Below the pieces are notes generated by a model, which worked only from the letters and a program-made list of their open reading frames with translations, was not told the origin of the DNA and did not search any database. Shown piece by piece: positions 1 through 64,000 of a DNA stretch of 64,000 nucleotides; position 1 is the first letter of the stretch, and every line of letters begins with the position of its first letter. The stretch covers positions 7,556,501 through 7,620,500 of the forward strand of contig NZ_CP036298.1 in assembly GCF_007752135.1 (NCBI RefSeq), given 5' to 3'. Source of the DNA: Aureliella helgolandensis. GTDB taxonomy: Bacteria; Planctomycetota; Planctomycetia; Pirellulales; Pirellulaceae. The position numbers and the translations under genes are program-made.

Positions 1-3000
1 AGGTTAGGATTTCAGTCCCGGAAAAATTCGCACCAGGCTTGTAGAGAACTTGCAGGCCATCGCTGGAGACAGTCACCGTACTGCCGACTTTCGAGACTCC
101 TACCGCTGAGACGCTGAGCGTTTCATCGGGATCATCGGAGCTATCATTCGCCAGCACGTCAAAGGAGGCCTGGGCCGCGTCTTCTGCAACTGTAAAACTA
201 TCGTTGACGGGAGTGGGAGGAGGATTCTGGAGATCCACGCTGACCGACACCGTCCCGGTATCCGTTCCACCGCGTCCGTCAGAGAGAGTGTAAGTAAACG
301 TTTCCGAGCCTTGGAATCCGGTCAAGGGAGTGTACCGCAACGTCAAACCACTCGGTCCCACCTGAATTGTGCCACCGGCAGATCCGGTGCTGACTGCCGA
401 GATGGTCAGAGTTTCGGAATTAGAGTCGTCGACTCCCGTGGAATCGTTGGCAAGTACTTCTAACACATTTTGATTGCTGTTGCGGACCACCGAGAACGTA
501 TCATTGAGGGCGACAGGAGGATCGTTGATATCGGTCACTTGCACCGTCACCGTCGCAGTTCGCTGCACACCTTCCTGGTTCTGAGCGGTGTACGTAAAGG
601 TCTCGGCACCGTTAAAGTTGGCTGCGGGGGTGTAGACCAAGGTCTTTCCGTCGCTCGCCACGGTAACCGTTCCACCACCCGACGTGTTGCCCACGCTGGC
701 GATTGTCAGCACCGCCCCGCCAGTCACCGAGTCATTGGTCAGTACGTCTAAAGTGCTTGCTCCCGAGTCCTCGTCGAAGTTGAAGACATCATCCTCAAGT
801 TCAAAATTCGCTCCCACGGCAAATTCGTTCTTGCCGTATTCCACGCGGTCGGTGGGGTCCCCGGAGGATTGGTCGTACAGGAGCACATCATGGGCTGGCG
901 AGGCATCGGCCGCTTCGGTGCGCAAATTGGCGTTCCCGGCTGCCTTCGCGAGGAAGGTCACCTCCACGAGAACTCTGGGGTCCGATCCCAACCGCTCAGT
1001 GCTCGATGAAAACGCACCCAATTCGTCGATCAAGCCTGCCGTAGTCAGCGAGCCAGAGGGACTCTGCGTGTAGGGACTCGGCCGCGAAATCGGATTGGTA
1101 GCGATCGGCTCAATAACCGCTGAATCAAATAGCAGATCCAAATAGGCCGCAAAGACCCCAGTCGCATCGGCTCCGTCGCGGACGTCATCGACGACCACTT
1201 GGACTTTGAAGTTTTGCCCGGCGGCTATCGTAGTGATAGGCTGTCCCGACATGTCGACCGTCACCAACGAGAACTTAACCTGCGGCTGCTCAATCACATT
1301 CAACGGGACGTTTTGGTTCGTTACATTGCCCGCCGGATCGGTCAATACGACCTCCAACGTATGCGCCCCCAATTGCTCCGCCGTGGGCGTCCAACTGATC
1401 TGCCCCGTCTGAGCATTGATCGTCACTCCCGTGGGCGGACTGTTTAGACTGTAGACCAGCCCCTGCCCTTCCTCGGAGTGCTCCAAGTTCGCGGTAATCG
1501 GCTGACCGACAATGGCATTGGCCGGCACGCCCGCGGTGCTAGCGGCCTCGGGCAGGGTACGATCTAGCACCACCGATAGACTCGGCGACTCACCGCTAGT
1601 GGAACCGTTCAAGGTCTGCGTGGCTGTGAACAGAGCGGCCCCCTCTCCCAAACCACTGACATTGGTTACCGTCACCGCAGTCGTCGCACCGGTTGCTACG
1701 GCAGAACCAACTACATTGCCACCCGAGCGAACCTCGACGGTTGCCCCCACTTCCGTACCGGCAATGTTGAATACCAGTGTTTGTGAATTCGTAATATTGT
1801 CCGTTGCACTAATTCCCGAATCGCTTCCGTCGCTCAGATCGATACCTGTCGGAACCGACTGCGAGGTGACCGTGACGGTCACGACCTGGTTGTCATCAGG
1901 GCTGCTCGTGGTGGGCGTGGTGGTTTGTCGGACCGTAGCCCGAAACTGCAACTGCCCGGTGAAGCCCGTGGGTGGCGTAACGGTCGCTACGCCGGTGGCG
2001 CTATCGACCGTCACATCAAATGCAGTCGAACCGAGAGCCTGCACACTGTAGATGCGGGTGTCATTTTCAGCGTCCTGCGACGACAAATTGACCGTCACTG
2101 GAGTGTTGAGCGACGTCTCAACGCTCGGGATCGGATTCAAGAAAGGCGCACCATTGGCGACATCTGCCGCCACCGTGGCTGTAAACGTCTTAGTGGTTGT
2201 ATTGCCTTCGCCGTCCGCAACATTGACGGTGATGGTCACAGGCCCACTGCCGTTGCCCGTCGGCTTGAGAAAGAGGACCCCATTTTCGGTGTCGGAGAAC
2301 ACCGTGGCGGAATCAATCGTGACCGCATTGATCGGTTTATCGGATGCGTTGGTCGCGGTATTGCTAATCGCTTCGCGAACCGCTTCACCCTCGGTCAAAA
2401 TCCCAAACACCGAGTGCTGGAAATCCAAAAACCGCTGCGGTCCTTCGGTAATGAAGAACTGGGAATCGTTGGTGTCATCCGAGGACTTCGCAAACGACAA
2501 AATGCCTGATGCATTGTGCTGCAAATCGAGATGGTATTGATCGTCAAAGTCGCCGAGCGTCGAACCGCCGGAACCAGTGCCGGTCGGATCTCCCCCCTGA
2601 ATTACAAAATTATTGACCACGCGATGGAAGGAAATGCCGTCATAGAATCCGTCGTTCGCCAACGAAATCACACGCCCTGTAGGCAGGGGAGCCTTGTCTT
2701 CAAACAGCTCAAAGACCATGTCGCCGTAGCCATCAATGGCCAGCTTCAAACTTTGATTGCCGGTGAGCACCTCCGCCGTCAGGATACTCGGATCACTAGA
2801 GGTCACCGTAATTGTCAGCGGATTGCCGTTCGCATCATAGGCATCCACCGGTACATGCAACGGGGAATCGAGGCCCACCGTAACGTTAGGCAGGTCCGCT
2901 ACCGAAGGGGTAGACGAAAGCGGAATGGTAATTCCGGCGCGAGTCGCCAAGGTCTGTAGGGACTGAACACCGGTCAGCCGCGTGCTGTCCGGAAACTCCC

Positions 3001-3451
3001 ACGTGGGATACTCGATAATCCCTTCGGTCGTTGCAACCGCGTTGGGAGTGCGATCCGCATTGGTCACTTCGATGAACGGCAAGTATTTGTAGCCGTCTTC
3101 GAACAACTGCTTCTGAGCGGTGCAGAACTCGCACCAAGAAGCACCGTAGAACCGCGTTCCTGAATCGGTGAGAGCTTTGGCAAAGGCTACCAAATCGATC
3201 GCGTCCTCGCCTTCGCCGGACAACTCGCCCTCAGCAACAACCGCGTGACTAGCACTCGAGGTATCCGGATTGCTACTTTCCGCAGCGGTAATCCCCAAGA
3301 GTGACATGAAACCGTCGCCGGCCATGAGCTGTCGCGATTCGAGTGGTTCCACCAGAATGGTGCGTCGACTCATTCCTGAGGAAACGCCGCTGGGACCAAA
3401 CATCTCGGCGAGCCACTGAGAAAATCTTTGTCTTTTTTCTCGACGCGTCAT
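1..3451 (-). CDS. Giant surface protein: thioredoxin-like + cyclophilin + cadherin-like repeats (partial, C-terminus off the left edge)
   Basis: About 1150 N-terminal residues are visible, with no stop before the window edge. Residues 37-44 read LESRQLMA, the planctomycete N-terminal surface-protein motif, after a basic start. Residues about 75-170 resemble a thioredoxin-like domain with WCEFC (Cys107/Cys110) and a later YPTW. Residues about 235-380 are a cyclophilin-type prolyl isomerase: FHRVV, FVIQGGD and SQFFIT match the active-site strands. Next come Ig/cadherin-like segments, a cohesin-like stretch near 'VQVVVDDV', and at least three tandem-95/VCBS-type repeats ending in 'ETFTYT' strands. 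Likely exported and cell-surface or matrix bound. The ATG at 3451 is preferred because it keeps the whole motif; no clear ribosome site is seen. Domain calls are firm for cyclophilin, good for the CxxC domain and family-level for the repeats. Confidence 0.9.
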   Translation of the reverse strand, partial: MTRREKRQRFSQWLAEMFGPSGVSSGMSRRTILVEPLESRQLMAGDGFMSLLGITAAESSNPDTSSASHAVVAEGELSGEGEDAIDLVAFAKALTDSGTRFYGASWCEFCTAQKQLFEDGYKYLPFIEVTNADRTPNAVATTEGIIEYPTWEFPDSTRLTGVQSLQTLATRAGITIPLSSTPSVADLPNVTVGLDSPLHVPVDAYDANGNPLTITVTSSDPSILTAEVLTGNQSLKLAIDGYGDMVFELFEDKAPLPTGRVISLANDGFYDGISFHRVVNNFVIQGGDPTGTGSGGSTLGDFDDQYHLDLQHNASGILSFAKSSDDTNDSQFFITEGPQRFLDFQHSVFGILTEGEAVREAISNTATNASDKPINAVTIDSATVFSDTENGVLFLKPTGNGSGPVTITVNVADGEGNTTTKTFTATVAADVANGAPFLNPIPSVETSLNTPVTVNLSSQDAENDTRIYSVQALGSTAFDVTVDSATGVATVTPPTGFTGQLQFRATVRQTTTPTTSSPDDNQVVTVTVTSQSVPTGIDLSDGSDSGISATDNITNSQTLVFNIAGTEVGATVEVRSGGNVVGSAVATGATTAVTVTNVSGLGEGAALFTATQTLNGSTSGESPSLSVVLDRTLPEAASTAGVPANAIVGQPITANLEHSEEGQGLVYSLNSPPTGVTINAQTGQISWTPTAEQLGAHTLEVVLTDPAGNVTNQNVPLNVIEQPQVKFSLVTVDMSGQPITTIAAGQNFKVQVVVDDVRDGADATGVFAAYLDLLFDSAVIEPIATNPISRPSPYTQSPSGSLTTAGLIDELGAFSSSTERLGSDPRVLVEVTFLAKAAGNANLRTEAADASPAHDVLLYDQSSGDPTDRVEYGKNEFAVGANFELEDDVFNFDEDSGASTLDVLTNDSVTGGAVLTIASVGNTSGGGTVTVASDGKTLVYTPAANFNGAETFTYTAQNQEGVQRTATVTVQVTDINDPPVALNDTFSVVRNSNQNVLEVLANDSTGVDDSNSETLTISAVSTGSAGGTIQVGPSGLTLRYTPLTGFQGSETFTYTLSDGRGGTDTGTVSVSVDLQNPPPTPVNDSFTVAEDAAQASFDVLANDSSDDPDETLSVSAVGVSKVGSTVTVSSDGLQVLYKPGANFSGTEILT

Positions 3452-4014
3452 GTCAGATACACTCACTTCAAAATCGCGTTGCTGATCGAAATTTTCTGCG
3501 CTGCCTGTGCAGCCTCTCTATCCAGCCTACTCTCAACATGCCTAGAGAAAGCGCCAACAACAATCCGTTTTGATGTCGTCGGCATTCCGTAGGCCGGAAT
3601 TTCAGCCTAAACGCTCTATTTGGAACCCAACCACTCTTTCGGGTGGAGCATTCCTTGGCAACGAGTGGCGCAGGGATCTTGTAGCTTCCCAGACGCAGCC
3701 CAGAACCAGCTAGAAGCGGTTCCCAGGGGCACGAAATTCCACTCAGCGCTCCGCTCACCGGTTTGCCGAAATCGCAAATCGCCTAAACCGTATAGAGAGA
3801 CTTCGCGGACAAGTCGTCACGCAGCGAGTGGGGAAGAGCAAAATTCACTAGAAATTTCGTTCTCACGCCGTCGCTACGTCCACTGGACGGAATTTGGACG
3901 TTCATCACTCAGCACAAGTTCCCTCGGGCCCTGGGCGAGTTTGGCCAAGCAGTCGCTCGGCGAGAAGGCGCTGAATCCCAGATTCAGCGCAAAGGGAAAT
4001 CCAGCAACATCAAC
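3452..4014. other. Gene-free interval
   Basis: This lies between the start of the surface protein and the end of the ACT-domain gene. Open frames on both strands have unnatural composition and no recognisable domain. I see no strong hairpin or repeat here. It probably holds the promoter for the leftward surface-protein gene, but I cannot place it. Confidence 0.5.
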
Positions 4015-4506
4015 TTAGAGCGACTCGGAGAGGTCATCCTCGTTCAACATGCGAAAACCCTTGCTCTTGAGCACATCGAGCGCTAGGTCGGTATTATCGA
4101 CCATGATCGCCACGGCTGGCCTGGCCCCCTGCCCCATCAACAAGGGGTAGGTCTGCACGATATTGATTTCTGCTTGCAACAAGGCCGAGCAGACTTGCAA
4201 CAGTGGTTGCGGGTCATCGGGCAGCTGCACGCCAATTAGATCGCTTTCGATAATCGCCAATCCGGCTCGCTCTAAAATCTCGCGTCCACGCTCAGGGTTG
4301 CTCACTAAAAAGCGGACTAAGGCGCACTCCGCCGAATCGTTGATCGAAAGCGCTACGATGCGGATTCCAGTCCCCTCAAATCGCTTGACAACTTCCAACA
4401 GCTGTCCCACTCGATTTTCTAAGAAAACCGTAAATTGACGGATTGACGGATAATCGCGTCCGCGAGCCGTTAAATAGTCAGTCGTAGAACCGGCACCTAA
4501 ACTCAT
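4015..4506 (-). CDS. Tandem ACT-domain protein
   Basis: A 163-residue soluble protein made of two ACT modules (about residues 22-90 and 92-155), with no enzymatic domain. The first module has 'FTVFLENRVGQLLEVV', the usual ACT opening in which a small ligand or amino acid is sensed, and the second has 'INIVQTYPLL'. Stand-alone double-ACT proteins generally act as small-molecule-responsive regulators of amino-acid metabolism; no ligand can be assigned here. The ATG at 4506 fits the family N-terminus. It is divergent from the thioesterase at 4665, so both promoters must lie in the roughly 160 bp between them. Confidence 0.85.
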   Translation of the reverse strand: MSLGAGSTTDYLTARGRDYPSIRQFTVFLENRVGQLLEVVKRFEGTGIRIVALSINDSAECALVRFLVSNPERGREILERAGLAIIESDLIGVQLPDDPQPLLQVCSALLQAEINIVQTYPLLMGQGARPAVAIMVDNTDLALDVLKSKGFRMLNEDDLSESL

Positions 4507-4664
4507 CTTGGACTTTCAGAAGCAGAATTCGTCAAAATCGAACATGCTCGCACGCGAGCTAGCATTAAAGTCTACGCTAGTAGAATCTTCGCTCAAGCGA
4601 TATTGTCATGCTAAAGGACAATCTAAACCATGTCTTACTCTACGTTGCTAGGCTAACACTCCCC

Positions 4665-5105
4665 ATGAAGGTGGAACATTCTCTTGAAATTCGCGTCCGC
4701 TACAATGAGACTGATGGGCAGGGGCGAGTGCACCATGCTCAGTATCTCAATTACTTCGAGCGTGGGCGAGTGGAATTGCTACGCTCGCTGGGACACAGCT
4801 ATCGCGATTTTGAGGCCAGCGGTCTCATGCTGGTCGTTTCCGAGATGAACGTGCGGTACCTGGGAGCTGCAGAGTTTGACGATCTGCTGAGGGTAACGAC
4901 GAGCGTCCTGCGGACGCGGGGAGTCCGCATTGAGCATGCCTATGAAATCGTCAAACCGGCCGCCGGACTGCTCGCCAGCGAAAGGGGCACACCCGAGTCC
5001 GCAACCGACCAGCCCATCGTGAAAGCGACCAGCGTCATCGCCTGCGTCGATCGGACCGGCAAGGTTCAAAGGCTGCCGAAGTACATGCGGATCCCGACAG
5101 CGTAG
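4665..5105 (+). CDS. YbgC/4HBT-family acyl-CoA thioesterase
   Basis: A hot-dog fold thioesterase of 146 residues. The N-terminal signature 'RYNETDGQGRVHHAQYLNYF' matches the 4-hydroxybenzoyl-CoA thioesterase family, in which the Asp of the ETD motif is catalytic. The open frame begins at 4608, but the extra 19 residues are hydrophobic and lie outside the family; the ATG at 4665 (MKVEHSLEI) is the better start. It probably hydrolyses acyl-CoA thioesters in the cytoplasm; the substrate is unknown. It converges with the dipeptidase gene, with only 3 bp between the two stop codons. Confidence 0.88.
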   Translation: MKVEHSLEIRVRYNETDGQGRVHHAQYLNYFERGRVELLRSLGHSYRDFEASGLMLVVSEMNVRYLGAAEFDDLLRVTTSVLRTRGVRIEHAYEIVKPAAGLLASERGTPESATDQPIVKATSVIACVDRTGKVQRLPKYMRIPTA

Positions 5106-5108
5106 CGC

Positions 5109-6584
5109 CTACGGTTTTTCAGGCAGCCCGCGGCTCGTCGACTCCTGCAAACGCTGCGAAACCAATTCAGCTTGCTCAATGACTCGTAGAATATTGCCGT
5201 GCAGAATCTTCACGAGATCTTCTTCCGAATAGCCGCGGTCGAGCAGGACTTGAGTCAGCATCGGATACTTGGAAACATCCTCCAGCTGGTGAGGTACCAC
5301 GTCGATCCCATCGAAATCACTACCAATTCCGACATGGTCAATGCCGGCTAGTTGCACAATTCGATCGATATGGTCTGCCACATCATGGACGCTGCCGGGC
5401 AGTAGCGGATTGGCGAGACGGTACGCAGCGGCCGCCTTGGCGATCGCCGCTTGATCGTCACCATATTTTTGGCGAGTTTCCGGTGAGCGTTCGAACTTGG
5501 AGAGGGAGCGAGCTGCCGATTCGGGAACGACGAAGCCGGAATAAAAATTAACCATCACAACGCCACCGTCTGCGGGCAATTGCTTAAGGATGGCGTCGGG
5601 CACGTTGCGGACATGGTCCGCCACCCCGCGGGCCGATGAGTGAGAAAAGATCACTGGAGCTTCACTAACATCCATGGCGGCTTGCATGGTGGCTGGCGAT
5701 ACGTGAGACAGATCGACCAACATCCCCAAGCGGTTCATTTCGTGAACGACCTCTTTCCCAAACTCGCTCAACCCACCGCTACGAGGTTCATCAGTGCAGG
5801 AATCGGCCCAGTCGAGCGACTTGCTGTGAGTCAGCGTCATGTAGCGAGCTCCCAAGGCATACAGTCGGCGAAGCTTCTCCAACGAGTTCTCAATCGCATG
5901 GCCCCCCTCCACCCCAATCAAGGAAGCGATCTTCCCCTTGGCTCGGATGCGATCGATGTCTGCCCGAGTTAGAGCCAATTCGAACGTCTCAGGATACTTC
6001 GCAAGCATGGCGTGAACAATCTCGATTTGCTCCAACGTCATTTGATGAGAGATGCCAGATTCGACGGTATTGGCGGGAACATAGACCGACCAATACTGCG
6101 CCCCAACTCCCCCCGCTCGAAGACGTGGGATGTCGGTATGCCCAGCCAACTGCACCTCAGCGATATCGTAGTTTTCAAACGACCGAGATGCCTCCGTGCG
6201 AATCAGCCATGGCAGATCGTTGTGCCCGTCAAACAAATAGTGCTGGGCATGAATCGCTTGCGCCTCCTCAGAAACAACCACCTCCCCACGCAGTGACTTG
6301 GAGGCACCGGGACGTTGCCCTCCAGCCCCCTCTTGCGCCATGCCTGCGGAATGACAGAATGCCACTGCAAACGCTAGCGACGTTAGCGCCAACCATCGCC
6401 CGCTCTGCTGCCGGCCCCCAATTCCAGTCCTTGGCGGAGTCCACGCAATGCTCCTGGCCAAAACGCTCCTGGCCAAAACAGAGGACACCCCATGCGTGGC
6501 TTGCACAGCAAGAAATCGGACCGCAAATGCGATACGCCGGGTGGGTGCTAGGCGAGGTGCCAGTGGAGACGCGGGACGATTCAT
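5109..6584 (-). CDS. Membrane dipeptidase (peptidase family M19)
   Basis: A 491-residue exported zinc dipeptidase. The metal-binding pattern of family M19 is complete: DGHNDLPW (His121, Asp123), the Glu in IGVEGGH, VDLSHVS and IFSHSS, followed by VGIGSDFDG. A hydrophobic stretch ending 'AFCHSAGMAQ' (residues about 60-82) looks like a signal or anchor segment. The open frame continues upstream to 6836, but that part overlaps the promoter region of the divergent operon and looks non-coding, so the ATG at 6584 (MNRPASPL) is preferred. A perfect 15-bp tandem duplication at 6450-6479 doubles the residues VLARS in the N-terminal region. Expected role: cleavage of dipeptides, possibly with D-residues, outside the cytoplasm. 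Confidence 0.93.
   Translation of the reverse strand: MNRPASPLAPRLAPTRRIAFAVRFLAVQATHGVSSVLARSVLARSIAWTPPRTGIGGRQQSGRWLALTSLAFAVAFCHSAGMAQEGAGGQRPGASKSLRGEVVVSEEAQAIHAQHYLFDGHNDLPWLIRTEASRSFENYDIAEVQLAGHTDIPRLRAGGVGAQYWSVYVPANTVESGISHQMTLEQIEIVHAMLAKYPETFELALTRADIDRIRAKGKIASLIGVEGGHAIENSLEKLRRLYALGARYMTLTHSKSLDWADSCTDEPRSGGLSEFGKEVVHEMNRLGMLVDLSHVSPATMQAAMDVSEAPVIFSHSSARGVADHVRNVPDAILKQLPADGGVVMVNFYSGFVVPESAARSLSKFERSPETRQKYGDDQAAIAKAAAAYRLANPLLPGSVHDVADHIDRIVQLAGIDHVGIGSDFDGIDVVPHQLEDVSKYPMLTQVLLDRGYSEEDLVKILHGNILRVIEQAELVSQRLQESTSRGLPEKP
6450..6479. repeat. 15-bp perfect tandem duplication
   Basis: The unit GCTCCTGGCCAAAAC occurs twice head to tail inside the N-terminal coding region of the dipeptidase gene. 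It is in frame and adds five residues in the linker before the hydrophobic segment. Confidence 0.9.
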
Positions 6585-6785
6585 GCCTTGGCTTTCTACT
6601 GAGTTGGGAAGTTCTACGGAATTGGAGCGGGTGCAAGGGGTGAATGGGGGAGGTCGAAAAGCGAGCAAATACCCCCGAGGTGGAGTCTTTTCTGCTAAGT
6701 TGATCAAGGAGTGCGGCGGAGCCCAAATGATTTGGCAATACAGCCACTTTTGAACTCCTACGGAACCCTCGATCTTTCGCTTGCA

Positions 6786-7133
6786 ATGAGTCAGAATGCT
6801 ATGAGCAGTGAACTCGACGAAGTCACCTCTCCCCAACCATGGCTGCCCAAGGTGGGTATGATCTGGTTCTTCATTGTAGCCACTCTAGTCGCTATTGCAC
6901 TGGGCGTGGTGCGGGCGGCCGAGCAGGGACAAGCCCTGGCCACGGGACTGGCCTTCACCGGCGTCTTTGTCCTGTGCTTCTTTCTATTGGGAGGTCTCTG
7001 CTTCGGACTCGCCTACCTGCTCGGAGTCATGGAAAAAGCAATCACAGGTCCTGCAGCACTTCCGCAGAACCCCTTTGCCGATGATAGCCCCCCTGCACAG
7101 ATCTTGCCTCCCAAGTCGGTGACTCCACAATGA
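6786..7133 (+). CDS. Small two-helix membrane protein, first gene of the ABC operon
   Basis: A 115-residue protein with two predicted membrane helices (about residues 24-42 and 53-80) and a Pro-rich C-terminal tail. No known family recognised. The start at 6786 (MSQNAMSS) is preferred over the upstream open frame, which overlaps the divergent dipeptidase leader; a Met five codons downstream is an alternative. Its stop overlaps the next start (ATGA at 7130), indicating translational coupling with the ABC genes that follow. It is probably an accessory subunit of the exporter, judged only from context. Confidence 0.72.
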   Translation: MSQNAMSSELDEVTSPQPWLPKVGMIWFFIVATLVAIALGVVRAAEQGQALATGLAFTGVFVLCFFLLGGLCFGLAYLLGVMEKAITGPAALPQNPFADDSPPAQILPPKSVTPQ

Positions 7134-9310
7134 AACAACCACCCTGCGTGCCAAGCAGAAAAACAGCCTCAACGACACGGCTCCACACTCCACCCCGCCG
7201 GCATCCGCTCGCGGCAGCGGCGGCAATACTCGTATCGCTCTGCCTCGTTCAGCAACTGCCTGCCCAGGCGGTGACGACAACGCTCACCGATACGTTCAAG
7301 ACGCGCCCCGCAGACAATGGACAAGTTTTGCAGATCGACTGCCACCTTGTCATCCCGGCCTCAATGACCGCCGGAACACTGCACTGCACCGCATCCACCG
7401 TGGGCGGCCCCAGCCGCTCGGATCGCGACCTCACGCTCGTTCTAACGATTAGAACACAGGGGGGAACTTTCACCGAAACCGCGTATCGGCAACACGTCCT
7501 CCTGCCGGAAGACTCCATTCAAGTCACAGCGCACCTCCCCTTCACCGCCTCTCAAGGCAGTTTCACCTGGGATGTAAAGATCTTCGAGAACCAACGGAAT
7601 ATCGAGAATGCGTCCCGCTCAAACCCCGCCGGTAGATCGATCAAACTGGTGACAGGAGAACCTAGCGGGCTAGCTGTGGCTCGCATTGTCGATTCGTCCG
7701 TCAACAGCCAGAGCACGACATCGACCTCCGATCCAATCTGGTTCTACGCGCAACTTGAAAACAACTCCCCAGAACTCTCCGCACTCAATCTACCCAACGC
7801 TATCCCTCGAGGCGCGCCACCTCCCATTACCACCTGGGACCGTACGATTTCTATCGCTGATGCGGCGGAAGACTGGCGCGAGTACCTACCCTACTACTTG
7901 TGGAGTGTTTCCGGGGAGAATCTTCAGGAAATCGTGGGTCAGCGACCTCGGGCCGCCCAAGCCATTGCGCAATACGTTGCATGCGGAGGAAATTTACTCG
8001 TACATTCGGTCGATCAGGTCGAGGAACATCGCAGTATTGAGCAACTACTCGGCGTTCCATTGGCGGCCCCCACAAGTACCAATTGGTGGCCGATTACTCA
8101 GGCAGCTCCGAACCAAGCTCAGGTCCCTCGGGAGCTGGATCCCCAAGATCTCGCCCAACAACTACAGCAGCCAGGCTTTCAACGCCAACACCACCTGGGA
8201 GGTATCGTCCTGGTCGCGACCCATTCGGTTCCGGGCCTGTCACCCCATGTGATGCGTTTTCTACTGGTGGACAGATCACCTCTATCCCCTTCTCAAGGAA
8301 CGGACACGGAGTACGACGGCAGCTGGTTTTGGCTGAATCTTATCACTACCGTCGGCAAGCCCCCGGTGTGGACGTTTTGCGCCACAGTCGTTCTGTTCGG
8401 GGCACTGCTGGGGCCAGGCTTATTAGTCCTGACCGCTCGCCTCCACAGACGCAGTCTTATGCTCTTTTTTGTACCCGTCATCTCAGCATTGGCGACTGGA
8501 GCTATTGTGCTGTACGGAATTGTTCATGAAGGTTTCAGCACGCATGCGAGAATCACTTCTGTCCAGTACATTGAACCGACAACCGGTGAAGGCTTTGCAT
8601 GGTCTCGGCAAAATTATTTCAGTGGCCTACCACCGCGGGACGGCCTTAACTTTCCCCGGCAAACCTACGCTCGCCCCGTCTATCCAATCCACCAACAGAC
8701 TCAACAGTCTAACTTCAATTCGCGACCAAGTGTCACTGCGACAGTAGTCGAAGAGGGAGATCAACAGTTTTGGCAGGGCTGGCTGCGGCCGCGACAGCAA
8801 CAACAACTGCTCGTCGGGCAACCGATCCAGCAAGCGGCATTCCCCATCGCTGCACACGCCAACACCAAGCCAGCACCGGGCATCACCATCGAGAACTTGA
8901 CGGCTTATGATGTGCCAATCGTGATCCTACGGGGCGCGGCCGACGACTACTACGTGACCGAATCCTTAAGGGCTGGGGAACAAATCTCCCTCACCGCGAC
9001 CAACCGAATCGATGCCAGCTCGTTGGTCGCTAAGCTCTTCGTCCCATTCGCCCAACAAGTCCCCGTAGAGATCCAAGGCAGTGGCTCTCTGATGAACTTT
9101 GGGCAGAGAAGAAACAACAGCGGATCCTTCAGCGGTCCCCCACCCCGTGATATTTTGCAAATGGCATTCCAACAATTCATGTCCGACAAGCTTGAATTGC
9201 CACACTTTGGCATTGCCACACTGCTCACGCAATCATCGGCTGTCAAACTGCCTCTGGAGGGACAATCGGCAGACAACCTTCACTTGGTAGTGGGAGTGCA
9301 GCCATGGTAG
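7130..9310 (+). CDS. Exported/membrane protein of ABC-2 operon, unknown function
   Basis: A 726-residue protein with an N-terminal signal segment (AAAAAILVSLCLVQQ), a large extracytoplasmic region of about 380 residues, two adjacent membrane helices at about 411-434 and 438-462, then a second non-membrane domain of about 260 residues. The segment around 'QYVACGGNLLVHS' resembles the substrate-binding-like folds found beside gliding/ABC-2 transporters, but the similarity is weak. It overlaps the ATPase gene by 7 bp and the upstream gene by 4 bp, so the four genes are almost certainly one transcript. A partner role for the transporter is inferred from position. Confidence 0.8.
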   Translation: MKQPPCVPSRKTASTTRLHTPPRRHPLAAAAAILVSLCLVQQLPAQAVTTTLTDTFKTRPADNGQVLQIDCHLVIPASMTAGTLHCTASTVGGPSRSDRDLTLVLTIRTQGGTFTETAYRQHVLLPEDSIQVTAHLPFTASQGSFTWDVKIFENQRNIENASRSNPAGRSIKLVTGEPSGLAVARIVDSSVNSQSTTSTSDPIWFYAQLENNSPELSALNLPNAIPRGAPPPITTWDRTISIADAAEDWREYLPYYLWSVSGENLQEIVGQRPRAAQAIAQYVACGGNLLVHSVDQVEEHRSIEQLLGVPLAAPTSTNWWPITQAAPNQAQVPRELDPQDLAQQLQQPGFQRQHHLGGIVLVATHSVPGLSPHVMRFLLVDRSPLSPSQGTDTEYDGSWFWLNLITTVGKPPVWTFCATVVLFGALLGPGLLVLTARLHRRSLMLFFVPVISALATGAIVLYGIVHEGFSTHARITSVQYIEPTTGEGFAWSRQNYFSGLPPRDGLNFPRQTYARPVYPIHQQTQQSNFNSRPSVTATVVEEGDQQFWQGWLRPRQQQQLLVGQPIQQAAFPIAAHANTKPAPGITIENLTAYDVPIVILRGAADDYYVTESLRAGEQISLTATNRIDASSLVAKLFVPFAQQVPVEIQGSGSLMNFGQRRNNSGSFSGPPPRDILQMAFQQFMSDKLELPHFGIATLLTQSSAVKLPLEGQSADNLHLVVGVQPW

Positions 9311-10260
9311 CCGAATCTCCAGATAAGCCGATGATCCAACTGCGGCGACTCTATCGCAATTTCGGAGCTACTCAAGCCGTCCACGACATCTCCTTCGAGG
9401 TCGCTGCGGGCCAAGTCTTCGGCTACATCGGTCCCAACGGAGCTGGGAAAACGACCAGCATGCGGATTCTAGCCACCCTGGACATCCCCAGCTACGGCGA
9501 TGCTTTAGTCGATGGATTCTCCGTCATCAACGATCCCGATCGGGTTCGCCAGCGACTGGGGTTCATGCCCGACAGCTTCGGCACGTATCCCGATATGAAT
9601 TGCATTGAGTATCTCGATTTCTTTGCGAGATCCTATGGAATTCTGGGGCGGAATCGGACCAAAGCTCTGCGTCACACACTCTCCTACACCGGACTCGACA
9701 AGATCGCCGAGAAACCGATTCGCGGCCTTTCCAAAGGCATGCGACAACGCCTGTGCTTGGGACGAGCTATGATTCACGACCCAGCCGTGCTGATCCTCGA
9801 CGAACCGGCCAACGGACTCGACCCTCGCGCCCGCATCGAATTGCGACACATGATTCGCGGCCTAGCTGCCGATGGGAAAACTCTGCTCGTATCCTCCCAT
9901 ATCCTGACGGAGTTGGGAGAGATGTGCGATGCCATTGGAATCATCGAGCGTGGGCAATTGATTGTCAGCGGTTCAGTGGCTGAGATCAAAGCCAAACTGC
10001 GGCCCCATATCGACGTGTTGGTTCAACTCCTGGGCGGCGGTGAGCGACTGGAGGGCTGGCTGGAAAACGTTGCCGAGGTCTCGCATATTCAAGCCAGCGA
10101 CAGGACCGTCCGATTTCAACTCGGTGCACCTGACCCGATCCGCCAAGTACAATTGCTCAAAGCAATCGTGGATGCCGAATTCCAAGTACTGGAGTTCTCG
10201 ACGGAAAGCCGTTCCCTGGAAGATGTATTCCTGCAGATCACTACTGGAGCAGTGCAATGA
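9304..10260 (+). CDS. ABC-2 type transporter ATP-binding protein
   Basis: A 318-residue ATPase. Walker A GPNGAGKTT is at 43-51, the ABC signature LSKGMRQ at 142-148, Walker B VLILDE at 162-167 and the switch His at 199 (VSSHIL). A C-terminal extension of about 90 residues follows the nucleotide-binding domain, as in NatA/CcmA-type exporters. It overlaps the preceding gene by 7 bp and its stop overlaps the permease start (ATGA at 10257). It powers the permease encoded next; the substrate is unknown. Confidence 0.96.
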   Translation: MVAESPDKPMIQLRRLYRNFGATQAVHDISFEVAAGQVFGYIGPNGAGKTTSMRILATLDIPSYGDALVDGFSVINDPDRVRQRLGFMPDSFGTYPDMNCIEYLDFFARSYGILGRNRTKALRHTLSYTGLDKIAEKPIRGLSKGMRQRLCLGRAMIHDPAVLILDEPANGLDPRARIELRHMIRGLAADGKTLLVSSHILTELGEMCDAIGIIERGQLIVSGSVAEIKAKLRPHIDVLVQLLGGGERLEGWLENVAEVSHIQASDRTVRFQLGAPDPIRQVQLLKAIVDAEFQVLEFSTESRSLEDVFLQITTGAVQ

Positions 10261-11939
10261 GCCCATCTGAGGTGCCACCAAGCAGCGGGCCAGTAGGAAG
10301 CCTGCCCTGGGCCAACGATCCGACGCAAATTCAGGGAAAACCGGTTCCGCCCGCCCCCTCTTCACATCGAATCTGCGAGGATCCCTCGCCAGGCTGGGAA
10401 CGCTACTGGCTCCGTGGCAGCGAGGCGATCAACCCGATTGTCGTGAAAGAGGTTCGTCAATCGCTTAAGAGTCGGCAATTCACCCTCAGCTTTGGTTTAA
10501 CGCTGCTTGCGGCCGTAGGTTGGACGCTTATCGGTACCACGCTCATGGTTCCGCGTCTCTACTATTTGCCAGCTGGACTACCATTTCTAACCGGTTTCTT
10601 CTGCATCCTCGCCCTACCGCTGTTGATCATCGTTCCCTTCAGCGCCTACCGTTCACTATCGGCAGAAATGGAGCACAGCACCTTCGAATTGCTCAAGATC
10701 TCCGCGCTGTCGGCGCTGCAGATTGTCTATGGAAAAATGGCTTCGGCGCTGGTGCAGACGATGCTCTATCTGTCTGCCTTGGCCCCCTGCATTGTCCTGA
10801 CCTATCTGCTGCGTGGCGTTTCACTTTGGTCCATTTTACTGCTCCTGGGTGCCACGGTGGTGATTTCAGTTGTCGAGACGGCCATTGCCATACTTCTCGC
10901 TGCGATCTCCAACACTCGAGTGCTACAGAGCCTCATTAGCCTCGTGACTCTGATTGCTATGATTTGCATCTTTTTTAGTTGGGTCAGCTTTGTTGTGAAC
11001 ACTCTTGAGACTTATGGAGATGTTCTCTCGCAGTCCGGCAGCGGTGGTACGCTAGCGATCCTGGGCGCCTTAATCCTGATCTTTGCGACCATTTCCCTCT
11101 GCTTGAGAGCCGCCGCAGCAGCCATCGACTTCCCTGGAGAAAACCATGCGACGCCGCTGCGCTGGCGAATCTTAGCGCTGGTCTGCCTGGCGCTGTTCTG
11201 GAGCGTCTTGGGGATGACCGCCCTCCGCATTGCGACACCTACCGACAGCCTCTACATGGGAGCATTCTTTCTGTTTCTATTCCTAGGAGCTTTGATGACT
11301 GGCGAGCATGGGGTGATCTCTCCCAGAGCTCAACGCACCCTTCCCGTGACTTTTGCAGGCAGAGTCTTCAAGACATGCTTTCAACCCGGCGCCGGCTTGG
11401 GGTACATTTTTATCATTTGCCTCTACGCGAGTCTGGTAATCACCCTCATCGCATTCGAAATCTACTTCGATAACAACGTTGCGGCGTTTCTAACCTCAGG
11501 CTCTTCCATTCTGCCGGCGCACTTGCTGCTGTGCTATTTAGCGATCTACCTGGGGATCAATCGACTGATCATGTTCGCGCTGCCGCAGCACTTGCCAGGT
11601 CGCATGGTCGGCTCCGTGGCTGTGCTGCTCGTCGTATTAATTGCGGTTCACATCTCCCCCTTAGTCATCGTCTATGCTTCCAACGATTACCGCGATTTCG
11701 ACTACGCTTGGCACCAAGCCTTCAACATCCCTTGGTCGATTCAGGAAGCCTCCGTGAACGGCCTCTCCCCGGCACTGCTCCTGAACACCTCCATCCTCAC
11801 GATCTGTGCTGTGGCGATTTTTGGTTTGAATCTTATTTTGAGCACACGCGATGTCATGCTAATTCGAGTGGCCGAACCACCTCGCTTGCGCGGCCCCAAG
11901 CAGGTGACTCCTACAGCCCCCGACCCGTTCGCCCCCTAG
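10257..11939 (+). CDS. ABC-2 type transporter permease
   Basis: A 560-residue integral membrane protein with a cytoplasmic N-terminus of about 65 residues, then roughly twelve hydrophobic segments. The first membrane block follows 'NPIVVKEVRQSLKSRQF', which is typical of ABC-2 permeases (an amphipathic elbow with a conserved KE). 'MEHSTFELLKISALSALQIV' is the usual cytoplasmic loop contacting the ATPase. Its start overlaps the ATPase stop by 4 bp and it is the last gene of the operon. It probably exports a lipid, polysaccharide or peptide; the sequence does not say which. Confidence 0.93.
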   Translation: MSPSEVPPSSGPVGSLPWANDPTQIQGKPVPPAPSSHRICEDPSPGWERYWLRGSEAINPIVVKEVRQSLKSRQFTLSFGLTLLAAVGWTLIGTTLMVPRLYYLPAGLPFLTGFFCILALPLLIIVPFSAYRSLSAEMEHSTFELLKISALSALQIVYGKMASALVQTMLYLSALAPCIVLTYLLRGVSLWSILLLLGATVVISVVETAIAILLAAISNTRVLQSLISLVTLIAMICIFFSWVSFVVNTLETYGDVLSQSGSGGTLAILGALILIFATISLCLRAAAAAIDFPGENHATPLRWRILALVCLALFWSVLGMTALRIATPTDSLYMGAFFLFLFLGALMTGEHGVISPRAQRTLPVTFAGRVFKTCFQPGAGLGYIFIICLYASLVITLIAFEIYFDNNVAAFLTSGSSILPAHLLLCYLAIYLGINRLIMFALPQHLPGRMVGSVAVLLVVLIAVHISPLVIVYASNDYRDFDYAWHQAFNIPWSIQEASVNGLSPALLLNTSILTICAVAIFGLNLILSTRDVMLIRVAEPPRLRGPKQVTPTAPDPFAP

Positions 11940-12122
11940 GAACATTCGGTATAGAATGGACGCCCCGCTGCATTTGCGGGAGCCTGCGGCTCGGCGTCTC
12001 CCTTCCAGTGGACCGCAGGTCGCTTTCACCAACCACCGTCGCCAATGCTCTCAACGCAGACTCCCAAAACGCAGATTCCCCAAACGCACTGCTCTTGAAA
12101 CGCTCTTAGCCTAGATCCGATT

Positions 12123-12929
12123 ATGAACTCATTTCACCCAGAAGATCGCCCCGACCCCTCCGAACAGCCGATCCGGGCGCGGGTTCCGGAACACATATCG
12201 GGAGGCGCTTTCAGCACCGGTGTGATTGTCATGACAGCGCAAACGGAGTTCATTCTCGATTTCGTGCAGAACCTCGGACGGCCCCATCAAATCGTTGCAC
12301 GAGTCGTGATGCCCCATAATGTGCTGCCGCAGCTCGTAGATGCCCTGCAACGCAACATTGAACTCTATCGCGGTCGCTGGGGGGAACTCCCCCAAGTCGT
12401 GCAAGCTGGCATTGTTCCGGGACAGCCTCAACGCTCCTCCTCCGACGATTCAGGCGAGACACACGCCGAAGAGCTCGCCCCCCCCTCCGCAGAGCCCAAC
12501 AGCGCTGCGGGCGGCGCACCGGCCGGCGGCTCCTCGCAATTGGGCAACCCAACCGGCAATTCGACCTCCGAGTCCTCTCCGCAATCCACCTCTTCGAACG
12601 AGTCCGCTTCCCAACCGGCTGACGACGAGCTGCGTGAACCGCCCTTGGGTGCTGGCACCCGTCAAACTACAGCCCAGGAAGTCTACGATGATCTTAAAAT
12701 CCGCGATGAATTCCTCAGTGGAGCCTATGCCAATGCCGTCATGATTGGGCATGGCCCCCATGAATTCAGCTTCGATTTCATCACCAATTTTTACCCGCAT
12801 TCCGCCGTCAGCTCCCGCGTTTTCCTGGCTGCTGGTCAAGTCCCACGCTTGTACGATAGCCTCAAAGGCACTTGGGAACAGCTGCGTCGCCGCCTGGATG
12901 ATCGCCCCGACGGCCAACTCCCCTTTTGA
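12123..12929 (+). CDS. Protein with two DUF3467-like domains
   Basis: A 268-residue cytoplasmic protein. Residues about 17-88 and 185-262 are two copies of the same fold: copy one has 'TEFILDFVQNLGRP' and 'ARVVMPHNVLPQLVDAL', copy two 'HEFSFDFITNFYPH' and 'SRVFLAAGQVPRLYDSL'. Both match the DUF3467 pattern (x-EFxxDF followed by a basic V-x-M/L strand and a helix). A low-complexity Ser/Pro/Gly linker of about 95 residues joins them. DUF3467 has no established function. It follows the ABC operon after 183 bp with no clear terminator, so co-transcription is possible. Confidence 0.83.
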   Translation: MNSFHPEDRPDPSEQPIRARVPEHISGGAFSTGVIVMTAQTEFILDFVQNLGRPHQIVARVVMPHNVLPQLVDALQRNIELYRGRWGELPQVVQAGIVPGQPQRSSSDDSGETHAEELAPPSAEPNSAAGGAPAGGSSQLGNPTGNSTSESSPQSTSSNESASQPADDELREPPLGAGTRQTTAQEVYDDLKIRDEFLSGAYANAVMIGHGPHEFSFDFITNFYPHSAVSSRVFLAAGQVPRLYDSLKGTWEQLRRRLDDRPDGQLPF

Positions 12930-13086
12930 GTTGTAGCCCCAAGAGCAGTCGGGCCTGACCAGTGCAGAGCATCCAGGGAGCTTCCTGCGATTGGCGTGCG
13001 GCACCCCTTGCCCAGCCCCGCAGCCCCGCAATAAATACTCGAACGCTGTCCAAATACCAATCCGCCACCAGAGAGATCCTCCTGCA

Positions 13087-13653
13087 ATGCGTCTCATCCT
13101 TGCCAGCCAATCACCGAGGCGTCATGAATTGATGACTGCCGCAGGCTACCAGTTCGAAGTGATGCTCCCCAGTGAAACGGCCGAATGCGGCATTTGCTCG
13201 CGCGAATCCACCCCCGAACTTGTCGCTAGATTGGCTTATCAAAAAGCCATCGATGTCGCGGGCCGAGTCACCGGCTCCGCTACGATCATCGCTTGCGACA
13301 CGGTCGCCGATATCATGGGACGCGTGCTTGGCAAACCCGAGGATCGACGGCATGCGGAAGAAATGCTACGGCTCCTCAGCGGACGCAAGCACGCGGTCTA
13401 TAGCGGGTTATGCGTGCTGGAAGTCCCCGGCGGTGAGCCGCAGGTCGAGGTGTCGAAGAGCGAATTGGAAATGGCCCGGCTCAGCGAAGATCAGATCGAA
13501 AGCTACCTGGATAGCGAGGCTTGGTGCGGAAAATCAGGCGCCTTCGGTTACCAAGATGGGCATCCCTGGCTGCAGCTAATCTCTGGAACCAGCGAGAATG
13601 TCGTGGGTTTACCCGTCGATGTATTGCAGCGATTGCTGGGTACCGCAGGCTAA
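13087..13653 (+). CDS. maf: Maf-family nucleotide pyrophosphatase
   Basis: A 188-residue member of the Maf/HAM1-like nucleoside triphosphate pyrophosphatases. It opens with LASQSPRRHELM (the S-x-SPRR signature), followed by ACDTVADIMGRVLGKPED, LLSGRKHAVYSG and the C-terminal GTSENVVGLPVDVL. Proteins of this family hydrolyse dTTP, UTP or modified nucleotides and have been linked to septum inhibition. The Asp of CDTV and the Lys in GKSGAFGYQ keep the catalytic pattern. The open frame starts at 12991, but the ATG at 13087 begins directly at the family N-terminus. Confidence 0.93.
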   Translation: MRLILASQSPRRHELMTAAGYQFEVMLPSETAECGICSRESTPELVARLAYQKAIDVAGRVTGSATIIACDTVADIMGRVLGKPEDRRHAEEMLRLLSGRKHAVYSGLCVLEVPGGEPQVEVSKSELEMARLSEDQIESYLDSEAWCGKSGAFGYQDGHPWLQLISGTSENVVGLPVDVLQRLLGTAG

Positions 13654-13672
13654 CCCTTGTGCCCATTCAACC

Positions 13673-15238
13673 TTAGCTGCCCACACTGAAGTCGAGGGTC
13701 GAGTGTCCGAATTTGTGGCCGTTCAGGTCTTCGACGGTTAGCTTCAGCTTGTACCTGCCGGGCTGGACCGATTTGGGAACCCAGATTCGATAGACGATGA
13801 AATAATCCCGACGCTGATTGTGGCACACATGTTGGTCGGCAGGCAGGGGTTGGTCATCGATCCGCACTCCATTCGAATCAACGATCTGGTAGCTTCCTTG
13901 GAGATGCGTCTCGAAACCTGATCCATTGGGAATGGGGAGGCTCACAAAGTTGTCGACTTCGCAATACAGTAAGACTTCTTGATCGGCAGTGAACTTGTTT
14001 TCAGGAAACTTCGTCACGTCACCGAAACTGTCAACAGCCGTACAAAAAGCTGCGTTTTGCACTTCTAAATCGCTTGCAGCAGCCAGGTGCGTCAGCGCCT
14101 TGCGCTGACTGGCCAAAGCCAAAGTGTAGCGTTTGCGTGCGACGGGATTGCCATTGGGATCCGTTAGATCGTGCCACGCCTGCAACGAGTATTGCAGGAA
14201 CGTCTGCGCGTCCTTGTCGAGGCCTTCGACTGGCTGAGCCGCCTGCTCCAAGTTACCAACGCTTAAATCCAACATCCTCCGCGTCTGAGCGAGTTGGATT
14301 TGCTTCTCTGGGTTCGTGGCCGCTGCAGTCGCTGCCTCCAGCTTCGTAATCGCCTCGCGGAGATGGTCTTGCCAATCAAGCTCCGAAGCCGGCGGGCCAG
14401 CCAGCGGTTCGATGTCGGACCGACGAACCACGGCGGGTTGCACCGAGTGCTCGGGCGGTGCCTCGTCGCTAGCCGGCGGACGGACGGCAGATGCCAATTG
14501 GACCCAACTCGACGCATCGGTCGCGGCTGGTTCTACCACCGGCACGGAGCTCTCGGCGGAGTAGTCGCCTCGCTTGGCAACCAACCGAGCTTCGAGCTCG
14601 CGGCGGGCAATCCGCTTTGCGTCTTCCGATACCACGGCGGGAAGGACTTCGTCCGACCGATCGCTCATCGAGTAAGCGACTGCTTCATCCCGTGCGTTAG
14701 GCCTTGCATTCAATCCAGGTTCGGTCTGGGTGGACTCGTTGTCGGTGAACTCGCTATCACTGATTTTCCGCCGTGCCGCTGACGCGCCACTGGAAGATTC
14801 CGAACGAGACATAGCGAGACGCTCTGCAGCGACCAACTGCCGCTCAAGCAGCGCATCTTCCTCTTGCATCCAAGCCGGCTTCGCGGACTCCCGATTCGCA
14901 TAGTCCTCGCCACCGTAGCTTGAATCCTCGGAAGCCGATTCTGCTTCAGAGAAGGCGCGCTGAGCATGATTCGAAGGAGGCTGAGTAGACCGTAGCCTGC
15001 TTGAAACCGACGATCGACTCCCCGCCGGAATCCCTTGCTGAGCCCGCTCCACATCGAGCAATCGCTCGAAACTAGGTTCGTTTCCAGCTGGTTTTCGCCA
15101 GGAAGTACGACAACCTGAGCTACATATTAGGATGCTGAGCACTCCTACGAGGCAGCCGGTCCACACAGCCCGCCGCTTGCTCAGAACCGAGATCGTTGGC
15201 CGCGCCGGCATAGGTTTTGAACGAGGGGATGTTGTCAT
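13673..15238 (-). CDS. Probable lipoprotein, unknown function
   Basis: A 521-residue protein with a basic N-terminus, a hydrophobic segment and a lipobox-like SSGC (Cys43), suggesting lipid anchoring. The first half is low-complexity and rich in Ser, Ala and Glu. Residues about 310-420 are helical, and the C-terminal 120 residues look like a beta-sandwich domain (DYFIVYRIWVPKSVQPG, then 'KLKLTVEDLNG'). No named family recognised. The start at 15238 (MTTSPRS) has GGAAGG about 8 bp upstream, favouring it over the in-frame ATG at 15253. It is convergent with maf, 19 bp apart. Confidence 0.75.
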   Translation of the reverse strand: MTTSPRSKPMPARPTISVLSKRRAVWTGCLVGVLSILICSSGCRTSWRKPAGNEPSFERLLDVERAQQGIPAGSRSSVSSRLRSTQPPSNHAQRAFSEAESASEDSSYGGEDYANRESAKPAWMQEEDALLERQLVAAERLAMSRSESSSGASAARRKISDSEFTDNESTQTEPGLNARPNARDEAVAYSMSDRSDEVLPAVVSEDAKRIARRELEARLVAKRGDYSAESSVPVVEPAATDASSWVQLASAVRPPASDEAPPEHSVQPAVVRRSDIEPLAGPPASELDWQDHLREAITKLEAATAAATNPEKQIQLAQTRRMLDLSVGNLEQAAQPVEGLDKDAQTFLQYSLQAWHDLTDPNGNPVARKRYTLALASQRKALTHLAAASDLEVQNAAFCTAVDSFGDVTKFPENKFTADQEVLLYCEVDNFVSLPIPNGSGFETHLQGSYQIVDSNGVRIDDQPLPADQHVCHNQRRDYFIVYRIWVPKSVQPGRYKLKLTVEDLNGHKFGHSTLDFSVGS

Positions 15239-15389
15239 CAGGCTGCCTTCCATGACATTTTCGTGACGCGCGTGCTGCTCTTGAACCCAAGGGGCAAAAG
15301 CAATCTGTTTTTTTCAATATTCTGGGCGAGAGCTTAGGGAATACCAACGAGCACAGCAAGTTAAAATAGGGAATCCTGTCGCAAATCGC

Positions 15390-16334
15390 TCACAGCACAC
15401 TGTGCTTCAAGATCGAGTGCTCCAAAATCGCATTCAGGAACACACGGCGCACCACATCATGCCCCCGATCGTTCGGATCCTCAACGTTCGAATAGAACCA
15501 GTAGGTCGGATCGCTTGCATCGTAATGCTCCCGCCAGAATTGTTTGCAATGCGAACCATGTCCTAAAAACGATTCGTAGAGCGGTACTGGATAGACGCTA
15601 TCCCTTTCCGCAGCCACCTTTGCTAGCACTCGGTTGTAGGCAGCGTGGACCGCCAACCCCTCGCTCCACGTCGGCAGAAAAATACTGGGAGCATCCCCCA
15701 CACTGTCAGTCGGGTCGTAGATATTGGCCAAATAGATTTCACAACCGCCCGGAAATAGCAATTCAATGGCATCGACCATTGCGTGCAATCGCAATTCAAA
15801 ATTGGCGATCCAAGGTCTGGCTTGTTCCAGAGTAGCACCATACATCGCTCCCTCGCGCGGTGGAGTCCGCCCATAGTTGTGGATGATGTCGTTACCTCCA
15901 GTCGTCATCACGACCAATCCGAACACCGATTCGTCAAAGGGCTTGAGCCGCTCCGCAATATAGTCATGGTGCTGAATTGAAGTGGAGCCCGAAACAGCAA
16001 TATTCCGCTGCCTGAGATTGGGGAGTACACCCGACAGACTTCGCCCCTGCATATCCGCATACTCGTCGTCGGGGTTCTCAATCAGCCGAGCAAAGCAGCC
16101 GTGTTGCTTGGACGCGGCTCCCAAACCAGCAGTAATGCTATCGCCGATTCCTAGGCAGATGACCGCGCGCTCCGTCCAGGGCTCAGCGAACGGCGCCATC
16201 GCCACGGGTGGTCCCGCTGGTCCGCTCGCTACCGGTCGAGCCAAGAAATAGTGGCGGTAGACCAACGCTCCTCCGACAGCTATCAACCCCACTCCCAACA
16301 GCCATCCCAGTCTTTGCCCTCTCTGCATAGCCAT
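15390..16334 (-). CDS. SGNH/GDSL-family hydrolase, membrane anchored
   Basis: A 314-residue protein with an N-terminal membrane segment (residues about 10-30) and an SGNH hydrolase domain. Block I is GDSITAG with Ser66, the GGND block lies in 'VMTTGGNDII', and the C-terminal DxxH block is DRGHD. These enzymes are lipases or esterases, or deacylate cell-envelope sugars. The open frame runs on to 16745, but that part lies in a repeat-rich region and is not protein-like; the ATG at 16334 (MAMQRGQ) starts just before the anchor. Substrate unknown. Confidence 0.9.
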   Translation of the reverse strand: MAMQRGQRLGWLLGVGLIAVGGALVYRHYFLARPVASGPAGPPVAMAPFAEPWTERAVICLGIGDSITAGLGAASKQHGCFARLIENPDDEYADMQGRSLSGVLPNLRQRNIAVSGSTSIQHHDYIAERLKPFDESVFGLVVMTTGGNDIIHNYGRTPPREGAMYGATLEQARPWIANFELRLHAMVDAIELLFPGGCEIYLANIYDPTDSVGDAPSIFLPTWSEGLAVHAAYNRVLAKVAAERDSVYPVPLYESFLGHGSHCKQFWREHYDASDPTYWFYSNVEDPNDRGHDVVRRVFLNAILEHSILKHSVL

Positions 16335-16430
16335 CGCACGACTCCCCGCGAGTTCACGAACCACCAGCCCCTCCCTATTGTACTTTCCGACTGCTTCCCC
16401 GTCCCGCAAGGCGGCCCCCAACATTCCCAG

Positions 16431-16479
16431 CTGCACGGGGACAGCTGCACGGGGACAGACCACGCCTCCCCACCAATGC
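16431..16479. repeat. REP-like element 1 with 14-bp tandem duplication
   Basis: CTGCACGGGGACAG is present twice head to tail (16431-16444, 16445-16458) and runs into GGGGACAGACCACG...CCACCAATG. It shares the pattern GGGGACAG-NN-CACG-(n)-CCASCAAT with the two elements downstream. Confidence 0.7.
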
Positions 16480-16570
16480 ATGCTTAACACTTCCATCGAA
16501 TACCCGCCGTCCATCCTGGCAGTCAGAGAGACAGAAAAATGAAGACGGAAAGATATGTAGAACTTGGGAG

Positions 16571-16623
16571 TGACCTGGGGACAAGCAATGACCTGGGGAC
16601 AGTGCACGAAACGCCAGCAATAC
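16571..16623. repeat. REP-like element 2
   Basis: TGACCTGGGGACA occurs at 16571-16583 and again at 16589-16601, the second running into GTGCACG and CCAGCAAT. It has the same pattern as the flanking elements, but its 3' arm (GCC) is too degenerate to form a full stem. Confidence 0.65.
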
Positions 16624-16803
16624 ACGCTTGCCGCCTCCACCGTCCACTGTCGAACGCCCAGAATAGCATCGCGAAAAAGCGGGAGGCGAGACCGCCCCCC
16701 CAAAGTTCTAGCGCAGAGCGATCTTCTCCATCTTTCCGTCTCCATCTTTCCGTCAAATCCTCTTCACACACCTCCCCAGGAGCGATGCGTTGAAAGAAAG
16801 AGT

Positions 16804-16835
16804 GCTGGGGACAGAGCACGTGTCCCCAGCAATGG
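16804..16835. repeat. REP-like palindrome (element 3)
   Basis: A perfect 10-bp inverted repeat, GCTGGGGACA / TGTCCCCAGC, encloses the 7-base loop GAGCACG (16804-16830), followed by AATG. It is the intact hairpin form of the family seen at 16431 and 16571. No T-run follows, so a REP-type element fits better than a terminator. Confidence 0.8.
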
Positions 16836-17221
16836 TGAATTCCCGCCGCCGAATCTTACTCGGCAATACGGATGAAATCCTGGGGCGGGCCCAGACCTGG
16901 GGGGCTCAAATTGAGGATTTTCCAGCTTCCGGCAAAACAGGAAACCGCCAAGCCCTGAATGTTCAGGGAGATGTTCTATGTTCGCGTGACTGCAGGTTCG
17001 GGGTGCGTTGGTAACGACTGCAAGTACGGATTCCACTCACTTTGCCGTTCACTCACTATGAAGGGGGGCGTGCCGGGGGCAGTCTGACAGGGAGAGAGGG
17101 CGGCCGGTTGAAGAACTCTCCTTCTAACCACCAATATTTTCAGAATCTTAGCGCACCATAGACAATCGCAACCTAGATTTCAAATGGCCCCGAAACTTCA
17201 GCGTCATTTAGGAGAAACCTG

Positions 17222-17449
17222 ATGCAACTCAAATCTCTCGCAGAAAGTTTTACCATCGAAAAGCTACCACTACTATCCGCTTGCTATTGCGGCAAATGCA
17301 AGAAACCGCTGAAGTGCGAATCGGTCATCGACGAGCACTATGCGTGGTGTTCGGACTGTGAAGCCACGGTACGTTCGTCACTGTTTCAAGTACCGAGTTG
17401 GACCGTCGGAGCAACGGCCGTCCTGTTCATGGCTCACTTCCTGCTCTAG
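17222..17449 (+). CDS. Small zinc-ribbon membrane protein
   Basis: A 75-residue protein with two CxxC knuckles (Cys23/Cys26 and Cys43/Cys46) plus extra cysteines at 21 and 32, followed by a C-terminal hydrophobic segment (about 60-75) that could insert in the membrane. AGGAG lies about 8 bp before the ATG, which is unusually good for this window and supports expression. The pattern suggests metal binding by a cytoplasmic ribbon tethered to the membrane. No family recognised. It stands alone between a repeat cluster and the end of metH. Confidence 0.65.
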   Translation: MQLKSLAESFTIEKLPLLSACYCGKCKKPLKCESVIDEHYAWCSDCEATVRSSLFQVPSWTVGATAVLFMAHFLL

Positions 17450-17464
17450 CATCCCACGTTGAAC

Positions 17465-17486
17465 GCCGTAGTGCTCGCACTACGGC
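17465..17486. terminator. Hairpin between convergent genes
   Basis: A perfect 10-bp inverted repeat (GCCGTAGTGC / GCACTACGGC) with a 2-base loop sits between the zinc-ribbon gene and metH, whose transcripts converge here. There is no T-tract on either side, so it may be a bidirectional terminator-like hairpin or a repeat. Confidence 0.45.
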
Positions 17487-17526
17487 CTAAACTCGCTAGT
17501 GCACCTGTGCCCTCCGACTCCGCAAC

Positions 17527-20500
17527 TTAGGTTTCATAGCCCAAGTTGGGAGCCAACCAACGCTCGATTTCGCGCAGACTTACGCCCTTGCGGCGTGCGT
17601 AGTTCTGAACTTGATCCTGGGTAATGCGATCGACAGTAAAGTACCGTGATTCGGGATGCGCAAAGTACAGACCACTCACGCTCGCTCCTGGCCACATAGC
17701 GAAAGACTCAGTCAACTTGACTCCCGTGGAAGCTTCCCCATCGAGCAATGTGAACAGAGTTTCCTTCTCGGTGTGATCGGGACAGGCGGGATAGCCAGCG
17801 GCCGGGCGTATTCCCCGATACTTCTCGTCGATCCGTTCGGCATTCGTGAGACCTTCCTTGTTGCCAAAGCCCCATTCGATGCGTGCCTCGTGATGCAAGA
17901 GCTCGGCGAAGGCTTCGGCCATTCGATCCGCCAACGACTTGATCAAGATGGAGTTGTAGTCGTCGCCGCGAAGCTCATACTCCTTCGCGAACTCGTCGGC
18001 TCCATCTCCAGCGGTCACAATAAACCCACCGATGTAGTCTTCACGCCCCGAGCCCGTGGGGGCAATATAGTCGGCCAATGAACGAAAATCATTCTGTCCC
18101 TGCCGCTCCCATTGCTGCCTTAGGAAGTGGAACGTCGTTAGCTCGTGCTCACGCCGTTCATCGCGATACAGCACGACATCATCATCCACGCTATTGGCTG
18201 GCCAAAAACCGAACACGCCATTAGCCGTAATTCGCTTTTCTGAAATGATCTTCTCCAACATGGCTTGCCCGTTGGCGAACAATTCACGGGCCTCTTTGCC
18301 GTAGGTCTTATTGTCCAAAATCTTGGGATATTTCCCCTTCATCTCCCAGGCGGAGAAGAAGGGAGACCAATCGATGTACTCAGCGATCTTTTCCAACGGA
18401 TAATCGCGGAGAATTTTGGTTCCGATAAAATTGGGCTTAGGAATGTCGACCGTCTTCCAGTCGGTCTGGAAGCGACGAGCCAGCGCGTCGGCATACGGCA
18501 TCAGCTTCACTTGCCGCGCTCGGTAGCTAGCCACCAGCTCAACTTGATTCTCACGATTCTCTCTGGCAAATTTTTCGCGTCCATCCTTACTCACGAGCTT
18601 TTCGACGACACCGACGCAACGCGATGCATCCAGCACGTGCACGACTTCGTGCGAGTACTGGGGTGCAATTTTGACCGCCGTATGCTTGGCACTCGTTGTT
18701 GCTCCGCCGACCAACAACGGGACGTTGACATTCAATCTCTGCATCTCTTTGGCCACAAAGGCCATTTCATCCAGGCTGGGCGTGATCAGTCCCGACAGAC
18801 CGATGATATCGACATTTTCCTTGGCGGCTACTTCCAAGATCTTGTCACTACTGACCATCACCCCTAAGTCGATTACTTCAAAATTATTGCATTCGAGGAC
18901 CACACCCACGATGTTCTTGCCGATGTCATGCACGTCCCCTTTGACCGTCGCCAGCAGAACCTTGCCGCGTCCTTTCGAGTCGGTCTCGCCTGCCGCAACC
19001 TTTTCTTCTTCCATAAAGGGAGTCAGATAGGCGACCGCCTTTTTCATCACACGGGCACTCTTGACGACTTGTGGAAGGAACATTTTTCCGGCACCAAACA
19101 AATCGCCGACGACGCTCATGCCAGCCATCAAGGGACCTTCTATCACATCCAAGCAACGTGAACTTTGCTGCCGAGCCTCCTCCGCATCTTCAACAATGAA
19201 CTTGTCGATACCGCGAATCAGGGCATGCTTCATTCGCTCTTGTACCGAGGACTCGCGCCAAGAGAGATCCTCCTCAGCCGCCTTCTTGCCTTTAGTCTTG
19301 ACCGTCTCTGCGAATTCCAAGAGTCGCTCGGTTGCATCGTCGCGACGGTTCAACAGCACATCTTCGACGAGCTCCAGCAAGTCCTTGGGCAATTCTTCAT
19401 ATACCGCCAATTGTCCAGCGTTGACGATCCCCATATCCATTCCCGCCCGGACGGCATGGAACAGAAAGGCCGAGTGCATGGCCTCTCGCATGTAGTCGTT
19501 GCCACGGAACGAGAAGCTGATATTGCTCACACCGCCACTCACCTTGGCACCTGGGCACAGGCGTTTGATCTCACGCGTGGCCTCGATGAAGTCTACCGCG
19601 TAGTTGTTGTGCTCTTCGATGCCGGTGGCCACGGTCAAAATATTCGGATCAAAAATAATGTCCTCGCTGCGAATTCCAACCTGCTCAGTCAGAATGTCGT
19701 AGGCACGCTTACAAATCCGGACTTTGTCTTCCTTGGAGGTGGCTTGCCCCTGCTCATCAAAGGCCATCACCACACAGGCCGCACCGTAACGTTTGACGAG
19801 GTTTGCCCGGCGAATGAACTCCGGCTCGCCATCTTTCAAACTGATCGAATTGACAATGGACTTGCCTTGCGTGTTCTGCAAGCCGGCTTCGAGGACTTCC
19901 CATTTGCTACTGTCAATCATGACAGGCACACTGGCAATGTCACTCTCGCCTGCGATGAGTCGCAAGTAGCGTGTCATCGCCTCGGGACCGTCGAGCAGTG
20001 CATCATCCATATTGATGTCGATCACGGTCGCCCCGCCAGCCACTTGCTGCCGTGCGACTTCAACCGCATCCTCGAACAGATCGTTGCGAATCAGGCGCGC
20101 GAAAGCGCGTGAGCCGGTAACATTCGTCCGCTCTCCAACCATCGTAAAAGTCGATTCCGGACGAATCACAAAAGCCTGCTGCCCACTGAGCCGCGTCCAT
20201 GGTTCCGGCTCGCTGGGTTGATGCGGCGCGTGCTTGGTCGACTCTTCCGCAATCGCCCGAATATGCTCCGGAGTTGTTCCACAGCAGCCGCCCAAGACGT
20301 TGACCCAACCGTTGGCCGCAAAATCGCCAACTAGATCAGCCATCTGCTTCGGATTCAAATCGTATTGCCCCATCTCATTGGGCAAGCCGGCGTTGGGATA
20401 GCAACTGATCGCCACATTGGCCACTTTGGACAGCTCTTGGATGAAGGGACGCATCAGCTGTGGCCCCAAGGCGCAGTTCATGCCAACGCTCAGCATCGGA

Positions 20501-21231
20501 AAGTGATGCACAGCGTTCCAAAACCCCTCGACCGTCTGGCCACTGACAAAGGTCCGCCCACCTTGGTCAAACGTGGCGCTAATCATCACCGGCACGCGAT
20601 TGCCAGAATCCTGAAAGTACTTGCTGATCGCGAACAGGCACGCCTTGAGGTTGAGCGTATCGATGACCGTCTCAGGCAACAGCAAGTCGACACCAGCTTC
20701 GACCAGGGCCGCAACCTGCCCATAGTAAGAATCGACCATGGTTTGGTAGGTCGTATTGCGATACGCAGGGTCATCGACTTTCGTACTGATCGCAGTCTGT
20801 CGCGCGGTAGGGCCAATGCTTCCCGCCACAAAACGCGGTTTCCCTGGAGTCTTGTCGGTAAACTCCTCCGTCGCCTTCCGCGCACATTGGACGGCGGCCG
20901 TGTTGATTTCGCGGACAAGTTCACTCGGCAGCGCAAACTCCTCCATGCCAACCACGCTAGCACCGAACGAATTGGTCTCGACAATATCGGCCCCTGCCGA
21001 CAAGTACTCGCGATGGATATCGGTCACGCTTTGAGGATGCGTTAGACACAGGATATCGGTGAAGTTCTTGAGGTCCTTGTTCGAAGCATGGTCGGCAAAA
21101 CGCTCGCCGCGCATCCCCGCTTCATCCAATCCCAGACGCTGCACCATCGTCCCCATGGCACCATCCAACACCAGGATGCGTTCGCGTACAAGTTCTTGGA
21201 GTAGATCAGAATTATTGGAGCGGCTAGACAT
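17527..21231 (-). CDS. metH: Cobalamin-dependent methionine synthase
   Basis: A full-length MetH of 1234 residues, close to the E. coli protein. It transfers methyl from methyltetrahydrofolate via cobalamin to homocysteine. The homocysteine domain keeps its zinc cysteines (Cys253 in MNCALG; Cys316 and Cys317 in [10 protein letters not shown]). The pterin domain contains '[13 protein letters not shown]'. The B12 domain has DVHDIGKN with the cobalt-binding His768. The C-terminal reactivation domain has [12 protein letters not shown] for S-adenosylmethionine. The open frame extends to 21369, but [11 protein letters not shown] at 21231 matches the family start. I looked for a cobalamin or SAM riboswitch in the leader and could not recognise one. 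Confidence 0.97.
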
Positions 21232-21964
21232 ATTGGAATCGCTGTTCTTAACTTCGCTGAATCGTAGAACCCATGAGAATCTCTGAGTACCCAGACAACG
21301 AACGCAAAACCGAGCATCCATCCGTCCATCCGGATGGAGCATTATTCCACTCTTAGTACGCTCCGTCAAGGTTCGATCTCGCCCCGCGCGGCGGTACGGT
21401 CCAGTCCCAAACCTCGCATTTCAGCATCGCTGAGCGGTTGGGCTAGCCCCAGCGGTCTTCCCCAATGGGGCACCCAGCTAGTTCCCAGGCATTCCATTCT
21501 CCAGGTGGTAGTCCCCTCATGCCTGCCCTGCTCTGCCCTCCCACCCCAAGATGTCCTCTGACTTCAGGACTCTCAAACCCAAAAAATCCGGGGAGACGAG
21601 CCTGGCTGAGCATTGGGGCGGCTTCGCCGATCGATCTCTTCTAGACTTACTCTCTGGATCGACCGCTCTGGATCGACATCGCCCGACCACCTGGACTCTC
21701 ATCAAGCCCGCCAAAGCACGTCCGGCATCCGCTAGAATTAGGGGGGCTCCTCGGTTCGCGACCGTCCCACCTCGTTCTCAAACCTTCTCAGCACGCTCGC
21801 AATATTATTCGTGTTGCTTGCTTCCGTGAGTCGCAATGTCCAAGCGCTTTTCAGACATTTAAGTGTCCCATCGCCCCGCCGCCCAACCCGCCAGCACCGT
21901 CCGTGCACAGGCTAGATCGTTGGGTTGGCCTCGAGTTCTAGACGTATTACATGTGGAGAGAATC
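21232..21964. other. Gene-free interval
   Basis: It separates the divergent metH and the hypothetical gene at 21965 and so must hold both promoters. The only regularity I see is the 12-mer CTCTGGATCGAC repeated with a 14-bp period at 21652-21677. No riboswitch-like conserved box was recognised. Confidence 0.5.
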
Positions 21965-22492
21965 ATGACAATCAATGCAAATTTAGCAGTGAGCAAACTC
22001 GAATTATCGCGGGCTGCTCAAGGCATGCGAGCCCCGGTTGTCGCAACATTGAAGGCGGGCGATTCCCTCTTTCGTTTTGCCAGCACCCAAAACCCTCAGA
22101 CTGGCATCGACATCCCCTCGGACCAATGGGCCCGAGGCGCTTGGTGGTTCCAGGAGTCGGATTATCGGAAGATTATCCAAGGCTATCAGACAGGCAATTT
22201 AGGACTTGGGACTGTCGCTCGCAGCGCCGGCGCGGTCCAGCCTTCTTGGAGCCTGATGAACGTTTCCATCAAGGCCCGACTGCTAGACGACATCCAAGTC
22301 TACTTGGGAGCCGGGTCAACCCAATACCGTGATGAATTGCCCAACGGCATGTACATGACTTTGAGCGGTTGGCCCAACGTCACCCAAGTCTACATCCCAG
22401 GCATGCGTGGCCCGGCATTCGCTGCCTTGCAGATCATTCGCAAAAAGATTGTCACGACGAACAACTTGGGCTTTCCTACCCACCAACCGTAA
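21965..22492 (+). CDS. Hypothetical protein
   Basis: A 175-residue soluble protein without signal peptide or membrane segment. GGAGAG lies about 6 bp upstream of the ATG at 21965 (MTINANLAVSK), so this start is preferred to the longer frame from 21863. The sequence contains 'GARGAWWFQESDYRKI'-like aromatic-rich central residues (WARGAWWFQESDY) and a beta-rich C-terminal half. I recognise no family. It precedes the membrane/ATPase module by 247 bp on the same strand. Confidence 0.68.
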   Translation: MTINANLAVSKLELSRAAQGMRAPVVATLKAGDSLFRFASTQNPQTGIDIPSDQWARGAWWFQESDYRKIIQGYQTGNLGLGTVARSAGAVQPSWSLMNVSIKARLLDDIQVYLGAGSTQYRDELPNGMYMTLSGWPNVTQVYIPGMRGPAFAALQIIRKKIVTTNNLGFPTHQP

Positions 22493-22739
22493 ACACCCCA
22501 AGCCCCCCACTCGCTCTGACAAAAAAACTCAACGTAACAGCTACAAGGCTCAAGATCGCGCAACTCCAGTCCGATAACAGATACAGGACCCTGTCAGAAC
22601 TTCCGCCAGAGACCTTCTGGTCGTAGTCGGCTTGATTCGAACAGGACATTTCCTGTACGAAGGTTCTTGGATAGTGCTGTCTGAGGGCCCCCAGCTCGGA
22701 CGACGCTTTCGCAGCCTACACCTATTAGGATGACTAGCT

Positions 22740-24308
22740 ATGCCACGGACGGCAGCGCCACGCACAACTAACCGGACCAATCGCAACGCTCGCGCGGTTC
22801 CAACGCCGGCACAGACATCGCCAGTGTTGTTTCGCTTTCCGTATCTTGAGCGGCATCTCGACGAAGCGGATACCGAGGATGAGCAGCCTGCTCAAACGCC
22901 CCAATCGGCATCGCCAATTCCGCTCGCTGCGGAGCTTGCCGCCTCTCCCGTAGCAATAGCTCCAGCCGTACTCCAGCCAGAGCCTATTTCGAATCCGAGC
23001 AGCCCAGCGACGGCAGCAAACTCCGTGGCCGCCAGCGCGGAATCGAGCTCGAGTTCTGCGAGTGAGCTGGATTCCAAACCACTTGAGCCGCAGTCGGAAG
23101 CCAAGCCCTCCTTGACGGTTGAAACCGAGCGCACTTGGTGGGAGCACTGGTCCAGCGGACTGGTTCTGATCGTCCTGGTCATTGCCCTGGTGACCGCCAG
23201 TTTGATCGCATTTAACGATTCCGGTTCCTCCTCTGCGGAAACACTGGCCACTGAAGAGCCAGCGGATCCGTTCGATCTCAGTTTATCCAACACTAGCCTG
23301 TCGAATATTTCCATCCCCGCAGCTGTAGCCAACTCGACCTCCGAGTTGGCCATCCAGGCTCCCGCGGCAACTTCGGACAACAACGCCACCTCGCCCGCTT
23401 CCACATCGTCGGCCATAACAGCCAATGAAGAAGCGACCGTCGTAGCGAGCGAGTCTCCTGCGGAGCAACTTGCTGTTCAGCCACAGACGGAATTGGCGCC
23501 AGCTTCACCAGCAGCCCAACCGCCCGAAGCGAGCGGATTGATTCCCGAAACACTTGAATTTGCGGGACCCGAGCCGGCCGCCCCATCCGCCTCATCGGTC
23601 CCTCCGGCCGAAGCAACGCTCAGCTTGCCCGAACCGGCTTTGCTGGCTGGAGCCAGCCTCCAAGCTCCTGTAGGCGAAACGACCCCACCGCTGTTCCCAC
23701 AGTCCAATTCAACGGCGGCGCCCCCTTCCGGTGCTGCTGTCCCCAGTGCGCCGACCTTCCCTGCTGCCAGTAGCTCGGCCAGCACACCGGTGGAAGCTCC
23801 TGGAGCGAGCCCCTCGCTCTACGATGGAGCGAGATCTGACAGTCAGATGTCGGCAACGACAATGAACACCAACTTGCCTCAACCCCAGCCCACGGCCAAT
23901 ACCGTGGCAGAACCGGCGCCACCAGCGAGCTCTTTCGCGAATACCCCACCGGCTAGCGAGGCACCGATTCAGACTACGGCGAAGCCCTATGTAGCTCAAA
24001 CCCCAGCCACGTTTGCGAGCGGCACCCCAACCGCAGTTCAGATGTCGATGGCATCGAGTCAAACACAGCTGCCAGGCACCGAACAACAACAGGCACCGTC
24101 GTCCGCGGCAACCGGCTACATGCCCAATGCCGCAAATCCCGCGACGGCAACGCCCCCACCGCCTGCCATGACCGAAGCTTCTCCGGTGGCTTCCGCAACG
24201 CCCGACATGGATGCCCAAGCCATCATCCGAGCCTATCAAGAGTTCGTGCAAATGCAACGTGCCCAAGCGGGTACTGAGAACCGGTACCAAACTGCGGCTC
24301 CACGCTAA
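22740..24308 (+). CDS. Ala/Pro/Ser-rich single-pass membrane protein
   Basis: A 522-residue protein with an N-terminal cytoplasmic region of about 135 residues, one membrane helix (about 142-162, SGLVLIVLVIALVTAS) and a long low-complexity extracytoplasmic region rich in Ala, Pro, Ser and Thr. No enzyme domain seen; the last 40 residues (AIIRAYQEFVQMQRAQ) may form a helix. It heads a same-strand set with the two ATPases at 24430 and 26151 (gaps of 121 and 29 bp). By analogy with polysaccharide co-polymerase/autokinase pairs it could be the membrane partner, but the sequence itself does not show this. Confidence 0.72.
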   Translation: MPRTAAPRTTNRTNRNARAVPTPAQTSPVLFRFPYLERHLDEADTEDEQPAQTPQSASPIPLAAELAASPVAIAPAVLQPEPISNPSSPATAANSVAASAESSSSSASELDSKPLEPQSEAKPSLTVETERTWWEHWSSGLVLIVLVIALVTASLIAFNDSGSSSAETLATEEPADPFDLSLSNTSLSNISIPAAVANSTSELAIQAPAATSDNNATSPASTSSAITANEEATVVASESPAEQLAVQPQTELAPASPAAQPPEASGLIPETLEFAGPEPAAPSASSVPPAEATLSLPEPALLAGASLQAPVGETTPPLFPQSNSTAAPPSGAAVPSAPTFPAASSSASTPVEAPGASPSLYDGARSDSQMSATTMNTNLPQPQPTANTVAEPAPPASSFANTPPASEAPIQTTAKPYVAQTPATFASGTPTAVQMSMASSQTQLPGTEQQQAPSSAATGYMPNAANPATATPPPPAMTEASPVASATPDMDAQAIIRAYQEFVQMQRAQAGTENRYQTAAPR

Positions 24309-24429
24309 CCCGTTGGTTCGGTCGCGTGCTTCATAGCCGCCGCTTCCCCAAGTCCAGCGGCTCATTGGAGCGGCGACTAACACAACTGACCATCCTTCAA
24401 ATACCCGATGCTAGAGCCAGGAACAGGCC

Positions 24430-26121
24430 ATGACGAAAAGCCTCAATCAAGCATTCATCAAGGCTTACTCGAAAGAGAAGGCCCAAGAGACGCAACGCCA
24501 CGCCGAGGTCGAGCGACTAGCCGAGGCGCAACGTAAGAACTCCATCCAGGAGCTTTCCGATTCGTTGATCATGCGTTTTGATACTGCAACCATGACGATG
24601 CCGGTTCCGCCACCGCGCGCTCCGGAGGCAGCCGCCGAGCCTCGGAATGTAGCCGCCGAAACGCTCCCCACCCCTCATTTCCTGCAGGAGCGGCCACGGG
24701 CAGTTCAGGCGGTGCGCAGCCATGCGGCCCCCGCCCACCAAGCCTCGGTGAAACGCGAGTTAGAGCCAGCTGCCACGCAAAGTGCTGCTCGGGCCGAATC
24801 CTTAGTTTCTTCCGACTCACCGGAAGCAGTCCGCGACTCGATTGCCTCTCAAATGTTGCGTGCGGGACAATGGGGTGATCAGCAACTGGATGTGTTCCTG
24901 GGTGGCTTTCCCATGCTGCCCGAAGCTGTGTCGGCAGCCCCAACAGCACCGGCAACTCAGGCACCAACACCAGCGGCAACAACCACCCCCGCGCCAACCC
25001 TACTAGAACCAACCGCACCTGCACCAACGCCAACTGTCGCTCCGCAGGCCCCCGTCCCCGTTACCAGCCAAGCTGCACTACCACAGCAGCCCCAGGCACA
25101 GCAGCCCCAGGAAATGGGCATCGCCCATGCGGATGAGCAGGTCGAGGCCCCCACACCGGCCCCAACTTCCTCCGGGACGCTCCCTCGGGTCCTAGTATCA
25201 CCTGAGGCACCTGCGATTAGCACACACCAAACCTCCGAAGGTCGCAGCAGCCTTCGCGAGGGTGAGATTTTCCGGTTAGACCGCCCTACCTATTCTGCTG
25301 CCCCAGGTCCAGCAGAAGCTGACTTGGATAGTGGCGAGCAGAGTTCGGTCCTCGGAATTCATACCAGTAGTCATGAGAATCTCGAAGCGGAAGCCAGCCC
25401 TACAGCCCCCGCCTTAGACACTCGGGAGATTGAAGAGAAGCTGCGGCGTTCCAAGATTCGAGTCTTCAACCCGGCATGGGAGGTCGACAACCTCCAATGG
25501 CCTGAAATTTGCATTGAGCTGCTAGCTCACACCTCATCGCACATGGAATTGGTGGCACAAAATCTAGTCGCTGCCAGCCAAGAGGGCCTGCAAATTATGG
25601 CAGTCACCAGTTCGGACAGCGGCGAAGGCAGGACCACAGTGGCATGCTGCTTGGCTATCCTGGCAGGAACGCGGGGACTCAAAGTTGCGATTGTCGACGG
25701 TGACCTTGAGAATCCGACCCTAGCCTATCAAACCAATCTAGATGTCGAGCAGGATTGGCGGACGGCCCTGCTTCACCACCTCCCCCTCGAAGAGGTTGCG
25801 GTCCATTCCATTGATGACCAGGTCACACTGATTCCGTTGCTGGAACCGGTAGGGCAGAGCGAGCTATCGCCCGACGACGATCGCATTGCCGGCATGCTGC
25901 AAGAACTGTCAGAGAGTTTCGACTTAGTTATCGTCGACATGGGGCACATGAACTCCGCTCGCAGCCTGGTAGCCACCATGGGCGAATACGGACTGATCAG
26001 CGCCACGGTCGCCGTGGTCGATCATCGACAAGCCACTCAACAAAGCATCGAAAATTGCCTGCGTAAGATTCGAGAATCGGGAGTTGCCTCAGTCGGACTC
26101 GTCGAGAACTTTGCGGCCTAG
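24430..26121 (+). CDS. CpsD/BY-kinase-like P-loop protein with altered Walker A
   Basis: A 563-residue protein. The first 330 residues are low-complexity and Pro/Ala/Gln-rich. The last 200 form a MinD/CpsD-like ATPase: SSDSGEGRTT (394-403) is the Walker A position of bacterial tyrosine autokinases, but the conserved Lys is Arg401. VAIVDGDLENP stands for Walker A', and FDLVIVDMGHM for Walker B. No C-terminal tyrosine cluster is visible, so autokinase activity is doubtful. It is followed 29 bp later by an ExeA-type ATPase, the same pairing seen in exosortase-linked polysaccharide loci. It may be a regulatory or degenerate member of that family. Confidence 0.82.
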   Translation: MTKSLNQAFIKAYSKEKAQETQRHAEVERLAEAQRKNSIQELSDSLIMRFDTATMTMPVPPPRAPEAAAEPRNVAAETLPTPHFLQERPRAVQAVRSHAAPAHQASVKRELEPAATQSAARAESLVSSDSPEAVRDSIASQMLRAGQWGDQQLDVFLGGFPMLPEAVSAAPTAPATQAPTPAATTTPAPTLLEPTAPAPTPTVAPQAPVPVTSQAALPQQPQAQQPQEMGIAHADEQVEAPTPAPTSSGTLPRVLVSPEAPAISTHQTSEGRSSLREGEIFRLDRPTYSAAPGPAEADLDSGEQSSVLGIHTSSHENLEAEASPTAPALDTREIEEKLRRSKIRVFNPAWEVDNLQWPEICIELLAHTSSHMELVAQNLVAASQEGLQIMAVTSSDSGEGRTTVACCLAILAGTRGLKVAIVDGDLENPTLAYQTNLDVEQDWRTALLHHLPLEEVAVHSIDDQVTLIPLLEPVGQSELSPDDDRIAGMLQELSESFDLVIVDMGHMNSARSLVATMGEYGLISATVAVVDHRQATQQSIENCLRKIRESGVASVGLVENFAA

Positions 26122-26150
26122 ACTCAAACCACTATTAGACGGTAGAGCTC

Positions 26151-26981
26151 ATGTACGAAGAACACTGGAAGCTGACGGAACGGCCGTTTGAGAATCGAAC
26201 GGAGAATCAATTCTATTACCCTGCCGAAACGCATCAAGCTGCGCTGTTGAAATTGCACTATGCGATTGAAAACAGGCGTTCTGCGGCCCTCCTGTGCGGC
26301 CCTGGCGGCATGGGAAAATCGCTGGTGATCAATTCGTTGCGTCGGCAACTGGGCGAACAATTCCGCCCGATTTGCCACATTGTATTTCCAGCCATGTCGA
26401 GCGATCAGCTAATCCGCTACATCGTCGAGCAGGTCGATCCTGGTCAGTCGGAAGGCATTCGGGAAACCTCCTCAGACTTAGCAAGGTTTGAACGCTTCTT
26501 GCAGGGAAGCCTCGACGCTCAGCGACACCCAGTCATCGTTGTCGACGAAGCGCATCTACTGGAACAGCATGATCTACTGGAACCGCTGCGTCTGATGCTC
26601 AACCTCGCAGCCACAGAAGCGGTTGGCGAGGCAGCCTGGACACTGGTGTTGGTCGGGCAACCCACCCTGCTTTCTCACGTCGAACGCTATCATGCACTCG
26701 ACGAGCGTTTGGCGGTCAAATGCATGCTGAACCGCTTGTTGCCCGAAGAGACCACTGCGTATATCCAACATCGCGTGCGGTGCGCTGGAGCCAATGCAGA
26801 AGAAATCTTCGACGAACCAGCCCTGGAACGCATACATACGCTGACGCAAGGCATCCCGCGACGCATCAATCGCTTGTGCGATCTAGCTCTGATGGTTGGC
26901 TACGCCGAGGATCGAACCATCCTCTCCGCCGAGACCATCGACAGTGTGCATGGCGATTTGGCAGCCCCCACGATTGTCTAA
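26151..26981 (+). CDS. ExeA-like AAA ATPase
   Basis: A 276-residue AAA ATPase of the ExeA/secretion-ATPase group. The opening MYEEHWKLTERPFEN is characteristic of the family. Walker A GPGGMGKS is at 50-57 and Walker B VIVVDEAHLL at about 127-136; 'LVGQPTLLSHV' and 'GIPRRINRLCDLAL' are the conserved sensor regions. Relatives load or energise secretion machinery or accompany exosortase-type exopolysaccharide loci. No peptidoglycan-binding extension is present. It is the last gene of the three-gene module beginning at 22740. Confidence 0.92.
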   Translation: MYEEHWKLTERPFENRTENQFYYPAETHQAALLKLHYAIENRRSAALLCGPGGMGKSLVINSLRRQLGEQFRPICHIVFPAMSSDQLIRYIVEQVDPGQSEGIRETSSDLARFERFLQGSLDAQRHPVIVVDEAHLLEQHDLLEPLRLMLNLAATEAVGEAAWTLVLVGQPTLLSHVERYHALDERLAVKCMLNRLLPEETTAYIQHRVRCAGANAEEIFDEPALERIHTLTQGIPRRINRLCDLALMVGYAEDRTILSAETIDSVHGDLAAPTIV

Positions 26982-27092
26982 GCCGTTCACTGTCCAGGTA
27001 ATTTCTTCACTGTCATAGGCGGTTAATTGCCTAGCCACTTGATGACTTGGACACTTGATTGCCTAGCCACCGGAGAATGCAGTTTACGGGAG

Positions 27093-29411
27093 TTAGCGAC
27101 GACGGCGTTTGCTTTTGTCGGCTCCCTTGAAGCTGGCGCGTTTTTTGGCTGCTCCCTTGCTGCTGGAAGAGTTGCGCGTCGCTTTGGTAGGCTCCTTGCG
27201 TTGGGCTTTTCCTCCACCGCGTTTCGGCCGATCCTCGACTGTCTGACCACGCTTCTCGACCACCGACAGCAGCAGCGCCCGCCGGGCTAGGTCGACCGAT
27301 TGGATTCGCACGACCAATTCATCGCCCAGCCGAAAGCGATTCCCACTCCGGAAACCTTCGAGCATTTGACCGCGGCGTTCGAATTTGTAGCTATCCTTGG
27401 GTAAATCCTGAATGGACACGAACCCTTCCGCCGGAAACTTAATCCCGCGAACGTAGAACCCATCGGGAACGACGCCGCTAATCACTCCCGGCATCGTTTC
27501 ACCAATCTTCTTGTTGAGGAAGTGCAACAGCTTGATCTTAATGATCTCGCGTTCCGCCCACTCGGCGTTCTGTTCCTTGTCACTGCAGTGACGACCCAAC
27601 TGAATCAAAACCGGTAGAGGGTCTCCATACGGTTTCGTCTGCCGAATCAACCGGTCCACTGTTCGGTGCACTTGCAAGTCGGGGTACCGCCGAATGGGAC
27701 TCGTGAAATGACAATAGTGCTGAAACTGTAGAGCGTAGTGCATCTCCTCTTCGGGCTGGTAAACGGCTTTGCTCATCGATTTTAGAATGGCGTAGTTGAC
27801 CGCATACTCAGTCACTTTCCCGCGGACCAATTCTACAACGCGCTGCACTTCAAAGCGATTCTCCATGCTTTCGCATTTGATCCCCAAATCGCGCATGAAG
27901 TCGTCTAGCTTGCGCATTTTGCGACGTTCGGGTGGCGCGTGCGCCCGGCGCAGGAAGGGAATTTCCAACTGATCGAGCCAGGTTGCCACGGCCTGGTTGG
28001 CTGCCAGCATGCACTCTTCGATCATCTGGTGACTCTCGGTGTTCTCCGTGATCCGAGCCCCCTTAACCTTCCCCGCTTTATCTAAGTCAATCTTCACTTC
28101 CGGCAAGTGCAACTCGATGGCACCGGTGTCTTTGCGGTTTTGCCTCAGCACCATTGCCAAGGTGTGTATGTCTCTCAACAGTTGCCAAATCTCAGGAGTT
28201 AGTCGCTCGCGCCAGCGCTCGGGATTCTCGAGATACTGATCCACCTGCTCGTAATTCAACCGTTGATCGTTATGGATTACCGAATTAAAGACTTCCTGGT
28301 GGACGACGGTCCCCTCTTCGGTCATTTCCATCAACACCGTCTTGGTCAAGCGAACTTTATTTGGCTGCAAGCTGGCCAAATGGTTGCTAATCAATTCTGG
28401 CAGCATGGGAATGACGCGATCAGGCAAGTAGACGCTGGTGCCTCGGTCGCGAGCCTCTTCATCGAGGACGGAGCCTATGGGAACGAAATGCGATACATCG
28501 GCGATGTGCACCAACAATTCCCAGTGCCCCTTTTCGTTCTTACTGAGGGAAATCGCATCGTCGAAATCGCGCGCGTCAAAGGGATCGATGGTTAGGGTAA
28601 CCACACCGGTCAGATCGCGTCGATCGGCCGGGATATCCCCTTCAACGAAGGCATCGGCGGTGGCACGAGCTTGATCAATCACCTCGGCAGGGAATTCGTC
28701 GGCGAGCCCATACTGGCGCATGACGGCCAGGGTATCGACGGCGGGGTTTTTGCTCGAGCCCAAGACCTCGATGATGACCCCCTCCCCGACACTGCGGCCA
28801 TCGGGAAAGTGCACCAGTTCGACAACGACTTTGTCTCCCTGCTCCAGCGGTAATCCACGAACGTCCCCCACCATCACTGGCGAACCGATCGTAACACCAT
28901 CGAGCCACACAACAGAGTTGCCATCCTTAACAGCGTAGGAGCCCGAAAACTGCCGCCGGGCCCGCTCGAGGATCTCCACGACCTCGCCTTCCTGCCCCCC
29001 CCCTTTGCGGCTCGCCCGCACACGCACTTGCACGAGATCGCGGTCCATGGCCGAGAGGGTCGCCGAGGCAGGAATGAAAATATCTTCCGTTGTCCCCAGT
29101 TTCCCAGTGGTGACCGGACGGACGAAACCGAAACCTGCCGCCGCCTGCCGAAAGGTTCCTCGCGTCATTTTGGGATCCCCCGAAATTTGGTCCGGTGTCA
29201 AAACCAAATGGTTTCGGGCATACGCCAATTCCCCATGCTGAACGAGGCGTTTGATTGCCATGCGGACTTGCGGGAAGGCTTCCGGGGGAAGGCCGAGCGC
29301 CTGATGAACCCCCTTGGGTTTGGTTGGCTGATACTGGGGGTGGTACACTAAATCAAGAATCTGCTGGCGCAGCGCTGGATCAATTTTTGCTGGGGAGTCG
29401 GAATCTGACAC
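27093..29411 (-). CDS. rnr: Ribonuclease R
   Basis: A 3'-5' exoribonuclease of the RNB family (772 residues from this start). Order: N-terminal winged-helix region, cold-shock-like domains, RNB catalytic domain with DPFDARDFDDA (Asp276, Asp279, Asp282, Asp284, Asp285), an S1 domain (about 640-720), and a Lys/Arg/Ser-rich tail of about 50 residues ending KRRRR that probably helps bind RNA. The GTG at 29411 (VSDSDSPAKID) is preferred because upstream residues look non-homologous; the frame is open to a GTG at 29507 with an ATG at 29498. It degrades structured RNA in mRNA turnover and rRNA quality control. Confidence 0.94.
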   Translation of the reverse strand: MSDSDSPAKIDPALRQQILDLVYHPQYQPTKPKGVHQALGLPPEAFPQVRMAIKRLVQHGELAYARNHLVLTPDQISGDPKMTRGTFRQAAAGFGFVRPVTTGKLGTTEDIFIPASATLSAMDRDLVQVRVRASRKGGGQEGEVVEILERARRQFSGSYAVKDGNSVVWLDGVTIGSPVMVGDVRGLPLEQGDKVVVELVHFPDGRSVGEGVIIEVLGSSKNPAVDTLAVMRQYGLADEFPAEVIDQARATADAFVEGDIPADRRDLTGVVTLTIDPFDARDFDDAISLSKNEKGHWELLVHIADVSHFVPIGSVLDEEARDRGTSVYLPDRVIPMLPELISNHLASLQPNKVRLTKTVLMEMTEEGTVVHQEVFNSVIHNDQRLNYEQVDQYLENPERWRERLTPEIWQLLRDIHTLAMVLRQNRKDTGAIELHLPEVKIDLDKAGKVKGARITENTESHQMIEECMLAANQAVATWLDQLEIPFLRRAHAPPERRKMRKLDDFMRDLGIKCESMENRFEVQRVVELVRGKVTEYAVNYAILKSMSKAVYQPEEEMHYALQFQHYCHFTSPIRRYPDLQVHRTVDRLIRQTKPYGDPLPVLIQLGRHCSDKEQNAEWAEREIIKIKLLHFLNKKIGETMPGVISGVVPDGFYVRGIKFPAEGFVSIQDLPKDSYKFERRGQMLEGFRSGNRFRLGDELVVRIQSVDLARRALLLSVVEKRGQTVEDRPKRGGGKAQRKEPTKATRNSSSSKGAAKKRASFKGADKSKRRRR

Positions 29412-29932
29412 GCGTATGCCTGTAGCGAAAAATCTTGGTCGTACGAGCCACCTGCGGAAAACAAGGGTTCTCCATGATGGAGAATGCGACCCAGTCATTG
29501 ATTTCACGCAGGCGCTGCGGGGAAGGCCCTAATTGCTCTGATTGTAGATGAAACGGCCCAACTGTGGCGAGAAAACCACCTGGAGTATCCACGATTAAGT
29601 GACACCCTTCCACCGAGCGGGGTTCATGCCTAGCAAGGACCGAATCAAACTCCGAAGGCAACAAACTCTCCGGGAGCACTCCCCCATCACCGCTCATTCG
29701 GCACTCGCAGTGGCTGGAAATGCGACCGTGCCGCGGAGCGGGCCGAGGCGTTTTGTGCCACGGGACAACAATTGTGGTCTATACTTAGGACTAATTGCCG
29801 TGCTGATTTTAACCTGGGTGCCCTCAGGCGGATCCAGGTTGAAAAATAGCCCAGCCAATCGCAGAATTCAGCGTCTGACATGTTCGACGCGTCCACCCCA
29901 GGCATCCCACCTTCAGCTTTAGCCGACACCCT
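29412..29932. other. Gene-free interval between divergent genes
   Basis: It separates rnr and the response-regulator operon. Open frames on both strands look like shadows with no domain. It should hold both promoters; I cannot identify the elements. Confidence 0.45.
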
Positions 29933-30355
29933 ATGACCGACACCATTCCCAACAATTCGGACTCGCTGCACAAGCCTCACGTACTCCTAGTGGATGACGA
30001 TGGGGAAATTATCGAATCGATGCGCTACGCGCTGGAAGCGAATGGCTTCCAAGTATCGATCGCGCGCGATGGAAATCAAGGCTTAGCACTGGCCGAAAAG
30101 ATGCGCCCCGATTTGCTCGTTTTGGACATGATGATGCCCAAGCGAAGTGGCTTCCTGGTCCTAGAGCAACTTCGCCGTGACGGAAATGATAGTGTGCGCG
30201 TCATTATGATTACCGGGAACGAAGGCAGCAGGCACCAGCAATACGCAGAACTTCTGGGGGTGGATGATTACCTCAGAAAGCCTTTCCCCATGGATCGTTT
30301 GATCGAGAGTGCCAAGAAGTTAGTTTCAAGACCTGCGGACACCAAAGAAGAGTAA
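29933..30355 (+). CDS. Single-domain response regulator (CheY-like)
   Basis: A 140-residue receiver domain with no output domain. The acidic pocket is Asp21-Asp23, the phosphoacceptor Asp65 (LLVLDMMMP), the switch Thr94 (IMITGN) and Lys116 (YLRKPF), all in place. It acts by phosphorylation-dependent protein contact; no histidine kinase is encoded nearby, so its partner is elsewhere. It is followed 4 bp later by a zinc-ribbon membrane protein and then a third gene, suggesting one operon. Confidence 0.94.
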   Translation: MTDTIPNNSDSLHKPHVLLVDDDGEIIESMRYALEANGFQVSIARDGNQGLALAEKMRPDLLVLDMMMPKRSGFLVLEQLRRDGNDSVRVIMITGNEGSRHQQYAELLGVDDYLRKPFPMDRLIESAKKLVSRPADTKEE

Positions 30356-30359
30356 CTCG

Positions 30360-31805
30360 ATGCAGCTTTTTCCCTGTCCCGCCTGCAAGCGCCTCGCAGT
30401 GTTGCCACCGCTTGTCTCCCTGGCGGCTCCCATCCGCTGCCCGCACTGTTCAGAACAGGGGATTTTAGGGGAACTCGTTGAATCCGAACTGGGTTACTGG
30501 GAGGTGCTGGACGCTCCCAAAGCGTTTGAATCCTCTCACCCGCAATCGGAAAACAGCTTCGAACCGGCAACCTTGGAGCTGGAGGTTCCCGAATTGGCGA
30601 TGCCGGACATGGCGGAGTTAGACGGCAGCGCCCCTGCCCCTGCACCTGCACCTGCACCTGCACCTGCAGCCTCAGATTCGTCGGAGTGGCCTGCGTTCCA
30701 GCCCCGCTCCCGCAGCGACCTCGATCGCCAGCGACGCAAAAAGCGGTCGCCAATCTGGACAATTTTCCAAATGGCCCTAGGCGGCTTGGCTGCCTTTCCC
30801 ATCGCTCAGTTGATCCTCTGGCACGGCATGGGCAAAGACATCTTCGAGACAGGGCCGATCGTCGCGCAATACGTCCCCTGGATTGTGCCAGAACAATTTC
30901 GGCCGAGTATCGCGTACGACTTGAACTCCCCGCTGCTCCCCCCTCCCTCTTCGGTCCCTGTGCGCGGCGAGAGCGGTTTCAAACAATTTGATGAAGTGCT
31001 CCCTCTTACGCCATCCAAGACAGAGGAACCGCCGCTTGAGACCTCCCTCCAGCCCGATGAGCAGCCAGAGACTACCGGCGGTGTAGAAACGACCTATGGA
31101 ACGGACGAGCCGGCTCCTACGGCGGATCCCCTGCCCGAGGCAAGTAGCTCCGGCACCGACCAACCCACCTTCGAGACCGAACCTGTAGCGATGTCCACGC
31201 AACCTGCAGCGGAGCGATTGGCGGAAGAGCAGCTTCGGACCGCTATCGAGCTTAGCCACGATTCCCTACAAGCCTGGATCACGCACCGCAGCTCCCCCGC
31301 TGCAAATTTCAAACAGCTCGCTCAACAAATCTACACGGACCTAGTTAACCTGTCGGAGCATCTCAGTCGACTACCGTCCGATAGTTCCAACCAACGCAAA
31401 GCTGCGGAGAGCATGCACACGGTCAGCTCGCTGATCGAGGTACAAGGTGACATCCAGGATGTCGTCCGGCAAGGCTCTCAATTCTGGCTCAACACCCAAT
31501 CCGGCTCGCAGTCGCAATTCCAGTTGGCGACGATCGTCGAAGTGGCGGCAGCCGAGGAAGAACCCGAGGGCTGGCGAGTCGTAGCAACCCGAGAAACGCA
31601 GCTCTTACCCAGATCGCTTGCGCCACCTCCCTACGGAATTCACATTCCTAAGCGACTGGCGGCCAGCCTTGCTGCAGGGCAACGCCTGCTGTTGCTGGGG
31701 TTCGTCTTACCGCCAGAGAGTTTACCGCCAGAGAGTCCCTCGGAAAGCGAAAATCCCGCGCCCCCTCGCTCCACGTTCCAAGCCTGTTACCTGTACGAGC
31801 TTTGA
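30360..31805 (+). CDS. Zinc-ribbon membrane protein, unknown function
   Basis: A 481-residue protein with an N-terminal zinc ribbon (Cys6/Cys9 and Cys27/Cys30), then a linker containing an Ala-Pro dipeptide run coded by a CCTGCA microsatellite near 30634-30668. One membrane helix follows (about 140-160, IFQMALGGLAAFPIAQLIL). The extracytoplasmic region is rich in Pro, Glu and Thr, with a helical domain at about 285-370 and a beta-rich end. Its start lies 4 bp after the response regulator stop, so the two are probably co-translated. No family recognised. Confidence 0.78.
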   Translation: MQLFPCPACKRLAVLPPLVSLAAPIRCPHCSEQGILGELVESELGYWEVLDAPKAFESSHPQSENSFEPATLELEVPELAMPDMAELDGSAPAPAPAPAPAPAASDSSEWPAFQPRSRSDLDRQRRKKRSPIWTIFQMALGGLAAFPIAQLILWHGMGKDIFETGPIVAQYVPWIVPEQFRPSIAYDLNSPLLPPPSSVPVRGESGFKQFDEVLPLTPSKTEEPPLETSLQPDEQPETTGGVETTYGTDEPAPTADPLPEASSSGTDQPTFETEPVAMSTQPAAERLAEEQLRTAIELSHDSLQAWITHRSSPAANFKQLAQQIYTDLVNLSEHLSRLPSDSSNQRKAAESMHTVSSLIEVQGDIQDVVRQGSQFWLNTQSGSQSQFQLATIVEVAAAEEEPEGWRVVATRETQLLPRSLAPPPYGIHIPKRLAASLAAGQRLLLLGFVLPPESLPPESPSESENPAPPRSTFQACYLYEL

Positions 31806-31821
31806 ACTACCGAGGAGACGG

Positions 31822-33006
31822 ATGATGAATGAAGAGCCTCAGCCACCGACAGCCCCCCCGCTTCCCAGCCCAGCGACCCATCCTCCGGTCGGCACAACAT
31901 CGGCACATCCTGAAGCTCCTCGAGAACCGTCCACGCAACTCCCCGATTCGCCGCACGCCGCTGGCGACCTTGAAAAAACGTCTACGCCATCTCGACTGCC
32001 GGACGCCATCGATATGGAAAAGTCCACGGTCGTCGAGGCCACACATGCCCTGCTGGGCGTGCTGGGTTATAGCGCCAGCTTGCCGGAAAGAACGCTACGA
32101 AGCGCCAGTGCTTTGGCCGGCGGGTTTGTGCGCGAGTCTGCCAACTGGTTGGTTCCTTCCGCTTTTCGCAATTCCAAATCCTACACGATTTTTGTCAAAC
32201 AGATGCTTGACTTTGTTGTGAACGATGTCGGTGGAGTGCGACGCGCATTGGCCAGCGGCAAGGAGGCTCCCAAACAAGAGCAGGTAGATCTCGCTCGAAA
32301 AACAGTCGGCAATCTACTCGACATGACCGCCTTGGCCACCTTCCATTTGTCCCCCCTGACGGTTTTGGCCATATTTAGCGATGTCGCGTATGGCTCCAAA
32401 GTCTACATGCGAGAACTGAGCGAACGCCTCAAAGAGCAAGGCATCATCTCGGAGCAGACAACCATCGACAGCGCCTCCGATCTCATCGAAGCGCTTGAGG
32501 AGGTTTCCGGCGGGGCAGTCGGCATGTTCGACCAACCACCCATCTCCATCACTGCTCTGAAGAACACGATTGAGCAAACCCAGAAATCGGTGGCCAAGGT
32601 CGACCCAACCCAGATTTTGCCCTTCGCAGAGATTGAACAACTATGGCGTCAGATGGAATTGGCTGCCAAAGATCAGAATGCATCGATTTGGGCCGTTTCC
32701 GCCACGATCTCTGTCGTTGCATTGAATAAAATCCAGGCGGTCGGACATGGTACTGCAGTAGGCCTGGAGATTGCAGGCAATATGTTCCAACAACACATTA
32801 TTGAACACTACTGGGATGGCTTGCGTACCATCGAGCGGGAAGGCTTAATCGCTTCGCTATCCAAATCGACCGAACCCTATCTGGATGCCATCTGGACAAA
32901 CTTTGCGATCGATCGCAAGACCTGGACCGAGCAGTTGTTGAGTGGCGAATTGCTCAAATGGGGTTGGAGCCAGTTGAGCTGGCCCAAGCTCTCCACCCGT
33001 GGCTAG
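31822..33006 (+). CDS. Hypothetical protein of the response-regulator operon
   Basis: A 394-residue protein with a disordered Pro-rich N-terminus (about 60 residues) and a mostly helical remainder. Hydrophobic stretches such as 'FHLSPLTVLAIFSDVAY' may be buried helices or membrane contacts. The start at 31822 has CGAGGAG 5-8 bp upstream, better supported than the longer frame from 31618, which overlaps the preceding gene. It is 16 bp after the zinc-ribbon gene, so it belongs to the same transcript. I recognise no domain. Confidence 0.75.
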   Translation: MMNEEPQPPTAPPLPSPATHPPVGTTSAHPEAPREPSTQLPDSPHAAGDLEKTSTPSRLPDAIDMEKSTVVEATHALLGVLGYSASLPERTLRSASALAGGFVRESANWLVPSAFRNSKSYTIFVKQMLDFVVNDVGGVRRALASGKEAPKQEQVDLARKTVGNLLDMTALATFHLSPLTVLAIFSDVAYGSKVYMRELSERLKEQGIISEQTTIDSASDLIEALEEVSGGAVGMFDQPPISITALKNTIEQTQKSVAKVDPTQILPFAEIEQLWRQMELAAKDQNASIWAVSATISVVALNKIQAVGHGTAVGLEIAGNMFQQHIIEHYWDGLRTIEREGLIASLSKSTEPYLDAIWTNFAIDRKTWTEQLLSGELLKWGWSQLSWPKLSTRG

Positions 33007-33060
33007 GCGGCATGCTGAACGAGCAACCCGCCACGAGAGAATTGTCGACTGGCAAGCCAA

Positions 33061-34071
33061 CTACTGAGCAACCACGTTGCCGCTGATGAAAGTGGATCCC
33101 ACACCATCGTTGGGAAGTGTGGTGTGGATGGTTACCTTCTGGCGGAAGGCCCCCTCTTTTTCGCTCGGCGTAAACTTGAGCGGGATGAAGTGAGCCGCTT
33201 TAGAGCCGGCAGAGGGAGTGAACTCAAAACGAGAGTCCTCGCACTCAATCTTGGTGATTTCGAAGGGGACTTTCCCCTTCACAAAAATCCGCCCCGTGAC
33301 TTCCTTCGTCAGGGAGGTAGTCCCCAGCTCAACAGACGTCGGCAAGACCAAAGGGGGCAAGATACTGCCGCGCACCGGGATGGTCACCAAGTTAAACTGC
33401 CGGTCGTTGGTCACGAGCACGATTTGATCCGAGAAATCTCCAGCGGGCGCGGTGTCCTTCAGGCGTACTTGCATGGTGTATTCCACACGCCCACCACCGG
33501 TCTTCTTGGCGTCTCCCAGGACGACCCCCAGATTCGAATTGGCACTGCGTACATCAGAAATCTCCCACTGGCTCCGACCTGCATAGGTAACCTGAACGGA
33601 AGTCGTCTTCTCCGCTCCTTGCTCGACTTCGCCAAACTGAATTTCACCTGGCTCCGTTACGATGTCTGAACGAATATTTCCTTTGACCGTTAGCTGCATT
33701 TCGCCGTAGTAAGGTCGATCAAACACAACGGTCACGACGGCTGATTTACCACCCACGAAGGAACGCGTATTGAATTCGCAAATAATCGCCCCCTTCTGAT
33801 ACGTCTTGAGATCCGCGTTTTCGATGCGAGGTAGCGTGCACCCACAACTCGATCGCACATCGGAGACATGCAAATCTTCTTGATACTTGTTAGTAAATTC
33901 GAATGCATATTCGGCTTTGGCGCCGCGTGGAACGATTCCGAAATCATGATCTTTGACCGGAAACATATCCCGCACCCATTCTTGGGCGGAGACGGAACGA
34001 GTATCAACGTGCAGCAGAAGCATCGAAAAAACGATACAGCACGTGGCAAAGCGAGCAAAAAAATGAATCAT
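33061..34071 (-). CDS. DUF1573-domain exported protein
   Basis: A 336-residue protein with a signal peptide (cleavage probably after VSAQ, residue 30). The DUF1573 signature is clear: HDFGIVPRGAKAEYAFEFTN, then VRSSCGCT (Cys76, Cys78). Further beta-sandwich repeats follow, as in ASPM/Hydin-like Ig folds. The domain's function is unknown; the SCGC pair could bind metal or form a disulfide. It is the last of four same-strand exported or membrane genes (37348 to 33061), each with a close cysteine pair. Confidence 0.9.
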   Translation of the reverse strand: MIHFFARFATCCIVFSMLLLHVDTRSVSAQEWVRDMFPVKDHDFGIVPRGAKAEYAFEFTNKYQEDLHVSDVRSSCGCTLPRIENADLKTYQKGAIICEFNTRSFVGGKSAVVTVVFDRPYYGEMQLTVKGNIRSDIVTEPGEIQFGEVEQGAEKTTSVQVTYAGRSQWEISDVRSANSNLGVVLGDAKKTGGGRVEYTMQVRLKDTAPAGDFSDQIVLVTNDRQFNLVTIPVRGSILPPLVLPTSVELGTTSLTKEVTGRIFVKGKVPFEITKIECEDSRFEFTPSAGSKAAHFIPLKFTPSEKEGAFRQKVTIHTTLPNDGVGSTFISGNVVAQ

Positions 34072-34230
34072 TTCGATAATCTTTCTCTATGCACTTGAGT
34101 TCCTTAAGAACCCGCTCAAGCTAGCAATCCATCAAGCACTCAGGGGGCCGGTCAATGTAACAAGCTCCCCATTCTGCCGAAAGATGAACTACGGCATCGA
34201 ACAAAGCGCCCCTGTGCTACGCCCCTGGCG

Positions 34231-34743
34231 CTATTTCACCTCGACGGCGGTCAGCTTGTAAATCGCCAGCAGCAATCCATCGGGCAAACGCAACTCCTCA
34301 ATTTCAAACTTCCCTTTCACCGACACCGGCCGCGTGGTGTAGTCGGCAGTTCTCCCCTTTTCCATCTCGACTCGAATGCAATCGTAGATCGCCGCTCCTG
34401 GCCCGAAACAACACTCCATATTATCGCGTACCAGTACAAATTCCTTGATGCCGGACTGCTGAAACGTGGGGTAGATGTACCCCCGAATGCGCACCGTCTT
34501 CTTGTTCAGGGCTTCGATCTCTTTCGTCAGCAGCTTGCGGTCAAACTCCCCCCCCTTCTCGATATCAAATTTAATATCGTCGAAGCTGATATCCCCTTTC
34601 GCCTTGGGGAGCACGCGGCGGGGACGATCCTCCGCGGCACTCGCGGGCTCCTGCGCACGAAGAACGGCTGACTGCGATAGCAACGGAGCGGCCAGACTTA
34701 ATCCTAAGAGAAATACGCAAGAGAGGGTGTTTTGACGCTGCAT
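34231..34743 (-). CDS. DUF3299-like exported protein
   Basis: A 170-residue protein with a signal peptide (about residues 1-30, ending VLRAQ). The body matches DUF3299: DISFDDIKFDIEKGGEF, 'VRIRGYIYPTFQQSG' and 'EFVLVRDNMECCFGPG' with adjacent Cys111-Cys112. The ATG at 34743 (MQRQNTLS) is chosen because it starts at the signal peptide; the frame itself opens at 34791. DUF3299 proteins are found with ABC transporters and exported lipoproteins, without a defined role. It shares its core strands with the next upstream gene, suggesting divergent paralogues. Confidence 0.88.
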   Translation of the reverse strand: MQRQNTLSCVFLLGLSLAAPLLSQSAVLRAQEPASAAEDRPRRVLPKAKGDISFDDIKFDIEKGGEFDRKLLTKEIEALNKKTVRIRGYIYPTFQQSGIKEFVLVRDNMECCFGPGAAIYDCIRVEMEKGRTADYTTRPVSVKGKFEIEELRLPDGLLLAIYKLTAVEVK

Positions 34744-34981
34744 GTCGAACCTCGGTATGAGCTGGAGCTTGGCTACCTGAGCGCAGTCCACAGACTTTTT
34801 GAGAGACCAGACCTCTGCGCTGCGACTTACAGCCTAACGTGTAACGGAGCCAGGAAGCAACCTTAAGCATCGGATTGGAAATATTAGCACAAGCGGACCG
34901 GCCGAGGCAGCCTGCGGCATCTGCGGCGTCTCGCGCTAGGCCCTTCATGATTTCAAGGGACCGCCCCCCCGAAAAGCGGGC

Positions 34982-35704
34982 CTACTTGAGAATATCGGCC
35001 CGCAGCTGGTAGAAGACCCCCGTCAATCCATCGATCGGCTTGAGGCTCCCGTTTACGTTCAAGGTGCCAGCCAAACGCTGCTTGCGATAGCTCTTGGTGG
35101 CGTACTGGTCCCCCCCCAAGCTCACCTCGATCATGTGCGTCAATGGCGGCTGCCCACCAAAACAACAGGTCCCCAGGTCGGGCACGAGCACAAAACGTTT
35201 TGCCCGCAACGTGTCCATCGAAGTGGGGTGAATGTAACCTTTGATGAAAATCGGTTTGCCATTCAACTCCACCGCTTCAATGGTTGGCGCATCGGGCTGC
35301 CCCTTATCGCTCATCAAATCCCCGAAATTGGTACGCATGTACCCCTCTGGAACCTCCGTCAAATACACGTAGGTGTGGTAGGCAGGAGCCAGCACTAGGC
35401 ACAGCCCCCCCAAAACGACTCCAGCCACAGCAATCGGCCGGCCCTGCAACTCCTCAGGGAATTTGCGAAAACCCCGGAATGCTAGCGCCGCAAATACGAC
35501 GGACAACAGGGGAAGAATGACCAAAGCCAGCACAGGAAACGCAAGCAGGCCGAACAATCCCAACAAGAGTGAAGCCACTGCAGCGCGGGAAACCGATTGG
35601 TAAACCTCCGCCTCACCGCCTGAAAAAGCCCCCTCTTCGGCGACAGAGCCTAAGCCTGGCAGGTCGCCAGCACGATCTGAAACAGGTGATGTCGAGTCCA
35701 TCAT
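34982..35704 (-). CDS. Two-helix membrane protein with DUF3299-like domain
   Basis: A 240-residue protein. Two membrane segments (about 42-72 and 92-112) resemble the DUF4190 arrangement. The extracytoplasmic C-terminal domain has 'IFIKGYIHPTSMDTL' and 'RFVLVPDLGTCCFGGQ' (Cys180-Cys181), parallel to the strands and the Cys-Cys of the neighbouring DUF3299 gene. The start is the first of two ATGs (MMDSTS). A fusion of a DUF4190-type anchor with a DUF3299-like sensor or binding domain is inferred from these similarities. Confidence 0.83.
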   Translation of the reverse strand: MMDSTSPVSDRAGDLPGLGSVAEEGAFSGGEAEVYQSVSRAAVASLLLGLFGLLAFPVLALVILPLLSVVFAALAFRGFRKFPEELQGRPIAVAGVVLGGLCLVLAPAYHTYVYLTEVPEGYMRTNFGDLMSDKGQPDAPTIEAVELNGKPIFIKGYIHPTSMDTLRAKRFVLVPDLGTCCFGGQPPLTHMIEVSLGGDQYATKSYRKQRLAGTLNVNGSLKPIDGLTGVFYQLRADILK

Positions 35705-35854
35705 GAAAAATCGTCGTCTTGCAAAAGTATCACAGCAGAAAAGCTAGCGCATCGTCGAAATGGGAATCTCGGCCAGCGGACACGACAACGCGCCTTAGGG
35801 ACTCATCGCCGCCATCCACGACTCCCTCACCCAGCAGCCAACCGGTGCACAGCG

Positions 35855-37348
35855 TTAAGAGCGCACCGACACCCGGCACAACTCCAACGCACCGTGGCGT
35901 CCAGCCCCACTGAGCATTAGCCACATCGACAAACCGAGCGTGGTGGACACCAAAGTTAATACGCAGGCTGGCAACAGGCGGTTCGCCGATGTTGTCAGGG
36001 CGACTGGCGGCACTGCCACCAAGGCCCTTGCGGAATCGGTACCCACGGCAGATTTCCCATTGAAGGCGAGCAGTGTTGGCGACTGGCTCACACGCAAACG
36101 GGGACGACTGGTGGACGCAATGCCTTGCACCCGAGCAGAGTTCAGGGTGCTCGAACTGTCCTTAGTCTCTGCCGCTGGACGCGGAATGGGGAAGAAGGAG
36201 GTCGCCCGCTTGAATGCAGCAGGATCCAACTCCTTCAAGGCCTCCAACTCCTTGGCAGCTTCTGGCAGCGGGCAAGCCCGGAGGTAGTTGATCACCGGCA
36301 CGCGAACCCAACTCGACTTGTCATCGGCCGACTTGAAGAGGTTCACCATGCGGTCCACTTGAGTCCAATCCTCCCAGCGGGCCAAGTCAGGAATGACCAA
36401 ATCGGCCAACTCGGGCCGATCCAAGATCAGCCGCATCGATTCAAGCACTCGTTTCTTGGGCAGGACTCCACCGTCTGTACCATGAAAACGCAGGGCCATG
36501 ATTGCAGCATAAGTATCCGCATACTGGCTTTTCTTGTTGCTCAAAAACAACTCATCGATGAGCTTCAAACCGTCGGCGCCTTTCAGAGTGGCGTAGCAGG
36601 CAATCATAGCATCCAATCCAGCTCGCTGATTGGCATCGTCGCTTCGCAGCATGCCTTCCAGCAAATCCGCATCAGCCGGCTCACCAGCAATCCCCAGCAT
36701 GACCAGATACAATCGCTTGCGATCTGGTGGCAGCCCCGTATCCTTGATCCATTCCAAGAGCTGAGGACGATTCAGCGAATCCTTCAACTGCTTGAGTTCC
36801 GGATAGGGTGCCGAAGCAAATTCATCATAGGCATCGCGCGCCAACAGCGATTCCTCGTGCTCCAAATACTTCAAATAGAAGTTGAGGCGCTCTACAGATG
36901 CCTCGGGCAAGGCGGGAATCGCTCGAATGTAATCCAAGGCCAAATCGCTGACCGGCAGCGGCGAAGACCACAAGAGATCAGGGGGATCCACTCCCATGAT
37001 CAAGAAATGCTGCCCCTCTTTGGCTTTCCCAAAATAATTGACTCGTATTTCCTGCCCTACCTTGAGCAGGGCATCCCCCTTGAGGACCGATTCAATCTTG
37101 AACAACGCGTCGGCGTCAGTTTCGGAGCCAGCCACGATCGTCGCAAATGCGACGGTATCCATGGCCTCCATCTCTTGTCGCAGCGTCTGCGAAACTGCAC
37201 TACAGAATGGACAGGCGAGTGCCGATGAAGCAAACAGCATGGAAAGCGTGCCAACAGCTAGAATCGCGAGCCACGGACGTGTCAACCTTGTGAACAAGGG
37301 GGTCCAGGGGCGGGGAGTGCTTGACGGCGGCAGGAGTAGGTTTCTCAC
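35855..37348 (-). CDS. Exported CPFC-motif protein with C-terminal membrane helix
   Basis: A 497-residue protein with a signal segment and CPFC right after it (Cys46, Cys49). A region of about 100 residues then resembles an OB-like beta domain (ALFKIESVLKGDALLKVG). A helical repeat region follows (about 150-390), and a C-terminal membrane helix ('LPACVLTLVSTTLGLSMWL'). The helical part looks like a HEAT-type solenoid, but I cannot prove it. No family name recognised. It is transcribed first in the leftward cluster with the two DUF3299-like proteins and DUF1573. Confidence 0.78.
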   Translation of the reverse strand: MRNLLLPPSSTPRPWTPLFTRLTRPWLAILAVGTLSMLFASSALACPFCSAVSQTLRQEMEAMDTVAFATIVAGSETDADALFKIESVLKGDALLKVGQEIRVNYFGKAKEGQHFLIMGVDPPDLLWSSPLPVSDLALDYIRAIPALPEASVERLNFYLKYLEHEESLLARDAYDEFASAPYPELKQLKDSLNRPQLLEWIKDTGLPPDRKRLYLVMLGIAGEPADADLLEGMLRSDDANQRAGLDAMIACYATLKGADGLKLIDELFLSNKKSQYADTYAAIMALRFHGTDGGVLPKKRVLESMRLILDRPELADLVIPDLARWEDWTQVDRMVNLFKSADDKSSWVRVPVINYLRACPLPEAAKELEALKELDPAAFKRATSFFPIPRPAAETKDSSSTLNSARVQGIASTSRPRLRVSQSPTLLAFNGKSAVGTDSARALVAVPPVALTTSANRLLPACVLTLVSTTLGLSMWLMLSGAGRHGALELCRVSVRS

Positions 37349-37953
37349 TTTGGCTACCTTCGAGAAATTTCAGGCAAGGCGGGAATTTACTGCAACTTGG
37401 TCATCCTTCGGGTTGCCCGGAAAGCTCCGCTGAGAATCCTCAACGAATGCACAGCTCCATCTGCGCGCAACGTGGCCAACCAACTGGCCATGGATAGAGT
37501 GTAGGAGAGCAACTAGGCATCTGACCAGCAGAACTTGAAAGAAAGTCCAATCAAACTGAACTTTTACTCGTCGCTCCTAAGACGCCAGACTAACATAGCC
37601 CTCACAATCACTACAGATTCTACGAGCGTTGCACTTCAAATGTTCAACAGAGCTTCAAGGATCTCTGCAGAGACGCCAGCTTTCGCTCCCCGTCACGTGC
37701 GTGTCCTCGGGGCTAATTGTGCAGAGTCGCTTGTGCAGGGAAACCGGTAAAATCCGACCCGATGCGGGATGGCTTACCGGAACTCCTTCTGCCGCGAGAC
37801 ACCGTCGCAAAGGGGAGCCAGCGGTCGAATGTGGCTTGACAGAAACCTTGGCAACGCATAGTTTCCGTAGTTCGAACAGACTGTGATCGGGCAGACTACG
37901 TAGTCCGCCCCCCATAATAGTTAATCAATATTTTTACTGAGGTACTTGGAACC
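37349..37953. other. Gene-free interval upstream of rpmF
   Basis: Contains no credible gene. Near its right end, 37890-37909 is a 20-nt near-palindrome (GGCAGACTACGTAGTCCGCC, one mismatched pair) about 45 bp before rpmF, followed by an AT-rich stretch that could include a promoter or leader. Confidence 0.5.
37890..37909. promoter_or_regulatory. Palindromic leader element before rpmF
   Basis: The central GACTACGTAGTC is a perfect 12-bp palindrome, extended by GGC/GCC arms with one mismatched pair. It is followed by an AT-rich stretch (CATAATAG) before the rpmF start at 37954. It could be an operator or a leader hairpin; the role is inferred from position. Confidence 0.35.
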
Positions 37954-38139
37954 ATGGCAGTTCCAAAGCGTAGACATTCCAATTCGCGATCCGGAAAACG
38001 GCGCTCGCACCATCAGATCAAACCGAAGCAAACGGGCTACTGCCCGCAGTGCAGCACGGTAGTTCCTACCCACGCGGTATGCCCGAAGTGCGGGCACTAC
38101 ATGGGTCGCAACGTCGTCGAAATGTCTGAGAACGCCTAG
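37954..38139 (+). CDS. rpmF: 50S ribosomal protein L32
   Basis: A 61-residue ribosomal protein. The MAVPKRR opening and the zinc ribbon with Cys30/Cys33 and Cys43/Cys46 (CPQC...CPKC) are diagnostic of the zinc-binding form of L32. It lies upstream of the fatty acid synthesis genes, as in many bacteria, but plsX and fabH, which usually follow it, are missing here. Confidence 0.98.
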   Translation: MAVPKRRHSNSRSGKRRSHHQIKPKQTGYCPQCSTVVPTHAVCPKCGHYMGRNVVEMSENA

Positions 38140-38286
38140 CAGAGTTCTATCACTGCAGCAGCTCTGCGATTGCAAAACGCACATCCTCCCCTCCAGCCCA
38201 ACTGGGCGGCGTTTCCGCGCGGCGAGGGGATCAGGCTGTGAGCTGCGCGTTAGACCTGGACGCGATTCACCTGCGCATACTCCTCA

Positions 38287-38317
38287 AAGGACGGCCTCTC
38301 TGCCGTCCTTTGTTTCG
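38287..38317 (+). terminator. Hairpin with short T-run between rpmF and fabD
   Basis: A perfect 9-bp inverted repeat (AAGGACGGC / GCCGTCCTT) with a 6-base loop, then TGTTTCG. It is 45-75 bp before the fabD start and could attenuate or terminate rpmF transcripts. The T-run is weak, so termination may be partial. Confidence 0.55.
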
Positions 38318-38361
38318 TTGCCCCCCAGTTTGCATTCTTCCAGCCCCGCGGTAATACACCA

Positions 38362-39270
38362 GTGAATATTGGCATTCTTTTCCCTGGCCAGGGCGCACAA
38401 GCCGTCGGCATGGGGGCGGCACTTTGCGAGCGCAGCTCGATTGCCCGAGACCTCTTCACCGAAGCGAGCCAGATCCTCGATTTCGACCTGCTGGAGCTCT
38501 GTCAGACCGGCCCTGCCGAACAGCTCAACCGGACAGAATTCTGCCAACCTGCCCTGTTTGTACACAGCTTTGCAGCGCTCAAGCAGCTCGAAGCAGACCG
38601 TCCCGAACTCTGGGATTCCGTCGCTGCCGTAGCGGGTTTGAGCCTGGGCGAATACACGGCCGTGGCTGCCGCTGGCGGCGTAACCTTTGCCGATGCGGTA
38701 CGCTTAGTCCACATACGGGGCCGAGCCATGCAGGCCGCCGCCGACGCAGTATCCAGCAGCATGAGCAGTATTATCGGGCTCGACCAAGACAAAATCTCCG
38801 ACGCTTGCCAGGCGGCTAGCGACCCACAGCATTTCGCCCAGGTCGCCAACCTGCTGTGCCCTGGAAATATTGCAATTTCGGGACACACCGCTGCAATTGA
38901 ACGGGCCGAAGAGCTCTGCATGGCCGCTGGAGCGATGAAGGCGATCCGTCTGCAGGTGGCTGGCGCGTTCCACACCCCACTCATGCAGCCCGCCGTTGAA
39001 CAACTCACTGCCGCCCTGGCGAACGTTGAATTCAAACAGACGCGAGTCCCCGTTTATTCCAACGTAGATGCCGGCCCGCACACCACACCGGATGAATTCC
39101 GCAGCCTACTGGCACGCCAAGTAGTCAACCCCGTGCTGTGGGAAGCCTCGCTCAGAGCCATGCTAGCTGCAGGCATCGAGCAGTTTATCGAGATCGGTGC
39201 GGGGCGCATCCTGGCAGGTACGCTGAAGCGTATCAATCGAAAAACTCCCTGTGAGAACCTGGGCGAATAA
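38362..39270 (+). CDS. fabD: Malonyl-CoA-ACP transacylase
   Basis: A 302-residue enzyme that loads malonate from malonyl-CoA onto acyl carrier protein. Catalytic Ser94 lies in GLSLGEYTA (most FabD proteins have GHSLG; the His before the Ser is Leu here), and the second catalytic residue is His204 in FHTPLM. GILFPGQGAQ at the start is the family signature. It begins with GTG at 38362; no other start fits the N-terminus. It is the first gene of the fabD-fabG-acpP-fabF run. Confidence 0.97.
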   Translation: MNIGILFPGQGAQAVGMGAALCERSSIARDLFTEASQILDFDLLELCQTGPAEQLNRTEFCQPALFVHSFAALKQLEADRPELWDSVAAVAGLSLGEYTAVAAAGGVTFADAVRLVHIRGRAMQAAADAVSSSMSSIIGLDQDKISDACQAASDPQHFAQVANLLCPGNIAISGHTAAIERAEELCMAAGAMKAIRLQVAGAFHTPLMQPAVEQLTAALANVEFKQTRVPVYSNVDAGPHTTPDEFRSLLARQVVNPVLWEASLRAMLAAGIEQFIEIGAGRILAGTLKRINRKTPCENLGE

Positions 39271-39350
39271 CCTGCTCAGTCTCCATGGCGGCTCACAAAC
39301 CATGAGCCTCTTGAACTCAATTTTCTACGCAGATACTGAAACGGATTACT

Positions 39351-40121
39351 ATGAGCGACAGCAAGCAGCTGGGACTTTCAACCGACTTAAGCGGCCAAAT
39401 TGCAATGGTGACAGGAGCCTCCCAGGGGCTGGGAAAAGCCTGCGCCGAACGCCTGGCTGGCTGTGGCGCAACAGTCATCTGCGTCGCTCGCAATGCGGCC
39501 AAGCTGGGTGATACGGTCTCCGCCATTGAATCCGCCGGCGGGCAAGCGGTTGCCCTTCCCTGCGATGTTGGGTCGCGGGAGAGCGTCCAAGCTCTGTTTG
39601 CTGAAGTAGACTCCAAATACGGGAAATTAGACATCCTGGTCAACAATGCGGGGATTACCCGTGACACTCTACTGCCACGCATGACGGACGAGCAGTGGGA
39701 CGATGTGATTCAGACCAATCTGACGAGCTGCTTTCTGTTCTGCCGCGAGGCATCGAAGATGATGATGTCCGCCCGTTACGGACGCATTATCAACATGTCG
39801 AGCGTCTCCGGCTTGATCGGAAACCCCGGCCAAACCAACTATTCGGCTTCCAAGGCAGGCATGATCGGCCTGACTCGCAGCCTGGCGCGAGAACTCGGCA
39901 AACGCAAGATCACCATCAATGCGGTTGCGCCTGGCTTTATTGCCAGCGACATGACCGACGCGCTCGGCGACGACATGCTCAAGGAAGTCAAGAAGCGCAT
40001 TCCCGCTAACCGCCTGGGCCAAGCCGACGACGTGGCGGCAGCAGTAGTCTTCCTGGCGAGTGCTGGCGCCAGCTACATTACCGGCCAAGTCCTGACCGTC
40101 GACGGCGGAATGACCTGCTAA
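39351..40121 (+). CDS. fabG: 3-oxoacyl-ACP reductase
   Basis: A 256-residue short-chain dehydrogenase. The NADPH site TGASQGLGKA lies near the start, NNAG marks the Rossmann core and the catalytic set is Ser about 151, Tyr164 and Lys168 (YSASK). The C-terminal YITGQVLTVDGGM is typical of FabG. It reduces 3-oxoacyl-ACP in the first reductive step of fatty acid elongation. It lies 80 bp after fabD and 328 bp before acpP. Confidence 0.97.
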   Translation: MSDSKQLGLSTDLSGQIAMVTGASQGLGKACAERLAGCGATVICVARNAAKLGDTVSAIESAGGQAVALPCDVGSRESVQALFAEVDSKYGKLDILVNNAGITRDTLLPRMTDEQWDDVIQTNLTSCFLFCREASKMMMSARYGRIINMSSVSGLIGNPGQTNYSASKAGMIGLTRSLARELGKRKITINAVAPGFIASDMTDALGDDMLKEVKKRIPANRLGQADDVAAAVVFLASAGASYITGQVLTVDGGMTC

Positions 40122-40449
40122 TCCCCATTACGCCGATTTCCAATCCCCCGCCAGCCTACCGAGAGGCCGGTGGGAATTGAGTCGTTGATGGCGAAAGGTG
40201 GTCAATTTCCCCCACACGACCTATCTCACTTGACCGAGTTTGCTAAAATCTTCTATCTTTTGGGCCTTACCTGGGTCGCACTCCTGAGGACGGGCGATAA
40301 AATCCGGCACACTGGAGAGCGTTCCCGGTACGCCCACCCGCTGCACCCATGAGTGCAGCGCGTAAAATTCCGGAAACATCCATGAATCCCCAGCAGGCTG
40401 TTTTGCCACTGGGTAACTGATAACACAAAAAGTATTTGGAGCTTTGAAA
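40122..40449. other. Leader region before acpP
   Basis: 328 bp without a gene. A GC-rich imperfect hairpin lies at about 40147-40172 (GCCAGCCTACC...GGCCGGTGGG), soon after the fabG stop. The long leader suggests acpP has its own promoter, as expected for an abundant carrier protein; no box can be named. Confidence 0.4.
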
Positions 40450-40689
40450 ATGGCATCCGTTGAGGAACGAGTCGTCGATATCGTGGCCGAGCAATTGGGC
40501 GTTGAAAAGGACAAGATCAGTCGCGATACGCACTTCGTGAATGACCTGGGTGCCGACTCGCTCGACACAGTCGAGCTCGTCATGGAACTCGAAGAAGAGT
40601 TCGATATCAGCATCCCAGAAGATTCCGCTGAAAAGATCCAACGTGTCGGCGAAGCTGTCGACTACATCGAAAAGGCTCAACAGGGTTAG
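40450..40689 (+). CDS. acpP: Acyl carrier protein
   Basis: A 79-residue acidic carrier protein. The DSL motif (GADSLDTVE) contains Ser37, which receives 4'-phosphopantetheine. The ATG at 40450 (MASVEERV) is used; a TTG two codons upstream is in frame but adds nothing known. It is the central acyl shuttle for the FabD, FabG and FabF proteins encoded around it. Confidence 0.98.
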
Positions 40690-40844
40690 TCCCCCTGTCG
40701 AATCACCCAATCTTTGCAACACCCCAGCAGCTGATCGCAGTCAACTAGACTTGCGGTCGCTTAGCGATACCATCTAGAGTTGGCTGTCGCTAAGTATCGG
40801 CGACTGGGGTGTCATTATATTCAGAACCTGATTGAATCAAAGTT

Positions 40845-42083
40845 ATGAAGCGTCGCGTTGTTGTCACTGGACTGGGTGCCGTCACTCCCCTCGGCGATGA
40901 GGTGGACCAGCTTTGGAACGGCGTTTTAGAAGCTCAAAGCGGCATTAAGCAACTGAGCATTATCGACCCCAGTCCCTTTAAGGTGAAACTGGCGGGAGAT
41001 ATCCCCGATTTCGATCCTGGCAATTACTGCGACCCCAAAGACCTCAAGCGACTCGATCGCTTCACCCTCTTTGCACTTTATGCAGGGGGCAAAGCTATCG
41101 AGGACTCGGGCCTCGACTTCGACCAAGAAGATCGCTACCGCTGTGGAGTCATCCTCGGTTCCGGTATCGGCGGTTTGGCCGAAATCGAAGTTCAAGTCGA
41201 ACGCCTGCTCTACAAGGGCCCTGACCGCGTCAGCCCGCTGACGATTCCCAAGTTGATGCTCAATGCCGCTGGCGGTAACCTGTCGATCCGCTACGGACTC
41301 AAAGGCCCCAACTTTACAGTCGCCACCGCCTGCGCCAGCGCCACCAACGCTATGGGCGATGCCCTGAAGACCATCCAGTACGACGACGCTGACGTCGTTA
41401 TCACCGGCGGCACCGAAGCTGCGATCACTGCGATGGGGCTGAGCGCCTTCCAAAACATGAAAGCCCTCTCGGGACGCAACGACGAACCGCACCGCGCAAG
41501 TCGCCCGTTTGACACCCAGCGCGATGGCTTCGTGCTCAGCGAAGGTGCCGGTATCCTCGTGTTCGAAGAACTAGAACACGCCAAAGCACGCGGAGCCAAA
41601 ATCTACGGCGAAGTTCTCGGCTATGGCGCCAGTGGAGATGCCGGGCACATTACGCAGCCCGACCCGCAGGGAGCCGGAGCCTCCCGAGCCATGCAAAACG
41701 CTCTGCGCGATGCGAAGCTCGACCCGACAGCCATGGATTACATCAACGCGCACGGCACCAGCACACCACTCGGTGACAAAGCCGAGACGCAAGCCATGAA
41801 GGCCGTGTATGGCGATCATGCCTACAAGCTGGCCGTTTCAAGCACGAAGGGCAGCATGGGACATTCGCTGGGAGCCAGCGGTGGCATCGAAATGATTGTG
41901 ACCATGCTAGCCATTCAGAACGATGTCGTTCCCCCGACAGCCAACCTGGAGAATCCGGATCCAGCCTGCGATTTGGACTACACCCCTCTGAAACCCGCAT
42001 CCCGGACGATCCATACCGCCATGAATAACAGCTTCGGCTTCGGCGGCCACAACGCCAGTATCGTCTGCGGCAAAGTCCGCTAG
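40845..42083 (+). CDS. fabF: 3-oxoacyl-ACP synthase II
   Basis: A 412-residue condensing enzyme. The catalytic triad Cys163 (TACASATNA), His303 (NAHGTSTPLGD) and His340 (SMGHSLGASG) falls at exactly the E. coli FabF positions. The opening KRRVVVTGLGAVTPLG is typical. It condenses malonyl-ACP with acyl-ACP. It follows acpP by 155 bp and ends the cluster; a long repeat-filled interval follows. Confidence 0.98.
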   Translation: MKRRVVVTGLGAVTPLGDEVDQLWNGVLEAQSGIKQLSIIDPSPFKVKLAGDIPDFDPGNYCDPKDLKRLDRFTLFALYAGGKAIEDSGLDFDQEDRYRCGVILGSGIGGLAEIEVQVERLLYKGPDRVSPLTIPKLMLNAAGGNLSIRYGLKGPNFTVATACASATNAMGDALKTIQYDDADVVITGGTEAAITAMGLSAFQNMKALSGRNDEPHRASRPFDTQRDGFVLSEGAGILVFEELEHAKARGAKIYGEVLGYGASGDAGHITQPDPQGAGASRAMQNALRDAKLDPTAMDYINAHGTSTPLGDKAETQAMKAVYGDHAYKLAVSSTKGSMGHSLGASGGIEMIVTMLAIQNDVVPPTANLENPDPACDLDYTPLKPASRTIHTAMNNSFGFGGHNASIVCGKVR

Positions 42084-42464
42084 TGCTTCATCTACCTTGC
42101 AGCCGCAGTGGAATTCACCAGCCCCCCTCTGATTCCTAGGCTGTGCGGCAAATAGCAATGGGGGAATTTTGCATTGCTGCGTCTTACGCCCACGGGCTCG
42201 TTGCTGGTCTTGATACGAGCTCGCAAATTAGAATCACGCATCTTCCGAGCGGATCGAGCGCATGTCCCTAGAGGAATGTCGGTAGGTACCGACCACTTTT
42301 CGCCTGGCTGCACCGAGAGAGCCTGCCCTCCGAGTTCACTACGGACGCTTGGTATAAAAGCGATTTCAGTGTTTGCATTTTAGTCTTACTGAAATGGTCG
42401 CATTGGAATGTACCCTGTAGCGGCGACCACCTGTCCTTGCTCACGCAGCGGGTTACGATTCAGT

Positions 42465-42490
42465 CGTAGCATGGTCCCCCGAACCGTGTC
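42465..42490. repeat. Type-C hairpin repeat, copy 1
   Basis: GTAGCATGGTCCCCCGAACCGTGTC. The arms CATGGTCC and GGACCGTG (in the better-preserved copy 2) pair with one mismatch around a run of C. The same element occurs at 42717, 58935 and 58973. Confidence 0.65.
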
Positions 42491-42716
42491 GTTAAGCTTC
42501 CTCCCTCATCCATGCGTGGAACCCGCTGGGATCGATAGTGCGTGCACGGGGGAAATGCAGGCTGGTTTATTGCCGTGTTCATCCTTCGCTTAGTCGCAGC
42601 TTGTTGAATGAAGAGCGTGTTGAGCTTTACCGCAACGGTCGCACTGCAATGCACCCTGTAGCGGCGACCATCTGTCCTTGCTCACGCAGCGGGTTACGAT
42701 TCAGTCGTAGCTCAGT

Positions 42717-42742
42717 CGTAGCATGGTCCCCCGGACCGTGTC
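42717..42742. repeat. Type-C hairpin repeat, copy 2
   Basis: The same element as at 42465, inside the second tandem unit. Here the arms match better: ATGGTCC / GGACCGT flank CCC. Confidence 0.65.
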
Positions 42743-43042
42743 GTTAAGACTCCTCCCTCATCCATGCGCGGAACCCGCTGGGATCGATAGTACGTGCACG
42801 GGGGAAATGCGGGTTGTTTTATTGCCGTGTTCATCCTTCACTTAGTCGCAGCTTGTTGAATGAAGAGCGTTTTGAGCTTTACCGCAACGGTCGCACTGGA
42901 ATGCACCCTGTAGCGGCGACCATCTGTCCTTGCTCACGCAGCGGGTTACGATTGGGACTGCCAAGCCAACTGTAGAATAGCAACCGGTCGCCACTTAGCG
43001 GCTGGTCGAACGGGTGGCTAAATTACTTGGAGCGTGAACCGG

Positions 43043-43633
43043 CTATTGAGGCAACTCTGCCAGCGACTTTCGCAGTCGCCTGAGCACGCGTGATTTCGCT
43101 TGATAGACACTGGCAACGCTCACCCCCAAGCCTTCGGCAACTTCGGCCGCCGACTTGCCGTCAATCGCACTCTGCCAGAACGCCTTCCAAGTCTGCGGTT
43201 CAAACTCAGCCTGCACCTGCCGCAACACCGACTGCACCACCGGAGACTCTGCGGCGGCCGGATCAATAGTGCTGCCCAAATCCTCGGGGCACTGCTCCAG
43301 TTTGAGCATGGCGGTGGTGCCGCCGACTGCGACCAGTCCCTTGGCTTGTCGGCGGAAGTAATCGCGCACTTTATTGCGTGTAATCGTCGCCAACCAAGAC
43401 CTGAAACTTCCCTCCTTTTTCTCGCGTTGAAATCCGCTGACACCTCGCGCCACCGCCGCAAAAACCTCCTGCACGACGTCCGATGCTTCGCCCTCAGGCA
43501 CTCCAGACGTGCGGCACCAGCGATACACAATTGGACCATACGTACTGACCAGTCGCCCCCAAGCTACGGCATCCATACGCTGGACTTCGTCTAGCAAATG
43601 GGAGGATAGCGTCGGATGATCTGGATGCGTCAT
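43043..43633 (-). CDS. RNA polymerase ECF-type sigma factor
   Basis: A 196-residue ECF sigma factor. Region 2 has 'YRWCRTSGVPEGEASDVVQEVFAAV' and then 'SFRSWLATITRNKVRDYFRR' (core binding and -10 recognition). Region 4 has 'KSAAEVAEGLGVSVASVYQAKSRVLRRL' (-35 recognition helix). The ATG at 43633 is at the expected place. It is divergent from the zinc-finger Ser/Thr kinase at 44226 across a 592-bp interval. In planctomycetes such ECF genes are often neighbours of Ser/Thr kinases, so control by the kinase is likely. Confidence 0.95.
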   Translation of the reverse strand: MTHPDHPTLSSHLLDEVQRMDAVAWGRLVSTYGPIVYRWCRTSGVPEGEASDVVQEVFAAVARGVSGFQREKKEGSFRSWLATITRNKVRDYFRRQAKGLVAVGGTTAMLKLEQCPEDLGSTIDPAAAESPVVQSVLRQVQAEFEPQTWKAFWQSAIDGKSAAEVAEGLGVSVASVYQAKSRVLRRLRKSLAELPQ

Positions 43634-43714
43634 GTCGTTGCCCTACTGGTCGAACAGTGGGATTTCCCAAGTCACGCAAGACTGGTGGACTGCCTGAACA
43701 GTCCCCCGCAGCGC

Positions 43715-43778
43715 GACCGTTTGTTGAAACAGTAACCCGCCACGTGACGGGCTGTTGATTTAATAGCAAATTGAATTT
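43715..43778. repeat. Type-B repeat, copy 1
   Basis: TTGTTGAAACAGTAACCCGC-CACGTGACGGGCTGTTG, then ATTTAATAGCAAATTGAAT. A longer relative is at 50375-50482. The arms around CGTGACGGGCTGTT pair with AACAGTAACCCG imperfectly. Confidence 0.65.
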
Positions 43779-43803
43779 TAACGCGGCGGTTGCGTCCCAA
43801 ACT

Positions 43804-43895
43804 ACCTTGTAGCGGCAACTACCTTTCCTTGCTCACGCAGCGGGTTACTATCTCGACAGCCCGGTGAGCAAGAGCAGGTGGTTGCCGCTACAGGG
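43804..43895. repeat. Inverted pair of type-A repeats
   Basis: 43804-43833 reads CCTTGTAGCGGCAACTACC..CTTGCTCAC, and 43863-43895 carries its reverse complement, GTGAGCAAGAGCAGGTGGTTGCCGCTACAGGG, with about 30 bp between. The whole can fold into a long hairpin. The left arm continues into CGCAGCGGGTTAC as in the other type-A copies. Confidence 0.82.
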
Positions 43896-44225
43896 CAATT
43901 AGGAGTGCTACATTGATGTTAAAACTCAAAACGCTTTTATATCAACAGGCCGGTAAGCAAGGCGCGAGTATCGCCTCTTCTCCATTGTACACACCGCTCA
44001 CAACCACCGCGCACGGCTTATGAGAGAGACGCTGGCCTTCGAATCCAGCCAGTTTCAAGAAAAGCGCTGTACCTCAGAAAATGCTGTCAGATGCTTCCGT
44101 TCATCTAAGTAGCGAGCGGAAAACACGTGCCGGTCGCTGAAACCACTTGCAGAAGATCTAACGCATGGCGTGCGTTGAGCTCTTCGTGCGGCGAGTACAA
44201 TAACACCAGCTACCAGGAGACTACC

Positions 44226-46952
44226 ATGATGACTGCCACCGTCTGCCCCAATGCTGCCGAGCTGCAGGCTCTGAGCACGGGACAACTCGAAGAGAAACAA
44301 AGCCAGGCGTTGTTCGACCACATCCAGGCCTGCGACCATTGCCGAACAGAGCTGGAAACGCTCGAGGATTCCGCCGATTCGCTGATCGCCAGCTTGCGTG
44401 GACAGAATGATTTTCAAGAGCTGGAGCAGGACCCCGGGTGCCAATTGGCCGTTGCCAAAGCGCTCGGTGCCCTGGTTCAGGCTGCGCAGAGCCCTACCGC
44501 TACGGAATTTCCCGACTTCCCTCGGCAATTGGGGGAGTATGAAATCGTGCGTCCATTAGGGCGTGGAGGTATGGGCTGCGTTTACCTAGCCCAGCACACG
44601 AAACTCGGCAGGCTCGTGGCGCTGAAAGTCCTGCAATCCCATCGCTTGGCCGATGTGCGTATGCGCGAGCGATTCGAAAACGAGATGCGAGCTGTCGGAC
44701 GACTCAGTCATCCGAATGTGGTCACTGCTCACGATGCCCGCGAAGTGGATGGAATGGCGGTCCTCGTTACCGAATACATTGACGGCTTCGACTTGGGGCA
44801 GCTTTCCGGACTGGTCGGCCCCCTACCCATTGCGGACGCCTGTGAAATTGTGCGGCGTGTGGCCGTTGCCCTGGAGTACACGCACCAACAGGGCTTTGTG
44901 CATCGCGATATCAAGCCATCGAACATCATGCTCAGCCGCCAAGGTGAGGTCAAACTCCTCGATTTGGGGCTGGCCCGCCTGCAGTTCGGCGACGGCCAAC
45001 GCGCCGAAATGACCGGGACCGGCCAAACCATGGGGACTGCCGACTACATTGCACCAGAGCAGGTTACCGACAGTCGGCACGTCGATATCCGCGCCGACAT
45101 TTATGCCCTGGGCTGTACGCTGTTCAAGCTGCTCACCGGTTCCGCGCCGTTTGCGGACGAGCACCACCCAACCGCCTTTGCGAAGATGACTGCGCACGTA
45201 TCCACGCTCCCGCCAAGTTTGAAAAACTCGCTCGACGGAGCACCTCACTCCTTGGCCAAACTGGTCGATACCATGCTCGGCAAGTCCCCCGCGTCCCGCC
45301 CTCAAAAGCCCCTACTCGTTGCCAATGTCCTGAAACCACTCGCGCTAGGGCATGATCTTCCCAAGCTGATTCAGCAAGCTGAAGAGCAACCGCAGACCAC
45401 TCGAGCCACTGTTAGCTCGCCAAGTCGCAGCGCAGTGGAGACACAACCTCTATTATTCAGACGAATTCCCGTGTGGTGCGCCGTTGCCGCTGGCTTCAGC
45501 TCGTTTGTTCTGGGAGTGTGCCTCGGAGTTCTAATTACGATTCGCTATCCCGACGGTACGGAATCGACTTTCGAAGTCCCCTCTGGCAGCCAAGTCACAC
45601 AGACTTACGTACCCGACGGGACAACCGCGGCGCGGGCTAGCTCAGGTTCACCCGAAAGCCCTCAACCGCCAGCCGCTACCCCTCCCCCTCTCACCACACA
45701 TGAAGCCTTGGATGTTGATGTGCAGGAAACAATGGACGTTGACATCGTCGAGCCCATCACCCACTTTGCACCTCGAATTGTGTTTCCGGCTGGCTACCCA
45801 GAACCGCTCCGCTTTGCCATCTTAGTTACCGAGCTCGATGACGAGAATTTGGAACGAGCTCAGGCCAAGCTGGCAAACAGCGAGGATATGATTGTTCCGA
45901 CGCAGTGGGGAGTTTGGTATCCAGTCCTAGATGACATTTCAGTCTCGATCTCGAGTTCGAAAAACGGAGTGGCCTACGCACTAACCTCGGCTACACCTGC
46001 CGACCATATCGCCTGGGGAAATATTGCGGGGCATATTTCAGTAATGACAAAGGAATCGCGTGATAAGGCGCGTGGTACCCAACTTGATCTGCAATTCACC
46101 CCTCCCCTGTCGAAAGAATTCGAACGCGTCACCGGTAATAATCTATCCAAGAATTTAGCGATCATTATCAATGGCGTGATTGCCTCGAGCCCAAGAATTC
46201 GAGGCAAGCTCTCAACGCATGCTTCCCTCACCGGAAAATTCCCACCTGAGGAAATACGCTACTTCATGCAATCGCTGGACGGCGGATTGGTAGAACCACT
46301 CCAACGGCCAACGATGGCTAGCGGCAAGGACGAAAGCAGTTCTCTCGCTAGATACGATCTCAAAGCGATCGGGATCGCCTTCCACAATTTCCATGACGTC
46401 TACCAAAAGCTACCAGGCTCACTCAATTTCAAGGAAGGCACCTTGGGATGGCGTCCAGGTACAGTACGGCCACCGGTTAGCTGGCGAGTTGTCCTCTTGC
46501 CGTTCATTGAGCAGAATGAGTTGTTTGAGCAATACCGATTTGACGAGCCATGGGATAGCGAAAGCAATCTGAAGCTTCTCGACAAAATGCCCGAAGTCTA
46601 CCGCAGTCCTCGCGCTCCCAAGGACCAAGCCGCCGGTGAAACGAACTACCAAGGCTTCGTTGGTGAACATACGGCGCTGGGCAATGCGGATGGCGAACCA
46701 TTTCGAGAATTCCTGGACGGAACGTCTAACACCATACTGCTGGTCGAAACGGCTTCCTCCGTCCCCTGGACCAAGCCGCAAGACATCCCCTTCTCGGAAG
46801 TTAAAGATATCGAGTCGGGCAAGTGGTTTGCCGGCCCAATCAACGTCTTGCTTGCAGATGGAGCCTGCCTGACACTCGAGCAACCGCTCAACCTATCCGA
46901 CTTCGCCAAACGCATCACTCGAGACGGCGGCGAATTCATCGCAGGGAAGTGA
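44226..46952 (+). CDS. Ser/Thr kinase: zinc finger + kinase + TM + SecD P1-like + DUF1559-like
   Basis: A 908-residue protein. Residues 33-40 hold H-x3-C-x2-C (His33, Cys37, Cys40), the anti-sigma zinc-finger pattern. The kinase domain (about 105-385) has the P-loop GRGGMG (112-117), Lys134, HRD at 226-228, DLG at 246-248 (replacing DFG) and an APEQ activation segment. One membrane helix is at about 414-440. Residues about 529-691 resemble the P1 head of SecD ('VTGNNLSKNLAIIINGVIAS', 'LTGKFPPEEIR'). Residues 710-908 resemble the DUF1559 pseudopilin-like domain ('LKAIGIAFHNFHDVY', 'DGTSNTILLVE'). The ATG at 44226 follows AGGAG. It is divergent from an ECF sigma gene and probably senses extracellular conditions and signals to it. 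Confidence 0.92.
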   Translation: MMTATVCPNAAELQALSTGQLEEKQSQALFDHIQACDHCRTELETLEDSADSLIASLRGQNDFQELEQDPGCQLAVAKALGALVQAAQSPTATEFPDFPRQLGEYEIVRPLGRGGMGCVYLAQHTKLGRLVALKVLQSHRLADVRMRERFENEMRAVGRLSHPNVVTAHDAREVDGMAVLVTEYIDGFDLGQLSGLVGPLPIADACEIVRRVAVALEYTHQQGFVHRDIKPSNIMLSRQGEVKLLDLGLARLQFGDGQRAEMTGTGQTMGTADYIAPEQVTDSRHVDIRADIYALGCTLFKLLTGSAPFADEHHPTAFAKMTAHVSTLPPSLKNSLDGAPHSLAKLVDTMLGKSPASRPQKPLLVANVLKPLALGHDLPKLIQQAEEQPQTTRATVSSPSRSAVETQPLLFRRIPVWCAVAAGFSSFVLGVCLGVLITIRYPDGTESTFEVPSGSQVTQTYVPDGTTAARASSGSPESPQPPAATPPPLTTHEALDVDVQETMDVDIVEPITHFAPRIVFPAGYPEPLRFAILVTELDDENLERAQAKLANSEDMIVPTQWGVWYPVLDDISVSISSSKNGVAYALTSATPADHIAWGNIAGHISVMTKESRDKARGTQLDLQFTPPLSKEFERVTGNNLSKNLAIIINGVIASSPRIRGKLSTHASLTGKFPPEEIRYFMQSLDGGLVEPLQRPTMASGKDESSSLARYDLKAIGIAFHNFHDVYQKLPGSLNFKEGTLGWRPGTVRPPVSWRVVLLPFIEQNELFEQYRFDEPWDSESNLKLLDKMPEVYRSPRAPKDQAAGETNYQGFVGEHTALGNADGEPFREFLDGTSNTILLVETASSVPWTKPQDIPFSEVKDIESGKWFAGPINVLLADGACLTLEQPLNLSDFAKRITRDGGEFIAGK

Positions 46953-47087
46953 CCAGGTCTCCAGTCATCCTCGACCAGTGCGGCACTGGCTAACTGGTGA
47001 TTTCCCAACGGTATCCCAGCTTGCTACTGCATAACCCACCAGTACGTTCGATGAGATGCAGCACTCTAAGCTAAAGGCACCTACTGC

Positions 47088-47112
47088 GTTGGAGGGTTGT
47101 TAGCCCTCCAAC
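47088..47112. terminator. Hairpin between the kinase and thpR genes
   Basis: A perfect 9-bp inverted repeat (GTTGGAGGG / CCCTCCAAC) with a 7-base loop lies between the convergent kinase and thpR genes. There is no T-run after it. It could serve as a bidirectional terminator. Confidence 0.45.
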
Positions 47113-47189
47113 TGCAAGCTCGCAAGAGAACATCCGCACTGGAGGAAACGCGCACCGGCGAATCCAAGGAATGAAGAGGCGAAGTGCTT

Positions 47190-47753
47190 TTAAAGATCGA
47201 CCGAATCGATAATGTCGTACACCGGCTTACCACGCTCTTTGGTCGCAGCCATCAACACCACTTCATCAACCTCGAAATCCGAGACCGCTTCGGCTTGAAG
47301 CGATTCGATAGCCTGTTCCAGCTTGCTTAAATCTGCGCCGCGAGCCACTCGCCCCAACGTGATGTGTGGAGCAAACGGACGAACTTCTCGTGGGATGCCA
47401 ATTTCCTCAAGACTGCGATCCAATTCACCATGGATCCATCGCAAGGGCTCTACGCCGCTATCCATCCCCACCCACACAACGCGTGGTGGCTTACCTTTGG
47501 GAAAAGCGCCCAGACCTGACAGGTCTACGCGAAAGGGCTCGACGCCGGAAACTGCCGCGCGCATGGCCTCGCAGATTTTTGGGAGCAGGATATTATCAAC
47601 CTCTCCACAAAACTTTAGCGTTAAATGCAGTTGTTCGGCCCGCGTCCAACGCACGCCTCCACAACTACTCCCCAGTTTCCCCAGCAGCTTGGACAACATC
47701 GAAATCGCCGGTGGACCAATCTGTACTGCGACGAAACAACGGGTCGTTTGCAT
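47190..47753 (-). CDS. thpR: RNA 2',3'-cyclic phosphodiesterase (2H family)
   Basis: A 187-residue protein of the 2H phosphoesterase family (formerly 2'-5' RNA ligase). The two catalytic HxTx motifs are LHLTLKF (His43, Thr45) and PHITLGR (His130, Thr132). 'CFVAVQIGPP' at the start is typical. It opens 2',3'-cyclic phosphate ends of RNA. It is convergent with the kinase and lies 118 bp beyond the end of the PfkB gene. Confidence 0.95.
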   Translation of the reverse strand: MQTTRCFVAVQIGPPAISMLSKLLGKLGSSCGGVRWTRAEQLHLTLKFCGEVDNILLPKICEAMRAAVSGVEPFRVDLSGLGAFPKGKPPRVVWVGMDSGVEPLRWIHGELDRSLEEIGIPREVRPFAPHITLGRVARGADLSKLEQAIESLQAEAVSDFEVDEVVLMAATKERGKPVYDIIDSVDL

Positions 47754-47826
47754 GTTTCAAACTTTGAGCTAACGGAGGGAGGGGATGTAGTACTAAGCTG
47801 GTAGAAAAATGTGATGGGCGAGAAGC

Positions 47827-47841
47827 GTGTGTCAGACACAC
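47827..47841. repeat. GTGTGTC palindrome
   Basis: GTGTGTC-A-GACACAC, a perfect 7-bp inverted repeat with one central base, between thpR and the PfkB gene. GTGTCAGACAC cores are found in REP elements of many bacteria. No second copy is seen here, so the assignment is tentative. Confidence 0.45.
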
Positions 47842-47871
47842 TCCTGCGCCCTGCATCCTCTGGCCGCCATG

Positions 47872-48864
47872 CTAGGCCAACGCTTCTTGCCAGTAGCCTT
47901 GGGCACCTTGGTGCAACCTAGCTCCTACCTGGGTAATCACTTTATGGCACATGTAATTGGCCCCACGGGCCGCCTTCTCCGGTGTATAACCATGCGTAAT
48001 TCCATAGAGAAACGCGCCTGCAAACATGTCGCCGGCTCCCGTCAAGTCACGAGGCTGGCACTCAACGGCTGGCACATGCGCCTCCGTTCCAGCGAATCGC
48101 ACAAACGCTCCATGAGGACCATCGGTCACGACGCTGTTCGGAGCCATGTCTTTCAATTTAGCGAAGGCTTCGGCCGTATCGGCTGCCTGAGTAATGGCCA
48201 CCGATTCGGGGGCATTGCAAAATAGCAAATCGGCGTCCTTCAAAGCCTCTCGAAACGCGTCACCAAAAACCTGGGGGATGAAGGCATCAGAACAGGTCAG
48301 TGCGATCTTCGTCCCATGCTCCTTAGCGATACGAATTGCCTCTTTGATCGCCAACTGCCCGGTGGCCGGATTGGCAAACACGTAGCCTTCAATGAACAGC
48401 CACTCGGAATTGGCAATTCGCTGCGCATCGACATGCTTGGCTGCCAGTTGACTCGACACGGCTAAGCAAGTCCGCATGGTCCGTTCTGCATCAGGAGTGA
48501 TAACGGCTACACAGGTGCCAGTCGTCTCGCCAACGAGAATGGGATTTCCAATCTCGATATTGAGTTGCGAAAACTCCTCGGCATAGTGCATGCCGTAGCG
48601 GTCGTCCCCGACGCAGCCGATGAAGGCCGATTTGCCGCCGAGCTGGGAGAGACCAATCACGGAATTCGCTACCGAACCACCACTCACGAGTTGCAAGTCG
48701 TGTTGCCCATCATGAAACTGGGTCAACAGGGATTGCTGAGCCTCGTTGTCAACGAGTTCCATCGTGCCGCGTTTGAACTCTAATTTGGCAAAATCCTCAT
48801 CGCTGACATCCAGAAAGATATCGACAATGGCGTTACCGAGTCCGCAAACGTGAAATGGCTTCAT
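47872..48864 (-). CDS. PfkB-family sugar/adenosine kinase
   Basis: A 330-residue kinase. Substrate-side GGSVANSVIGLSQLGG (residues about 62-77) and 'GCVGDDRYG' precede the ATP/anion-hole motif DLTGAGDMFAGAF (276-279 GAGD; catalytic Asp279). The overall pattern is closest to the adenosine kinase branch ('VCGLGNAIVDIFLDV' opening), so adenosine or another nucleoside is a plausible substrate, but ribokinase-like specificity cannot be excluded. The ATG at 48864 (MKPFHVCG) is preferred to 48891. Confidence 0.92.
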   Translation of the reverse strand: MKPFHVCGLGNAIVDIFLDVSDEDFAKLEFKRGTMELVDNEAQQSLLTQFHDGQHDLQLVSGGSVANSVIGLSQLGGKSAFIGCVGDDRYGMHYAEEFSQLNIEIGNPILVGETTGTCVAVITPDAERTMRTCLAVSSQLAAKHVDAQRIANSEWLFIEGYVFANPATGQLAIKEAIRIAKEHGTKIALTCSDAFIPQVFGDAFREALKDADLLFCNAPESVAITQAADTAEAFAKLKDMAPNSVVTDGPHGAFVRFAGTEAHVPAVECQPRDLTGAGDMFAGAFLYGITHGYTPEKAARGANYMCHKVITQVGARLHQGAQGYWQEALA

Positions 48865-49418
48865 TTTTTCTTCCCAACAGCCCAAACTCATTACCTGAGG
48901 TTGAACCTAAATTCAAACGTGAAAATGTGAAATCGCTACCCGTGCTAGAGGCCTGCCTAGTGGACGGAGGGCTCGACTAAACTACAAACTCAGAAATTGA
49001 ACTGGCCCCAACAGGCTGGGAATGCCAGCAAATGCAATGCTAGTGAGTCGCGAATAGATCGTATCCATCAAGCCAACGGGGTGGCGAGGCGGGAGATTAT
49101 CACCCAAATCTTTCAATTCTTCACCCCCTAATTCCACTGGAGCGTCCCTGATATTCCTAGCACTGCGGCACTGGTCCGGCGTCAATGTGCACGGGAAACA
49201 AGGAACGAAATAGCAACTTCACAATCAACGCGTTCCACGAAACGCAGAACCGGGAGCGGCAGCCGTCCACGCTTGATGGTTCTCAGCTTTCCAGCTACAA
49301 GCTCACAATCGAACAGCCACACGGGGGCTAGAACCAGTACCGCACGTACCTCGTCATTGCCGCTCAGGGCTCATTCCAGTCCGCTCTCCCCCAACAAGCT
49401 TTACAATGGAGTTCTGAC
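48865..49418. other. Gene-free interval
   Basis: 554 bp between divergent genes. A 67-codon minus-strand open frame (48982-49185) has no domain and unusual composition, so it is not counted as a gene. No repeat of types A-C is recognised. Confidence 0.45.
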
Positions 49419-50300
49419 ATGCCACAGAACGTGGAACGACTTTCCGCCAAATTTGCTCATCCTGGTCTACGATTCACGACCGGCCGTGGTGGTCTGGTGA
49501 AGGCGGTCGTCGAAACGGCCAAGGCCCAGGGAGAAATTTATCTCCATGGTGCCCACGTAACTCACTTTGCGCCGAGTGGCCAGGCACCGGTGCTGTGGGT
49601 CAGCGAGCAATCGTGGTATGAACCGACCAAACCAATTCGAGGGGGAATCCCCATCTGCTTTCCGTGGTTTGGAGGGCACCCCTCCGCCCCTTCGCAACCC
49701 TCCCACGGCACTGCCAGAATCACCACTTGGGAGGTCACCGCCGTCGAAGCCGCTGCCGACGATGGGGTGGCCATTTCGCTGCAGAATGCGATCCATCCGT
49801 TCCAGGTTACGTACCGCGTTGAATTTGGAACGGAATTGCAGCTCACCCTGACAGTCGAGCTTCCCGATACGGCCCCATCCCCAGCCCGTTATGAAGAAGC
49901 CCTCCACACCTACTTGGCGATCGGCGACATCCACCAAACAAGGATCGAAGGACTCGAATCGACCGCTTACATTGACAAAGTGGCGGGCGGAGATCGCCAG
50001 CCGGCCAGCGGAGAAGCCATTCGCTTTTCGGGCGAACTCGATCGGGTGTATCTGAACACTTCAGGGGCCTGTCGCATCTTCGACCCACTGGCACAGCGCG
50101 AGATTCGCATCTCTAAATCGGGATCTCAGTCCACCGTTGTGTGGAATCCTTGGATAGGCAAAAGCGACAAGATGCCGGACTTTGGAGCCCAAGAGTGGAC
50201 CGGAATGGTATGTGTCGAAACGGCCAACGTGGGCGATAATGCCGTCGAAATCGCTCCAGGCTCCGCGCACACCATGACCGCGAAAATCCAGCTGCAATAA
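49419..50300 (+). CDS. D-hexose-6-phosphate mutarotase (aldose-1-epimerase family)
   Basis: A 293-residue beta-sandwich enzyme of the YeaD type. 'YLHGAHVTHFAP', 'PIRGGIPICFPWFG', 'SHGTARITTWEV' and 'EALHTYLAIGDI' are family motifs; the His and Glu in the last two are candidates for the catalytic pair. It interconverts alpha and beta anomers of glucose-6-phosphate and related sugars in the cytoplasm. The ATG at 49419 begins right at the family N-terminus. It is a single gene with no operon partner. Confidence 0.92.
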   Translation: MPQNVERLSAKFAHPGLRFTTGRGGLVKAVVETAKAQGEIYLHGAHVTHFAPSGQAPVLWVSEQSWYEPTKPIRGGIPICFPWFGGHPSAPSQPSHGTARITTWEVTAVEAAADDGVAISLQNAIHPFQVTYRVEFGTELQLTLTVELPDTAPSPARYEEALHTYLAIGDIHQTRIEGLESTAYIDKVAGGDRQPASGEAIRFSGELDRVYLNTSGACRIFDPLAQREIRISKSGSQSTVVWNPWIGKSDKMPDFGAQEWTGMVCVETANVGDNAVEIAPGSAHTMTAKIQLQ

Positions 50301-50655
50301 AACTGGACGACAAAATCGCCAACTGCGGTAGAATGGTCCGTAGGTAAGCCACCCGAGCAGCTTAATGAATCCGTAGCCCGCCGCGCAACGGCTTGTTGAA
50401 ACAGCAACCCGCAGCGTGACGATTTGCCGAAATAGCTACCCGCAGCGTGACGGGCTGTCGCTTTAATAGCAATTTGAAATCGACTCCTTGGCAACGGTTT
50501 GTCGATTGCAATTGTTCCCATGGTTTGGGTGAGCGCCCGAGGCTTGCCTCTAGTTTTCCAGAGCATTTCAACCCCGTTAGGCCGGTAGCTAATGCCACCC
50601 GCTCACGAAATCGACAAGCTGACAACGGCGATGTTAAAAACATCGTTGGCTCGCG
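50301..50655. other. Gene-free interval with type-B repeat
   Basis: It contains one type-B repeat at 50375-50482, and otherwise nothing I can recognise apart from the leader of the YheT gene. Confidence 0.55.
50375..50482. repeat. Type-B repeat, copy 2, with internal duplication
   Basis: Two units in tandem, each reading TT(G/T)(T/C)(T/C)GAAA-CAG/TAG-C-(A/T)ACCCGCAGCGTGACG, followed by GGGCTGTCGCTTTAATAGCAA. This is the relative of 43715-43778. Confidence 0.65.
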
Positions 50656-51732
50656 ATGAAACCTTTAAATTCCATTCTCACTAAGCAAGATGCAACGAGA
50701 AACATGGAGCTACTCCCCTACCGCCCGCATCTCCTACTACGGAGCGGGCATCTGCAAACGCTAATGGTCGGAGTCCTGTTCGGTTGGCGGCCTCCCTATG
50801 CGGCTCGGCAAATCTCGATTCCATTAGAAGATAACGACGCGCTCATCGCCCACGAGGAACTTGCCCCGCCAGCAATCGCCAAGGGCTTTGACGATTCCAC
50901 GCCACTCAACATCCTCATCCACGGTCTTGGCGGCGATCACAGCAGTCCCTACCTGCAACGCATCGCCTACCGGATGGCACAACGAGGGCAACGGGTATGG
51001 CGCGTTGACCTGCGAGGTAGCGGAGCCGGACTCGACCTTGCATGGCGTCCTCCGCACGCTGGCAGCAGCGAGGATCTTGCCTCCGTCGTTCGGGCCGCGT
51101 GCCAACACTACCCACTAGCCCCAATCCGCATCGTAGGTTTCTCACTGAGTGGAAACATTGTCCTCAAGATGCTCGGAGAAGCGGCCGCCGGCGCGCTGCG
51201 GCAGCCGGTCGACTTTGGCCGTATCAGCTCGGCTCTGGCCATCGCTCCCCCAGTCGACTTGCACCTCTGCGCTGCCAACATGGAGCGATTTTCGCGCAAG
51301 GTCTACACGCGTTTCTATCTGCGGGTCTTGGACGGACAGGTAGAAACACGGCGGGCTCGATGGCCCCAGTGGAATCAAATTGCCCGCCAGCCTAGCATTC
51401 GGACGATCCGAGAATTCGACGAACGGTACACAGCCCCCTTGAGCGGATTTGCCAATGCGGCGGAGTACTACACGCGCGCTAGCGCAAAACCATGGCTACA
51501 ACACATTCAAACTCCCACCACCCTGCTGATTGATCGCAACGACCCTATCGTCGATCTCCAAGCCTTCGACGCCCTGCAACTCAACTCCGATACGACACGC
51601 ACGGTCCACACCAAGCTTGGAGGCCACATGGGATATTTTGGACGCGACTCCCAAGGCAAACTACTGCGTTGGATGGAACATTATGTCGAACATCATCTTC
51701 TCGACTGCAATTCCTCTTCCAACCATGCGTAA
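50656..51732 (+). CDS. YheT-family alpha/beta hydrolase
   Basis: A 358-residue alpha/beta hydrolase. The oxyanion region is 'ILIHGLGGDHSSPY', nucleophile Ser163 is in GFSLSGN (usually GFSLGGN; the Gly after the Leu is Ser here), the acid is probably the Asp in 'LLIDRNDPIV', and the His lies in LGGHMGY. A second in-frame ATG (50704, MELLPYRPH) may be the true start, since residues 17 onward begin the family match. The final 40 bp overlap the convergent esterase gene. Lipid or ester substrate unknown. Confidence 0.9.
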   Translation: MKPLNSILTKQDATRNMELLPYRPHLLLRSGHLQTLMVGVLFGWRPPYAARQISIPLEDNDALIAHEELAPPAIAKGFDDSTPLNILIHGLGGDHSSPYLQRIAYRMAQRGQRVWRVDLRGSGAGLDLAWRPPHAGSSEDLASVVRAACQHYPLAPIRIVGFSLSGNIVLKMLGEAAAGALRQPVDFGRISSALAIAPPVDLHLCAANMERFSRKVYTRFYLRVLDGQVETRRARWPQWNQIARQPSIRTIREFDERYTAPLSGFANAAEYYTRASAKPWLQHIQTPTTLLIDRNDPIVDLQAFDALQLNSDTTRTVHTKLGGHMGYFGRDSQGKLLRWMEHYVEHHLLDCNSSSNHA

Positions 51733-54071
51733 ACCTGCTGGCGAATCTCGGCGGGAAAATCATGGTCTGCATCTGGGTAATGAAACTGCAGCTTGTCTTC
51801 CGCCCCCAGTAACTGATAGACCGGTTCGACGAGGGCCTGGCATTTCTCAACTCCCTGGACAGCGAAATTGCTGTCATGAAGCGGAGCGTTGACAAACAGG
51901 GGGCGTGGCGAAATAGCCCCCAGGACTTCTGGAAAATTAAAGGGCAATTGCTGCGGATCACTCGCATACGTCGTGGAAATACGGGGCATGTAGCGGGCAC
52001 TCGTCCACCCCTTCAGATCTCCCGCATAGTAGTCCTCAAACGCCGTAAACCCGCAGCTGGTTGCCACGCACCGCAGCCGCCCGTCAAAGGCGGCGGTGAA
52101 CAATGCATTGTGCCCTCCGAGAGAATGACCAATCACGCCAATCTCATCGCGTGCCACGCAGGGCAACTCTTCCAAGAGATCCAGCGCTCGAATATTGTCC
52201 CACACCGCCTTCATCGAACCGCTTTGATACATACTTTGGGCCGCTTCGAAATCGAACGTATAGTCCGCGAAACCAGGATAGTCGGGAGCTAAACAGACGA
52301 AGCCGCGTTCTGCCAATTCGTGGGCGTAGAAACGGCTTGGCTTTCCTCCCATGCCGCAAATCTGAGCCTTGCCCAGCTCGAAATGAGTAGGGTGCAAACA
52401 GAGCATGGCTCTAGTGGCTTGAGACAGATCATGCGGAATGAGAAGATAGGCTGGTACACGACTTAGGGTGTCGGACGCATAGCTAATCTTAAGCCTCGTG
52501 TACTTGGGCAACTCCACACGTTCATGCACTTGGACTGTTAGAGGAATGCGTGCTTGGGACGGTGGCAATTTCCCCATGACTTGCTCCATAGCCCCTCGGA
52601 TAGCAGCGCGGCGGCTTCCGAACTCAAGAGGGGTCGTAACAGCCCGTCGCTCTGAATCCTGCGTGAACGACAGCAGGTCATGTTGCCCCGCTGCTTCCGC
52701 CAAAGGGCGTCCCTCAGACGCTGGAACATGTTCGCTACCGATTCGAAGATTCTCGATCCAGTGCAGACCAATGCGGGAGGGGGCTAGAATGTCGATATCA
52801 CCGTCGCCATCCAAGTCGGCGCAAACGGAATCAAGATCGATTGCACAGCTGCCTCTGGAGGTCACCTCATGGCGGCTCCAGGTTCGCGAGCCTCCTCCGT
52901 CAAAGCGATACCAGTGAATGGAAAGAGGGTCGTTTTCCCCAGGGTCCTTGCCGTCGTGCCCTTGGAAGCGTTTTCCAGCCACCAAATCATCCACTCCATC
53001 CCCGTCGATATCCGCTAACATTAGTGTGTGCGCACAACTCCAGCTCGTGTCGATGGCGTGGGTCACCCAGCCCGCATGATTCAATTGCATCGCCATATCC
53101 TCTAGAGTCACGCCGGGATCGCTTTTCCAACTCGACTCGCCAGCTGACAATTGTTCAGTCCAGTAGAGTCCCACGTTGTGGCCACGGCCCCAGATCAAAT
53201 CTTGGTCGCCATCACCGTCGACGTCATGCACGAGGATCGGCAAACCGCAATCCCGCGCGAGGTGAAAATCGGGGTGCCAGGTCCAACGTCCAGTGCGTGG
53301 ATCTGCTGGCCCCTCCGCCCAACCACGAGGGCAAACGATATCGATGCGTCCATCGCCGTTGAGATCCCCCGCTCCCACTCCATGGCCAATCACCTCATCG
53401 GGCAATTCATGCCGCAACCACTGAACGTTCTCCGGCGCTCCCTCCAGAGATGTCGACACCGAGACGATCTCATACCAAGCGGCAAACTTGACACCGCTGG
53501 GCAAGACATCGAGCTGCCCATCACCATCGATATCCACTAGCCGCCCCGTTTCACTCGGCCCCGGTCGATCAATCGTAATCGATTCCCACAAGGTTTCGCC
53601 TTTTCGAGACTCTCCACCAGTCCCATTGGACTCCCCTACCCTACCGCGCTCGGAACCAGCCTGTGCGGCCCCTTTCACTCCTGGATTGCGACACCAATAC
53701 AGACTTTCGCTTCGATAATTGACACTTACAATATCGAGTAAACCATCGCGATTGACGTCAAGGGCTAGATTCGAATAGTCGTCGTAGCGGCCACGAATCT
53801 GTGCCACTTCACGAAAAAGATGCTTGTCCCAATTCGGGGCTTCGTACCACCAAGCCCCGCAGACTATATCGTCGCGACCATCTTGATTCACATCGAATGC
53901 CGTTGCCGCGCTAAACTCCGAGTCCGCATTCAGGAGATGTGGTCGAAAGCGAATCGCGTCTTCGGCCAATCCGGCTGTCGGGCCGAAGAGTGTCGCGCAA
54001 ACGACACCCAATACGGTGCCTAAAAGGGCATGCGGTCTGGTTAATCTGGAGCCGGGAACAGGTCGCATCAT
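51693..54071 (-). CDS. FG-GAP repeat protein fused to alpha/beta hydrolase
   Basis: A 792-residue exported protein. It has a signal segment (about 18-36), then FG-GAP/VCBS repeats with calcium-binding DxDxDG-like turns ('DVNQDGRDD', 'DLNGDGRID', 'DIDGDGVDD'), predicting a beta-propeller to about residue 450. The C-terminal half is an alpha/beta hydrolase: Ser650 in GHSLGGHNA and His770 in DADHDFP, with an acetyl-xylan-esterase-like layout. The ATG at 54071 (MMRPVPGSR) precedes the signal segment; the longer frame from 54269 is not protein-like. Likely substrates are acetylated polysaccharides or other esters. It overlaps the YheT gene tail to tail by 40 bp. Confidence 0.92.
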   Translation of the reverse strand: MMRPVPGSRLTRPHALLGTVLGVVCATLFGPTAGLAEDAIRFRPHLLNADSEFSAATAFDVNQDGRDDIVCGAWWYEAPNWDKHLFREVAQIRGRYDDYSNLALDVNRDGLLDIVSVNYRSESLYWCRNPGVKGAAQAGSERGRVGESNGTGGESRKGETLWESITIDRPGPSETGRLVDIDGDGQLDVLPSGVKFAAWYEIVSVSTSLEGAPENVQWLRHELPDEVIGHGVGAGDLNGDGRIDIVCPRGWAEGPADPRTGRWTWHPDFHLARDCGLPILVHDVDGDGDQDLIWGRGHNVGLYWTEQLSAGESSWKSDPGVTLEDMAMQLNHAGWVTHAIDTSWSCAHTLMLADIDGDGVDDLVAGKRFQGHDGKDPGENDPLSIHWYRFDGGGSRTWSRHEVTSRGSCAIDLDSVCADLDGDGDIDILAPSRIGLHWIENLRIGSEHVPASEGRPLAEAAGQHDLLSFTQDSERRAVTTPLEFGSRRAAIRGAMEQVMGKLPPSQARIPLTVQVHERVELPKYTRLKISYASDTLSRVPAYLLIPHDLSQATRAMLCLHPTHFELGKAQICGMGGKPSRFYAHELAERGFVCLAPDYPGFADYTFDFEAAQSMYQSGSMKAVWDNIRALDLLEELPCVARDEIGVIGHSLGGHNALFTAAFDGRLRCVATSCGFTAFEDYYAGDLKGWTSARYMPRISTTYASDPQQLPFNFPEVLGAISPRPLFVNAPLHDSNFAVQGVEKCQALVEPVYQLLGAEDKLQFHYPDADHDFPAEIRQQVYAWLEEELQSRR

Positions 54072-54669
54072 TGGGAAAACTCCAAGGCTGGGCAGTGAGC
54101 GGATGAGTGGGAGGGATTGAGGGAGTTTACCAGATTCAATGCTTGAGGGGGTCGTTCGGAAGCAGCGCGACCAGGCTGCCTCAATCGCAACCCGCTGCGT
54201 GAGCAAGGACGGGTGGTCGCCTCTACGGGGTGCATCCCAGTGCGACCTTCGCGGTAAAGCGGAGAACACGTTTCAATCAGCATGCTGCCAGCGAGATAAG
54301 GGGAAGAGACGCTGCCCCGTGAGGCCCCTTCGCGTTCCACAGACTTCAATGCGCCAATCACACTCGTTGAAACGCTCCTCCAAAACGAAACTCCCCGAGC
54401 ACGAGGGCGAAAAGTTGGCTGGCAACTTTCGACAATCCCAGGCTCTAAATCGCACCACGGGACATGCATGAATTGCTATTGGTCGCGCCGAACCAGCCCC
54501 TTGCTAGCGAAACGATTGCTCTTGCTCTGTGCGGAATGGATGGCGTAGGATCTGTCCCGACTGGAGGAAGGTCTACCGCGAACATTCCTCGGCAGCCAGC
54601 CATTCGAACACGTTTTCGCCCCCCGCTCCGCAAGCGGAAATGCACTGACACCGGTTCAGGAGGAACCCC
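54072..54669. other. Gene-free interval with type-A repeat
   Basis: Holds one inverted type-A repeat (54185-54262). The remaining part overlaps unsupported open frames on both strands. It must include the promoters of the divergent esterase and isomerase genes. Confidence 0.55.
54185..54262. repeat. Type-A repeat, inverted copy
   Basis: Reads CGCAACCCGCTGCGTGAGCAAGG... then GGTCGCCTCTACGGGGTGCATCCCAGTGCGACC and CGCGGTAAAGC. Reverse-complemented, it aligns over about 75 bp with the tandem repeat unit at 42620-42700. Confidence 0.75.
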
Positions 54670-56547
54670 ATGCTCGCCTTACCCACTCTCTCAAGCCAAC
54701 CCACCCAATCGGTCATCGCGCGGCCCCGCTCAGCTCCCAGGAGTTCGCGTTTCGCCTGCTTGGTACTTGCGAGCCTACTCACGCTCTTGTTCTCCCCAGC
54801 TCCTGGCATGGCTCAAGAGCAGAATACGGCACCCGCGAAAGCGACTCCCTCCCTAGAGGACTTTCCCAAAGTGGTGGCCATCGTCAATGGCGGGACCATT
54901 TCTCGGGACAAATTGGCCAAGGAGTGCCTGCGACGCTACGGCCCCACGGTGTTGGACAATCTCCTCAACAAATGGTTGATTCTGCAAGCTTGCGAGGCGA
55001 AAAGCATCACGATCACCCAAGCCGATGTAAACGAAGAAATCACCCGCACGGCTACCAAATTTGGAATCTCCACCAAGTTATTCCTAGAAAATCTCGAGCA
55101 AGAGCGCGACATCCCGCCGGAGCAATATGCCAGTGAGATCGTCTGGCCCATGTTGGCTCTACGCGCCCTGGCAGCTGAAAAAATTGCGGTTTCCCCCGAT
55201 GAAATCGAACAGGTCATTCAGAGCGAATACGGCGAGAAAATGCAGGTCCGCATGATCGCTTCGGCAAGCCAAGCCACCGCACAAAAATTGCACGCCGAAG
55301 TCACCGCTGCACCCGAGCGATTTTCGCGAATTGCAACCGAGCAGAGCGAGGAGGCGGTCAGCGCTAGCGTAGGTGGCCTACTGCCACCGATTCGTCGCTT
55401 CAGCGGCGATGACCTCCTGGAGAAGATGGCGTTCCAGCTCGCCCCCGAAGAGATCTCCCCGATTTTTCAGATCGGAGAACTCCACATGTTCCTGCAGGGA
55501 GTCCGCAAGTATCCCGCTTCGATGCCCAATCCGCAAATGTTGCCACTGATTCAGCAGCGTATTTCCGACAGCCTGCGTGACCAACGTTTGGGCGAAGCCG
55601 CCGATGAGATCTTCTCGACCCTGCAGAAGAACAGCCAAGTCATTGCCGTGCTGGGCAATCCAGAGCTAGAGCAGAAGTACCCAGGGGTCGCGGCGTACAT
55701 CAATCGCCAGCCGATTGCGATGAATCAACTAGCCTATGAGTGCGTCAATCGTCATGGCCGCACTATCCTGCGAGGAGAAATTGACCGTTTGCTGATGAAA
55801 AAGGAACTTGAAGCCAAGCAGAAAGTCATCATTCAGCCCGATATCGACGCTGAAATTGCTCGCGCCGCCGATTCGGCAGGCTTCATCAACTCCGACGGCT
55901 CCGCCAACAGCACCGCCTGGCTCGATAGCATCATGAAAGAAGAGGGAGTCACTCTCGATCTCTACATTGACGATGCAGTTTGGCCTTCGGTAGCTCTCAA
56001 AAAATTGGTCGAAGATGACGTTCAAGTCACTGACGAAGACCTACAGAAGGGATTTGCCTCGAATTTTGGACCGCGCGCCGAGGTGCTGGTGGTCGTGCTC
56101 AGCAACCAACGCACGGCCCAAGACGTCTTCCGTCAAGCTCGGGAGAACCTGACCGAACAGGGCTTCGGGGAGCTGGCCGCCAAATACTCGGTTGAGCCTG
56201 TTTCGCGTAGCAATTTTGGCAAGATTCCGGCGCTCCGGCGCTTCGGTGGTCGACCAACGCTGGAAGACGCCGCCTTCGCCCTTCAACCAGGTCAAATCTC
56301 TGGCGTTATCGCCTGGGGTGACCAGTGGGCCATCATGTACAAACAAGGCGAGACTAAGCCGATCGTCCAAGATTTCGAAGCGGTGCGTCCCGAACTCGAA
56401 CGCGAAATCCGTGAGAAAAAGCTGCGTTTGGCCATGGGGAAAAAACTGGATGCCATGCATCAGAACTCCGAAATTGACAATTTCCTGGAGGGAACTTCCC
56501 AGACCGGTAAAGCAGTCGCCCGCGGCGCTCCTGCAGTCCAGCGTTAG
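54670..56547 (+). CDS. Exported peptidyl-prolyl isomerase with two SurA-like halves
   Basis: A 625-residue protein with a signal peptide (about 27-48, ending GMAQ). The two halves are repeats of one module: each has a SurA-type N-region ('VAIVNGGTISRDKLAKECLRR' and 'AAYINRQPIAMNQLAYECVNR') followed by a parvulin/PpiC-like domain (about 190-277 and 468-557, the second with 'LVVVLSNQRTAQDVF' and 'FALQPGQISGVI'). The ATG at 54670 gives a normal signal peptide. Expected role: folding of exported proteins. Within the parvulin domains I cannot confirm that all catalytic residues are present. Confidence 0.87.
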   Translation: MLALPTLSSQPTQSVIARPRSAPRSSRFACLVLASLLTLLFSPAPGMAQEQNTAPAKATPSLEDFPKVVAIVNGGTISRDKLAKECLRRYGPTVLDNLLNKWLILQACEAKSITITQADVNEEITRTATKFGISTKLFLENLEQERDIPPEQYASEIVWPMLALRALAAEKIAVSPDEIEQVIQSEYGEKMQVRMIASASQATAQKLHAEVTAAPERFSRIATEQSEEAVSASVGGLLPPIRRFSGDDLLEKMAFQLAPEEISPIFQIGELHMFLQGVRKYPASMPNPQMLPLIQQRISDSLRDQRLGEAADEIFSTLQKNSQVIAVLGNPELEQKYPGVAAYINRQPIAMNQLAYECVNRHGRTILRGEIDRLLMKKELEAKQKVIIQPDIDAEIARAADSAGFINSDGSANSTAWLDSIMKEEGVTLDLYIDDAVWPSVALKKLVEDDVQVTDEDLQKGFASNFGPRAEVLVVVLSNQRTAQDVFRQARENLTEQGFGELAAKYSVEPVSRSNFGKIPALRRFGGRPTLEDAAFALQPGQISGVIAWGDQWAIMYKQGETKPIVQDFEAVRPELEREIREKKLRLAMGKKLDAMHQNSEIDNFLEGTSQTGKAVARGAPAVQR

Positions 56548-57140
56548 CAGGCTCATCGTTAGCGAACCGAGCGTTAGCACCTTGCAAGCCAGAGGCTCCA
56601 TCGAGCCCGTTGGCCCCCAGGCGATGCCCAGGGGCCACCGCCTTGCAGGCACATCTACCTGCAAACGCTCAACGATTTGCCATTTGCAAACGCTCGACCA
56701 GCGAGGCAGACGAGCAAGCACATTGCATCGCCTCATAGAGCCTGGGGAAAAGTCCAGCTCAGGCGGTTCGCATCGCATCCCATCGAGGAAGGGGCGTTCA
56801 CCACCCAATCGGCAAAGCACCCGCAGAGCCTTGCGACTGTCGGGTGCCGGAAGAGCCTTTTTCCTTCCTGGGCAACAGATTCCTTGCACTCCCTCGGTGG
56901 GACCCCAATTCACCCACACCCCGAACACCAACGGCTTGTTGGGCGAGTAGCCCGCCGTGTGAGCAAGGCTTGAGTGGGTGCCGCTACCGGGTGATTCAGA
57001 ATGCGACCAACGCGCTCAAACTGAAAATGCTCCCAAATCAACAATCCGCCAAGCTCTGACAAAGCACTAGCCTATTTGGCCATCGCAGTGGACAATGGGA
57101 GAACTTTTGGTCCCAGAGCGTCCTACTTAGAATCTTTCCA
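56548..57140. other. Gene-free interval with repeat and GTTAGC motifs
   Basis: Just after the isomerase stop, GTTAGC appears three times within 40 bp. A divergent type-A repeat is at 56947-57008. The open frames on both strands are shadows. No terminator hairpin with a T-run is visible. Confidence 0.5.
56947..57008. repeat. Type-A repeat, divergent inverted copy
   Basis: GTAGCCCGCCGTGTGAGCAAGG..GTGGGTGCCGCTACCGGGTGATTCAGAATGCGACC. It corresponds, in reverse complement, to the type-A consensus with about 20% changes, indicating an older copy than those at 42396. Confidence 0.6.
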
Positions 57141-58427
57141 ATGAACCACTCCGACAACAATTCTTCGGTCCCCGCCGATTCCGGCGACGGTGAGTTTCGT
57201 GTTGAATTTGCATCGCGAGTTCAGCGATTACCCCCCTACATGTTCGGGCGCATCAACAACACGCTTTATCAAAAGCGACGCGCGGGCCACGATGTCATCG
57301 ACTTAGGAATGGGAAATCCCTCGGATCCCCCCGAGAGAGTCGTGATGGAAAAGATGGTAGAGGCGACCTACGACGAGCGGAATCATGGATACAGCAAGTC
57401 GAATGGCCTGCTCAACCTGCGCCGAGAATTGACCAGCAAGTATTTTCGGAAGTATGGTGTTCGACTCGATCCCGACTCCGAAGCGATCGTGTGCTTGGGA
57501 AGCAAAGAGGGGTTTAGCCACATGTGCCTGGCGCTCATGGGCCCCGGCGACACCGCCATGATCCCGGCCCCGTATTTCCCCGTCCACATGTATGGGGTCG
57601 TTCTGGCCGCTGGCAACGTGGTGGCCCTCGAAGTGGCCGATAGTGAAAAATTCCTGCAGAACATCGCTTACACCTGCCAGCATTTCTATCCGCGGCCCAA
57701 ATTGCTGATTATCAATTACCCGCATAATCCATCGACCGTGACGGTGGAGCAGGATTTCTTCACCGAGATCGTCAAGCTTGCTAAGCGATACAACTTCATG
57801 GTGATCAGCGATTTCGCCTACTCGGACGTCGCTTTCGATGGTTACACCCCTCCCAGCTTTCTGGCCTCCCCAGGTGCCATTGATGTAGGCGTTGAGTTTA
57901 CGACGATGAGCAAGGGCTACAACATGGCGGGCTGGCGCGTCGGTTTCTGTACCGGAAATCGCGAGATGATCCGCGGACTGGCCACGATTAAAGGCTACTA
58001 CGATTACGGCATGTTCCAGGCGATTCAAATCGCCGCGATTGTTGCCTTGCGAGATACGGAAGCGGCCATCGAACGCCAGTCGGAAATCTACCGAACCCGT
58101 CGCGACGCGTTGTTGGACGGATTGCACCGAATTGGATGGGAAGCGGCCACACCACGGGCAGGCATGTTCGTGTGGGCCAAAGTACCTGAGAAATGGCTAC
58201 AGCGGATGAATACGCTCGACTTTGCCATGATGTTGCTTGAGGATGGCGATGTTGCCGTGAGTCCTGGCAGCGGATTCGGTCCTACGGGAGAGGGGTATCT
58301 ACGCATGGCGCTCGTCGAAAACGAAAATCGGCTGCGACAAGCTGTCCGTCAGATCTCGCGTTGCCTTGAGCGTCGTGAGCAGGACTACAGCTCTGCGGCC
58401 ACCCCCACTACGCCGCTCACCAAATAG
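57141..58427 (+). CDS. Class I/II aminotransferase (PLP-dependent)
   Basis: A 428-residue fold-type I aminotransferase. '[28 protein letters not shown]' marks the N-terminal entry loop, 'INYPHNPST' the phosphate/Asn site, and Lys258 in [15 protein letters not shown] forms the Schiff base. '[17 protein letters not shown]' holds the substrate-carboxylate Arg. It is closest to the LL-diaminopimelate or AlaC-type alanine aminotransferase branch; which substrate it uses cannot be decided here. Single gene. Confidence 0.93.
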
Positions 58428-58586
58428 CTTGGAAGATATTTCATCATTTTCAAAAATGCCTGGAATAAACCTCGGCAAATCTGAATCTATGTTGTTGTAG
58501 GTCCTCATGGGACCCTAGCGGCCAGCGGGCTGTCGATTCTCTAGCTCGCTATAACTTACAACCATTTTGGTTCAGAAGGTAAATTC

Positions 58587-58835
58587 ATGTTGCGCAAATT
58601 CGCTTCATTGGCTTGTGTTGCTTTGATGTCGGTCGCGTTTGTTGGCTGTGGCGAAACGGCCACTTCCATGGGTGACAAGGCTAAGGAAAATGTTGATTCG
58701 GCAGCAGACGCCACCAAGGACGCTGCAGCTGACGTTGTACCTGAGGATGCTAAAGCTCACGTAGATGGCGCAGTTGATGGCGGTGCAGAAGGCACGAAGA
58801 CAGCCATCGACACCGCTTCCGAAGCTGCTAAGTAA
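58587..58835 (+). CDS. Small Ala/Asp-rich lipoprotein
   Basis: An 82-residue protein with a signal peptide and the lipobox-like FVGC (Cys21). The mature part is a helix-forming, Ala-rich and acidic chain with repeating 'DA/EAK' units (KENVDSAADATKDAA), as in small stress-linked or scaffold lipoproteins. It is followed by a strong terminator at 58872, so it is a monocistronic, probably well-expressed gene. Function unknown. Confidence 0.82.
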   Translation: MLRKFASLACVALMSVAFVGCGETATSMGDKAKENVDSAADATKDAAADVVPEDAKAHVDGAVDGGAEGTKTAIDTASEAAK

Positions 58836-58871
58836 GCTAGCTGGCCAGCGCGTCACTGCAAAAAAATCACC

Positions 58872-58903
58872 AACGGCGGCACCATCCGGTGCCGCCGTTT
58901 TTT
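58872..58903 (+). terminator. Rho-independent terminator
   Basis: A perfect 12-bp stem, AACGGCGGCACC / GGTGCCGCCGTT, with the loop ATCC, followed by six T. It is 36 bp after the lipoprotein stop and is the best terminator in the window. Confidence 0.92.
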
Positions 58904-58934
58904 GCTGCGCCCCTATCTGGGCCAGCCCCCCCCC

Positions 58935-58998
58935 CGTAGCATGGCCCCCCGGGCCGTGTCCACCCCCTTCTCCGTAGCATGGCCCCCCCGGGCCGTGC
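58935..58998. repeat. Two type-C hairpin repeats in tandem
   Basis: GTAGCATGGCCCCCCGGGCCGTG occurs twice (58935-58960 and 58973-58998). The arms CATGGCCC and GGGCCGTG pair with one mismatch. The same pattern with T in place of C occurs inside the 42396 tandem repeat. Confidence 0.7.
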
Positions 58999-59543
58999 CC
59001 CCCTCCTCCGTAGAATGCCCCCACTTTCATCCTAGGCCCACCGAGGCGCAAGCTCCGCCCCTCCCCAGAGCCCTCCCCACCATCTCACGCAACGCGGACG
59101 TGATCCCAGCCGCGTGCGTTGGTGCCCAAACCACCTTTCTCGGCGCGCGACCTCCCAGGTCCTCGTCTCCTTAGGGAACTTTCTGTCCCTCGGCGCTCTC
59201 CAAGCCCCCTGATGAGGAAGTGGATTTTCTGGTTTAGAGCATCCAGGACGATTGGGCAGACCCTACCAGTCCTGCCGAGCGTGAGGTTTTTTACACGTAG
59301 TCAGGAAAATGTTCGCTTGTGGCCCCACGATCCAGCCTGCTGTTCGTTGAAATCACAAGTTCACTAATTACAATCCAACTTCGCAGTCTTGTTTTCCTAT
59401 AGTTCCTAAACCCCGCGTTCTACCCGTTCCCAACACGGCTGGAACGAAAGAAAACTGCGTCAACTTATCTGATTCTGGGTTTTAGGGCCGGTATTGGCTA
59501 CCTTACCTGCTGTTTTTCCAGCGCTCCGTCGAGAGGTTATTAC

Positions 59544-62500
59544 ATGGCCGCCTGTGGTTTGTCTAAATCGCGTAAACTGTTCGCTCGCACACGCTTACAG
59601 AAACGCAGTTCCGTTAGACGCGTACTGCTGGAGACACTAGAAGCTCGCCAGTTGCTGGCGGTAGGTCCACAGCTGTTGAGCATTCAGCCCAACACGGGGG
59701 ATCTACTTGAATCGGGCGACATCCTGAACACGCCCCCCAAAGAGCTAGTGTTCCGCTTCGATGACAGTACGGGAATTGATCCCAATTCGCTCGACGGAAT
59801 TCGCATCGTACGCAGTGGCGACGACGGTTTGTTTGAGCGTGCGTCACGAGCCACCGATTTTGGCACCGGTGGCCAAACTCTGGTGGAATTCTACGCGCAG
59901 GAGCCTGGGCAGGCCGGTAACGGAATTGAAATTCAATTCACCAAGGTCAGTCGCAATGACACCCGTGCGCCCATTATCCGCGTCTCCGGTCGCACGATAA
60001 GCGTGGAGTTGAACTCCAATCCCACTTTAGAAACGCGGGTTGAGGACATCCTCCAGGCGTTTGCCCAAGACGGCGACTCAGCAGCCTCGGATCAGGTCTA
60101 CGCCCTCCGCCTGCGCGGCTCGCAGACGATTGGGATTGGGCGCACGACCGATGCGACGCAACCATTGGTGCTGACGGGTGCCAACTCTGCCAAAGCGTCC
60201 ACCGATTTTAACCAAGGGAACAATCTGCAAGTCCGATTGGTGGCCCGCGATTCTGGCAACAACGGCTTAGGGATCACCGTCTCTGTCACCGCTCGCGATC
60301 GCGGTGTCGCTGGAGCCCCCCTGGTAACGGTCAATGGCAAAGCCATTAATGTTGAGCTCAACAGCAATCCACGTTACGCCTCTACCGTTCAAGAATTTGT
60401 CGACGCTCTGAATGCCAGTGATTCGCTCTCATCCCAATTGATTGAAGCTCAACTTGTGAGCGGTGTGGGAGCAACTCGAATTGGCAACGCGCCGATCACC
60501 TATTCCCCCATGGAATTGACCGGCGTCACCGATATTGAAATCGTGCCAGCCTATGTGGGCATTGGCGATAGTGATCGCGAAGTCATCTTCCGTTTCGCCG
60601 ATCCACTTCCCGATGACAACTACCGCATCGAGATCCTCGGGCAAGGCATCCGAACACTCACCAACATCAGTGGCCAGCCCTTCAACGGCGGAGCCTCGCA
60701 ATCGGTAGCCTTCGAACTGAACCTGGGCGCTCAGGTCGCATCGGTTGTTCCACAGCCGGTCACCATCGATCCAGCCACCGGTGCCGTGACTTGGGACCGC
60801 ACTTCGGAGATTGATGTCTACCTGAGCCCTGATCAGATGATTGACCTGTCGACCGTGTCGACCGTCAATGGTCTGTCTCTTCCTCAATTGACTGCGGAAC
60901 GTGGTACGCTTTACATCCAGAACAGCGATACCATCGTCTTCACCACGGGTACCGGACAGACTGGGGTTCTCAACCCACAGTTCTACCAATTGCACAGCCC
61001 TCAAGGGACGCTAACCACAGCCGACGATCCAGCGGCTGAATTCCCAGTTCGCATTCGCTACTACCCAGAAGCCAATCGCGTCTCCTTGCGATTTTCACGA
61101 GATCTAGATCGCTATGCACCCGCTGGCGGAGAGCTGCGGCTTCGCATCGGAACCAACGAAACGGTCCCCTTGGCGCCGGCCATCGTCGATGGCTTGACGG
61201 TGGATCCATCGGACACGCTCGCGGGCGCCCAGGATTTATCCTCGGTTTGGACACCTGGCGCGGGTGGATCTCAGTCCGTCCTCATTGACTCCGAAATCAA
61301 GAACACGTCCCCATTGCTGTTGGATTTCCCTGGCGGGAGTGACGAGCCGGGCAATCGCCAGATCCAAATCCAAGACAACTTGCGCCTGGGAGCCGATTCG
61401 GTCGATGGCAGCAGCGTCATCTTCTACAACTTCCAGGGACAACTGGGCGTCCTCAATGGCTCCACACTACTGAATGCCATTACCGAAACTCAAAAACAGC
61501 GAGTGCGTGAAGTCCTAAGCCTGTACGAGCAGTACATCGGCGTACGCTTCATTGAAAGTGCGAATTTAGGAATGACCATTGGCGTTGGGGACATGCGGGC
61601 GATCGTCCCCTTCCCTGATGTTGTGGGAGGAACGACTCCCGGTGTAGCTGAGAACAACCAAGCGGGTTTCACCTTTTATGAAGCCGGCAATTTGATCAGC
61701 AATGGTCAACCTGGTACCGTGCTCGACATTCAGGACTTCAGCGACGCCGACCTAAACCAGTTCGGTGGCGAATTCATGCGAGCAGCCATGCAAGCCGTGG
61801 GCAAGTTGCTCGGGCTGGGAGATGCCGATGAGCTCCAACAGATGACGATTCAATCCTTCGCCTCGGTCTTTGCACCTGGCGTGGGAACGGAAATCGTCAT
61901 GCCTGGCGATGCCGACATTTTGCATGGGCAGTACCTCTATCGCCCGGACAGTAAGGACATTGACCTCTACCAATTCAAACTACCGATCGGTGGTAAGATC
62001 AGCATTGAGGCTTTCGCGGAACGGATGAACGAAGCGAGTCTGCTGGACTCCCAGATTCGTCTCTTCCAAGAAACTCCTGACGGCTGGCAGGAAGTTGCCT
62101 CCAACAATGACCACTACAGCACCGATTCTTTCTTGGAGCTGGAGCTGGGACAGGGCAATTACATCGTCGGCGTGAGTGCCAGTGGCAATGCGACCTACGA
62201 TCCGGCAATTGCCGATTCGGGAATCGGCGGGCGTAGCGAAGGTCGTTACCAGTTACGCATGGACTTCCAGCCACCGGCGGACTCCGTGCTCCGAGATGGT
62301 GACACCCAGACGGGAACCGAGTTCGATGGTGACGCCGACGGTTCACCTGGAGGGGTGTTCAATTTCTGGTTCCGTCCATCCAACGCCAGCAACACTAAGT
62401 TTGTGAACAAAGCGGCTTCGACCAGTGGCAATGGTTCACTGGCCACCCCGTACAAGAATATCAACGCCGCGCTCACCGCAGCCGTTCCTGGGGATGTGGT

Positions 62501-64000
62501 CCGCATCTTGGGTAATGGCGGAGCGGACAAGAATTTCGCGACCTCGACTGACAACCTCGCCTACGAGATCGGATTCGACAACTTGGGGAATGCGTTGCCT
62601 GACGGCTCGACATTCGACGTTCCCAAAGACGTTTCGGTAATGATCGATGCCGGTGCCATCTTGAAGATGCGACGTTCCCGCGTAGGCGTGGGCAGCACTT
62701 CAGTCAACGTCGATCGCAGCGCCGGCAGCTTGCTGGTTCTCGGGACACCGACCCTGCAAACGGCCTCCGGAAACATTTTGACCGATGCCAGTGGCAACGC
62801 ACTTTCTGGCAGCGTCTTCTTCACGAGCCTCAACGATGCGTCACTCGGCAAAAACGCTAACCCCAACGTCGTAGGTTCGACCCCCGTTGCTGGCGATTGG
62901 GGTGGGCTCGACTTCCGCGCCCGAGTCGATGCGGCGAACCCAGCCCGTGAGAACCTGGAAGATCAGGGTATTTTCCTGAACTGGGTCAGCAATGCGGACA
63001 TTCGTTACGGTGGCGGTCAAGTCGTCGTGGATGGACTGTCCCAAGTCGTCACCCCTATTCAATTGGTGGATTCGCGTCCGGCGATCATCAACAGCGACAT
63101 CGTCACGAGCGCCGATGCCGCCATGAGTGCGACCCCCGACAGCTTCTTGGAAAGCAACTTCCACTCTCCCCTGGAACAAGGTGCGGTCATACCGTTCACC
63201 GTCGACTACGACCGCGTGGGCCCAGAGATCTACGGCAACCACCTCGTTGGCAATTCGATCAACGGAATGCAAATACGTGTCCGCACTCCGTCGGCAGTCG
63301 AGAAGCTCACCGTGTCGGGACGTTTTGACGACACCGACATCGTGCACTACATCCCTGAGAACCTGGAGATCCAAGGTACTCCTGGCGGAGCTTTGCAGAA
63401 TGAGCAAGCTCCATCCTCCACTGGTACACGGCTTGCTAGTCAAGCGGGTGGAACACTCGGAGCGGGAAGCTACACCTACGTCTTTACGACCATCGATTCA
63501 GCGGGCAATGAAGGGCCTGCTTCGGAACCAACTCGTAGCCTATCCAAGGGCTCATCCACCGGTTCCATCGTGCTCTCCAACCTGCCGTCAGCCGTCAGCC
63601 GCATCTACCGTAGCAGTGCGAATGGCTCGGGCCCTTACATCCTAGTTGGACAACCCGCTGCTTCCGTCGGAACATTCATCGATAACGGCAGTGACCTGGG
63701 CGTCACCTTGGTCAACCGCCTCCCATCGGTGTCTGCCAGACTGGATGCCCGTCTAACCATCGATCCAGGAATCGTGGTCAAGAGTCAAGGCGCTCGCATT
63801 GACGTGCAAACAGGCGGTCAATTGATCGCAGAGGGTACCGATGGCAATCCCGTCGTGTTCACTTCGCTAAATGACAATCGCTACGGAGCTGGCGGCACCT
63901 TTGATACGGCCAACCGAGCTGGAACTCAAGCGGCAGCGGCTGGGGATTGGGGTGGCATCTATGTGGGGCACACCTCCAAAGCCAGTTTGGACTATGCAGT
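59544..64000 (+). CDS. Giant surface protein with pseudo-metzincin and PPC-like domains (partial, C-terminus off the right edge)
   Basis: About 1485 residues are visible; no stop before the edge. The N-terminus is basic with LEARQLLA at 32-39, the planctomycete surface-protein motif. A duplicated unit follows: 'ISVELNSNPTLETRVEDIL' (about 125-175) and 'INVELNSNPRYASTVQEFV' (about 240-290). Residues 690-765 resemble a metzincin protease core, but the zinc-binding motif reads Q750-AVG-K754-LLG-LG-D760 where active enzymes have HExGHxxGxxH. A PPC-type beta domain follows (about 785-875), then right-handed beta-helix-like segments (from about 950). ATG at 59544. Probably secreted; length and partner unknown. 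Confidence 0.9.
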   Translation, partial: MAACGLSKSRKLFARTRLQKRSSVRRVLLETLEARQLLAVGPQLLSIQPNTGDLLESGDILNTPPKELVFRFDDSTGIDPNSLDGIRIVRSGDDGLFERASRATDFGTGGQTLVEFYAQEPGQAGNGIEIQFTKVSRNDTRAPIIRVSGRTISVELNSNPTLETRVEDILQAFAQDGDSAASDQVYALRLRGSQTIGIGRTTDATQPLVLTGANSAKASTDFNQGNNLQVRLVARDSGNNGLGITVSVTARDRGVAGAPLVTVNGKAINVELNSNPRYASTVQEFVDALNASDSLSSQLIEAQLVSGVGATRIGNAPITYSPMELTGVTDIEIVPAYVGIGDSDREVIFRFADPLPDDNYRIEILGQGIRTLTNISGQPFNGGASQSVAFELNLGAQVASVVPQPVTIDPATGAVTWDRTSEIDVYLSPDQMIDLSTVSTVNGLSLPQLTAERGTLYIQNSDTIVFTTGTGQTGVLNPQFYQLHSPQGTLTTADDPAAEFPVRIRYYPEANRVSLRFSRDLDRYAPAGGELRLRIGTNETVPLAPAIVDGLTVDPSDTLAGAQDLSSVWTPGAGGSQSVLIDSEIKNTSPLLLDFPGGSDEPGNRQIQIQDNLRLGADSVDGSSVIFYNFQGQLGVLNGSTLLNAITETQKQRVREVLSLYEQYIGVRFIESANLGMTIGVGDMRAIVPFPDVVGGTTPGVAENNQAGFTFYEAGNLISNGQPGTVLDIQDFSDADLNQFGGEFMRAAMQAVGKLLGLGDADELQQMTIQSFASVFAPGVGTEIVMPGDADILHGQYLYRPDSKDIDLYQFKLPIGGKISIEAFAERMNEASLLDSQIRLFQETPDGWQEVASNNDHYSTDSFLELELGQGNYIVGVSASGNATYDPAIADSGIGGRSEGRYQLRMDFQPPADSVLRDGDTQTGTEFDGDADGSPGGVFNFWFRPSNASNTKFVNKAASTSGNGSLATPYKNINAALTAAVPGDVVRILGNGGADKNFATSTDNLAYEIGFDNLGNALPDGSTFDVPKDVSVMIDAGAILKMRRSRVGVGSTSVNVDRSAGSLLVLGTPTLQTASGNILTDASGNALSGSVFFTSLNDASLGKNANPNVVGSTPVAGDWGGLDFRARVDAANPARENLEDQGIFLNWVSNADIRYGGGQVVVDGLSQVVTPIQLVDSRPAIINSDIVTSADAAMSATPDSFLESNFHSPLEQGAVIPFTVDYDRVGPEIYGNHLVGNSINGMQIRVRTPSAVEKLTVSGRFDDTDIVHYIPENLEIQGTPGGALQNEQAPSSTGTRLASQAGGTLGAGSYTYVFTTIDSAGNEGPASEPTRSLSKGSSTGSIVLSNLPSAVSRIYRSSANGSGPYILVGQPAASVGTFIDNGSDLGVTLVNRLPSVSARLDARLTIDPGIVVKSQGARIDVQTGGQLIAEGTDGNPVVFTSLNDNRYGAGGTFDTANRAGTQAAAAGDWGGIYVGHTSKASLDYA

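Follow-up and report, generated by a model that had tools for sequence, protein, structure and literature searches.

Groups of ECF sigma factors that are controlled by phosphorylation, several of them with planctomycete examples, have been reviewed together with the rule that concerns the DAED motif of their region 2.2 (PMC8999054, PMC8103513). In the described pairs, which include EcfP/PknT of Vibrio parahaemolyticus (ECF43) and those of ECF59, ECF61, ECF62 and ECF217, the gene of the sigma factor is adjacent to that of a Ser/Thr kinase, and control by phosphorylation has been proposed (PMC8999054, PMC8103513). In Rhodopirellula baltica, the ECF sigma factor RB138 and the kinase RB140 rise jointly under stress (PMC2754498). 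The P1 head of SecD binds substrate and was found near PpiD by crosslinking, and the example of VemP indicates that some bacteria monitor SecD/F function (PMC7793623); a contact of the same head with SurA has been predicted (PMC9987972). The locus described here lies in a window of 64,000 nucleotides from Aureliella helgolandensis (the whole stretch of DNA analysed) and, like the described pairs, combines adjacent genes for an ECF sigma factor and a Ser/Thr kinase. We consider it probable, at roughly 60%, that the kinase is the sensor of this two-gene pair and that its SecD P1-like and DUF1559 domains, on the outer side of the membrane, serve as the input.

The open reading frame of the kinase is translated without a stop over its whole length, and an N-terminal start of the form MMTATxCP is common to several homologues. 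A zinc-finger motif HxxxCxxC near residue 33, a complete kinase domain, one membrane helix and a DUF1559-type domain had been read from the letters in the initial annotation, and all four were recovered (Table 1). Five catalytic motifs of the kinase were checked and are intact in all 23 family proteins compared. The N-terminal pattern C-x(20-34)-H-x3-C-x2-C is conserved to the same extent and agrees in 23 of 23 with the pattern of ZAS domains, C/H...H-x3-C-x2-C. Against the ChrR anti-sigma model of NCBIfam, the N-terminus gives a weak match (E = 1.6e-4, 21.6 bits, far under the cut-off of 124.5). The zinc-site domain is a candidate for anti-sigma-like docking of a sigma factor.

The P1-like and DUF1559 parts lie on the opposite side of the single predicted helix from the kinase domain. 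The DUF1559 match is strong (E = 7.5e-22, 79.1 bits, cut-off 23.3). In usual DUF1559 proteins, a hydrophobic prepilin helix precedes the head; no such helix was found before the head of the kinase, the one helix detected by hydropathy scanning being that near residue 414. Among the relatives of the DUF1559 part, those that bear a name are records of Planctomycetaceae and Schlesneria.

Table 1 Features of the kinase/sigma locus, with positions counted from the first nucleotide of the window.
Feature	Position	Strand	Basis
Transmembrane Ser/Thr kinase, 908 aa, whole gene	44226..46952	+	open reading frame
C7...H32-x3-C36-x2-C39, anti-sigma (ZAS-like) zinc-site pattern, residues 7-39	44244..44342	+	23/23 family proteins; weak ChrR match
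Protein kinase domain, residues 105-360	44538..45305	+	PF00069, E 1e-49; five motifs in 23/23
Single predicted membrane helix, about residues 414-432	45465..45521	+	hydropathy scan
SecD P1-like domain, residues 527-690	45804..46295	+	Pfam, NCBIfam, PDB and profile matches
Pfam head (PF22599) within the P1-like domain, residues 612-685	46059..46280	+	Pfam
DUF1559 head, about residues 705-905, without a preceding hydrophobic prepilin helix	46338..46940	+	PF07596 match at 712-848; hydropathy scan
Intergenic element, GATGAACG-N6-TCTGACA-N3-TTT, read towards the sigma gene	44067..44105	-	looser pattern in relatives
ECF sigma factor, 196 aa, divergent partner of the kinase	43043..43633	-	TIGR02937, E 3.9e-21; PF04542, E 5e-15

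The relation of the outer part to SecD was examined with single sequences and with profiles. As a single sequence, the kinase matches the Pfam model SecDF_P1_head with 33.5 bits, above the curated cut-off of 27, and the NCBIfam model secD (TIGR01129) at residues 603-682 with E = 1.9e-5, far under the cut-off that this model sets for whole proteins. In a search of PDB with the P1 segment alone, the P1 domain of Thermus thermophilus SecDF (3aqo) was matched with E = 1.5e-5. Profiles strengthened these matches. A family profile of 22 of the 25 P1 copies (those left out being from a broken gene, L083, a gene at a contig end, L090, and a near-copy, L095) ranked SecDF structures first in PDB, with E = 2.6e-14 for 3aqo, and gave a probability of 99.5 and E = 5.5e-23 across the head when compared with 16 SecD proteins; these 16 come from 28 loci of related genomes, the remainder being outside the text pattern or not SecD. 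All 22 family domains given to the Pfam model match it with E ≤ 0.001. The part ahead of the head (residues 527-605), aligned separately from the head, also resembles the corresponding stretch of SecD, with a score of 31.2, where 60 column shuffles reached at most 16.1. The initial annotation had placed a SecD P1-head-like part at residues 529-691 and had named the presence or absence of a SecD P1 match there as the test that could refute it; with the profile such a match was obtained, and the proposed limits fit. Taken together, these comparisons of sequences and profiles identify the P1-like domain as a real homologue of the SecD P1 head.

No match to the membrane part of SecD was detected in the kinase with a model built from up to 16 SecD loci. 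In its own genome, PF22599 is above the cut-off twice, in this kinase and in the SecDF protein itself (C1:1267175, 92.7 bits). Two sub-threshold matches in the genome (L003 and L004) were set aside as chance, judged by eye, the proteins looking unrelated. When 80 P1 heads were compared in a tree built on 83 columns, resolution was poor and the kinase P1 did not fall inside SecD; the description of this P1 domain as translocon-derived is an argument of parsimony.

The same type of protein was found in four other genomes of the genus when residues 529-700 were searched in 60 related genomes. A profile of six P1 domains from homologues in related genomes gave 25 matches of at least 80 bits in 24 of 199 family genomes, the next match being at 57 bits, and the fusion of a kinase with SecD P1 for which the initial annotation had suggested a search thus recurs. 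In scans of the order (296 genomes) and the phylum (392 genomes), which score 9-12 candidates per genome and classify loci already in the set, matches of more than 100 bits occurred only within the family among the matches listed, and the best of those listed outside it reached 76 bits. The patchy occurrence of the pair, in 24 of the 199 family genomes, counts against our preferred explanation.

The domains of this protein change at different rates. Among 23 of the 24 homologues (L083 left out, and L090 included with its end cut by the contig), mean pairwise identity falls from 0.73 in the kinase through 0.48 in both the zinc-site region and DUF1559 and 0.40 in the helix-bearing linker to 0.30 in P1, so the kinase is the most conserved domain and P1 the fastest changing. 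Rapid divergence of P1 fits varied ligands but would also fit the loss of a binding role, and we count it against the preferred explanation. The architecture also varies. One homologue (L039, genome G008), which adjoins the same sigma factor, carries P1 twice and lacks a DUF1559 match, a further point against the preferred explanation, and in L083 the kinase gene is split across three frames. Between P1 and DUF1559, a stretch with an LQGVW-like text pattern is inserted in 14 of the 23 proteins, and a Secretin_N match under threshold (24.2 bits, cut-off 28.2) lies there in L038. TIGR03067 was considered as the inserted domain and dropped, as an NCBIfam scan of one of the 14 proteins (L082) did not list it. 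A similarity search of contigs returned three loci, none with P1.

The partner sigma gene lies upstream of the kinase gene and is divergent from it, at a distance of 592 bp. This neighbour was absent from the initial annotation. A sigma homologue is upstream and divergent in all 23 homologous loci as well as in the window, the loci compared being those of the other 23 of the 24 genomes and the sigma gene of L039 being cut by a contig end. Judged by this adjacency, the pair is of the ECF sigma/Ser-Thr kinase kind. No third conserved partner was seen among the 14 most widely shared neighbour clusters listed, of which examples and the window members were viewed, the shared frames viewed lying on the sigma or kinase genes themselves; some of the loci are short.

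The DAED motif of region 2.2 sets these sigma factors apart from ECF43. It reads [DE]x[PAS]D in all 24 partner sigmas, so that acids are kept at the first and last places and Glu never occupies the third. The hallmark of ECF43, a non-acidic DAED motif with a phosphorylatable Thr, was found in none of the 24, and the third place is phosphorylatable in only two (Ser in 2/24, Thr in none). The ECF43 mechanism is therefore not simply transferable, which counts against the preferred explanation, and by the DAED rule the partner sigma, as read from its sequence, is an intermediate case. An N-terminal motif [HI]P[TS]xS[ST] occurs in 24 of 24 partner sigmas, on which same sequences it was defined.

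The region between the two genes contains a conserved element. Its family form is approximately GATGAACG-N6-[TC]CTGACA-N3-TTT towards the sigma gene, and a looser pattern, GAACG-N5-8-CTGACA, occurs in 20 of the 23 homologous loci and in the window (44105-44067), a count that is inflated by near-copies among the loci (L091-L096). TGAACG is present in 18 of 24 intergenic regions, compared with a mean of 2.0 and a maximum of 6 in 500 shuffles; the element was chosen after an exploratory search across many patterns, in which the best was found in 7 of 15 regions against a maximum of 3 in 20 shuffles. In the whole genome, TGAACG-N6-YCTGACA is matched exactly once, and eight further sites differ from it by one mismatch; a genome-wide search revealed no regulon carrying the element (9 matches forward and reverse, compared with 21 in the backward control), which also counts against the preferred explanation. 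Since the exact match is single and those with one mismatch do not exceed the control, the element is a feature of this pair of genes rather than of a visible regulon, and it is likely a site that controls the sigma/kinase pair.

Similar pairs are numerous in this genome, in which 14 of 16 sigma factors of this type adjoin a kinase, as judged by coordinates. The 13 paralogous kinases each have one helix in the hydropathy scan, and 12 of the 13 show H-x3-C-x2-C near the N-terminus by eye. Eight have long outer parts, with AhpC-TSA in two, WD40 in two and, in the closest paralogue, a Poly_export match exactly at the cut-off; in the other three, no domain was found above the cut-off. As the outer parts of the paralogues differ in this way, it is at the outer end that a standard sigma/kinase pair varies. 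The sigma factors differ as well. Among the 13 other kinase-paired sigmas, a pattern allowed region 2.2 to be read in 9, of which 7 keep the acid at the third place, L170 (the closest paralogue) and L182 being without it. A pattern like [HI]P[TS]xS[ST] is present in none of the 13 within the first 60 residues of their open frames, a limit that may miss the true start where the frame is long. Most of the 13 have instead, by eye, a Ser-bearing stretch resembling PETRxSL, which we count against the preferred explanation.

P1 heads outside SecD were also found in other proteins of related genomes. They occur in small proteins (L042, L043 and L044), with a 3-keto-disaccharide hydrolase domain (L118), with HEAT repeats (L127), with PEGA and T2SSG (L109, the gene being the same one as in L157) and in an M56 protein (L097). 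Two further M56 (BlaR1-like) proteins, L154 and L155, bear DUF1559 and P1 at the C-terminus and lie downstream of a gene that is BlaI-like by eye, a finding in line with the receptor-like role that the initial annotation had suggested for the outer part of the kinase. ECF sigma genes near these two loci scored only 17 bits, belong to another kind and were not counted. PEGA+P1 proteins that look homologous to one another (L156, L157 and L164) are encoded divergently from an ECF sigma/kinase operon, and in another family genome a separate kinase (L046) carries P1 towards its end, with an ECF sigma gene directly before it. Of 20 P1 loci outside SecD and outside the main family that were available with wide context, 4 (L046, L156, L157 and L164) thus have a sigma factor and a kinase with P1 on or next to the kinase; the 20 were hand-picked from the matches and are not a random sample. 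Owing to the occurrence of DUF1559 with P1 on M56 proteins and of PEGA with P1 beside ECF/kinase operons, P1 looks like a portable sensory domain.

These features are consistent with the following mechanism. The outer part, formed by the P1-like and DUF1559 domains and in some relatives by the inserted stretch, would read a signal in the envelope, and this signal would pass through the single helix and alter the part of the protein that lies in the cytoplasm. In that part, the zinc-site domain at the N-terminus would probably dock the partner sigma factor in the manner of an anti-sigma factor, and the kinase would phosphorylate either the sigma factor or the docking domain, by which the sigma factor would be freed or activated; the intergenic element would be the likely site at which the pair is controlled. 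We infer that the sigma factor is the target of the kinase and that the outer part is the sensor. The substrate binding of the SecD head makes it plausible that secreted or unfolded chains are sensed; together with the predicted contact with SurA, it suggests as the natural candidate for the ligand a polypeptide that is exported or unfolded, or else a chaperone of the periplasm. By analogy with SecD, the kinase may thus let the cell sense exported proteins; that its P1 would bind such polypeptides as the SecD head does is the least certain part of the proposal. Tentatively, the SecD head may have become a portable receptor in the phylum, combined with DUF1559 both in sigma-coupled kinases and in BlaR1-like peptidases, by which the cells would read exported or unfolded polypeptide directly and answer through a dedicated sigma factor.

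Several other explanations were considered. P1 may be only a structural or protein-protein scaffold that dimerises or docks with a chaperone or the DUF1559 head, DUF1559 then being the real sensor. The rapid evolution of P1 would agree with this, as would the L035 proteins, which have DUF1559 without P1 and one of which looks M56-like by eye, and the position of the SecD head near PpiD (PMC7793623) and its predicted contact with SurA (PMC9987972); the L039 homologue, in which P1 is doubled and DUF1559 missing although the sigma factor next to it is the same, and the P1 proteins without DUF1559 beside other ECF/kinase operons argue against it, and we regard the scaffold role as possible but doubtful. 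Somewhat less likely, the kinase could act mainly as a membrane anti-sigma factor, in which the zinc-site domain holds the sigma factor and the signal frees it without its phosphorylation. Such a role is favoured by the zinc-site pattern, found in all 23 proteins, and by the first and last DAED acids, kept in 24 of 24 sigma factors; the five kinase motifs kept in every protein and the position of the kinase as the most conserved domain speak against it.

Two further alternatives concern P1. It is unlikely that P1 guards the translocon by sensing the state of SecDF or its chaperone partners and not substrates: it is the same domain as the SecD head and VemP provides a precedent for monitoring SecD/F function (PMC7793623), but no sec gene recurs beside the pair in the 14 most widely shared neighbour clusters listed, and no regulon is known. 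It is very improbable that the match to SecD P1 reflects chance or low-level similarity. The single-sequence score of 33.5 bits is modest, and a fold prediction by AlphaFold2 on the P1 segment alone, made without an alignment, was uninformative (pLDDT 32); against this, the Pfam model is matched by every one of the 22 family domains, the profile comparison with SecD proteins gives E = 5.5e-23, and solved SecDF structures rank first with the profile. The reading of the kinase as the sensor of its sigma factor, with P1 and DUF1559 as the input, is preferred.

If this reading holds, a core domain of the secretion machine would have been put to a further use, that of the receptor in a secretion-stress sensor. 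Genomes such as this one contain many ECF/kinase pairs, and to our knowledge few of the signals of such pairs are known. The input domain of the present kinase has a homologue with a known job, the binding of chains that leave the Sec channel, so the question of its ligand can be tested with the purified domain.

Compared with known systems, the kinase shares the homologous head subdomain of SecD and SecDF, including the resemblance ahead of the head, but lacks the SecD membrane part, is attached to a kinase and is separate from the SecDF of its own genome. With DUF1559 proteins (PF07596, SBP_bac_10) it shares the Pfam match and, by eye, a DGxSNT region, whereas its head is joined to a kinase and is not preceded by a hydrophobic prepilin helix. 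Planctomycete Ser/Thr kinases with WD40 or TPR outer domains likewise have a single helix and varied outer domains, and the main text of the survey that describes them makes no mention of DUF1559 or SecD (PMC11032199). Within the open literature searched, we found no description of a DUF1559 and SecD P1 input module on a kinase. The M56 sensors of the BlaR1/BlaI type (L154 and L155) are likewise membrane signal proteins with DUF1559 and P1 as outer domains; they differ in having a peptidase and a gene that is BlaI-like by eye in place of the kinase and sigma factor, and in the reversed order of the two domains. With the known ECF/kinase pairs, the present pair shares the adjacent sigma and Ser/Thr kinase genes and the proposed control by phosphorylation (PMC8999054, PMC8103513), and it differs from them in that the sigma factor keeps two DAED acids and the kinase adds a zinc-site domain and the outer P1 and DUF1559 domains.

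The conserved stretch between the sigma and kinase genes of the window forms, by eye, an imperfect inverted repeat and may be a promoter or operator. In the closest paralogous pair, the outer part of the kinase matches Poly_export with a score that just equals the cut-off. The three-frame state of the kinase homologue at L083 reflects either a decayed gene or a sequence error.

The P1 domain, homologous to the SecD P1 head, also occurs beside or on other sigma/kinase genes (table below). The PEGA+P1 protein of L157 additionally carries a T2SSG domain. The kinase gene of L046 is immediately preceded by an ECF sigma gene, and its product has a below-cut-off TIGR03067 match ahead of P1. At L154 and L155, a BlaI-like gene, recognised by eye, lies upstream of the gene encoding the M56 protein. 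A P1 head makes up most of the small proteins at four further loci (L042, L043, L044 and L165), each with an apparent secretion signal, judged by eye.

Features of the window and of loci (L) in the same or related genomes
Feature	Location	Remark
Apparent fatty-acid synthesis cluster (fabD, fabG, fabF-like)	window 38362-42083	by eye; upstream of sigma/kinase pair
Conserved stretch, ~30 nt	window 44067-44105	between sigma and kinase genes
Closest paralogous sigma/kinase pair	L170 (G000:C1:6006000-6013500)	genes divergent, as in window
Kinase homologue	L038:5358-8324	Secretin_N match below threshold, between P1 and DUF1559
Kinase homologue	L083:5414-8144	split over three reading frames (kinase, P1, DUF1559)
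Second kinase, unlike the window's	L046:5202-9353	P1 near its end
PEGA+P1 protein	L156:2908-5208	divergent from ECF sigma/kinase operon
PEGA+P1 protein	L157:5721-9023	divergent from ECF sigma/kinase operon
PEGA+P1 protein	L164:4609-6855	divergent from ECF sigma/kinase operon
M56 (BlaR1-like) protein	L154:2721-6170	C-terminal DUF1559 and SecD P1 head
M56 (BlaR1-like) protein	L155:2084-5731	C-terminal DUF1559 and SecD P1 head
P1 head fused to 3-keto-disaccharide hydrolase domain	L118:808-2028	Pfam
P1 head with apparent 3-keto-disaccharide hydrolase domain	L163:4703-6028	by eye; resembles L118
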